Of a DNA stretch of 33,168 nt, positions 1 through 33,168 are shown in pieces. The stretch spans positions 1 to 33,168 of the forward strand of contig PKCS01000082.1 in the NCBI GenBank assembly GCA_002862305.1. The letters run 5' to 3'. Each line of letters begins with the position of its first letter. Positions within the stretch are counted from its first letter, which is position 1. Source of the stretch: Phycisphaerae bacterium. Lineage in GTDB: Bacteria > Planctomycetota > Phycisphaerae > Phycisphaerales > SM1A02. The notes beneath the pieces were generated by a model. That model was not told the DNA's origin. It saw only the letters and a program-made list of their open reading frames with translations, and did not search any database. The position numbers were made by a program, and so were the translations under genes.

Positions 1-906
1 GTGGCCCTGCTGGCCCACCTCGGTGCCGGCGACCACCTGCTGATGGTGGACGCCTGCTACGCCCCCTCCCGCATCATCTGCACCGAACGCCTCGCGGCGC
101 TGGGGATCGAGACCACCTTCTACGACCCGACGATCGGGGCCGGGATCGAGGAACTCATCCGCCCGAACACCCGGGTGCTGTTCATGGAGAGCCCCGGGTC
201 GCTGACCTTCGAGGTCCAGGACGTGCGGGCGCTGGTGGAGGTGGCGAACCGGCACGGGGTGGTGACGATCGCGGACAACACCTGGGCGACCCCCCTGCTG
301 TTCAACCCGATCGCCCACGGGGTGGACGTGGTGGTCCACGCCCTGACCAAGTACGTCTCGGGCCATTCCGACGTGATGCTCGGGGCGCTGGTCGCCGCCG
401 ACCGCGAGGGCTGGGAGCGACTCAAGACCACCGCCATGGACTTCGGGCACGGAGCGAGCCCCGACGACGCGTGGCTGGCACTCCGGGGACTGCGGACCCT
501 CCCGGTGCGACTGCGGCGCAGCGCCGAGACCGCCCTGGAGGTCGCGAGCTGGCTGGCGAACCGACCCGAGGTCGCGGCGGTGCGGCATCCCGCCTTCGAG
601 GACACCCCGGGCCATGCCTTCTGGAAGCGGGACTTCCGGGGGGCGTCGGGACTGTTCTCCGCGCTTATGGGACCGACCGACCGGGCCGGCTTCAAGGCCT
701 TCGTGGAAGGGCTTCGACACTTCGCCATGGGCTACAGCTGGGGCGGATTCGAGAGCCTGGTCCTGCCCTTCAACCCCGCGGACCGATCCAATCAGCTCAA
801 TTTCGAGGCGGGCGTGGGATTGAGGCTGTCCATCGGTCTTGAATCCGGGGACGATCTGGTCCGGGACCTCGAGGCCGGATTCGACCGATCGCGGAACCCG
901 GGGTGA
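1..906 (+). CDS. metC: Cystathionine beta-lyase, 5'-truncated by window edge
   Basis: PLP-dependent lyase of the Cys/Met metabolism family, which cleaves cystathionine to homocysteine, pyruvate and ammonia in methionine synthesis. The visible 301 residues open at the family's 'LLAHLGAGDHLLMVDACY' segment, so roughly 90 N-terminal residues lie before the window; the GTG at base 1 is probably not the real start. The PLP lysine is K117 of the visible part, in HALTKYVSGHSD, and the cofactor aspartate is in ADNTWATPLLF. The TW after the aspartate and the GHSD following the lysine favour MetC over cystathionine gamma-synthase, but the subfamilies are close. A wbpA-like gene follows after 21 bp, probably in the same transcript. 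Confidence 0.85.
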   Translation: MALLAHLGAGDHLLMVDACYAPSRIICTERLAALGIETTFYDPTIGAGIEELIRPNTRVLFMESPGSLTFEVQDVRALVEVANRHGVVTIADNTWATPLLFNPIAHGVDVVVHALTKYVSGHSDVMLGALVAADREGWERLKTTAMDFGHGASPDDAWLALRGLRTLPVRLRRSAETALEVASWLANRPEVAAVRHPAFEDTPGHAFWKRDFRGASGLFSALMGPTDRAGFKAFVEGLRHFAMGYSWGGFESLVLPFNPADRSNQLNFEAGVGLRLSIGLESGDDLVRDLEAGFDRSRNPG

Positions 907-927
907 GCCCAGGAGGCAGCAGCGACC

Positions 928-2286
928 GTGAGTGGATCATCGGACAACCCGCACCACCCGCCCGAAGCCGTGGCGTTGATGGACCGGATCACCTCCAAGC
1001 AGGCGACGGTGGGCGTGATCGGGCTCGGCTACGTGGGACTCCCGCTGGTGAAGACCCTGCTGGAGCACGGGTTCAAGGTCGTGGGCTTCGACGTCGACCG
1101 GACGAAGATCGAGTGGCTCGACACCGGACACGCCTACATCGAACACCTCGGACAGGGGTTCTTCGACTCCCTGCGCGACAGCGCGGACTTCCACGGCACC
1201 AGCGACCCCTCGGCACTGGCCCGGGCGGACGCGATCCTGATCTGCGTGCCGACCCCGCTGGGACGGCACAACGATCCCGACCTCAGCTACATCCGGGAGT
1301 GCACCCGCATGATCTCGGGCATCCTGAGGCCCGGACAGCTGGTCGCGCTGGAGTCCACCACCTACCCCGGCACCACCCGGGACGAGCTCAAGCCGATCCT
1401 CGATGAATCGGGCCTGGAATGCGGCCGGGAGTACTTCCTGGCCTACAGCCCGGAGCGCGAGGACCCGGGCAACGCGGGGCGCCGTGCCGGGGACCTACCC
1501 AAGGTGGTGGGCGGGGTGGACGAGGTGTCGACCGACCTCGCGATGGCGCTCTACCGCCAGGTGGTCGCGGAGGCGCACCGGGTCTCGAGCGCGGAGGTCG
1601 CGGAGAGCGCGAAGCTCCTCGAGAACATCTACCGGTCGGTCAACATCGCGCTGGTCAACGAGATGAAGGGCGTGCTCGACGACCTGGACATCGACATCTG
1701 GGAGGTGATCGAGGCGGCGAGCACCAAGCCCTTCGGGTTCCAGCCCTTCTTCCCGGGTCCGGGACTCGGCGGGCACTGCATACCCATCGACCCGTTCTAC
1801 CTGACCTGGAAGGCCAAGGAGGTCGGGAGGAACACCCGCTTCATCGAGCTCGCCGGCCAGATCAACACCTCGATGCCGAAGTACGTGGTCCAGCGCGTGC
1901 ACCGGGCGCTCGACGAGAGCGGAGTGCCGGCCAGCCGGGCGAGGGTCCTGATCCTGGGGATCGCGTACAAGCGGAACGTCGACGACTGCCGGGAGACCCC
2001 CGCGGCGGAGATCATCAGCCAGCTCACGCAGCTGGGCTGCGAGGTCCGGTACCACGACCCGCACCTGAGCGAGTTCCCGCGGATGCGGCGGTACCGCTTC
2101 GAACTCGCCTCGGTCCCCCTGGACGCCGCGGTCCTCGAGGAGAGCGACTGCGTGGTGGTCGTCACCGACCACGACGACGTGGACTACGAACTCGTCGCAC
2201 GCCACTCGAGACTGGTCGTCGACACCCGGAACGCGATGGCGCGGGTGCCGGCGGAGGGGTTGAAGTGCCGGGTGGTCAAGGCATGA
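928..2286 (+). CDS. wbpA: UDP-N-acetyl-D-glucosamine 6-dehydrogenase-like nucleotide sugar dehydrogenase
   Basis: NAD-dependent four-electron oxidation of a UDP-sugar C6 alcohol to the uronic acid, supplying precursors for surface polysaccharide; cytoplasmic. The 452-aa protein has an N-terminal Rossmann motif GLGYVG (about residues 32-37), the central helical domain (NIYRSVNIALVNEM) and the catalytic cysteine C284 in GPGLGGHCIPIDPFYL, followed by the C-terminal UDP-binding domain with LGIAYKRNVDDCRETPA. The SPEREDPGN segment is typical of the WbpA branch rather than UDP-glucose dehydrogenase. The GTG start is preceded by AGGAGG at 910-915. The stop overlaps the next gene's ATG (ATGA), implying translational coupling. 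Substrate (UDP-GlcNAc or another UDP-HexNAc) is inferred from family resemblance only. Confidence 0.85.
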   Translation: MSGSSDNPHHPPEAVALMDRITSKQATVGVIGLGYVGLPLVKTLLEHGFKVVGFDVDRTKIEWLDTGHAYIEHLGQGFFDSLRDSADFHGTSDPSALARADAILICVPTPLGRHNDPDLSYIRECTRMISGILRPGQLVALESTTYPGTTRDELKPILDESGLECGREYFLAYSPEREDPGNAGRRAGDLPKVVGGVDEVSTDLAMALYRQVVAEAHRVSSAEVAESAKLLENIYRSVNIALVNEMKGVLDDLDIDIWEVIEAASTKPFGFQPFFPGPGLGGHCIPIDPFYLTWKAKEVGRNTRFIELAGQINTSMPKYVVQRVHRALDESGVPASRARVLILGIAYKRNVDDCRETPAAEIISQLTQLGCEVRYHDPHLSEFPRMRRYRFELASVPLDAAVLEESDCVVVVTDHDDVDYELVARHSRLVVDTRNAMARVPAEGLKCRVVKA

Positions 2287-3131
2287 GTCAGAACCAGTGG
2301 AAGACCACGATCCTGCAGGCGGGTGGATTCGCCCTCGACGGCGGCGGGATGTTCGGGATCATCCCCCGGGCGCTGTGGAGCAAGTGGTCCGCGCCGGACG
2401 AGGCCAACCGGATCCGCCTCCAGTGCAACCTCGCGCTGCTGGAGGACGGGGAGCGGACGGTGCTGGTGGAATGCGGGTACGGGGAGAAGTGGAGCGAGAA
2501 GGACCGGGGGATCTTCGACATGGAGCGGAGGACCGCCCTGGACGCACTGTCGGAGTCGGGGGTGGATCCCGCGGAGATCACCCACGTGCTGCTGACCCAC
2601 CTGCACTTCGACCACGCCGGGGGACTGACCCGGTGGTCGGATCCCGGCCGGGGGGACGAGGGTGGGTTCGAACCGAGCTTCCCCAACGCGAGGATCCTGG
2701 TGCAGAGGCGCGAGTGGGAGGACGCTTGCGCCAACCGATCGACGATGACCAGGACCTACCTCCGGTCCCACCTCGACCCGATCGTGGATCGGGTCGACCT
2801 GCTGGACGGATCAGGGGAGGTGCTCCCCGGACTCGAGGTGGAACCGATGCCCGGCCACACCTGGGGCCAGCAGTCCGCCTGGTGGCGGGACGTCGAGGTC
2901 GCCTACGTGTTCCCCGGGGACGTCTGCCCGACCCGCGCCCACGCCCATCTTTCGGCGAGCATGGGCTACGACGTGGAACCGTGGACGAACATGAACAGCA
3001 AGCGCACCCTGTTGCGCCGATGCCATGACGAGGGACGACGGCTGGTCCTCGGGCACGATCCGGACCACGCGGTGTGCACGGTGCGGGAACCGGGGGATCG
3101 ACCCGGGAGCTACACCCTCGAACGCGGATGA
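2283..3131 (+). CDS. MBL-fold metallo-hydrolase (YtnP/lactonase-like)
   Basis: Cytoplasmic metallo-beta-lactamase-fold hydrolase of 282 aa. The metal motif HLHFDH is at residues 106-111, followed by AGG; further ligands are the His of PGHTWG, the Asp of PGDVCPTRAH and the His of LGHDPDH. The N-terminal layout, with a strand ending 'LVECGYGEKWSEKDRGIFDM' and a helix rich in D/E before the motif, is like the YtnP-type group that includes some acyl-homoserine lactonases, but the substrate cannot be read from sequence. It overlaps wbpA by four bases (ATGA), so it is probably translated by coupling from the same mRNA. A role in sugar-nucleotide metabolism is suggested only by position. Confidence 0.8.
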   Translation: MSQNQWKTTILQAGGFALDGGGMFGIIPRALWSKWSAPDEANRIRLQCNLALLEDGERTVLVECGYGEKWSEKDRGIFDMERRTALDALSESGVDPAEITHVLLTHLHFDHAGGLTRWSDPGRGDEGGFEPSFPNARILVQRREWEDACANRSTMTRTYLRSHLDPIVDRVDLLDGSGEVLPGLEVEPMPGHTWGQQSAWWRDVEVAYVFPGDVCPTRAHAHLSASMGYDVEPWTNMNSKRTLLRRCHDEGRRLVLGHDPDHAVCTVREPGDRPGSYTLERG

Positions 3132-3163
3132 GAGCGTTCCAGGCGGGGGTGGACGGTGAATGC

Positions 3164-3193
3164 TTGCCCCGCGAGGCGGCGAGCGACTATCCT
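3164..3193 (+). promoter_or_regulatory. Candidate promoter of the small-protein/deoC operon
   Basis: TTGCCC (3164-3169) and TATCCT (3188-3193) are separated by 18 bp in the 71-bp gap after the MBL gene. The -10 ends 9 nt before the ATG at 3203, so the transcript would have almost no leader. Each hexamer matches the sigma-70 consensus at four of six bases. Confidence 0.4.
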
Positions 3194-3202
3194 CGACGGA
3201 CC

Positions 3203-3418
3203 ATGAAGACCTTCACCAAGCCAGCCCGATCCGCGATGACGTCCGCATTCCTCGCCGCCTGCACGGTGGTTCCGGCTGCCGCCCAGAGCAGCGGCCCCAT
3301 GACCCCGAGCGCCTCGGGCACCAGCCCGCTGCTGGGCTACATCATCGCCGCGGTGCTGGGGGTGCTGCTGGTGGTGATCACCATGATCCCCTCCAAGCGG
3401 CACACCGAGGACCTCTGA
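3203..3418 (+). CDS. Small envelope protein with signal sequence and one C-terminal membrane helix
   Basis: A 71-aa protein I do not recognise. The first 28 residues look like a signal peptide (basic MKTFTKPARSAMTSA, hydrophobic stretch, then a PAAAQ cleavage-like site). A Ser/Pro/Thr-rich linker leads to a strong membrane helix (LLGYIIAAVLGVLLVVITMI), and a short basic/acidic tail SKRHTEDL ends the protein, presumably in the cytoplasm. It begins an operon with two other small envelope proteins and deoC, with gaps of about 20 bp. The ATG was chosen because the reading frame upstream has no good start and the promoter-like element lies just before it. Function unknown; a helper for an envelope complex is possible. 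Confidence 0.7.
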   Translation: MKTFTKPARSAMTSAFLAACTVVPAAAQSSGPMTPSASGTSPLLGYIIAAVLGVLLVVITMIPSKRHTEDL

Positions 3419-3438
3419 CCACGAGGACCGGACCGGAC

Positions 3439-3741
3439 ATGAAGAACGCCCACATCATCTGGCTGGTGCTGCTGAACCTCGGACTGGTGGCCGTCCTGTG
3501 GTTCGTGACCTTCCGGCCGGGTGCGGAAGCGGTCGCCGACGCCTCGGCATCCAGGCGCGGCAAGTACATGGCGGTCTCCGGGCACATCTCGGGCATGAAG
3601 GCGCCGGTGGTCTGGATCATCGACCAGTCGAGCCAGCAGATGGTCGCGATCCAGTTCGACTACCAGGCCAAGCAGTTCCGGAACTACGGGTACCGGAACC
3701 TCACCCAGGACGCCCAGGCGATCCGGCAGAATCGACCATGA
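3439..3741 (+). CDS. Membrane-anchored small periplasmic protein, putative paralogue of the next gene
   Basis: A 100-aa protein with an N-terminal uncleaved anchor or signal (IIWLVLLNLGLVAVLWFVTF) and a compact extracytoplasmic domain. That domain reads KYMAVSGHISG, then VVWIIDQSSQQMVAIQFDY, and ends in a polar tail. The hydrophobic-strand-D-x-x-S-x-x-M-x-strand pattern recurs in the next gene product (LLYVLDNYSEMMFVYEVP), so the two probably share a fold and arose by duplication. The pattern resembles one beta-propeller-like strand pair, but is too short for a whole propeller. It lies 20 bp after the preceding gene and 19 bp before the next. No known domain is recognised. Confidence 0.7.
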   Translation: MKNAHIIWLVLLNLGLVAVLWFVTFRPGAEAVADASASRRGKYMAVSGHISGMKAPVVWIIDQSSQQMVAIQFDYQAKQFRNYGYRNLTQDAQAIRQNRP

Positions 3742-3760
3742 GGAACCACGAGGCACGATC

Positions 3761-4102
3761 ATGACCCGTCACTCCAGATCCCGGAACCAACTCACGCGGG
3801 GGATCCTGATGGCGACCGCGTTCCTGCTGGCCGCCCTGGTGGTGGTCCAGGCGGGTCGAGCACCCCGGCCGTCGGCGTTCGCGGGGGATGCGGTGGTGGG
3901 TTCGGAGGGGTTCACGATGCTGACCGCCTCCAGCGGGTTCGGGAAGGACGTCCGCCCCTACGAGCTGCTGTACGTCCTGGACAACTACTCGGAGATGATG
4001 TTCGTCTACGAGGTGCCCCAGTCCACGAATCGCAGCGTCTCCCTGCTGGGCGGGATGGACCTCCCCTACCTGTTCAGGATGGCGCGGGGCGCCGGCAACT
4101 GA
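3761..4102 (+). CDS. Membrane-anchored small periplasmic protein, putative paralogue of the preceding gene
   Basis: A 113-aa protein with a basic N terminus (RHSRSRNQLTRG), one hydrophobic segment (ILMATAFLLAALVVVQAG), and an exported domain containing GFTMLTASSGFG, then LLYVLDNYSEMMFVYEVP and a Gly-rich end (LLGGMDLPYLFRMARGAGN). The central segment aligns by eye with VVWIIDQSSQQMVAIQFDY of the neighbour. The first in-frame ATG is used; it is 19 bp after the upstream stop. deoC follows after 18 bp, so deoC may be expressed from this operon although the products have no obvious shared function. Function unknown. Confidence 0.7.
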   Translation: MTRHSRSRNQLTRGILMATAFLLAALVVVQAGRAPRPSAFAGDAVVGSEGFTMLTASSGFGKDVRPYELLYVLDNYSEMMFVYEVPQSTNRSVSLLGGMDLPYLFRMARGAGN

Positions 4103-4120
4103 GGACCTCGGAACACGCAC

Positions 4121-5071
4121 GTGCCTGGAACCCCACCGAAATACGTCCCGGTCGAGCGCCGGATGACCGAGTCGAGAGCGGCCTCGTTCCAGACCAGGTC
4201 CATCAAGAACGAATCGAAGCTCGCGGGCTATCGCCTGGCGGTCGCGATGACCGACCTCACGACCCTGGAGGGGAAGGACACCCCGGGCAAGGTGCGAAGC
4301 CTCTGCCGGAAGGCGCTGTCACCGGACGTGGGAACCCCCCTTCCGGAGGACGCGCCGAGACTCCCGCCGGTGGCGGCGGTGTGCGTCTACCCGGAGCTGG
4401 TCGCGGTGGCGCGGGACTGCCTCGGTGACTCGGGGGTCAGGATCGCGAGCGTGGCGACCGCGTTCCCCAGCGGGCAGTACCCACTCTCCCTCCGCCTTGA
4501 GGACGTCGAGCTCGCGGTCGGATCGGGCGCGGACGAGATCGACATGGTGATCTCGCGCGGCGCCTTCCTCGCAGGTCGTTACGACCAGGTGGCCGGCGAG
4601 ATCCGGGAGATCAAGGCCGCCTGCGGCGATGCGCATCTCAAGATCATCCTCGAGACCGGGGAGCTCGAGACCCTGGACAACATCCGGCGCGCCAGCGAAC
4701 TCGCGATCGAGACGGTGCTGGACGCACCCGGAGGCGACGGCCTCGCGGACGGGGAACTCTTCATCAAGACCTCCACCGGGAAGGTCAGTCCCGCGGCCAC
4801 CATGCCGGTGGTGCTGGTGATGCTGGAGGCGATCCGGGAGGCGTGGTTCCGCCACGGGGTCCGGATCGGCATGAAGCCGGCGGGCGGGATTCGTTCCGCC
4901 AAGCAGGCGCTGCACTACCTGGTGATGATCAAGGAGACCCTGGACGAGCACTGGCTCAGCCCGGAACTCTTCCGCTTCGGGGCCTCCAGCCTGCTCGACG
5001 ACCTCGTCCGGCAGTACGCGAGGCAGCTGAACGGTCGCTACATGGCGCCCTACGACGTCAGCAGCGCCTGA
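4121..5071 (+). CDS. deoC: Deoxyribose-phosphate aldolase
   Basis: Class I aldolase that splits 2-deoxy-D-ribose 5-phosphate into acetaldehyde and glyceraldehyde 3-phosphate, in deoxynucleoside catabolism. Characteristic blocks are present: AMTDLTTLEGKDTPGKV near the N terminus, EIDMVISRGAFLAGRY, LKIILETGEL, the Schiff-base lysine K216 in FIKTSTGK, and the helper lysine K252 in GMKPAGGIR. At 316 aa it is longer than the roughly 260-aa short bacterial type and close to the long type found in eukaryotes. The GTG at 4121 is used; an in-frame ATG at 4163 is an alternative because the first 14 residues are not conserved. Convergent with the ROK kinase; the acetaldehyde product connects it to the aldehyde dehydrogenase genes at 6743-9174. 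Confidence 0.93.
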   Translation: MPGTPPKYVPVERRMTESRAASFQTRSIKNESKLAGYRLAVAMTDLTTLEGKDTPGKVRSLCRKALSPDVGTPLPEDAPRLPPVAAVCVYPELVAVARDCLGDSGVRIASVATAFPSGQYPLSLRLEDVELAVGSGADEIDMVISRGAFLAGRYDQVAGEIREIKAACGDAHLKIILETGELETLDNIRRASELAIETVLDAPGGDGLADGELFIKTSTGKVSPAATMPVVLVMLEAIREAWFRHGVRIGMKPAGGIRSAKQALHYLVMIKETLDEHWLSPELFRFGASSLLDDLVRQYARQLNGRYMAPYDVSSA

Positions 5072-5083
5072 ACCACGATCCCA

Positions 5084-5770
5084 TCAACCCGGCAGGCTGT
5101 CCTTCCACGCGTCCTCCCACATGCGGAACCCACCGAGGAAGGCGTTCTCGTTCTCGCCCCGGCGACAGTAGTCCGGCAGCTTGAAGTCCTCCTTGAACTT
5201 CTTGACGTTGCCCCCGCCGAGCACGATGTAGTCGGGAAGCAGTCCCCGGTAGAGCACCTCGCAGACCTCGAGGACCACCTCGCGCCAGCTCTTCTTGCCG
5301 TGCTTCTCGAGCGCCGCCTCGCCGACCGCATCCTCGAAGGTGCTGTTCCGGCGGAAGGGCATGTGTGCGATCTCGGTGGGCTGGACCACGTACTTGTTGA
5401 TCAGGCAGGTGCCGAGACCGGTCCCGAGGCCCATGAAGAGCATCGAACCCCCGTCGTAGGAACCGATCGCCTGCATGGCGGCGTCGTTGGTGACCTTGGT
5501 GGGGACCCCGAAGGCGTCCGTGAAGTCGAATCCCTTCCACCCGTCGCCGAGGTTGACCGGATCGATCATCGCGGTGTTGTCCCGGATCGGGGCCGGGACC
5601 CCCATCGAGACCCGGTCGATGTCCCAGTCCTTGATGATCGCCTTGACACCCTCGACCATCTGGGAGGCGGTCAGGTCGGGGCCGCTCTCGAAGCGGCGTT
5701 TCTCGGGATCGCTCTTGATGCGGACCTTGACGTGGGATCCGCCGATGTCGATAGCCAGGACCTCGGCCAT
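5084..5770 (-). CDS. ppgK: ROK-family sugar kinase, polyphosphate glucokinase-like
   Basis: Cytoplasmic hexokinase-fold protein of 228 aa, expected to phosphorylate glucose using polyphosphate and/or ATP. Near the N terminus is the phosphate-binding loop LAIDIGGSHVKVRI, then VSMGVPAPI, LGDGWKGFDF, the catalytic Asp in VTNDAAMQAIGSY, the second phosphate loop GLGTGLGTCLI, TEIAHMPF and the adenosine-site segment IVLGGGNVKKFKEDF. The ROK zinc motif CxCGxxGC is absent, as in PpgK enzymes. The ATG at 5770 is preceded by GAGAGGAG and is preferred over an upstream in-frame start at 5854, which would add a non-conserved tail overlapping the divergent gene. Phosphoryl donor and sugar are inferred. Confidence 0.8.
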   Translation of the reverse strand: MAEVLAIDIGGSHVKVRIKSDPEKRRFESGPDLTASQMVEGVKAIIKDWDIDRVSMGVPAPIRDNTAMIDPVNLGDGWKGFDFTDAFGVPTKVTNDAAMQAIGSYDGGSMLFMGLGTGLGTCLINKYVVQPTEIAHMPFRRNSTFEDAVGEAALEKHGKKSWREVVLEVCEVLYRGLLPDYIVLGGGNVKKFKEDFKLPDYCRRGENENAFLGGFRMWEDAWKDSLPG

Positions 5771-5832
5771 GTCAGGACTCCTCTCTCGGCAGGACGTCCC
5801 TCCATGGGAGCGTGCCGTACGGGGTCCGATGA

Positions 5833-5838
5833 TAATAT
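5833..5838 (+). promoter_or_regulatory. Candidate -10 (TAATAT) of the 5846 lipoprotein gene
   Basis: TAATAT ends 7 nt before the ATG at 5846, so a normal transcription start would fall at or very near the start codon. It overlaps GATAAT (5831-5836) and TATTAT on the other strand, the latter possibly serving the divergent kinase gene. No convincing -35 is visible. Confidence 0.35.
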
Positions 5839-5845
5839 CTCGGGG

Positions 5846-6715
5846 ATGAAACAACCGATGCTCGATCGATCAACCTTGCGACGCCGTCAGGACCGTTCAG
5901 GACTCGCCGCCCCCGCGACCCTCCTGGTGGTGCTCCAGGTGCTCTTGATGCTCCCGGTCGCACTCCAGTCGGGGTGCGCGAAACCGGAATCAAGGGGATC
6001 GGGAACCGTCGTCACCACCGAGGACGGGGTCCTCATCGACCAGCTCGTGATCGAGGACGACAAGGTGGTGGTCAACGAACGGGGCATCCGACCGGACGAC
6101 CAGTCCGGGGCTGACGGCTCCCGGAAGTACATCATCGAACGACGGCCGGTCGCCGAGGGGGAGGCGATCCGACTCCGGATCGAGAACCGGAGGGGCGGCC
6201 TCGCGATCGAGGTCGACCAATCCTCGTCGGAGGTGGTGGTGGAATCGGTGGTCTCGGTCCCCGGGGCCAGGAGCCGGGCGAACGACGAACTGCTCTCGGG
6301 GGTCGGGTTGGAGCTGGGAGGCGGTCCGAAGGGGTGGACCGAGATCCGGACCACGTGGCCCGGGGGACGGCCGGCGGAGGCGATCGCTCTGATCAGGGTG
6401 GTCGCACCCAGCCTGGCTTCGCTGGACCTGCGGACCGGCGAGGGTCCCATCATCGTCTCCCCCTGCTCCGGCGACGTGGAGCTCCGCACCGGCAGGGGAT
6501 CGATCTCGGTCGTACTCCCCGCGGGCTGGAACGGCCGCGTGCAGGCGGAGGCGCTCGGTGGCCGGGTGGAGACCGTGACCACGCCGGAGGTGAGACTCGA
6601 CTGGAGCTCCTTCCAGGAGAACCGGGCGGACTTCAGGCTCGGCGAGTCGGGGGAGGAAGGCGCCAACGCCCGGATCAAGACCGGGGACGGGTCGATCAGG
6701 ATCACCGTCGGCTGA
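5846..6715 (+). CDS. Putative exported lipoprotein with DUF4097-like beta-repeat domain
   Basis: A 289-aa protein. A long hydrophobic signal (residues about 22-40) ends at LQSGC, a lipobox-like site with an atypical Gln at -3, so lipidation is likely but not certain. The mature part begins with a Ser/Gly/Asp-rich stretch. The C-terminal half is a set of short beta strands with repeated motifs such as LDLRTGEGPIIVSPCSGDVELRTGRGSISV and a final IKTGDGSIRITVG, the repeated turn-strand style of DUF4097/adhesin-like domains. Function unknown; such domains occur in envelope-stress and regulatory contexts. It is divergent from the sugar kinase and precedes the ALDH genes by 27 bp. The ATG follows an AT-rich -10-like element closely. 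Confidence 0.75.
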   Translation: MKQPMLDRSTLRRRQDRSGLAAPATLLVVLQVLLMLPVALQSGCAKPESRGSGTVVTTEDGVLIDQLVIEDDKVVVNERGIRPDDQSGADGSRKYIIERRPVAEGEAIRLRIENRRGGLAIEVDQSSSEVVVESVVSVPGARSRANDELLSGVGLELGGGPKGWTEIRTTWPGGRPAEAIALIRVVAPSLASLDLRTGEGPIIVSPCSGDVELRTGRGSISVVLPAGWNGRVQAEALGGRVETVTTPEVRLDWSSFQENRADFRLGESGEEGANARIKTGDGSIRITVG

Positions 6716-6736
6716 ATCGGGACGGGTCATGAAGCT

Positions 6737-6744
6737 GCTAGGAT
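6737..6744 (+). promoter_or_regulatory. GCTAGGAT, candidate -10 for the aldehyde dehydrogenase pair
   Basis: The octamer is identical to the one before trpD. It overlaps the ATG at 6743, so if it is the -10 the real start would be the GTG at 6755 (10 nt after the element) or at 6767. This makes the ALDH start uncertain. Confidence 0.3.
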
Positions 6745-8260
6745 GGTCGCGAAGGTGGTTGAACCAGTGGACAGTTCCCCGAGCACCAGCACGACCGATC
6801 ACGACGCCGTGACGAGCGGCGCCAACGGCTCCGGCTGGGAGTACGCCCCCGCACCGGAGACCACCGAGGTCCGCATCGAACCCCGGTACGGGCTGTTCGT
6901 CGGCGGCCGGTTCGTGGCCTCGAAGGGCCGGCGGCGGATGAGCACCCTGAACCCCGCCAACGAGCGGGAGCTCGCCTCGGTGGTCCAGTCCAACGCGGCG
7001 GACGTGGACGCGGCGGTGGCGGCCGCCCGCAAGGCATTCCGGAAGTGGTCGCGCACGCGACCCATCGAACGAGGCAAGTACCTCTTCAGGATCGCGAGGA
7101 GGATCCAGGAACGAGCCCGGGAACTGGCGGTGCTCGAGACCATGGACGGCGGGAAGCCGATCCGGGAGAGCCGGGACGTCGACGTCCCGCTGGTGGCCCA
7201 GCACTTCTTCCACCACGCGGGGTGGTGCGACAAGCTCCGGTACGCGATCCCCGGGAACGACGACCCGAGGCCCCTCGGGGTCTGCGCCCAGGTGATTCCC
7301 TGGAACTTCCCCCTGCTGATGGCGGCCTGGAAGATCGCACCGGCGCTGGCCTGCGGGAACACGGTGGTCATCAAGCCGGCGGAATCGACATCGCTCACCG
7401 CGCTTCGGCTCGCCGAGATCTTCCAGGAGTGCGAGCTCCCGGACGGCGTGGTCAACGTGATCACCGGAGCGGGGGAGACCGGTCGCCTGCTGGTTGAGCA
7501 CAAGGGCGTGGACAAGGTGGCCTTCACCGGATCGACCGAGGTGGGCAAGATGATCGCACGGTCCTGTGCCGGGACCTCGAAGCGGGTGACCCTGGAGCTG
7601 GGCGGGAAGAGCCCCAACATCGTGTTCGCGGACGCCGCGATCGACCAGGCGATCGAGGGCGTGGTCTCGGCGATCTGGTTCAACCAGGGACACGTCTGCT
7701 GCGCGGGGTCTCGACTCTTCCTCGAGGAATCCATCCACGATGAGTTCGTGAGACGACTCGAGCACCGGATGCGCAAGCTCCGGGTCGGCGATCCGCTGGA
7801 CAAGAACACCGACGTGGGCGCCATCAACTCGCGCGATCAGCTCGAGAAGATCAACCAGTACCTCGAGCACGGGATCCAGGAGGGCGCCACCATGGTCCAG
7901 TGCTGCGACCGGCCCCTTCCGGAATCCGGTTTCTGGTGCCGACCGACGTTCTTCACCGGGGTGCAGCCCACCACCCGGATCGCCCGCGAGGAGATCTTCG
8001 GACCCGTGCTCTCCGTCATGACCTTCCGAACCCCGGAGGAGGCGGTCCAGCGCGCGAACGACACCCCCTACGGACTCAGCGCGGGGATCTGGACGGACAA
8101 GGGCGCCAAGGTGTTCGAGCTGTCCTCGAGGTTGAAGGCGGGGGTGGTGTGGTGCAACACCTTCAACAAGTTCGATGCCGCCAGTCCGTTCGGTGGCTAC
8201 AAGGAGTCGGGTTGGGGCCGCGAGGGTGGTCGCCACGGCCTCGCCGCGTACCTCGCCTGA
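6743..8260 (+). CDS. Aldehyde dehydrogenase, catalytic half of an ALDH16-like pair
   Basis: NAD(P)-dependent oxidation of an aldehyde to the acid; acetaldehyde from DeoC is the likely but unproven substrate. The protein is 505 aa from this ATG, full ALDH length plus an unconserved N-terminal tail of about 45 residues. All catalytic residues are present: N188 in IPWNFPLLM, E285 in VTLELGGKSPN and C319 in FNQGHVCCAGSR (His replaces the usual Gln two residues before the cysteine). The NAD-binding block VAFTGSTEVGK and the C-terminal EEIFGPVLSV and PFGGYKESGWGRE are intact. The exact start is uncertain; in-frame GTGs at 6755 and 6767 are alternatives. The truncated ALDH follows after 14 bp. Confidence 0.92.
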   Translation: MVAKVVEPVDSSPSTSTTDHDAVTSGANGSGWEYAPAPETTEVRIEPRYGLFVGGRFVASKGRRRMSTLNPANERELASVVQSNAADVDAAVAAARKAFRKWSRTRPIERGKYLFRIARRIQERARELAVLETMDGGKPIRESRDVDVPLVAQHFFHHAGWCDKLRYAIPGNDDPRPLGVCAQVIPWNFPLLMAAWKIAPALACGNTVVIKPAESTSLTALRLAEIFQECELPDGVVNVITGAGETGRLLVEHKGVDKVAFTGSTEVGKMIARSCAGTSKRVTLELGGKSPNIVFADAAIDQAIEGVVSAIWFNQGHVCCAGSRLFLEESIHDEFVRRLEHRMRKLRVGDPLDKNTDVGAINSRDQLEKINQYLEHGIQEGATMVQCCDRPLPESGFWCRPTFFTGVQPTTRIAREEIFGPVLSVMTFRTPEEAVQRANDTPYGLSAGIWTDKGAKVFELSSRLKAGVVWCNTFNKFDAASPFGGYKESGWGREGGRHGLAAYLA

Positions 8261-8274
8261 ACAGGATCCGGACC

Positions 8275-9174
8275 ATGAACGACTCGAAGAAGACCAGCAG
8301 GGAACCCGGACGGATCGCGGTGGCGAAGACCTGGAAGCTGTTCATCGGGGGTGCGTTCCCCCGAAGCGAATCGGGTCGATCGACCCGGGTCCTGGGGCCC
8401 GGCGGCGACTTCGAGACCAACGTCTGCCTCGCGTCCCGCAAGGACCTCAGGAACGCGGTCGAGGCCGCGGAGTCCGCCCGCGCCGGCTGGCAGAACCGGA
8501 CCGGCTACAACCGTGGACAGATCCTGCATCGAATCGCGGAGATGGCCGAATGCCGGCGCGGGGAGATCGTGGATGCGATCACCGCCACCGGATCGGCCAC
8601 CCGGCGAGTCGCCGCGGAGGAGGCGGACCGGTCGATCGATCGACTGGTGTCCCATGCAGGCTGGACGGACAAGGTCGAGCAGGTCCTGGGGTGCCGGAAC
8701 TCGGTGGCCGGTCCGTACCACAACATGAGCATCCCGGAACCGATCGGGGTGGTCGGGGTCGTCGCGCCGGACCAGCCCTCGCTGCTGGGGCTGGTTTCGA
8801 TGATCGGGAGCGCGATCGCCACCGGAAACGTGGTGGTGGCGGTGGTCTCCGAATCGAACCCGCTCCCGGGTCTGCTGCTGGGTGAACTGTGCGCGACCTC
8901 CGACGTCCCGGCTGGCGTGGTCAACCTGCTCAGTGGTTCGAGGAAGGAACTCCTGCCGCACCTCGCGACGCATCGTGCCCTGGGGGCGGTGGTGGCCGCG
9001 GGACTGAGCAGGACCCAGCGACGGGCCCTGCAGGAGGGTGGCGTGGATTCGCTCACGCGGGTGCACCCCGCCATGGACGATCATCCCTTCGACGGGACCG
9101 ACTTCTGGACCACGCCGCGGGCACTGATGCCCTTCGTCGAGACCAAGACCATCTGGCACCCGATCGGGGGCTGA
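8275..9174 (+). CDS. Truncated aldehyde dehydrogenase homologue lacking the catalytic domain (ALDH16 C-terminal-like)
   Basis: A 299-aa protein similar to the first 60% of an ALDH: KLFIGGAFPRSESGR, the helical segment with VEAAESARAGWQ, and the Rossmann part (PIGVVGVVAPDQPSLLGL, GSAIATGNVVVAVVSE, PAGVVNLLSG). The Asn expected in the P-W-N-x-P block is replaced (APDQPS), there is no ELGGK glutamate, and the whole catalytic cysteine domain is absent. The reading frame ends cleanly with no sign of a frameshift. ALDH16 proteins consist of a full ALDH domain followed by such a non-catalytic ALDH domain; 505 plus 299 residues matches that total (about 800). It therefore looks like a split ALDH16, the second chain likely aiding assembly. 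Convergent with the GH35 gene. Confidence 0.8.
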   Translation: MNDSKKTSREPGRIAVAKTWKLFIGGAFPRSESGRSTRVLGPGGDFETNVCLASRKDLRNAVEAAESARAGWQNRTGYNRGQILHRIAEMAECRRGEIVDAITATGSATRRVAAEEADRSIDRLVSHAGWTDKVEQVLGCRNSVAGPYHNMSIPEPIGVVGVVAPDQPSLLGLVSMIGSAIATGNVVVAVVSESNPLPGLLLGELCATSDVPAGVVNLLSGSRKELLPHLATHRALGAVVAAGLSRTQRRALQEGGVDSLTRVHPAMDDHPFDGTDFWTTPRALMPFVETKTIWHPIGG

Positions 9175-9181
9175 ACGAACG

Positions 9182-11827
9182 TCACTCCGAGGCGACGCTC
9201 AGGGTGATGCCGCGGGGATCGCACCCACCGACGTCGAAGACCTCGATCCGCGTCGAATCCACCGTGAGATCCGGGGGAAGCGACACGGCGGGCGAGGTGC
9301 CGGCGTCGTAGCGACCCACCATGGTCCCGTCGACCAGGACCAGTCCTCGAGACATCGACGAGAGGTCCAGGGATGCGGCACGGCCGGGCCCGTTGGCGAG
9401 CTGCACCCGGAACCAGGTCGGGATCCCGGTGGCATCCCCGGCAGGGCCGAGCTCCCGGAATGCATCGACCAGGTCGGATGGTGCGGACACGGCGGTGAAG
9501 GCGATCGACCCTGGGTCGGTGCCCAGCTCGCCGAGGACCTCCTCCATCCGGAGCGAGGCGGCGAGGTCGGGGATCGAGTCCTCGAAGGAGGGATCGGGGC
9601 GGAAGACCAGGACGTTCTTTCCCTGCTTCATGCCCTCGGTCACCCCGGGTACGAGCCTGAACCCGTCCTCGATCGAGGTCTCGGTCCGGCGGAGGTACTG
9701 GTCGTTGAGGAACCACGATCCGGAGGCCCGGGTGCCGGGGCTGACCACGAGGGCCTTCTTCCTCCGGTGCGTGAACGTCCACTCCAGCGCGATCCCGGAC
9801 GACTCCGAGTCGGACTCGAGTTCGGGAACGAACCCCCTCCGGGAGGAGATCTCCTCCAGCGGTTGGTTTCGAAGGATCTTCACGGACAGGTCCTTGAAGG
9901 GCGTCACCTGCCCGATCGGGCGGTGGATCCCGGCGGGCTCGACCTGCCGGTTGCCGGAATCCCGACCGCCGTGGAGTTCGACCAGCACCGCGAGCTGGCG
10001 GGCGGAGCCGGGAGCGGGCAGCCGGACGTCGAAGCCGTCGGGGGTGCCGAGGCCACCGGTTCCGAGGTGGCGGGCACCAAGGTAGAGGTCGAACCGGTAG
10101 GGACCCGCGGGGAACCGGAGCTGGCGACCGTTGGATCCGGATTCGGGAAGGTCGAGGAGGTACCAGCCGTATCCGGCATCGATGCCGCAGGAATCCATGG
10201 AGCGCGGGGTCCGGGTCCGGGCGTACCGAGGATTCGTGCCATCCAGGCAGGATTCGAGGGGACACGCCGACCAGTCGAGCTTCCTGCGGGAACGCGTCAG
10301 CCGGAAGGGTGGGCGTGACTCGATCTCCGAGAGACGGCCGTCGAGGTCCACCCGGCTGGCGGAGGCGAAGGCGGGGTCCCGGACCGGGACGCCGTCCGCG
10401 GCGACCCCGAGCACGCCGAGCAGGAGCCCGTCGGGATCCACCGCCACCGACCGTGCCTGCAGGGGATTGCAGACCACCAGGTGGTACTCCTCGAACTCGA
10501 CGATGGTGGGATCGGGATCATCGGGATCGGGGACGGGGCACTCCAGCTCGCGGCCGTTGATCCCGATGCGAATCGCCGACCCCGCCCGGCCGAAGAGGAC
10601 GATGAGCCGCCGGCCGACGAAATCCACGATCGATCCGCTGGTGTAGTCAAGGCGCCCGCTGCCCGAGAGGTCGACCCCGACGAGGGGCCAGGTGCCCAGC
10701 GGATCGGCGCCGAAGGAGAGCTTGCGACCGTCGGAGAGGACCACCTCGTGGTCGGAGCCTTGATCCTGGTCACCGAGGAGGAACAAGGCGGTGGAGGCGC
10801 TTCCGCGGCGCGCCACGAGGGCGGAGGCCACCGCGTCGGGATTGGCCACCGGGGCATCGAGCGCGGGATCGAAGCTCGAGAGCAGTCCGCTGAAGGACCC
10901 GGCGAACCGGATCAGGGGGATGGAGTTCCGGCTCTCGGGGACGATCGAGCCGTCATGGCCGAGGAACGCGCCGGGGATGACGTGGAGGGACTGGCCCGCG
11001 GAAGCCGTGGTCGCCCGGTGCACTCCGCCCACCGCGTCATCCACGATCGGCATGCCGCCGGCGGCGATGACGGACTTGAGGGCGCGAGCCACCTGGTCCG
11101 GATGCTCGGACCCTCCCTTGAGGAGGACGACGCCGGGGGCATCGGGCTGGACCTGGAGCAACTGCCGGGTGTTGGAGAAGAGATCGCGGCTGTCGACGTG
11201 CTCGGACCAGATGTCGATCGCGCCCTCGACGTCCTGCCAGAGGTCGTTGGCGGTGAAGAGGGGGACGTCGAGTCCGTGTTCGTTGACCAGGCGCTTCAGC
11301 TCGTCGAAGTAGATCGAGCCCGACTCCTCGTTGCCGCACCGCCATTCGTGCTCGATCTGGAGGCCGAGCAGGGGACCCTCGCGCTCGTCGGTGCTCTGGA
11401 ATCGAGCGAGCTCGCTGAAGAGGTGCCGCCACCAGTCCGAGAGCGCCGAGATGAAGTCGGGATCGGCCTCCCGGTGGAAGCCCGCCTCGGATTCCACTCC
11501 CAGCCAGCCCGGCAGCCCGCCGGCGGGGAAGGGACGTCCCACGTTGGGGCCCGCCCTGAGGATCACCTTCAGGCCGGATTCGGCACAAAGCTCGAGGTAC
11601 CGCGCGAGATCCAGGCTGCCCTTGAAGCTGAACTGGCCCCGGCGGGCCTCGTGGAAGGACCAGGGCGCGCTGGTGAGGATGGTGTTGAACCCGGATCCAC
11701 GGAGGTTGTCCAGGCAGGCCGCCCAGCTGCTCCGATCGAGCAGGGTGTGCTCGCACCTCGCTCCGATAAGCGTGATCCGCCTCGAGCGGATCAGAAAACC
11801 CCGACGGTCGAACGATACGATGGGCAC
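9182..11827 (-). CDS. Divergent glycoside hydrolase family 35-like protein, probably catalytically altered
   Basis: An 881-aa protein with the GH35 (beta-galactosidase) TIM-barrel signature: GFNTILTSAPWSFHEARRGQFSF, GLKVILRAGPNVGR, GGLPGWL and LGLQIEHEW, followed by long beta-rich C-terminal domains. The proton donor appears kept as the second Glu of EHE (residue about 161), but the preceding Asn typical of clan GH-A is His. The nucleophile region (about residues 233-240, reading VVLLKGGSEHPDQ) has no Glu where family members have EFY/EYW, and the GGTNFG block reads DDAVGGVHRATT. Hydrolase activity is thus doubtful. No signal peptide is evident. Start: GTG at 11827 with GAGGAG five bases upstream, preferred over an ATG at 11935 that overlaps the divergent gene. 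Confidence 0.8.
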   Translation of the reverse strand: MPIVSFDRRGFLIRSRRITLIGARCEHTLLDRSSWAACLDNLRGSGFNTILTSAPWSFHEARRGQFSFKGSLDLARYLELCAESGLKVILRAGPNVGRPFPAGGLPGWLGVESEAGFHREADPDFISALSDWWRHLFSELARFQSTDEREGPLLGLQIEHEWRCGNEESGSIYFDELKRLVNEHGLDVPLFTANDLWQDVEGAIDIWSEHVDSRDLFSNTRQLLQVQPDAPGVVLLKGGSEHPDQVARALKSVIAAGGMPIVDDAVGGVHRATTASAGQSLHVIPGAFLGHDGSIVPESRNSIPLIRFAGSFSGLLSSFDPALDAPVANPDAVASALVARRGSASTALFLLGDQDQGSDHEVVLSDGRKLSFGADPLGTWPLVGVDLSGSGRLDYTSGSIVDFVGRRLIVLFGRAGSAIRIGINGRELECPVPDPDDPDPTIVEFEEYHLVVCNPLQARSVAVDPDGLLLGVLGVAADGVPVRDPAFASASRVDLDGRLSEIESRPPFRLTRSRRKLDWSACPLESCLDGTNPRYARTRTPRSMDSCGIDAGYGWYLLDLPESGSNGRQLRFPAGPYRFDLYLGARHLGTGGLGTPDGFDVRLPAPGSARQLAVLVELHGGRDSGNRQVEPAGIHRPIGQVTPFKDLSVKILRNQPLEEISSRRGFVPELESDSESSGIALEWTFTHRRKKALVVSPGTRASGSWFLNDQYLRRTETSIEDGFRLVPGVTEGMKQGKNVLVFRPDPSFEDSIPDLAASLRMEEVLGELGTDPGSIAFTAVSAPSDLVDAFRELGPAGDATGIPTWFRVQLANGPGRAASLDLSSMSRGLVLVDGTMVGRYDAGTSPAVSLPPDLTVDSTRIEVFDVGGCDPRGITLSVASE

Positions 11828-11832
11828 CTTGA

Positions 11833-11838
11833 CTCCTC
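11833..11838 (-). promoter_or_regulatory. Shine-Dalgarno GAGGAG that fixes the GH35 start
   Basis: GAGGAG on the minus strand is separated by TCAAG from a GTG at 11827, an ideal spacing. It supports the short form and removes 36 unconserved residues that would otherwise be predicted. Confidence 0.65.
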
Positions 11839-11844
11839 TATAAT
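11839..11844 (+). promoter_or_regulatory. Perfect TATAAT hexamer upstream of the efflux gene pair
   Basis: The exact sigma-70 -10 consensus on the plus strand, rare in this GC-rich window, lies 90 bp before the ATG at 11935 and directly abuts the GH35 ribosome binding site on the other strand. No good -35 is seen at 16-18 bp. A role as the -10 of the efflux operon is plausible. Confidence 0.4.
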
Positions 11845-11934
11845 TGCGTACGGGGATGATAGGCAGCTGGATACCGGGACGCGTGACCAATCGAGAACTC
11901 CGGTCGATGACGGACGTCAACTGCACCAGAACCA

Positions 11935-13782
11935 ATGATTAACCGACCCTTCCAAGACACAAAAAAGATCCGGCCGGGACTCCGATCCCTGGCGACGGTG
12001 ACGGTGTGCGTGGTGGTGGCGGGCTGCCAGAGCGATGCCGAGTGGGTCGACCAGCGCCTGGATCGGGTGCTTGACGCCAGTTCCGACGACATCGGGGGGG
12101 ACAGCCGGGTGCCCGACACCGATGGCTGGATGGCCGGGGCGGGGAACGCGTTCCCTCCGGACCGCCTGGTCGACAACCATCCCCCCACCGACAATCCGCC
12201 GGCGGAGGAACTCAGGTTCAAGGGACAGAGCTTCACCGAGGCGGACGCCGACCAGATCATCGAGCGGATGACCACGATGGGGGAACCCGATCCGGACGCG
12301 CTGGAGCTCTCGCTCGAGGGCGCGATCAGGTACGCCACCGTCAATGCGATCGACTACATCAATGCCGAGCAGAACTACATGCTCGCGGGGCTCTCGCTCC
12401 TGATCGAGGAGCACCGGTGGGAACCGAACTTCTTCAACAACCTCACGGTGGACTCCCAGATCGGGAGCTTCCTCGGGCTCGAGGGACGCTTCGACAGCGC
12501 GTTGACCGTGGTCAACGACTTCGGGGTCTCGCAGCGGCTTCCCTACGGCGGGACGGTGTCCGCCAGCCTGATCGCGGGGACCACCAACCTCCTGGACAAC
12601 TTCTTCTTCGAGGGCGGCTTCTCGAACAACGTGGACGTGGTGCTTTCCGCGGACATCCCGCTGCTCCGCGGAGCGGGCACCACCGCCCGCGAGCCCTTGA
12701 TCCAGGCGCGACGGAACCTGATCTACGCCGCTCGGGCGTTCGAGACCTTCCGGAGGGGGTACTACCTCTCCCTGGTCACCGACTACCTCGACCTCGTGGT
12801 CCAGCAGCAGTCGATCGAGAACGGACGTCGCAGCGTGGCGCTCTTCCAGCAGGTCGAGGAACGGACGACCTCCCTCGTCGAGGTCGGCCGGCTCAAGCCG
12901 TTCGAGGCCGACCAGGCGAAGCAGGACACCCTCTTCGAGATCGACCGCCTCAGCGGGCTCGAGGAGAGCTACCGGCTCGCGGTCGACCGGTTCAAGCTCC
13001 TGATCGGCATGCCCACCAAGCAGTCGGTGTCGATCACCCCGACGATGCTCGATCTCGACGCCCCGAGCATCACCCCGGACGAGGCGGTTCGGATCGCCCT
13101 CCGGCTCCGACTCGAGATCCAGACCAACCGGGATCGCATCGACGACCTGCGGAGGCAGGTCGACCTCGCCAAGAACGGGATGCTCGCGGAGCTCGACTTC
13201 AGCAGCTCGATCCTCTTCCCGCTCGCGGATCCCGGGCGGACCCTGGGATTCGACCTCAGCCCCGACGAGGTGTCCTTCGGTCTCGGGGTGCAGTACTCCG
13301 CGGCCCTGGACCGGGTGATCGAGAAGTACCGGGTCCGGCAGGCGCAGATCAACCTCGAGCAGGGAATTCGTTCGTTCCAGAACGCCCGCGACAAGATCGC
13401 CATCGAGGTCCGCAGCCGGGTCCGGGCGATCGAGCGATCCCAGTTCTCGTTCCTGCTCCAGGAGCGGAACGTCGACATCGCGAGGAACCGGCAGGCGTCG
13501 ATCGAGGCGGCCCCGGACCGGGCATCGACCCGGGATCGAACCGAAGCGGTCAACGCCCTGCGCCGTGCGGAGGACCAGCGGGACCGAGCGGCCCGGGACC
13601 TGCAGGTGGCGATCCTCCAGTACCTCACGGCCAGCGGTCGTTTGAGGGTGGACACCGAAGGCAACCTCAAGCCGATACCAGGCATGAAGAACGAAGCGGG
13701 GCAGTCCCTCGTGGACGGCGAACCGGAAAAGGTGGATGGTGCCCCGCGAGAGGGGTCCGTGGCGGGAAATGCCACATCCTGA
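11935..13782 (+). CDS. TolC-family outer-membrane efflux lipoprotein
   Basis: Outer-membrane channel component of a tripartite exporter, 615 aa. A signal with lipobox VVAGC (Cys31) marks a lipoprotein, as in NodT/OprM-type channels. Helical coiled-coil segments with many Glu/Arg/Gln flank beta-strand segments such as DSQIGSFLGLEGRFDSALTV and VSASLIAGTTNLLDNFFF, in the two-repeat order of the family. A Pro/Asp-rich region of about 60 residues follows the lipid site. The HlyD-like adaptor is 48 bp downstream. The ATG is preceded by no strong ribosome binding site. No inner-membrane transporter gene is adjacent, so the partner pump must be elsewhere. Substrate unknown. Confidence 0.85.
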   Translation: MINRPFQDTKKIRPGLRSLATVTVCVVVAGCQSDAEWVDQRLDRVLDASSDDIGGDSRVPDTDGWMAGAGNAFPPDRLVDNHPPTDNPPAEELRFKGQSFTEADADQIIERMTTMGEPDPDALELSLEGAIRYATVNAIDYINAEQNYMLAGLSLLIEEHRWEPNFFNNLTVDSQIGSFLGLEGRFDSALTVVNDFGVSQRLPYGGTVSASLIAGTTNLLDNFFFEGGFSNNVDVVLSADIPLLRGAGTTAREPLIQARRNLIYAARAFETFRRGYYLSLVTDYLDLVVQQQSIENGRRSVALFQQVEERTTSLVEVGRLKPFEADQAKQDTLFEIDRLSGLEESYRLAVDRFKLLIGMPTKQSVSITPTMLDLDAPSITPDEAVRIALRLRLEIQTNRDRIDDLRRQVDLAKNGMLAELDFSSSILFPLADPGRTLGFDLSPDEVSFGLGVQYSAALDRVIEKYRVRQAQINLEQGIRSFQNARDKIAIEVRSRVRAIERSQFSFLLQERNVDIARNRQASIEAAPDRASTRDRTEAVNALRRAEDQRDRAARDLQVAILQYLTASGRLRVDTEGNLKPIPGMKNEAGQSLVDGEPEKVDGAPREGSVAGNATS

Positions 13783-13817
13783 ACGGATAACGGTAGAAAC
13801 GATCCACGGGTACTGGA

Positions 13818-13823
13818 TATTGT
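13818..13823 (+). promoter_or_regulatory. Candidate -10 (TATTGT) just before the adaptor gene
   Basis: TATTGT ends 7 nt before the ATG at 13831, the spacing seen before other genes here. If functional, it would give the adaptor its own near-leaderless transcript and selects 13831 over the GTG at 13822 or ATG at 13825. Confidence 0.35.
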
Positions 13824-13830
13824 GATGATC

Positions 13831-15441
13831 ATGAAGTCGACTCGCTCAGACAATCCGAGGCGCAGGCACGGGGGCTCCAGGCCGCTGCTGCTGGTGGCGG
13901 TGGCGGTGTTCCTGCTGTCGCTGGTCGGGGTGTTCTGGCTCACGGGTTCGGGGGATTCGGAGGGGGACGTGGTGCTGGACGAGATCCACACCGTTGAACG
14001 CGGGAGCTTCACGGTCTCCTTCCCCGCTTCCGGGGAGCTGAGCTCCAGCGAGTTCGTCGAGATCAGGAACCCGCTCGACACGGTGGGCGTGGTCAAGTCG
14101 ATCGTCGACGAGGGCACCACGGTCCAGGAGGGGGACACCCTCATCCAGTTCAACCAGGATTCGCTCGAGGACGCGATCGAGAAGCTGGAGGACCAGCTCA
14201 CCGACGCGAAGAACCGGGTGGTGGACGTCGAGCAGAACCTCGAGATCGGGAACAGCACCCGGGCGAGCGCTCTTGACAAGGCCAACATCAACATCGAGAT
14301 CGCGGAGCTCGGCCTCAAGGCATGGGAGGAGGGGGTCGACCTGCAGAACCTGCAGAAGTACCAGCTCGCGCTGGAAACCGCCCTGATCAACTCCACCCGC
14401 CTCGAGAAGCGGTTCGAGGAGGCCCGGGGCCTGGTCGACAACGGATTCATCAGCAAGGACGAGTTCGAGATGGACCGCATCCGGATGATCGAGGCGGCCG
14501 CCGCGGTGAAGCAGGCCGAGATCGCGCTCGACGTCTACCAGAAGTACACCCGAAAGCAGGACGAGAAGAAGTGGTCCTCCGACGTCGAGCAGGCGATCGC
14601 GGAGAGGTCGCGCGTGATCCAGCGTCACCGGGCGGAGCTGGTGAGCGAGACGAACACCGTGGAATCGGCGAGGAACCGGGTCACCAAGCTCGAGGAACGC
14701 CTGGTGGAGCTCCGGAGCCAGCTGAACATGTGCCACATGACGGCACCGACCACCGGGATGGTGGTCTACAAGAGCAGCATGAGCGGCGAGGGACGACGTC
14801 GGGACGAGGATCCCCCGATGATCGGCACCCACCTCTCCCCCAACGAGCTGGTGATCCTCATCCCGAGCGCCGACAAGATGATCGCGAATCTCAAGGTGAG
14901 CGAGTCCCGGATCGCCAACATCCGGCCGGGCATGAAGACCCTGGTCTACTCGGATGCGTATCCCGACACCCCCATCGAGGGGATCGTCGACGGGATCAGC
15001 GTGATGGCGGAGGATGGTGGCTGGCGGGATCCGCAGCGTCGCGACTACACCGTCCGGATCCGCCTCTACCAGAGTCCGGACATGGAACTCAAGCCTTCGA
15101 TGCGCTGCGTGGGGAACATCACGCTGGACCGGGTCGAGGGCGCGCTCTCGGTGCCGATCCAGTCCGTGTTCCGCGAGGGGAAGTACGCCTTCGTGTACCT
15201 CCCGCAGGGCGACGGCTTCGTCCAGCGAGCGGTGGACGTGGGCCGATCGAGCGACATCTCGGTCGAGATCCTCGACGGACTCGTGCAGGGCGACCGGGTC
15301 CTGCTCCGGGAGCCGAAGGCGTTCGAGGTGCTTTCACGGCTCACGGACGACGAGCCGGCCGAGGAATCCGATCCCTTCGAGGACGCCGACCAGAGGGCTG
15401 CACAGACACCCATGGACTCGAGCGAGGTCGTCGCCCAGTAG
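13831..15441 (+). CDS. HlyD/RND-type periplasmic adaptor (membrane fusion) protein
   Basis: A 536-aa adaptor linking an inner-membrane transporter with the TolC-like channel. It has a basic N terminus, one membrane anchor (PLLLVAVAVFLLSLVGVFWL), then a split lipoyl/barrel-sandwich domain (VERGSFTVSFPASGEL and VDEGTTVQEGDTLIQF). A very long alpha-helical coiled-coil hairpin of about 220 residues rich in E, K, R, A and L follows. The second lipoyl half (CHMTAPTTGMVVY), a beta-barrel and a membrane-proximal domain end it. The long hairpin resembles adaptors of ABC-type rather than typical RND pumps, but this is only a length argument. In-frame starts at 13822 (GTG) and 13825 (ATG) are possible. 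Confidence 0.85.
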   Translation: MKSTRSDNPRRRHGGSRPLLLVAVAVFLLSLVGVFWLTGSGDSEGDVVLDEIHTVERGSFTVSFPASGELSSSEFVEIRNPLDTVGVVKSIVDEGTTVQEGDTLIQFNQDSLEDAIEKLEDQLTDAKNRVVDVEQNLEIGNSTRASALDKANINIEIAELGLKAWEEGVDLQNLQKYQLALETALINSTRLEKRFEEARGLVDNGFISKDEFEMDRIRMIEAAAAVKQAEIALDVYQKYTRKQDEKKWSSDVEQAIAERSRVIQRHRAELVSETNTVESARNRVTKLEERLVELRSQLNMCHMTAPTTGMVVYKSSMSGEGRRRDEDPPMIGTHLSPNELVILIPSADKMIANLKVSESRIANIRPGMKTLVYSDAYPDTPIEGIVDGISVMAEDGGWRDPQRRDYTVRIRLYQSPDMELKPSMRCVGNITLDRVEGALSVPIQSVFREGKYAFVYLPQGDGFVQRAVDVGRSSDISVEILDGLVQGDRVLLREPKAFEVLSRLTDDEPAEESDPFEDADQRAAQTPMDSSEVVAQ

Positions 15442-15463
15442 GCGTCTGGTCCGGGGGAAGGCC

Positions 15464-16474
15464 TCAGGCCGTCGGCGGGGACGTGCCGGACAGCAGGCCG
15501 CCGACCCGGGGACCCTTGATCCGAAGGCCGACGAGCAGCAGCACCACCCCGGCCAGCACCAGGAACACGCTCAGCAGCTGGCCGCGACTCAGACCGAGGG
15601 TCAGGTCCACGCCGACATCCGGCATCCTGAAGACCTCGGTGAGCACTCGAAGCACGCCGTAGCCGATCAGGAAGGAACCGGCGATCACGCCGGGCTTCCG
15701 GGGAGCCAGCCAGATCACCACCATCAGCAGCAGGAGTACGGGCCCGTCACTGAGTGCCTGGAAGATCTGGGAGGGCCAGCGCGCGGTCAACAGGGGCGCG
15801 AGCTCGCCGCACAGCGCGGCGTTCCCCTGGTAGGACTCGATCACGACCTGTTGGTGGAGGTCGATCGCCAGGGGATTCGAGAGGTGCTGGACCAGCGGCT
15901 CGAGCCGTTCGACGGGCAGCTGGTGGGCCTCCTCGGGGTACTTGACGCTCCACCAGGGTGGATCGGCCTGGAGGGACACGGGAAGCGGCTTCCCCCACAG
16001 TTCGCCGTTGACGAAGTTGGCGAGGCGGCCGAAGAACAGTCCGGGCGGTGCGATGAAGGCGGTGATGTCGATCAGGTGCAGGACGGGGAGCCCGCGGCTT
16101 CGCGCGAAGAGGCACATCGCGAGGATCACCCCGATGATCCCCCCATGGCTGGCCATCCCGCCCTGGTGGATCGCCAGGACCCCCCAGAAGGGAAACGAGG
16201 AGGAGATCTCGGTGAGGAGCGAGGGATCGTAGAACAGGCAGTAGCCGAGCCGTCCGCCCACCAGCACCCCCCCCACCGTGTAGGTGATGAAGTCGGTGAC
16301 CTGGGTGACGGTCAGCAGGATCCGGCCGGTGGAGGCGAGCCAGCGGAGGATGAGCCAGCCGACCACGAACCCCATGAGGTAGGAGAGTCCGTACCACTTG
16401 ATCCCGAAGCTGTCGGTGACCTGGATGGCATTGGGGTCCAGGGAGTGGAGGTAGCTCTGCGCGAGGGTAAGCAC
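15464..16474 (-). CDS. lgt: Prolipoprotein diacylglyceryl transferase
   Basis: Inner-membrane enzyme that moves diacylglycerol from phosphatidylglycerol to the lipobox cysteine of prolipoproteins. The 336-aa multi-spanning protein has the conserved His in ASHGGIIG (H110) and the family signature GRLANFVNGELWG (149-161). About 70 extra residues (162-231) precede the block usually written HPSQLYE, which here reads WPSQIFQ (233-239), so the His, Tyr and Glu of that block are changed. The start is GTG with no clear ribosome binding site; TACCAT ends 6 nt before it. At least two putative lipoproteins in this window would be its substrates. Convergent with the adaptor gene, 22 bp apart. Confidence 0.9.
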   Translation of the reverse strand: MLTLAQSYLHSLDPNAIQVTDSFGIKWYGLSYLMGFVVGWLILRWLASTGRILLTVTQVTDFITYTVGGVLVGGRLGYCLFYDPSLLTEISSSFPFWGVLAIHQGGMASHGGIIGVILAMCLFARSRGLPVLHLIDITAFIAPPGLFFGRLANFVNGELWGKPLPVSLQADPPWWSVKYPEEAHQLPVERLEPLVQHLSNPLAIDLHQQVVIESYQGNAALCGELAPLLTARWPSQIFQALSDGPVLLLLMVVIWLAPRKPGVIAGSFLIGYGVLRVLTEVFRMPDVGVDLTLGLSRGQLLSVFLVLAGVVLLLVGLRIKGPRVGGLLSGTSPPTA

Positions 16475-16480
16475 GATGAC

Positions 16481-16486
16481 ATGGTA
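16481..16486 (-). promoter_or_regulatory. Candidate -10 (TACCAT) of lgt, near-leaderless
   Basis: TACCAT on the minus strand is followed by exactly 6 nt and then the GTG start, the same spacing as at trpD and the 18180 gene. No ribosome binding site is present, fitting a leaderless message. Confidence 0.35.
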
Positions 16487-16561
16487 CCCGCGATCGATGA
16501 CGCGAAGACCGGCCCGGGAACGGGCGGTCCGATGGGCGGACGGGATGCACGGGGGTGGTCG

Positions 16562-16822
16562 CTACCTGACGTCGGCGACGATCTGGATCGGGTTCGGATC
16601 GGGATCGATGACCAGGGTGATCTCCTCGGTCGTGCCGGCAACCCCGATCGGCGCGACCTGCTCGAGGGCGGAGAACGCGAGGCCGTGCAGGAGCACGGCG
16701 GCACCGGCGATGCACGCAAGCGTGCCCAGGTTCCTCAGTGGGGCGAGTCCGAAGACGCCGCGAATCCCGCGGGTGCCGGTCCGGTCCTCGACGCATTCGG
16801 TTGTCCTGGTGGTCTCGTCCAT
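16562..16822 (-). CDS. Small single-pass membrane protein, unknown
   Basis: An 86-aa protein with a charged N terminus of about 32 residues (MDETTRTTECVEDRTGTR), one membrane segment (NLGTLACIAGAAVLLHGLAFSAL) and a short exported tail with acidic strands (EEITLVIDPDPNPIQIVADV). The ATG at 16822 has GAGGCG about 7 bases upstream; an in-frame start at 16942 is possible but would add a non-conserved-looking, polar stretch. It lies 87 bp upstream of lgt on the same strand. No family is recognised. Confidence 0.55.
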   Translation of the reverse strand: MDETTRTTECVEDRTGTRGIRGVFGLAPLRNLGTLACIAGAAVLLHGLAFSALEQVAPIGVAGTTEEITLVIDPDPNPIQIVADVR

Positions 16823-16962
16823 GGTGTCGCCTCTGATGCTGCGGTGACCTCGGGTCGCCTGGGTCGTCTGGTGTCCGCCGTCTTCCGTGAGGAGGGCACC
16901 CTGAGAATCATCGACCGGTCGCTTCCTTTCGGTGCAGCACATTCAACGTTTGATACGGAATG

Positions 16963-16983
16963 GGGTGCGCAACAACTGCACCC
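16963..16983. repeat. Inverted repeat GGGTGC-N9-GCACCC in the divergent trpD upstream region
   Basis: Perfect 6-bp arms with a 9-nt spacer lie in the 266-bp region between the 86-aa gene (minus) and trpD (plus). A GGTGCAGCAC palindrome-like element sits about 30 bp upstream (16931-16940). The stretch 16985-17015 is unusually A/T-rich for this window. It could be a regulator-binding site or a transcript hairpin; nothing else is seen in the region. Confidence 0.35.
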
Positions 16984-17074
16984 TTCCGGGTTATTGGCTG
17001 AAAATGGGTAAAAAACCTCATGCGAATCGGGGGTGAACCGAGGGAAAGGAACCGGCAGTGCGCCCTGGATCCCG

Positions 17075-17082
17075 GCTAGGAT
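17075..17082 (+). promoter_or_regulatory. GCTAGGAT, candidate -10 of trpD, near-leaderless
   Basis: The TAGGAT part ends 6 nt before the ATG at 17089 (3 nt before the alternative GTG at 17086). AGGA within it could instead act as a ribosome binding site at 7-nt spacing; the two readings cannot be separated by eye. Confidence 0.4.
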
Positions 17083-17088
17083 GGCGTG

Positions 17089-18156
17089 ATGAGCACGCAG
17101 GGACCACCTGAATTCCAGATCGCCGATGACGACGGCAACCTGACGCCCCACCTCGTGCAGCTGCTCGAGGGACGGACTCTCTCGGAAGAGGAGTCCTCGA
17201 ACGCCTTCCGATCGATCATGTCCGGCAAGGCGGATCATGCGGAGATCGGCGCCCTGCTCGCACTCATGGCCACCCGGCTTCCGACGGTCGACGAACTGGT
17301 GGGGGCGGCGAGGGTCATGCGCGAACGGGTCGACCAGCTGGAGACCGGTGTCGCACCGGAGGACCTCCTGGACACCGCGGGGACCGGCGGGGCACCCAAG
17401 ACCTTCAACATCTCGACCGCGGCGGCGATCGTGGCGGCGGCGAGCGGTGCCCGGGTCGCCAAGCACGGGAACCGTTCACGTACGGGTCGGGGCTCGGCGG
17501 AGGTCCTCGAGGCGCTGGGCGTCGACGTCGGGGCGGGGCGCGAAACCCAGCGAGCCTGCCTGGAACGGGCGGGGGTCTGCTTCTGCTTCGCGATCCACCA
17601 CCACCCCGCGGCGAGGCACGCGATGCCGGTTCGAAAGGCATTGGGATTCCCCACGCTCTTCAACCTGCTCGGACCGTTGACCAATCCCGCGGGGGCGGGT
17701 CGCCAGGTGATGGGGGTCTACCGGGCGGACTTCGTCCCGATCGTCGCGGAAGCGCTGGCACGGCTCGGTTCGGTCCGGGCCCTGGTCATGCATTCCGACG
17801 ACGGACTCGACGAGTTCTCGCTGGGGGCCTCGAACCAAGTGGCCCAGGTCGACCGGGGGTCGGTACGGACGTATCGAGTGGATCCCGCCGAACTCGGCCT
17901 GACCCCCACGCCCTACACGGACCTCCAGGCGAGGGACCTCCCGCACGCGGTCGAACTGGTGCGGTCGATCCTCTCCGGGGACGAGCGGGGACCGGCCCGG
18001 GAGATCGTGCTGTTGAACGCAGCCGCCGCCATCCATGCCGCAGGCCAGAGCGACGACATCGAATCCGGGATCTCGATCGCCGCCCAGTCGATCGACTTCG
18101 GGGACGCGATGCGCACCCTCGAGACCCTCGTCGAGGTCTCGAACCACGACCCCTGA
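17089..18156 (+). CDS. trpD: Anthranilate phosphoribosyltransferase
   Basis: Second step of tryptophan synthesis: transfer of phosphoribosyl from PRPP to anthranilate. The 355-aa protein has the N-terminal helical domain (SEEESSNAFRSIMSGKADHAEIGALL) and the PRPP-binding GTGG (98-101) in DTAGTGGAPKTFNISTAAA, where the usual GTGGDG is GTGGAP. The AKHGNRS segment, the HPAARHAMPVRKALGFPTLFNLLGPLTNPA block and a late LDEFSLGA follow. A related nucleoside phosphorylase is excluded by the KHGNRS and NLLGPLTNP motifs. It stands alone without other trp genes. GTG at 17086 is an alternative start. Confidence 0.93.
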   Translation: MSTQGPPEFQIADDDGNLTPHLVQLLEGRTLSEEESSNAFRSIMSGKADHAEIGALLALMATRLPTVDELVGAARVMRERVDQLETGVAPEDLLDTAGTGGAPKTFNISTAAAIVAAASGARVAKHGNRSRTGRGSAEVLEALGVDVGAGRETQRACLERAGVCFCFAIHHHPAARHAMPVRKALGFPTLFNLLGPLTNPAGAGRQVMGVYRADFVPIVAEALARLGSVRALVMHSDDGLDEFSLGASNQVAQVDRGSVRTYRVDPAELGLTPTPYTDLQARDLPHAVELVRSILSGDERGPAREIVLLNAAAAIHAAGQSDDIESGISIAAQSIDFGDAMRTLETLVEVSNHDP

Positions 18157-18165
18157 GGAATCGAC

Positions 18166-18173
18166 GCTACATT
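18166..18173 (+). promoter_or_regulatory. GCTACATT, candidate -10 of the 18180 gene, near-leaderless
   Basis: TACATT ends 6 nt before the ATG at 18180 in the 23-bp gap after trpD. The intervening GAGGTG also resembles a ribosome binding site but would be too close to the ATG. Confidence 0.35.
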
Positions 18174-18179
18174 GAGGTG

Positions 18180-18539
18180 ATGAAAGATCCCATTGATCCG
18201 ACGACGCAGGAGATCGATGGTTCCTCGCGGACCCCGGTGAAGGACATCCTTCGAACAGCCTTTTTGCTGCTCGCCCTGTGCGCGGTCGCGCTGGCGCTCA
18301 TCCTCTACATGATTCCGTACGTGACAGCCATGTTCGTGGCCCAGATGAGTGCGTTGATCAGCCTCCCGTTGACCATCGGTTACTACGTGATGATCTGCAT
18401 CTCGTCAGGGCCGGACAACGTGAAGACGACGACCCGTGACTTCGTCAGGGCCCTCCTGCTCTTCATGGCCGGCATCGCCCTCCTGTGGTTCACGACGGTG
18501 TGGATGTTGGGCCACACAAATTGGATGTTCGCCCGCTGA
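18180..18539 (+). CDS. Small three-helix membrane protein, unknown
   Basis: A 119-aa protein with a polar N terminus (about 22 residues) and three hydrophobic segments: AFLLLALCAVALALILYMI, SLPLTIGYYVMICI and LLLFMAGIALLWFTTVWML. The loop between helices two and three carries SSGPDNVKTTTRDF. The second segment contains a Pro and the first is followed by PYVTAMFV, so helix one may run on. No family is recognised. It lies between trpD and comEC on the same strand, with its own -10-like element 6 nt before the ATG; GTG at 18177 is an alternative start. Confidence 0.65.
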   Translation: MKDPIDPTTQEIDGSSRTPVKDILRTAFLLLALCAVALALILYMIPYVTAMFVAQMSALISLPLTIGYYVMICISSGPDNVKTTTRDFVRALLLFMAGIALLWFTTVWMLGHTNWMFAR

Positions 18540-18623
18540 CTCGAAGATCGAAGGCGGTTGTGCTGCCAGGGGTGAATTCGAGCCCGGAAGCCGTAGTCTC
18601 GACCCGGCTTGCTGGGGGCGGAC

Positions 18624-21143
18624 ATGGTCGATTCGCTGGTACAGGTTCGCAGGCGGATGGGAATCCGTTCGACGAGTTCGCCGGGTCTCGATCCACGGGC
18701 GGATGCTGGACGACCGGGGTTGCTGACTCCGATCTTCATGGCGTGGTGCCTGGGCACCGCGGCGGGACTGCAGGTGGGCCCCGGGATCCTGGTCGGGGGC
18801 GTGGTCCTGGTCGGGATCACGGCGGTGGCCCTGACGGCGAACCACTGGAGTGGCCGTGGGATCCCCCTGCTCCTGTCCGGTTTCATCCTGCTGGCGGGCC
18901 TTCGATCCAGCATCCTGCCGGAAGCGGGCAGGTCGAGTGACCAGGTGCTCCAGGAGATCGCGGACGGGCGAATCATCACGGCACGGGGCGTGGTCGAGGG
19001 GATCGAGGAGGACCATGCACCACGAACCGGTGCCCTGGAGGGATACGGCTACGTGCCGCGAACGCATCGAATCATCGTCAGCGATGTGGTGGTGGACGAA
19101 CCGGGCACCGATCCGAGGCGAACCCCTGCACTCCGGGTGAGGGTGTTGTGCGAGGCGGGATCGACGTCGGGACTCGTGATCGGCGACGTGATCGAGGTCA
19201 TGGGCAGGCTTCAATCGGGAAGGGAGCCGAGGAACCCGGGGGATGTCGGGGGACGTGATTTGCAACCATGGTTGACGGTGCCCCACCTCGGACTGGTCCG
19301 GGTGGTTGGCCGGATGGAACCGGTCGGGTCAGAGTCGATCGACCTGCTCGCATCATGGCGAGGCTGGGTGGTCGAGTCCCTTCGAACATCGATGGGGGAT
19401 GCCGGGGACCCGGACGGCAGGTCGCTGGTCTGCGCAATGATCCTGGGTGAACGTGGTCGGGACTTCGAACGGATCATGACCCCGTTCCGGAGAACCGGTA
19501 CCGCCCACTACCTGGCGGTGAGTGGATTCGCGATCGGCGTGATGATCGGGGTGCCGATCCTCCCGTTTCCGAGAAGGCTGCGAAGGATCCGGTCGGTGAC
19601 CACGATCGTGGTGATCGGTCTCGCGATCTCGGTGATCGACATGAGGTCGCCGGCATGGCGAGCGGCCTTGATGGCGATCTTCGGATCGATCGGGGCGATG
19701 TCCGGACGGGAGTGGGGACGAATGGGAATGCTCTCCCTCTCGGGACTCATCCTGCTGATCATCTCCCCGCGAGACATCCTGAATCCCGGATTCCAGCTTT
19801 CCTACGGGGTGGTGGCGGCGCTCATCGTGCTCGCGCCCAGGCTCGGTCAGGTGCTCACGAGCCGGGGACGACATCTTCCATCGGGATCCGCAGGCGTGGC
19901 GGCCGGTTGGTTGACCGGGGCGGCTTCGTGCGGGATCGCCGCGTGGATCGTGGCCACCCCCATGGTGTGGCATCACTTCGGGATCATCTCCCCGCTGGGC
20001 TCGATCATCTCGGTGCTCGCGGCCCCACTGGTCGCGGCGACGATCATCCTCGCCATGATTTCACTGTCGATTGAACTGGTGTTCCCGTGGGCCCCGAATC
20101 CTGCAGGGTACGTGACGGCCATGATGGCCACCTTGCTCCATTCGGGGACCGGGTTGGTTTCCTCGTGGCCGTGGTGCTGCTTCGTGGTCGAGGCACCCGG
20201 GGTCGTCAGGACATCGATTCTCGAACTGCTCGCCTGGCGTTCCGTGCTTCACCGCGGTCGAAGGGAGCGAGTGGCGATCGTGGTGGCGTTCATCATGGCG
20301 ATGGTGTTTCCGCTCGGTGGATCCGGGAATGAACTCGACGGCGGACTGGAGGTCCACACCCTCGATGTCGGAAACGGGACGTGCCACCTCGTCAGGGGTC
20401 CGGATGGATGGTCGATGGTCGACTCCGGCTCCGCGAGCATCAGTTCCGCGTTCGACAGGGTGCTGCTCCCGGCGCTCCGGGAGCTTGGAATCGGACGAAT
20501 CCGTTGCGCACTGATCACGCATCCGAATCTCGATCACTTCTCGATGATCGGGGACGTGCTCGGACGAATCCCCCTTGACCGGATCGTGGTGGGCAGCTCG
20601 TTCATGGAGAAGGCGCGGTCGAACCCCGGGGGGGCGGAGAACCGGCTCACCGAGAAGGCCGACCGATGGGGGGTGGCGATCGACGTGATCGGACGGGGTG
20701 ATGCCCTCGTCGAGAGCGGGCTCCGCTGGGACATCCTCCATCCGGGATCGGAATTCACCTCGGGGGTGGAGAACGATCACTCGCTGGTGGTGGGCCTGTG
20801 CCGGACGATCGCCTGCGAGTCGGGGCGTTTCGACATCCTGTTCACCGGGGACATCGAGGAACGAGCGATGAGGGCCCTGCTGGATGGGGGAATGCCCCCG
20901 CGAGCCAGGGTGCTCGAGGCTCCACATCACGGGAGCGTTCGACCCTCGACACGGGATTTCATACGAGCGATCGATCCCGAGGTGATCGTCCAGTCGACCG
21001 GGAGGAGACGATTGGACAGGGATGCATTCGCCATGGAGTGTGGAATCGTCAGACGGATGGTGACGGCACGGCACGGGGCGATTCACACCTCGATCGCGAG
21101 AGATGGTTTCGTGGAAGTCAGGTCCTACGTGGATGACGGGTAG
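18624..21143 (+). CDS. comEC: ComEC/Rec2-family DNA uptake channel
   Basis: Inner-membrane protein that carries single-stranded DNA into the cytoplasm in transformation. The 839-aa protein has N-terminal membrane helices, a DUF4131-like OB region (ARGVVEGIEEDH ... RVRVLCEAGS), the Competence domain (AMILGERGRD, GTAHYLAVSGFAIGVMIG, SPRDILNPGFQLSYGVVAAL), then a C-terminal MBL-like nuclease domain. That domain keeps LDVGNGTCHLVR, a THPNLDHFSMIGD metal motif, FTGDIEERAM and EAPHHGS, so it is likely active. The ATG follows GGGGGCGG; an in-frame TTG at 18609 lies 9 nt after TAGTCT and is an alternative. No other competence genes are in the window. Codon use looks less strictly GC-ending than in neighbours. 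Confidence 0.88.
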   Translation: MVDSLVQVRRRMGIRSTSSPGLDPRADAGRPGLLTPIFMAWCLGTAAGLQVGPGILVGGVVLVGITAVALTANHWSGRGIPLLLSGFILLAGLRSSILPEAGRSSDQVLQEIADGRIITARGVVEGIEEDHAPRTGALEGYGYVPRTHRIIVSDVVVDEPGTDPRRTPALRVRVLCEAGSTSGLVIGDVIEVMGRLQSGREPRNPGDVGGRDLQPWLTVPHLGLVRVVGRMEPVGSESIDLLASWRGWVVESLRTSMGDAGDPDGRSLVCAMILGERGRDFERIMTPFRRTGTAHYLAVSGFAIGVMIGVPILPFPRRLRRIRSVTTIVVIGLAISVIDMRSPAWRAALMAIFGSIGAMSGREWGRMGMLSLSGLILLIISPRDILNPGFQLSYGVVAALIVLAPRLGQVLTSRGRHLPSGSAGVAAGWLTGAASCGIAAWIVATPMVWHHFGIISPLGSIISVLAAPLVAATIILAMISLSIELVFPWAPNPAGYVTAMMATLLHSGTGLVSSWPWCCFVVEAPGVVRTSILELLAWRSVLHRGRRERVAIVVAFIMAMVFPLGGSGNELDGGLEVHTLDVGNGTCHLVRGPDGWSMVDSGSASISSAFDRVLLPALRELGIGRIRCALITHPNLDHFSMIGDVLGRIPLDRIVVGSSFMEKARSNPGGAENRLTEKADRWGVAIDVIGRGDALVESGLRWDILHPGSEFTSGVENDHSLVVGLCRTIACESGRFDILFTGDIEERAMRALLDGGMPPRARVLEAPHHGSVRPSTRDFIRAIDPEVIVQSTGRRRLDRDAFAMECGIVRRMVTARHGAIHTSIARDGFVEVRSYVDDG

Positions 21144-21154
21144 GTGGCGGACCG

Positions 21155-22318
21155 CTACAGCTTGACCTGTTCCCCCTCGATCGCCGATTCGAGGCTCAGT
21201 TGGTCGCCCCGCCATCGGACCCCGCCCCGAAGAAGGGCCAGCCACAACGAGCGTTGCCCGACGAGCATGGTCAGGACGAGACCGACGGGAAGCACCAGGG
21301 CCCAGGGCCAGGAGTACCCGAAGCGGGCCGCCGCGAGGAGCCCGGTCAGGATCGCGAGCCCGCCTCCCAAGAGCGCGACGACCTCCGCGGAAACCGGGGC
21401 CCCGGCCCACAGCGAGGGGAGCAGGAAGGGGACGAGCAGCACCAGCGTCGAGACCAGCAGGCCCACGGACTTCAGGGTGAGACTGAAGCGGCCGCCCGCC
21501 TTCGCCGCGCCCTTCTCCATCCCCTGCAGGAAGTCGCGGGTCGACCGGTACCACCGGACCGAAAGCCGATCGATGGCCACCGCCAGGCGTGATCGACCAC
21601 CGGACCGGCGGACGATGGTCCCGATCCCGACGTCGTCGACGATCTCCATCCGCAGTCGTTCCAGTCCCCCCGCACGCTCCAGCGCCGATCGCCGCACCAG
21701 GTTGAAGGCCCCCACCCCCATCGCCCGGTCCGCGGAATCATCGTTCGCCCTCCACAACCGGGTGCTTGCGGTGAGGACGAGGATCATCACCGGGAGACAC
21801 GCCCGCATGATCCAGGGACCGCCATCGATCCGGGGGATGAGTGCGACGTGGTCGGCGTCCTGCTGCCTGGCCCAGGCCATCGCGGAGGCGACCAGGCCGG
21901 AACGAAGGTGGACGTCCGAGTCGGAGAAGAGGATCCAGTCCCCCCGGGCCCGGTCGAGTCCACGCTGCTCGGCGTGCACCTTGCCGAGCCAGCCCTCGGG
22001 AAGCTCCTCCACCCGCACCACCTGGATCCGATCGTCCTCCGATGCGAGCGAATCCATGATCGCCCCGGTCGAATCGGTGGACCGATCGTCGACCAGGATG
22101 AACTCGAGCCGATCGGAGGGGTCCGACAGCCGGCTTCGCATCGCCGACTCGAGTTCGTCGGCCTCGTTCCGGGCCGGGCAGATCACGCTCACCAGCGGGT
22201 GATCGGACCAGGAGCCGTCGGGAAGGTCCAGGACGCGTCGACGGGTGACGACGAGCATCGACCCGAGCGCCAGCCAGGGCACGATCCCGACCACGAGGAT
22301 GATCCAGTACCAGGCCAT
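21155..22318 (-). CDS. Family 2 glycosyltransferase, membrane-bound
   Basis: A 387-aa inverting glycosyltransferase of the GT-A fold. An N-terminal membrane anchor (WYWIILVVGIVPWLALGSML) is followed by SVICPARNEADELESAM, the nucleotide-sugar Asp region VDDRSTDST (76-84), the metal-binding DSD in LFSDSDVHLR, the acceptor-side acidic pair (EIVDDVGIG) and a late VRWYRSTRDF block like the QxxRW motif. Two or three membrane helices end the protein. The arrangement resembles hopanoid- or carotenoid-associated GT2 proteins such as HpnB or CrtQ, but neighbours give no support for a substrate. It lies 39 bp after the ornithine-cyclodeaminase-like gene on the same strand, yet has a -10-like element of its own. 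Convergent with comEC. Confidence 0.85.
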   Translation of the reverse strand: MAWYWIILVVGIVPWLALGSMLVVTRRRVLDLPDGSWSDHPLVSVICPARNEADELESAMRSRLSDPSDRLEFILVDDRSTDSTGAIMDSLASEDDRIQVVRVEELPEGWLGKVHAEQRGLDRARGDWILFSDSDVHLRSGLVASAMAWARQQDADHVALIPRIDGGPWIMRACLPVMILVLTASTRLWRANDDSADRAMGVGAFNLVRRSALERAGGLERLRMEIVDDVGIGTIVRRSGGRSRLAVAIDRLSVRWYRSTRDFLQGMEKGAAKAGGRFSLTLKSVGLLVSTLVLLVPFLLPSLWAGAPVSAEVVALLGGGLAILTGLLAAARFGYSWPWALVLPVGLVLTMLVGQRSLWLALLRGGVRWRGDQLSLESAIEGEQVKL

Positions 22319-22327
22319 GAACGGACC

Positions 22328-22333
22328 AGTCTA
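22328..22333 (-). promoter_or_regulatory. Candidate -10 (TAGACT) of the GT2 gene
   Basis: TAGACT on the minus strand ends 9 nt before the ATG at 22318, in the 39-bp gap after the upstream gene. No ribosome binding site lies between them. Confidence 0.3.
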
Positions 22334-22357
22334 GAGGCACGACGAGGGCCGGGGGAA

Positions 22358-23308
22358 TCAGAGGTGACGAAGCACGGCTTCCGCGATGAGGAGATCCTGC
22401 ACCGCCACGCCCGTGAGGTCGACCACCGTCCGCTGGTCGGGGTCCGTGCGACCGATCGCGGTGCGGTCGAGGATCCGTCCAAGTTCGAGGATCCGGTCGT
22501 GCGCGATCGCCCCCGACTCGAGCGAGCGGGCGACCTCCCCCCGGAGGCGGGATTGCTCGAGGCAGTCGGTGACCACCAGGTCCGAAGCGGCCAGGACGTC
22601 GGGATCGAGTTCCTGCTTCCCCGGGGTGTCCGATCCGATCGCGGTGACGTGGGTGCCCGGTCGGATCATCGACGCATCGAGCAGCGGCCGGGACGACGCG
22701 GTGCAGGTCACGATCGTCCGGCAGTGGTCGGCGAGCACCTCGATCGACGGGGCGACCTCCACGTCGAGTCCGGAATCGCCGAGCTCGGAAGCCAGCGCCG
22801 AGGTGCGTCCGGGATCCCGGCCCCAGACCATGAACTCCGAGGAGCCGTTCGCCAGCGCGTGGTGAACCGCCTGCAGGCGGGCCTGGACCCCGGTCCCGAC
22901 GATGCCGATCCGTGAACCCGGGACGCCGAGGACCCGCGAGGCGAGGGCACCGGCCCCTGCGGTCCGCACGTCGGTGAGGTGTCCCTCGTCGAGGAGGATC
23001 CCCGAGATCCCCCCGGTGGAGAGGTCGAAGAGGATCATGAGCCCGTTCCCCGGGGGCAGGCCGATCCCCGGGTTCCCCGGGAACCCGGAGGCGATCTTGA
23101 CCACGTAGTGCGAACCACCCTCGAGGTAGCCGTACTTGAGGTGCACCTCGCCGGGTGGTTCCCGCTTGATGAGCAGCTCGCCGACCGGTGGCACCACCGA
23201 ACGACCGTTGGAGTGGGCGATGAACGCCTGCTCCATCACCGAACACACGTCGATCGAGTCCAGGGCCGTCCGGATCTGCTCGAGGGTGATGACCTGGGGG
23301 CTGCTCAT
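22358..23308 (-). CDS. Ornithine cyclodeaminase/mu-crystallin family protein
   Basis: A 316-aa NAD(P)-dependent enzyme of the OCD/mu-crystallin family, whose members include ornithine cyclodeaminase, ketimine reductases and archaeal alanine dehydrogenase. The substrate-binding lysine K71 lies in YVVKIASGFPGN, the Rossmann motif is VGTGVQARLQAVHHAL, and the catalytic Asp is in TAIGSDTPGKQELD. The exact substrate cannot be assigned. The ATG at 23308 has GGAGGAA well placed upstream. It is divergent from a class I/II aminotransferase 162 bp away, suggesting a shared amino- or keto-acid substrate. Confidence 0.88.
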   Translation of the reverse strand: MSSPQVITLEQIRTALDSIDVCSVMEQAFIAHSNGRSVVPPVGELLIKREPPGEVHLKYGYLEGGSHYVVKIASGFPGNPGIGLPPGNGLMILFDLSTGGISGILLDEGHLTDVRTAGAGALASRVLGVPGSRIGIVGTGVQARLQAVHHALANGSSEFMVWGRDPGRTSALASELGDSGLDVEVAPSIEVLADHCRTIVTCTASSRPLLDASMIRPGTHVTAIGSDTPGKQELDPDVLAASDLVVTDCLEQSRLRGEVARSLESGAIAHDRILELGRILDRTAIGRTDPDQRTVVDLTGVAVQDLLIAEAVLRHL

Positions 23309-23470
23309 CGGTGGTTCCTCCGGGGCATCCCGGAATATCCGCGAGGTTCGTGGTTCATCGGCTCACGCGAGCGGGTACAGTCGTCTGGATCCACGAAGAC
23401 GAAACGGAGTCGGATGGTCCCGCGAAGGGACCCATGCGACCCGGGAACACCAACGAGTATAGGAAGCGCG

Positions 23471-24601
23471 ATGCACATCGAACCATTCGTCATGGAACGC
23501 TGGCAGTCGACCTACGAGCACCAGGTCGAGCTCAACCTCTCCGACAGCGGGGTCCACCCCCTCACGGTCCAGGAACTCCTGGAACCCGGGGAGTCGGAGT
23601 CGCTGCTGGACCAGCGACTGATCTACACCCAGTCCAACGGGACCCCGGAGCTCAGGGACCGCATCGCGAACCTGTACCGGGACGCGGACCGGGAGAACAT
23701 CGAGGTGACCAATGGCGGGGCCGAGGCCAACTACGTCACCGCCTGCACCCTGGTGCGGCCCGGTGACGAGGTGGTGCTCCAGATGCCGAACTACATGCAG
23801 CTCTGGGGCGTGTTCCGGGCGCTCGGCGCGAAGGTGCGGACCTGGGAACTGACCCCGGACCTCGAGAACGACACCTGGCACTGGGATCTCGATCGACTCG
23901 AGCAGCTCGTGAATGCCGACACCAGGCTGATCGCGATCTGCAACCCGAACAATCCGACCGGTTCGGTGCTCCATTCGGAAGCGCTCGACCGGATCGCCGG
24001 GATCGCCCGGCAGCACGACGCCTGGACCATGGTGGACGAGATCTACCAGGGCGCGGAGCTCGACGGGACCAGCACGCCCTCGATGTGGGGACGTCACGAC
24101 AAGGTGGTGGTCACCAACAGCCTCTCCAAGGCCTACGGACTGCCCGGGCTCCGGCTCGGCTGGATACTGGGACCGGAGGACTTCGTGGAGGAATGCTGGG
24201 GCCGTCACGACTACACCACCATCGGACCGGGTGCACTCAGCGATCACCTCGCGGAGCTGGCCCTGGAACCCGTTCGACGTCAGCGGATCCTCGATCGGAC
24301 CCGTGACATCCTGACCGGGAACCTCGCCATCGCCATGGACTGGGTGAACGGCCAGCAGCAGCTCCGGACCATCACCCCGAGGGCGGGGGCGTTCCTGATG
24401 CTCAAGTACGAGCACGGGATCAACTCCCTGGAACTGGCGGAACGCCTCAGGGTCGAGCGGAGCATGCTCCTGGTGCCGGGTGACCATTTCGAGATGGACG
24501 GCTGGATTCGAGTCGGCTTCGGTGATGACGTGGACACGCTTCGTGCCGGGCTCGATCGACTCTCGGACGTCCTCCAGCAACTGGACGCCAGCTCGGTCTG
24601 A
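23471..24601 (+). CDS. Class I/II PLP-dependent aminotransferase
   Basis: A 376-aa fold-type I aminotransferase. The cofactor residues are in order: TNGGAEANYVTACTLVRPGDEV, Tyr in PNYMQLWG, Asn in CNPNNPTGSV (158-164), Asp/Tyr in MVDEIYQGAEL, K220 in TNSLSKAYGLPGLRLGW and Arg in GWIRVGFGDD. Its N terminus lacks the usual leader and starts with ERWQSTYEHQVELNLSDSG, a form seen in a subset of uncharacterised aminotransferases paired with OCD-like genes. The ATG at 23471 follows AGGAAG. It is divergent from the OCD-like gene and 19 bp upstream of fpg. Amino donor and acceptor unknown. Confidence 0.88.
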   Translation: MHIEPFVMERWQSTYEHQVELNLSDSGVHPLTVQELLEPGESESLLDQRLIYTQSNGTPELRDRIANLYRDADRENIEVTNGGAEANYVTACTLVRPGDEVVLQMPNYMQLWGVFRALGAKVRTWELTPDLENDTWHWDLDRLEQLVNADTRLIAICNPNNPTGSVLHSEALDRIAGIARQHDAWTMVDEIYQGAELDGTSTPSMWGRHDKVVVTNSLSKAYGLPGLRLGWILGPEDFVEECWGRHDYTTIGPGALSDHLAELALEPVRRQRILDRTRDILTGNLAIAMDWVNGQQQLRTITPRAGAFLMLKYEHGINSLELAERLRVERSMLLVPGDHFEMDGWIRVGFGDDVDTLRAGLDRLSDVLQQLDASSV

Positions 24602-24620
24602 GAACCGGAACCGATGATCG

Positions 24621-25484
24621 ATGCCTGAACTCCCAGAGGTCGAAGGAATCCGGCGGGTGCTCGGTGAGCGAATGACGTCGATGCGCCTCACCCGTGTCCA
24701 GGTACGCAGGGTGGACGTGATCAAGCCGATCAAGGGACGCCGGACCGCGGTCCGCGCGAGTCAGAGGAAGCGATCGCTCCTGGAAGGCGGACGGGTCGCC
24801 TCCGTGCTGAGGCACGGGAAGCGACTCGCCCTGGCGGCGGAGGATGGACGCGTGCTCGAGTTCGGGCTGGGCATGAGTGGACACCTCGAGTACACGGAGG
24901 AGATCGAAAGCCGGCCCGAGCAACCGCACGAACACCTCCGGTGGAGGCTCGAGGACTCCGAGGGACGGGCACGAGGGATGCTGATCTGGCGGGACCCGAG
25001 ACGATTCGGAGGGGTCACTCCCCTGCCCTCGCTCGACGCCTTGAGGAAACGGCAATGGAGTCACCTCGGTCCGGATGCCCTGTCCGTGGAGGAACTCGGA
25101 TTCATCGCCCGGCTGAAGGAGGGAAGCGCGGCAATCAAGACCCGGCTTCTCGACCAGACGGTGCTGGCCGGGGTGGGCAACATCTACGCCGACGAAGCCC
25201 TGTTTCGTGCCGGCATCAATCCCGTCCGCAAGGCCTCCCGGATCTCGGCGTCGCGGCTCGGATGCCTCCACCGCGCAGTGGAGGCGGTTCTCTCCGAGGC
25301 GATCTGTGCCGGCGGCTCATCGATCCGGACCTTCCGGGACCCGGAGGGGAAGATGGGTGGATTCCAGGAGTCACACGCCGTCTACGGGCGCCAGGGACAA
25401 CGCTGCGAGCAGTGTCGAACCCTGATCAGGGGACGGACCGTGGGGGGGCGGACCACAGCCTGGTGCCCGGGGTGCCAGCGCTAA
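24621..25484 (+). CDS. mutM/fpg: Formamidopyrimidine-DNA glycosylase
   Basis: Base-excision repair glycosylase/AP lyase that removes 8-oxoguanine and formamidopyrimidines. The 287-aa protein begins with PELPEVE after the initiator Met, the catalytic Pro2 and Glu3; a helix-two-turns-helix block lies at LLDQTVLAGVGNIYADEALFRAGI, with Lys of the KT/KQ type in RHGKRLAL. A C-terminal zinc finger is present as RCEQC ... WCPGC. Its position beside the putative origin and dnaA is notable. The ATG is fixed because Pro must be residue 2. The zinc finger ends three residues from the C terminus. Confidence 0.94.
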   Translation: MPELPEVEGIRRVLGERMTSMRLTRVQVRRVDVIKPIKGRRTAVRASQRKRSLLEGGRVASVLRHGKRLALAAEDGRVLEFGLGMSGHLEYTEEIESRPEQPHEHLRWRLEDSEGRARGMLIWRDPRRFGGVTPLPSLDALRKRQWSHLGPDALSVEELGFIARLKEGSAAIKTRLLDQTVLAGVGNIYADEALFRAGINPVRKASRISASRLGCLHRAVEAVLSEAICAGGSSIRTFRDPEGKMGGFQESHAVYGRQGQRCEQCRTLIRGRTVGGRTTAWCPGCQR

Positions 25485-25498
25485 GCCCTGAACTGCAC

Positions 25499-25507
25499 TT
25501 ATCCAGA
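25499..25507 (+). promoter_or_regulatory. Near-consensus DnaA box (TTATCCAGA)
   Basis: One mismatch to TTATCCACA, 14 bp after the fpg stop. Confidence 0.5.
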
Positions 25508-25509
25508 AC

Positions 25510-25518
25510 GTATTCACA
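25510..25518 (+). promoter_or_regulatory. Near-consensus DnaA box (GTATTCACA)
   Basis: One mismatch to TTATNCACA, only 2 bp after the preceding box and in the same orientation, giving a tandem pair. Confidence 0.5.
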
Positions 25519-25550
25519 TCCTGTGGAGGGGCATCGGAGAGGTTCCTGGG

Positions 25551-25587
25551 GGCTTGTGGTGTCACCGTCAGGCCGCTCTTCTGTTTT
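25551..25587 (+). terminator. Weak hairpin plus T-rich tract after fpg
   Basis: Imperfect arms GGCTTGTGGT and CACCGTCAGGCC (with a tiny loop) are followed by GCTCTTCTGTTTT. It could end fpg transcripts before they enter the origin region, but the stem is imperfect and the T run is interrupted. Confidence 0.25.
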
Positions 25588-25600
25588 GGGGTGGAAGGAA

Positions 25601-25627
25601 GTCTTCTTCATCATCACCGTAGAAGAC
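25601..25627. repeat. Perfect inverted repeat GTCTTCT-N13-AGAAGAC
   Basis: Seven-bp arms at 25601-25607 and 25621-25627 in the oriC candidate, next to the TTGTC/GACAA pair at 25629-25633 and 25642-25646. Could bind an initiation regulator or form a hairpin. Confidence 0.5.
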
Positions 25628-25691
25628 CTTGTCGACATATGGACAACTCACTCACCATCAATCTAAAACCAACAAATAACGACTCTTACGA

Positions 25692-25703
25692 GCATGATCA
25701 TGC
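25692..25703. repeat. 12-bp perfect palindrome GCATGATCATGC
   Basis: It lies 11 bp after the A/T-rich tract in the oriC candidate and has GATC at its centre. Confidence 0.5.
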
Positions 25704-25734
25704 ATTGCACAACCTGACGGTTGGATGACGGTGA

Positions 25735-25753
25735 CCAGACGGCTGCGGTCTGG
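25735..25753. repeat. Hairpin CCAGAC-N7-GTCTGG
   Basis: Perfect 6-bp arms with a 7-nt loop, extendable by TGA/TCA across a one-base bulge, within the oriC candidate. Confidence 0.45.
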
Positions 25754-25848
25754 ATCACGAAACTCAACCGGTGGATCTGGTTATTGGACACGGCATTCGC
25801 GCATCTCTCGTCAGCAATCGTTGAACGTCGTTCGTGGTTGCAATCACC

Positions 25849-25857
25849 TTATCCACA
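25849..25857 (+). promoter_or_regulatory. Perfect DnaA box (TTATCCACA)
   Basis: Exact nine-base consensus, about 110 bp past the end of dnaA (minus strand) and followed by a CCGGGC/GCCCGG hairpin. Confidence 0.7.
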
Positions 25858-25965
25858 TCCTCACCGGGCTCTTCCAGCAGGGCCCGGGGCGTCAGCATCC
25901 AGTCTTAACACCGTGTTGTGCAGGGGCTTGCATCGTCCCATAAGCAGGACGTCCCACCAGTTCCC

Positions 25966-27372
25966 TCACTCGGCCTCGGACTCCTCGAGGAGGGTTCGCT
26001 CGATGCGTTCCACGTCGCTTGCCAGGGCGGGGTCCTGTTCCCGCTTCGAGGTGATCTGACGCACGGCGTGCATCACCGTCGTGTGGTCGCGTCCCCCGAA
26101 GTACCCCCCGATCTCCTCCAGGCTGAATCGGGTGTGACGCCGGGCAAGCCACATGCAGACCTGCCTGGGGAGGGCGATGGACTTGTGCCTTCGCTTCGAG
26201 AGGAGGTCGGTTAACTTGATGTCGTAGTAATGGGTTACGGCCTCGATGATCGTCTGGATCGAGGGGTGGCCGGATGCCTCCCCCCCGGATCCGGGTTCGT
26301 CCGTGAGCGCGTTCTTGGCCAGTTGGAGGGTGATGGGCTGGCCGGAGGCCATCGCGAACCCCCGCACGCGGGTGAGAGCACCTTCCAGTTCCCTGACGTT
26401 CGAGTCCACCTTCGCCGCGACGTAGGCTGGAACCTCGACCGGAAGTTCCAATTTCTGGAGCGCCGCCTTGGACTGCAGGATCGAGACCCGGGTCTCGAAG
26501 CAGGGTCGGTCGACCCTGGCCACCAGCCCGCAGTTGAACCGGCTCACCAGTCGCTCCTCGAGGTCGGGGATGTCGTTCGGGGGCGCGTCCGAGCTCAGCA
26601 CGATCTGACGACCGGACTGGTAGAGCGCATTGAAGGTGTGGAAGAACTCCTCCTGGCTCTGTTCACGCTTCGCCAGGAAGTGGATGTCGTCGATGACCAG
26701 CAGGTCCGTGGACCTGAATCGTGACCGGAACTCGGTCATGCGACCGGCCTTCACCCCGGCGATGTACCAGTCGATGAAGTTGCTGCACGAGGTGTAGCAG
26801 ATCTTCGCGGAGGGTTGTCGCTTGAGGATCGCCTGGCAGATCGCCTGGAGGAGGTGGGTCTTGCCCAGCCCGACCCCGCCGTGGATGAAGATCGGGTTGT
26901 AGGCCCTGCCCGGGTTGTCCGCGACCGCGACCGCGGCCGCGTGCGCCAGCCGGTTCCCCGGCCCGACCACGAAGTTGTCGAAGCTGTAGTCGGGACTCAG
27001 CAGCATTTCGTCTGAAAACAAGGGGTTTCCGTCTTCCTCGCCGGAGAGCGAGTCGGAATCGACCGAGTCGGTGGCGGAGGGGACGGATTCCAGGGCATCA
27101 CCCACGAATCGAACGCTCAGCAGCCGGCCGGTGATGGCCTGGGCCGCCTCCGTGAACTGCTCGGTGCAGACCCGCTGGAGGTAGCGCAGCTGGACCGGCT
27201 CCTGGACCAGCAGCCGAAGCACGCCATTCACCACGCCGAGCGGCTCGATGTCGTCGAACCAGTGTCTGCAGGTGGACGGGTAGTTGTGTCGGAGGTAGGT
27301 GATCAGGTCGGTGCGCAGCGTGGTTTCCGGAATGAAGTCATGGTTGCTGCTGGCTCGGTTTGACTTCTTCAT
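25966..27372 (-). CDS. dnaA: Chromosomal replication initiator protein DnaA
   Basis: AAA+ initiator of 468 aa. Domain I is the N-terminal about 90 residues, with a DLITYLRHNYPSTCRHWFDDIEP helix-rich start; an acidic linker (about 95-125, SVDSDSLSGEEDG) is domain II. Domain III has Walker A GGVGLGKTH (165-173), Walker B LLVIDDIHFL (224-233), and sensor/arginine-finger segments (SSDAPP, LEERLVSRFNCGL). Domain IV carries the DnaA signature RDHTTVMHAVRQI for box recognition. The ATG at 27372 is preceded by GGAAAGA, and a well-formed promoter lies about 140 bp upstream, so longer starts would fall in or before the promoter. dnaN is not adjacent. The oriC candidate lies just downstream. Confidence 0.97.
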   Translation of the reverse strand: MKKSNRASSNHDFIPETTLRTDLITYLRHNYPSTCRHWFDDIEPLGVVNGVLRLLVQEPVQLRYLQRVCTEQFTEAAQAITGRLLSVRFVGDALESVPSATDSVDSDSLSGEEDGNPLFSDEMLLSPDYSFDNFVVGPGNRLAHAAAVAVADNPGRAYNPIFIHGGVGLGKTHLLQAICQAILKRQPSAKICYTSCSNFIDWYIAGVKAGRMTEFRSRFRSTDLLVIDDIHFLAKREQSQEEFFHTFNALYQSGRQIVLSSDAPPNDIPDLEERLVSRFNCGLVARVDRPCFETRVSILQSKAALQKLELPVEVPAYVAAKVDSNVRELEGALTRVRGFAMASGQPITLQLAKNALTDEPGSGGEASGHPSIQTIIEAVTHYYDIKLTDLLSKRRHKSIALPRQVCMWLARRHTRFSLEEIGGYFGGRDHTTVMHAVRQITSKREQDPALASDVERIERTLLEESEAE

Positions 27373-27509
27373 CGGATCGATCTTTCCGGGGGTGACGGAA
27401 CCCGCTGATCGCTTGACGGTCGGCAGGCCAATGGGTGGGCTCGATGTTCGACTCCGCGGGAAGGCCGCTCGGTCGAACCGAGATCCGCCGTCCCTGGCAG
27501 AGCAGGGCA

Positions 27510-27538
27510 AATGTACGATCAGGGATTCTCGGAGTCAA
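27510..27538 (-). promoter_or_regulatory. dnaA promoter, TTGACT-N17-TACATT
   Basis: On the minus strand, TTGACT (27538-27533) and TACATT (27515-27510) are spaced by exactly 17 bp, the best sigma-70 promoter in the window. The expected start is near 27503, giving a leader of about 130 nt. The -35 overlaps the stop codon of the upstream RNase Z-like gene (27535-27537), so dnaA can be transcribed independently of it. No DnaA box is seen in this leader. Confidence 0.65.
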
Positions 27539-28464
27539 CCGGTGTCCGAGGGCACGAGCCTCGACTCGGCCTCCTCGGCCTGGCGCTCGTATCGCCTGCG
27601 ATTTTCCTTGTGGTCCATCAGCAGCCGGAAGCGGGCCTGGGTCCCGGCATCGAACAGCTCGCGGATTCGCTTGTGGGCGAACCCGAGGCTGGTTCGCCGG
27701 GAAACGTGGGTGAGCACCACGTCCCGGGCGGTCCAGCTGCCCATCAGGTCACGGAAATCCTCGATATGCAGGTGTTTCCCGACCTTGGCCCGTTCTTGGT
27801 GCTCGGGCGAGAAGAAGGTGCATTCCGAGATCATGATCCGTGCTTCCCTGAATTCCGGGCTGTCGAGGGCGTCGCATCGCTCGGTGTCCCCGGTGTAGGC
27901 GATGGTGGGGATCTCGACCGTGGTGGTGATCTCCCGGCCCGACGCCTTGATCTCCTTGATCCGGGACTGGGGGAGGTCCCGGTACTCCTCCTTGAGCTTG
28001 CTGCGTCGTTCCACCACCGCGTAGCCCAGCGAGAGGGTGGTGTGGTCGGTCTCGAACACCTTGAGGACCATGCTTCCCTTGATCGGAATCACCTGGTCGG
28101 GGACGACCGGGATGATTTCGTAGGGGGTCTTCTGCCGCTCCAGCTCGACCCAGGAATCGATCATCGTCGAGAGCGGTCGTTCCAGCTGCTCGTGGCACAC
28201 GATCCGACCCGGTCCGAGCTTCTGGAAGTGACGCTGGCTGAGCCAGTACGGCAGCGCACCCAGGTGGTCCATGTGCGCATGGGACAGGACCACGGTGTCC
28301 GAGGTCAACGACGCCCGGGTGCAGTGCCCCATGTCGAAATTGATGTCGAGCTCGGGAATCTGGATGACCGTCTGCTCGCCGGCCACGCTCATGCCCTGGA
28401 TCCGATAGGGCGGGATGTACAGGAAACCCAGCTGCCCCTCCCGGGGCGGCATTTTCGGAATCAT
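27535..28464 (-). CDS. RNase Z-like MBL-fold hydrolase
   Basis: A 309-aa metallo-beta-lactamase-fold protein resembling tRNase Z and related hydrolases. The metal motif HAHMDH is at 62-67 (VVLSHAHMDHLGALPYW), further ligands are in AYTGDTE and LTHVSRR, and a KHLHIEDF segment follows an SECTFF block like the EATF of RNase Z. The flexible arm typical of long RNase Z forms is not evident, and a Cys (DMGHC) precedes the motif. It may process RNA or hydrolyse another phosphodiester. Start at 28464 is favoured by GGAGG upstream. It is upstream of dnaA on the same strand; its end contains the dnaA -35. Confidence 0.8.
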   Translation of the reverse strand: MIPKMPPREGQLGFLYIPPYRIQGMSVAGEQTVIQIPELDINFDMGHCTRASLTSDTVVLSHAHMDHLGALPYWLSQRHFQKLGPGRIVCHEQLERPLSTMIDSWVELERQKTPYEIIPVVPDQVIPIKGSMVLKVFETDHTTLSLGYAVVERRSKLKEEYRDLPQSRIKEIKASGREITTTVEIPTIAYTGDTERCDALDSPEFREARIMISECTFFSPEHQERAKVGKHLHIEDFRDLMGSWTARDVVLTHVSRRTSLGFAHKRIRELFDAGTQARFRLLMDHKENRRRYERQAEEAESRLVPSDTG

Positions 28465-28517
28465 CGTGAACCTCCATCCAGCTCGCTTTCGCGACCTGTG
28501 AGTGCCATGAACTGGTG

Positions 28518-28525
28518 ATTCTAGC
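28518..28525 (-). promoter_or_regulatory. GCTAGAAT, candidate -10 of the RNase Z-like gene
   Basis: TAGAAT (28523-28518, minus strand) matches the -10 consensus at five of six bases and is preceded by GC, as in the other GCTANNNT sites here. The start codon is 53 nt further on, and a ribosome binding site is present, so this one has a leader. No clear -35. Confidence 0.4.
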
Positions 28526-28627
28526 ACGGGTCCGGGAATCCCACCCTCTTTTAGGGTCCTTCTCGCCTTATCCGCATCAACCCCCAAAGTGGCGGGTCCT
28601 CCGGGCCGATTGACCTCCTGGAACCCC

Positions 28628-28912
28628 ATGAAGCCACATCGACCCGATACATCCACCGATCCCGTCCTCGATTCGTCCCGGACTCGTGCGGCGCTCTGGC
28701 TGCTCGACCGCAGCGGACGCCTGATCGACGACATGCATGCCGCGCATCGTCGGGAGCTGGAAGTCCCCTCCGAACCGGGTTCCTCCCCGGGCGGACTCGA
28801 CCAGCTCGGGATCGAAGCCGACATCACCAGCGTCACCGAGGCCCTCGAGGGGCTCATCGACTCCTGCCACCGGGTGCTCGGCAAGGACTCGGAGGCGATC
28901 GATGAATCGTGA
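28628..28912 (+). CDS. Small acidic protein overlapping the diguanylate cyclase gene
   Basis: A 94-aa protein without signal or membrane segment. A short hydrophobic helix (TRAALWLLDRSGRLIDDMH) is followed by a Pro/Gly/Ser linker (EVPSEPGSSPGGLD) and an acidic helix (DITSVTEALEGLIDSCHRVLG). The ATG has GGAA five bases upstream; an in-frame ATG at 28589 is further from any ribosome binding site. Its last 11 bases overlap the start of the receiver-GGDEF gene, so the two are probably translationally coupled. A TTATCCGCA sequence 60 bp upstream (28568-28576) resembles a DnaA box with one mismatch. No family recognised; it may be a partner of the cyclase. Confidence 0.6.
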   Translation: MKPHRPDTSTDPVLDSSRTRAALWLLDRSGRLIDDMHAAHRRELEVPSEPGSSPGGLDQLGIEADITSVTEALEGLIDSCHRVLGKDSEAIDES

Positions 28913-29864
28913 ACCGAACCAACCTCCGAGCGTGGCGCCTCCCCCCGCCCCGGTGCCGAAGATGCTGGTCATCGACGACTCGGAGCTGATCCACCGCATG
29001 ATCCGGGTCCGCCTCCAGAACGAGAACATGGAGATCCACTCCGCTCGCAGCTTCTCGAAGGGGATCGGACTCGCCCGCCGGATCGATCCCGACGTGATCC
29101 TCATGGACATCGAGCTCGGCATGGACGAGACCATGGATGGATTCGAGGCACTGGCCGAGCTGAAGAGCGATGCGGAGACCCGAGACGCCCCGGTGATCTT
29201 CATTTCCGCGAGCACCGAGACCATGGATCGGGTCCGGGCACTGGAACTCGGGGCGATCGACTTCGTGTGCAAGCCGTTCGAGGTCGTCGAACTGAAGGCC
29301 AGGGTCCGTTCCGCCCTTCGCGTCCGCTCCCTGGTGAGGGTGCTCTCGAAGAAGGCGAGGATCGACGGACTCACCGGTCTCTGGAACCGCTCGTACTTCG
29401 ACAGCAGGATGCAGGACGAGATCGCCGCCGCCGCCCGACACGGGCGCCCGCTGTCCCTGGTCATCTGCGACCTGGATCATTTCAAGCAGCTCAACGACCG
29501 GCACGGCCATCCCTTCGGAGACGAGGTCCTCGAGCGGTTCGCCCAGTTGCTGGGTGCTGGTCGTCCCTCCGACGTGTGCTGCCGATACGGCGGCGAGGAG
29601 TTCGGGGTGATCCTGCCGGACACCGATCAGAACCAGGCCATGCAGGCCGCGGAGCGCATCCGGGCATCGATCGAGCTGGAACGCTGGCCCTTGAACCCCG
29701 AGCTCCGGGTGACCGCCTCCTTCGGGGTGGTGCAGTACCACGTGGACCTGGACGCCCCGGGCATGGTCGAACTCGCCGACAAGGCCCTCTACCAGGCCAA
29801 GGAGCTCGGCCGCAACCGGGTCGAGTTCATCGCTGGTTCAAGCAGGTCACGCAGCGTGGCCTGA
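28902..29864 (+). CDS. Response regulator with receiver and GGDEF domains (diguanylate cyclase)
   Basis: Cytoplasmic two-domain regulator of 320 aa that would make c-di-GMP when phosphorylated. The receiver (about 20-145) has the acidic pair VIDDSE, the phosphoacceptor D69 in ILMDIELGMD, Ser/Thr in ISAST and K124 in VCKPFE. The GGDEF domain (about 153-310) has DGLTGLWNR, CDLDHFKQLND, the active-site GGEEF (230-234) and an RPSD I-site five residues before it, so feedback inhibition by c-di-GMP is expected. The Pro-rich first 18 residues are unstructured. The ATG overlaps the upstream 94-aa gene by 11 nt. The histidine kinase is not in the window. Confidence 0.93.
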   Translation: MNREPNQPPSVAPPPAPVPKMLVIDDSELIHRMIRVRLQNENMEIHSARSFSKGIGLARRIDPDVILMDIELGMDETMDGFEALAELKSDAETRDAPVIFISASTETMDRVRALELGAIDFVCKPFEVVELKARVRSALRVRSLVRVLSKKARIDGLTGLWNRSYFDSRMQDEIAAAARHGRPLSLVICDLDHFKQLNDRHGHPFGDEVLERFAQLLGAGRPSDVCCRYGGEEFGVILPDTDQNQAMQAAERIRASIELERWPLNPELRVTASFGVVQYHVDLDAPGMVELADKALYQAKELGRNRVEFIAGSSRSRSVA

Positions 29865-29876
29865 TCGATCAGTCGT

Positions 29877-29884
29877 GCTATTGT
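29877..29884 (+). promoter_or_regulatory. GCTATTGT, candidate -10 of recO, near-leaderless
   Basis: TATTGT ends 10 nt before the ATG at 29895 in the 30-bp gap after the GGDEF gene; a normal start site would leave only a few untranslated bases. No -35 is evident. Confidence 0.4.
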
Positions 29885-29894
29885 CATGTGAGCC

Positions 29895-30641
29895 ATGGCG
29901 ACCATCAAAGACCAGGCGCTCTGCATACGACAGTGGGACTTCTCCGAGACCAGCCAGACCGTCAGTCTGCTCGGCCGCGAGACGGGGTTGTTCCGTGCGA
30001 TCGCCAAGGGATCCCGACGGCCCAAGTCGAGCTTCTCCGGCGGCATCGACCTCCTCACCCGCGGGGACGTGGTCGCGATCATCAAGCCCGGACGAGAGCT
30101 CGCCACCCTGACTGAATGGGGTCTCTCCCGCGTCTGGTGGCGCATACGCCGCGACGTCCATGCCAACCGGGTCGCGTACTTCATGAGTGACTGCGCCTCC
30201 CGGATGCTCGACCTGCAGGACCCCCATCCCGGGGTCTTCGACGGACTGGTGCAGGCGATGGACCAGATCGAGAACGGGGATCCCAGCCCCTGCATCCTCA
30301 CCCGCTTCCTGCTGGTGCTCCTCTCGGACACCGGCTACCGACCTCGCTTCGACCATGTCGAGCTCGGGACGGATGGACCCGATTCCATGCTCTTCAGCCC
30401 GCAGGAGGGTGGCCTGGTCGAAGGCGTGGAGGTTCCCGGCACCTGGCGCGTGCGCTCCTCCACCATCGAGGTCCTCAAGGCGTTCCAGCAGGGCGCGGAC
30501 CATGAGCAACCCTTCCACGAGCGGCCGGAGGCCACCAACCGCGCCGCCAAGCTCCTGGCCGCCTACCTGAGGGAACTGCTGGGCTCCGAACCCCCCACCC
30601 TGTCGCTGGTATTCCCGGACCTCGCGGGTGGCAGGGTCTGA
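29895..30641 (+). CDS. recO: DNA repair protein RecO
   Basis: Recombination mediator of the RecFOR pathway that helps RecA load on SSB-coated single strands. The 248-aa protein has the N-terminal OB fold (KDQALCIRQWDFSETSQTVSLLG, then GLFRAIAKGSRRPKSSFSGGIDLLTRGDVV) and a helical C-terminal domain with a Cys in SDCASRML and none of the usual CxxC zinc-finger pairs. Size matches the family. The neighbours are a c-di-GMP cyclase and an HDOD protein, with no operon link required. The ATG is the only sensible start; a -10-like element precedes it closely. Confidence 0.85.
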   Translation: MATIKDQALCIRQWDFSETSQTVSLLGRETGLFRAIAKGSRRPKSSFSGGIDLLTRGDVVAIIKPGRELATLTEWGLSRVWWRIRRDVHANRVAYFMSDCASRMLDLQDPHPGVFDGLVQAMDQIENGDPSPCILTRFLLVLLSDTGYRPRFDHVELGTDGPDSMLFSPQEGGLVEGVEVPGTWRVRSSTIEVLKAFQQGADHEQPFHERPEATNRAAKLLAAYLRELLGSEPPTLSLVFPDLAGGRV

Positions 30642-30737
30642 CACCCCGCCCACTTTTCGTGGTCAAGCTGAATTCACGATGGTTTCCGGTCGATGTATCG
30701 AGGTCGACATCCCGGGGGACCGCTGCAGGAATGATCC

Positions 30738-32282
30738 ATGACAGACTCCTCACGTGATTCAATCCTCTACGACCCCGCTCTGCCGAGCCTGCCCTCGGTC
30801 GCGCTGGAGGTCCTTGAACTGGCTTCCCGGGAGGACGTCGACCTCCGCGACTTCGAACGGGCGATCGAACGGGACCAGGCGATCTCGATCCGGATCCTCA
30901 GGACCGTGAACTCGAGCTACTACGGCCTCGGGAAGCCGTGCGGTTCGATTCGGCAGGCCATCTCCTACCTCGGCGTCAAGACTCTCAAGGCCCTGGTGCT
31001 GGGATTCAGCCTCGAACGCGCGGTCGACGGCGGGGACGAGGATCAACTGACCTTCGACTTCCTCTCGTACTGGCGCCGCTGCTTCCTGTCCGCCACCGCG
31101 ATGAGGGCGCTCGCGACCCGGACCGGGTACCTGGAGGCCGAGGAGGCCTTCATCGCGGGACTGGTTCAGGACGTCGGGATGATCGCGCTGTGGAGGGTCG
31201 AGGGCGATCGATACCTCCAGGTGCTGGACATGTGTGATGGCCTCCAGGATCGCCTGGTCGAGCTCGAGCGCAGGCACTTCGAGATCGACCATGCCTCGCT
31301 GGCCGCGGAGCTCACCCGTCGCTGGCGGTTCCCGGAGTCGATCTCCGACCTCACCGAACACCACCATCACGCGTTCCCGCGACTCGACGAGCGCAGGCCG
31401 ATCCGCAGGATGGGTCGGCTGGCGGTGGCCATCGTCGACGTGCTCGAGCGCCAGGACGGCGACCGGGCGGCGGCGATCGGCGAACTGTCGGAACTCTCCA
31501 CCGAGTGGTTCGGCTTCGATCGCTCCGACCTGCTGCAGGTCGTGCAGGAGACCGTCAAGGAGGCGAGGGACCTCGCCCGTGCCCTCAACATCGATGCCGG
31601 CAGGATGCCCTCCGTCGAGAGCCTCCTCCATCGGGCCCGTCGCCTCCTCGAGGAGCTTCCCGGTGACGACCTGCCCGTTCCCGATCGCGACGACCGTGAA
31701 CGCACCCTCGACGAGGTCACCGGACTGCCCGATCGTTCCGCCCTGCTTGCGGACCTCGAATCCTGCTTCCACGAGACGGTGCACGATCCGAACCACATGT
31801 TCGGATGCGACCTCTCGCTCCTGCTGGTTGGCGTGGACGAGGTCCGAAGGATCAACGAGCGGGTGGGCGACCTCGCCGGGGATTCGGCGATCGCGCACGT
31901 CTCGGAGTGCATCCGGGACGCCGTGAAGGACCAGCCCGGGATCTTCGGCGCCTACCGTTTCGTGGGTGCGGAGATCGCGGTCATCGTCCGCTACGTCGAC
32001 GAGGAGAGCATCACCCGGCTGGGTGATTCCATCCGGGAACGCATCGCCTGCACGCCGATCCGGATCCAGGCCCGACCGGATTCCAGCGACTTCCTCGTGG
32101 TCAAGTCGACGATCGGGATCAGCGTCCACCGATCGAAGGGTGATGGCGGATCGACCGGCAGTCCGGCCGAGCTGCTCGGGGCGGCGATGTGCGCGGTCAC
32201 CGAGGGGCGGCGCACCGGTGGCGACCAGGTGGTGATGTACCGCGAGACCGATCCGGATTCGAGCTCCCGCCTCGCGGGCTGA
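30738..32282 (+). CDS. HDOD protein with degenerate C-terminal GGDEF domain
   Basis: A 514-aa signalling protein. Residues about 13-215 form an HDOD domain (LPSLPSVALEVLELA, SIRILRTVNSSYYGL, ISYLGVKTLKALVLGFS, AFIAGLVQDVGMIAL, LTEHHH). A helical linker leads to a C-terminal GGDEF-like domain (about 325-500: DEVTGLPDRSALLADLES, LLLVGVDEVRRINERVGD, STIGISVHRS). The active motif reads FVGAEI (408-413) instead of GGDEF, and the substrate-binding DxDxFK is VGVDEVRR, so cyclase activity is very unlikely; it may bind nucleotide or act as a dimerisation module. AGGA lies 9 bases before the ATG. It follows recO after 96 bp that include a TCGAT-GT-ATCGA palindrome (30690-30701). Confidence 0.85.
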   Translation: MTDSSRDSILYDPALPSLPSVALEVLELASREDVDLRDFERAIERDQAISIRILRTVNSSYYGLGKPCGSIRQAISYLGVKTLKALVLGFSLERAVDGGDEDQLTFDFLSYWRRCFLSATAMRALATRTGYLEAEEAFIAGLVQDVGMIALWRVEGDRYLQVLDMCDGLQDRLVELERRHFEIDHASLAAELTRRWRFPESISDLTEHHHHAFPRLDERRPIRRMGRLAVAIVDVLERQDGDRAAAIGELSELSTEWFGFDRSDLLQVVQETVKEARDLARALNIDAGRMPSVESLLHRARRLLEELPGDDLPVPDRDDRERTLDEVTGLPDRSALLADLESCFHETVHDPNHMFGCDLSLLLVGVDEVRRINERVGDLAGDSAIAHVSECIRDAVKDQPGIFGAYRFVGAEIAVIVRYVDEESITRLGDSIRERIACTPIRIQARPDSSDFLVVKSTIGISVHRSKGDGGSTGSPAELLGAAMCAVTEGRRTGGDQVVMYRETDPDSSSRLAG

Positions 32283-32288
32283 TCATTC

Positions 32289-33168
32289 TCACCCGGCTTC
32301 GCTTCCACCATTCACCGCGCGTGCGGTCACCAGTGGTGTCATGGGGAATCGCCGGGAGCACTCCACCAGGTCCTCGACCGTGACCGCGTCGATCCTCGAC
32401 ATCTCCTCCTCGATGGTGGTGTACGTGCCGCGGCGCAGCCAGTTGCCTGCGATCCGGTTCAGCCTCCCCAGCGGGCGTTCCGAGGCGATCACCGCCTGGG
32501 TGGCGGTGCGAGCCCGCGCTCGTTCCAGGTCGTCCTGCACCAGGTGATCGGCCAGTCCGTCGATCTGGTCGAGGATCGACTGTTCGACCTCGTCCATCCG
32601 GTCCTCGGGGCAGACCCCCCAGATCGCGAACTCCCCACAGGCATGCCTCGGGTCGTAGGAGCACTGTGCCTCCTCGGCCTTCCCGGTCTCCACCAGCGAC
32701 CAGTACAGCTTGGACGTCTCGTCCCCGCCCAGGGTGTGGGCGAGCAGACCCGCCGCGTAGCGATCATCGCTCCTCGCCTCCGGAGCCGGGGCCAGCATCA
32801 CCAGGTACGACTGGCCGAGCCCCGAGATCGGCACCACGCTCCGGTCGGCGACGCGCTCGGGCTCCCGGTGCTCGCGCCGGGGCTGGCTCGGGGTCCAGGA
32901 TCCACAGAGCTCCGCGGCCCGATCGACCACCTGCTCGAAGTCGAAGGATCCCGAGATCGCCAGCACGGTGTTGTCGCTCGAGTACCGCCGGACGAAGTAG
33001 TCACGCATGCCCTCGAGGCCCATCCCCCCCACCGTCTCCCGGGTCCCGAGCACCCGGTGCGCCAGCGGGTGCCGCCCGTAGAACCGTTCCATCGCGTGCT
33101 CGTAGAGGACCCAGAACGGCTGGTCCTCGTACATGGCGATCTCCTCCAGGATGACCTGTCGCTCCGCC
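32289..33168 (-). CDS. M16-family zinc peptidase, 5'-truncated by the window edge
   Basis: C-terminal part of an insulinase/MPP-like peptidase. The reading frame is open through the window end: upstream of the first Met at 33134 it continues as AERQVILEEIA, matching the family's ERxVIxxEI block that holds the third zinc ligand Glu. The HxxEH motif therefore lies beyond the window. Visible blocks are PFWVLYEHAMERFYGRHPLAHRVLGT, FVRRYSSDNTVLAISGSFD, and the second half starting GLGQSYLVMLAPAPEARSDDRYA and GGDETSKLYWSLVETGKA. Likely a processing or degradative peptidase; location cannot be judged without the N terminus. Convergent with the HDOD gene, 6 bp apart. Confidence 0.9.
   Translation of the reverse strand, partial: AERQVILEEIAMYEDQPFWVLYEHAMERFYGRHPLAHRVLGTRETVGGMGLEGMRDYFVRRYSSDNTVLAISGSFDFEQVVDRAAELCGSWTPSQPRREHREPERVADRSVVPISGLGQSYLVMLAPAPEARSDDRYAAGLLAHTLGGDETSKLYWSLVETGKAEEAQCSYDPRHACGEFAIWGVCPEDRMDEVEQSILDQIDGLADHLVQDDLERARARTATQAVIASERPLGRLNRIAGNWLRRGTYTTIEEEMSRIDAVTVEDLVECSRRFPMTPLVTARAVNGGSEAG

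Follow-up and report, generated by a model that had tools for sequence, protein, structure and literature searches.

It is still being asked what the extra C-terminal domain of ALDH16 does. In the window (the whole stretch of DNA analysed, 33,168 nucleotides of contig PKCS01000082.1 from a Phycisphaerae bacterium), two adjacent genes raise it anew: the first encodes a complete aldehyde dehydrogenase (ALDH), and the second an ALDH-like chain that lacks the catalytic domain. Are these the two domains of an ALDH16 made as separate proteins and, if so, what would such a pair do? The features that bear on the answer are as follows.

3160–3741 and 3761–4102, forward strand: two open reading frames (ORFs) before deoC, neither with a match in the Pfam scan
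4121–5071, forward strand: deoC, deoxyribose-phosphate aldolase, predicted source of acetaldehyde (TIGR00126, 136.8 bits; cut-off 117.3)
5084–5854, reverse strand: ROK-family gene (Pfam) between deoC and the pair
5846–6715: ORF between deoC and the pair, with no match in the Pfam scan
6743–8260, forward strand: gene 1, catalytic ALDH chain (ALDH16-N-like), 505 residues from ATG; the start may be GTG 6767
7226–7276, forward strand: shortened oligomerisation hairpin of the catalytic chain, 17 residues, versus 23–30 in 21 ordinary ALDHs
7304–7306, forward strand: codon of Asn188, the catalytic asparagine
7595–7597, forward strand: codon of Glu285, the general base
7697–7699, forward strand: codon of Cys319, the catalytic thiol
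8261–8274, forward strand: intergenic gap of 14 bp, with a Shine-Dalgarno-like AGGA (8263–8266) 8 nt before the ATG of gene 2
8275–9174, forward strand: gene 2, non-catalytic partner chain (ALDH16-C-like), 299 residues
8692–8763, forward strand: full-length oligomerisation hairpin of the partner (residues 140–163; strands 140–142, 149–156 and 159–163 in the structure model)
9136–9159, forward strand: terminal strand of the partner in the model (residues 288–295, within VETKTIWHP), which the catalytic chain does not have
9182–11935, reverse strand: ORF of 917 residues that runs toward the pair and encodes a glycosyl hydrolase family 35 domain

The two genes lie head to tail in separate frames, with a stop codon between them. 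The first-pass annotation had described a full ALDH next to one without a catalytic domain, as ORFs, Pfam and PDB matches confirm, and the coordinates agree with its 14-bp spacing and combined length of 804 residues (505 + 299). Translation of gene 1 probably begins at GTG 6767 rather than at ATG 6743, judging from a Shine-Dalgarno-like AGGTGG (6753–6758) whose 8-nt spacing favours the GTG and would give a chain of 497 residues. ALDH16 proteins are single chains of ∼770–800 residues; the window has two ORFs instead, and the pair is therefore filed here as a variant and not as a canonical ALDH16.

Gene 1 matches the Pfam Aldedh profile with 549 bits. Among PDB sequences, the N-domain of the Loktanella sp. 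enzyme LsALDH16 matches it best (6mvr; 485 bits, with the next family at 433), and this domain accounts for 485 of the 529 bits scored against the whole of LsALDH16. The encoded chain is thus a full ALDH that is closest to ALDH16-N, both by bit score and in the N-domain tree (below). Asn188, Glu285 and Cys319, already recognized in the first reading of the sequence, are present and invariant across 58 aligned sequences (alignment A4, the window counted among them), and ordinary ALDHs of the ALDH1/2 type (for example, those at loci L030, L034 and L035) share these catalytic residues. One two-gene ALDH chain elsewhere (L024, genome G026) keeps the cysteine, but has neither the aligned asparagine nor the glutamate, and sits on a long tree branch (0.74).

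The match of gene 2 to the same Pfam profile is confined to positions 21–232 of 461. Its top PDB sequence match is to residues 499–766 of LsALDH16 (6mvu), with 143 bits for the best stretch. The N-domain of LsALDH16 scores 45 bits, and none of the other listed PDB chains more than 83. Gene 2 thus encodes a truncated ALDH, without a catalytic domain, that is closest to ALDH16-C. Across the group of gene 2 relatives the cofactor-site lysine is lost, the commonest rows carry another residue in place of the asparagine, and none of the 107 rows has a residue in the cysteine column. The AlphaFold2 model of gene 2 (pLDDT 93.2) finds 6mvs, 6mvr and 6mvu as its three best Foldseek matches. In VIA-align, model residues 15–299 superpose on residues 497–766 of 6mvu with a Z-score of 37.7, which is tied with many ordinary ALDHs, so that fold alone is not decisive and the identity of gene 2 is decided by sequence and trees. 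For gene 1, the fold ranking places ALDH1A2 slightly above 6mvu. Fold search was consequently dropped as a discriminator for ALDH16.

The gene 2 model spans ordinary ALDHs from their residue 16 to the last strand. Because this closing strand is still there, the catalytic domain has been lost from within the chain and not cut off its end. The first-pass annotation was right that the catalytic residues are lost, and its remark that the protein “ends cleanly” understates the case. At their C-termini, partner chains carry a KTxW(H/V)P-type motif, in most cases KTIWHP as in the window; the corresponding motif of LsALDH16 is KTIWVP. The gene 2 alignment contains 36 invariant columns across 70 sequences. 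Compared with L039, the nearest named relative, the window gives dN 0.23 and dS 1.39 for gene 2, and 0.08 and 1.21 for gene 1. On these substitution rates, gene 2 is under purifying selection. Neither chain reaches the cut-off of any listed NCBIfam model, so automated naming would likely call both plain aldehyde dehydrogenases.

Phylogeny places both chains with ALDH16. In a combined tree (53 rows, 241 columns), all 21 C-domains, including gene 2, group together with support of 100/100, and the N-domains group with 84/91; the tree proposed earlier for the 299-residue protein thus sets it with the ALDH16 C-domains and not with ordinary ALDHs. A reading of gene 2 as a copy of an ordinary ALDH in decay, as its lost catalytic residues and its position beside an ALDH gene could suggest, is refuted by this grouping and by the conservation of the pair across phyla, in addition to the low dN/dS, the invariant columns and the retained terminal strand, and we give it almost no credence. 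LsALDH16 (6mvr, 6mvs, 6mvt and 6mvu) comprises the same two domains by sequence and by tree, with the active-site residues in the first domain and a C-domain without the catalytic region, as in the window. It is, however, one chain of 767 residues, compared to the chains of 505 and 299 residues here, and the fused forms make up a separate clade. In a careful tree of 34 N-domains, two-gene chains (17), fused chains including LsALDH16 (11) and ordinary ALDHs (6) separate, each with support of 100/99, and a quick-mode tree of 64 rows agrees with this three-way grouping. The tree sets exclude locus L122, in which the catalytic part is broken in frame. The window copies L002, L009 and L131 were dropped, as were rows containing X, rows of short coverage and duplicates.

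The two-gene arrangement is widespread. Among the best 80 of 588 relatives, a sample biased toward near kin, the N and C parts lie in different ORFs in 77 loci and in the same ORF in none, and three loci have no N part. One of these three ends at a contig edge (L053), one belongs to a genome with N elsewhere (L077), and in the genome of the third (L056; G325) no ALDH with more than 40% identity to the window N was found. By NCBI ranks taken from the record titles, these 80 comprise 35 loci from Planctomycetota, 22 from Actinomycetota, 16 from Verrucomicrobiota, one from each of five further phyla and two unassigned, and some of the single-locus phyla look misbinned. All 22 of the named actinobacterial loci among them are two-gene. 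In total, 139 loci with C were collected (109 two-gene, 19 fused and 11 without N in the locus), a count that contains repeats of single genomes reached twice. Fused ALDH16 also occurs inside Planctomycetota (11 loci, L148–L158). We conclude that the pair is a real, widespread two-gene variant of ALDH16, present across several phyla. Titles and abstract openings among the matches listed contain no description of a two-gene ALDH16, which does not prove that none exists.

Several loci deserve separate mention. In one Streptomyces and one Planktophila locus (L085 and L103; positions 5992–5996 in each), the two ORFs of the pair share 5 bases, so that their translation may be coupled. Locus L122 (∼4500–6870), on a Phyllobacterium plasmid, carries a fused ALDH16 whose catalytic part is spread over several frames and is either a pseudogene or a sequencing error. 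The contigs of L054 (Hyphomonas sp. TMED17) and L057 (Phycisphaerae MED708) are identical in number, size and coordinates, so at least one of them is misbinned, and the taxon titles of L063 (Cyanobacteria) and L100 (Bifidobacterium breve) look wrong.

Could the window instead hold one fused ALDH16 gene that an error in sequencing or assembly has interrupted, or whose halves are rejoined by frameshifting? The nucleotide distance between the domains is near that of the LsALDH16 linker, and the second frame is open upstream, as such a reading would have it. However, at the level of the family the error is refuted by the absence of same-ORF cases among the 80 named loci, by partners that lie on different contigs in some genomes, and by the separate clades of two-gene and fused forms (above). 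The distance from the stop codon to the second domain varies from −1 to 2021 bases, with all three frame relations represented, in the 109 two-gene loci (genome repeats included), and these varied distances and frames speak against a frameshift fusion. The chance that the pair is a broken or frameshifted single gene is thus very small.

The two genes are also kept together, as judged by raw genome counts that ignore relatedness and for which the best 5–24 first-look candidates per genome were scored. In a family-level set of 101 genomes (cut-offs of E ≤ 1e-170 for N, 1e-50 for C and 1e-15 for deoC), C is found in 79, N in 76 and both in 75. A phylum-level set of 294 genomes gives 35 with C, 36 with N and 35 with both, at cuts chosen after the score gaps had been seen (at least 193 bits for C, with the next at 162; at least 719 bits for N, with the next at 619); under the looser limits of the search, the numbers are 131 and 47 genomes. 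For 197 Actinomycetes genomes, the counts are 106, 104 and 104, the 104 pairs being counted without separating fused from two-gene forms. C occurs without N in four family-level genomes: G334, G342 and G363, which are 90, 85 and 76% complete, and G024, which has a divergent N beside C despite being counted as C-only. The sole family-level genome with N and no C is G007, in which a 6187-base contig ends within C. In the odd phylum-level genome (G255), the contig begins 490 bases from N, on the side expected for C, and in the two C-only Actinomycetes the contig begins 285 and 685 bases from C, so that N would be cut off. Both genes are retained even where they are unlinked, either on separate contigs (G092 and G324) or ∼9 kb apart (G160). 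The C-domain as a gene of its own, which almost every genome with the catalytic gene has retained, is thus a natural dissection of ALDH16.

What the two chains have lost points to how they may work. Between two conserved columns, the oligomerisation hairpin is 23–30 residues long in ordinary ALDHs (21 of 21). It measures 27 residues in 106 of 107 partner chains, the exception being the broken fused gene L122 with 24, and 24 residues in all 20 fused C-domains. In the catalytic chains it is shortened to 16–17 residues in 86 of 94 two-gene sequences and to 14 in all 20 fused N-domains; the eight two-gene exceptions have 14 (two), 18 (one), 19 (two), 25 (two) and 36 (one) residues. No strand of at least three residues is predicted in the shortened hairpin of the gene 1 structure model. 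The catalytic chains also end early: 105 two-gene chains stop 1–12 residues (31 in one case) beyond the end of the N model, and none of the six tails longer than 8 residues has an ETKT-type strand. In contrast, the nearest ordinary ALDHs (L030, L034 and L035) continue to the terminal strand, for example TETKTVWVN; the “ordinary” group of this tail comparison has 24 rows, including two contig-cut ALDH16-N fragments (L048 and L076), and 22 are truly ordinary. Ordinary ALDHs thus unite a long hairpin, a terminal ETKT strand and the catalytic domain in one chain, whereas the window divides them. As far as sequences and models can tell, the losses are complementary, the catalytic chain being without the flap and the partner without the catalytic domain. 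Residues 473–492 of gene 1 are modeled with low confidence, yet their conservation (0.82) exceeds the average (0.67); this could hint that the segment needs the partner, a reading that a single monomer model supports too poorly to be given weight here.

The classic ALDH dimer has two symmetric contacts, in which the flap of subunit A rests on the catalytic domain of subunit B and the reverse. Each chain of the pair has lost one of the reciprocal halves of this contact. In LsALDH16, contacts within the chain are described as mimicking the intersubunit contacts of ALDHs (PMC8160307). By analogy, a two-chain arrangement may be proposed in which the N- and C-domain counterparts of ALDH16 act as separate chains. 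The catalytic chain would bind NAD and the aldehyde, its own flap being gone. The partner, which appears to keep the Rossmann-like core of an ALDH and a complete flap but none of the catalytic domain, would dock this flap on the catalytic chain and so supply half of the classic dimer contact, with the reverse contact lost on both sides. The likely assembly is (N·C)2, mimicking an ALDH tetramer as has been described for LsALDH16. The complementary losses and the co-inheritance suggest that the heteromer is probably obligate. We assign a probability of about 0.78 to the reading that the pair is such a heteromer, with the two counterparts of ALDH16 acting in trans to oxidize acetaldehyde made by DeoC; most likely, the two-gene variant works like ALDH16. 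As the C-domain gene carries the oligomerisation flap that is absent from the catalytic chain, the question of what the domain does is reduced to mixing two proteins.

An unlikely alternative is that the partner makes no ALDH-like dimer contact and has a separate role, for example in regulation or as a DeoC scaffold. C is sometimes far from the ALDH gene, and in the family-level set it goes with deoC (both in 76 of 101 genomes) nearly as tightly as with N (75 of 101). However, the partner retains its flap where the catalytic chain has lost its own, and the same pair of domains forms one chain in LsALDH16 and its kin, with the mimicry of intersubunit contacts noted above. We thus favor the heteromer.

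For the proposed heteromer, deoC provides a clue to the substrate. In the window, deoC lies 1.7 kb upstream of the pair, with the ROK-family gene on the opposite strand in between, and is therefore a neighbour that is not plainly part of one operon. The “deoC neighbourhood” of the first-pass annotation stands in this sense, and the linkage across loci is stronger than the window alone could show; a single operon in the window is not evident. Upstream and on the same strand, deoC is found in 59 of the 64 two-gene loci that have more than 5 kb of upstream sequence. In the family-level set, 72 genomes have deoC together with N and C, 18 have none of the three genes, seven have deoC without N and three have N without deoC; deoC was counted in 80 of these genomes, 78 of them above the curated cut-off. 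Fused forms show the same association. DeoC is upstream in nine of ten fetched Planctomycetota loci (the tenth has ∼2 kb of upstream sequence), and fused genes adjoin an annotated deoC in Shinella, Paracoccus, Pseudochrobactrum, Qingshengfaniella, Agrobacterium and Nitratireductor, and one recognized by homology in Sinorhizobium and Caballeronia. Additionally, two actinobacterial loci have a phosphoglucomutase/phosphomannomutase-type gene upstream of deoC, and genes for ribokinase, an RbsD/FucU-type protein or a sugar transporter occur at individual fused loci; among the few neighbouring genes scanned, no common function was found beyond deoC and sugar/nucleoside genes.

The products of DeoC are given as acetaldehyde and glyceraldehyde 3-phosphate (PMC6365646), and oxidation of this acetaldehyde by the pair is the natural reading. 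The likely job of the heteromer would be to convert acetaldehyde released by DeoC to acetate during deoxyribose or deoxynucleoside breakdown, which would give bacterial ALDH16 a likely pathway. That the heteromer acts mainly on another substrate is improbable, though it is the alternative that survives best. The three family-level genomes with the pair and no deoC are in its favor, as is the failure of either chain to reach a listed NCBIfam cut-off; the prevalence of upstream deoC at two-gene loci, and its recurrence at fused loci from Planctomycetota to Sinorhizobium and Caballeronia, speak against it. We thus retain acetaldehyde as the likely substrate of the proposed heteromer.

The trees also bear on how the two forms arose. 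The N and C clades are sisters in the combined tree (98/90), and the nearest outgroup in the N trees consists of ordinary ALDH1/2-type enzymes. Because the C clade has a long branch (2.22) and the support for N in this short tree is only 84/91, descent of both domains from one duplication is the simplest reading of the sequences and not proof. Two-gene and fused forms each make up one clade in the N tree, in the combined tree the order at the base of the C-domains is weakly settled, and in a quick C-domain tree (48 rows) one change between the two forms suffices. The name “split ALDH16”, given to the pair at first, is apt for a two-gene form of ALDH16, but the later fission that it implies is not borne out, as the trees show no such order. 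More tentatively, and with the odds somewhat against it, the two-gene form may be the older state: an ALDH would have duplicated, the copies would have lost opposite halves of the dimer contact, and single-chain ALDH16, the human pseudoenzyme included, would be a later fusion. In this scenario, the original job would have been the clearance of DeoC-made acetaldehyde, perhaps through an assembly of DeoC with the ALDH.

Human ALDH16A1 has a two-domain layout. It is a member of the family named ALDH16 and is described in PMC10650815 as a pseudoenzyme without the catalytic triad, in contrast to the window chain, which has the triad; the likeness between the two is one of description only. A cluster on the reverse strand of locus L180 (G024:C172) comprises deoC, an ALDH-like gene and a C-chain gene. 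Its ALDH-like chain has histidine in place of the catalytic asparagine and alanine in place of the cysteine and keeps the glutamate and, from these substitutions, is possibly a bacterial counterpart of the human pseudoenzyme.
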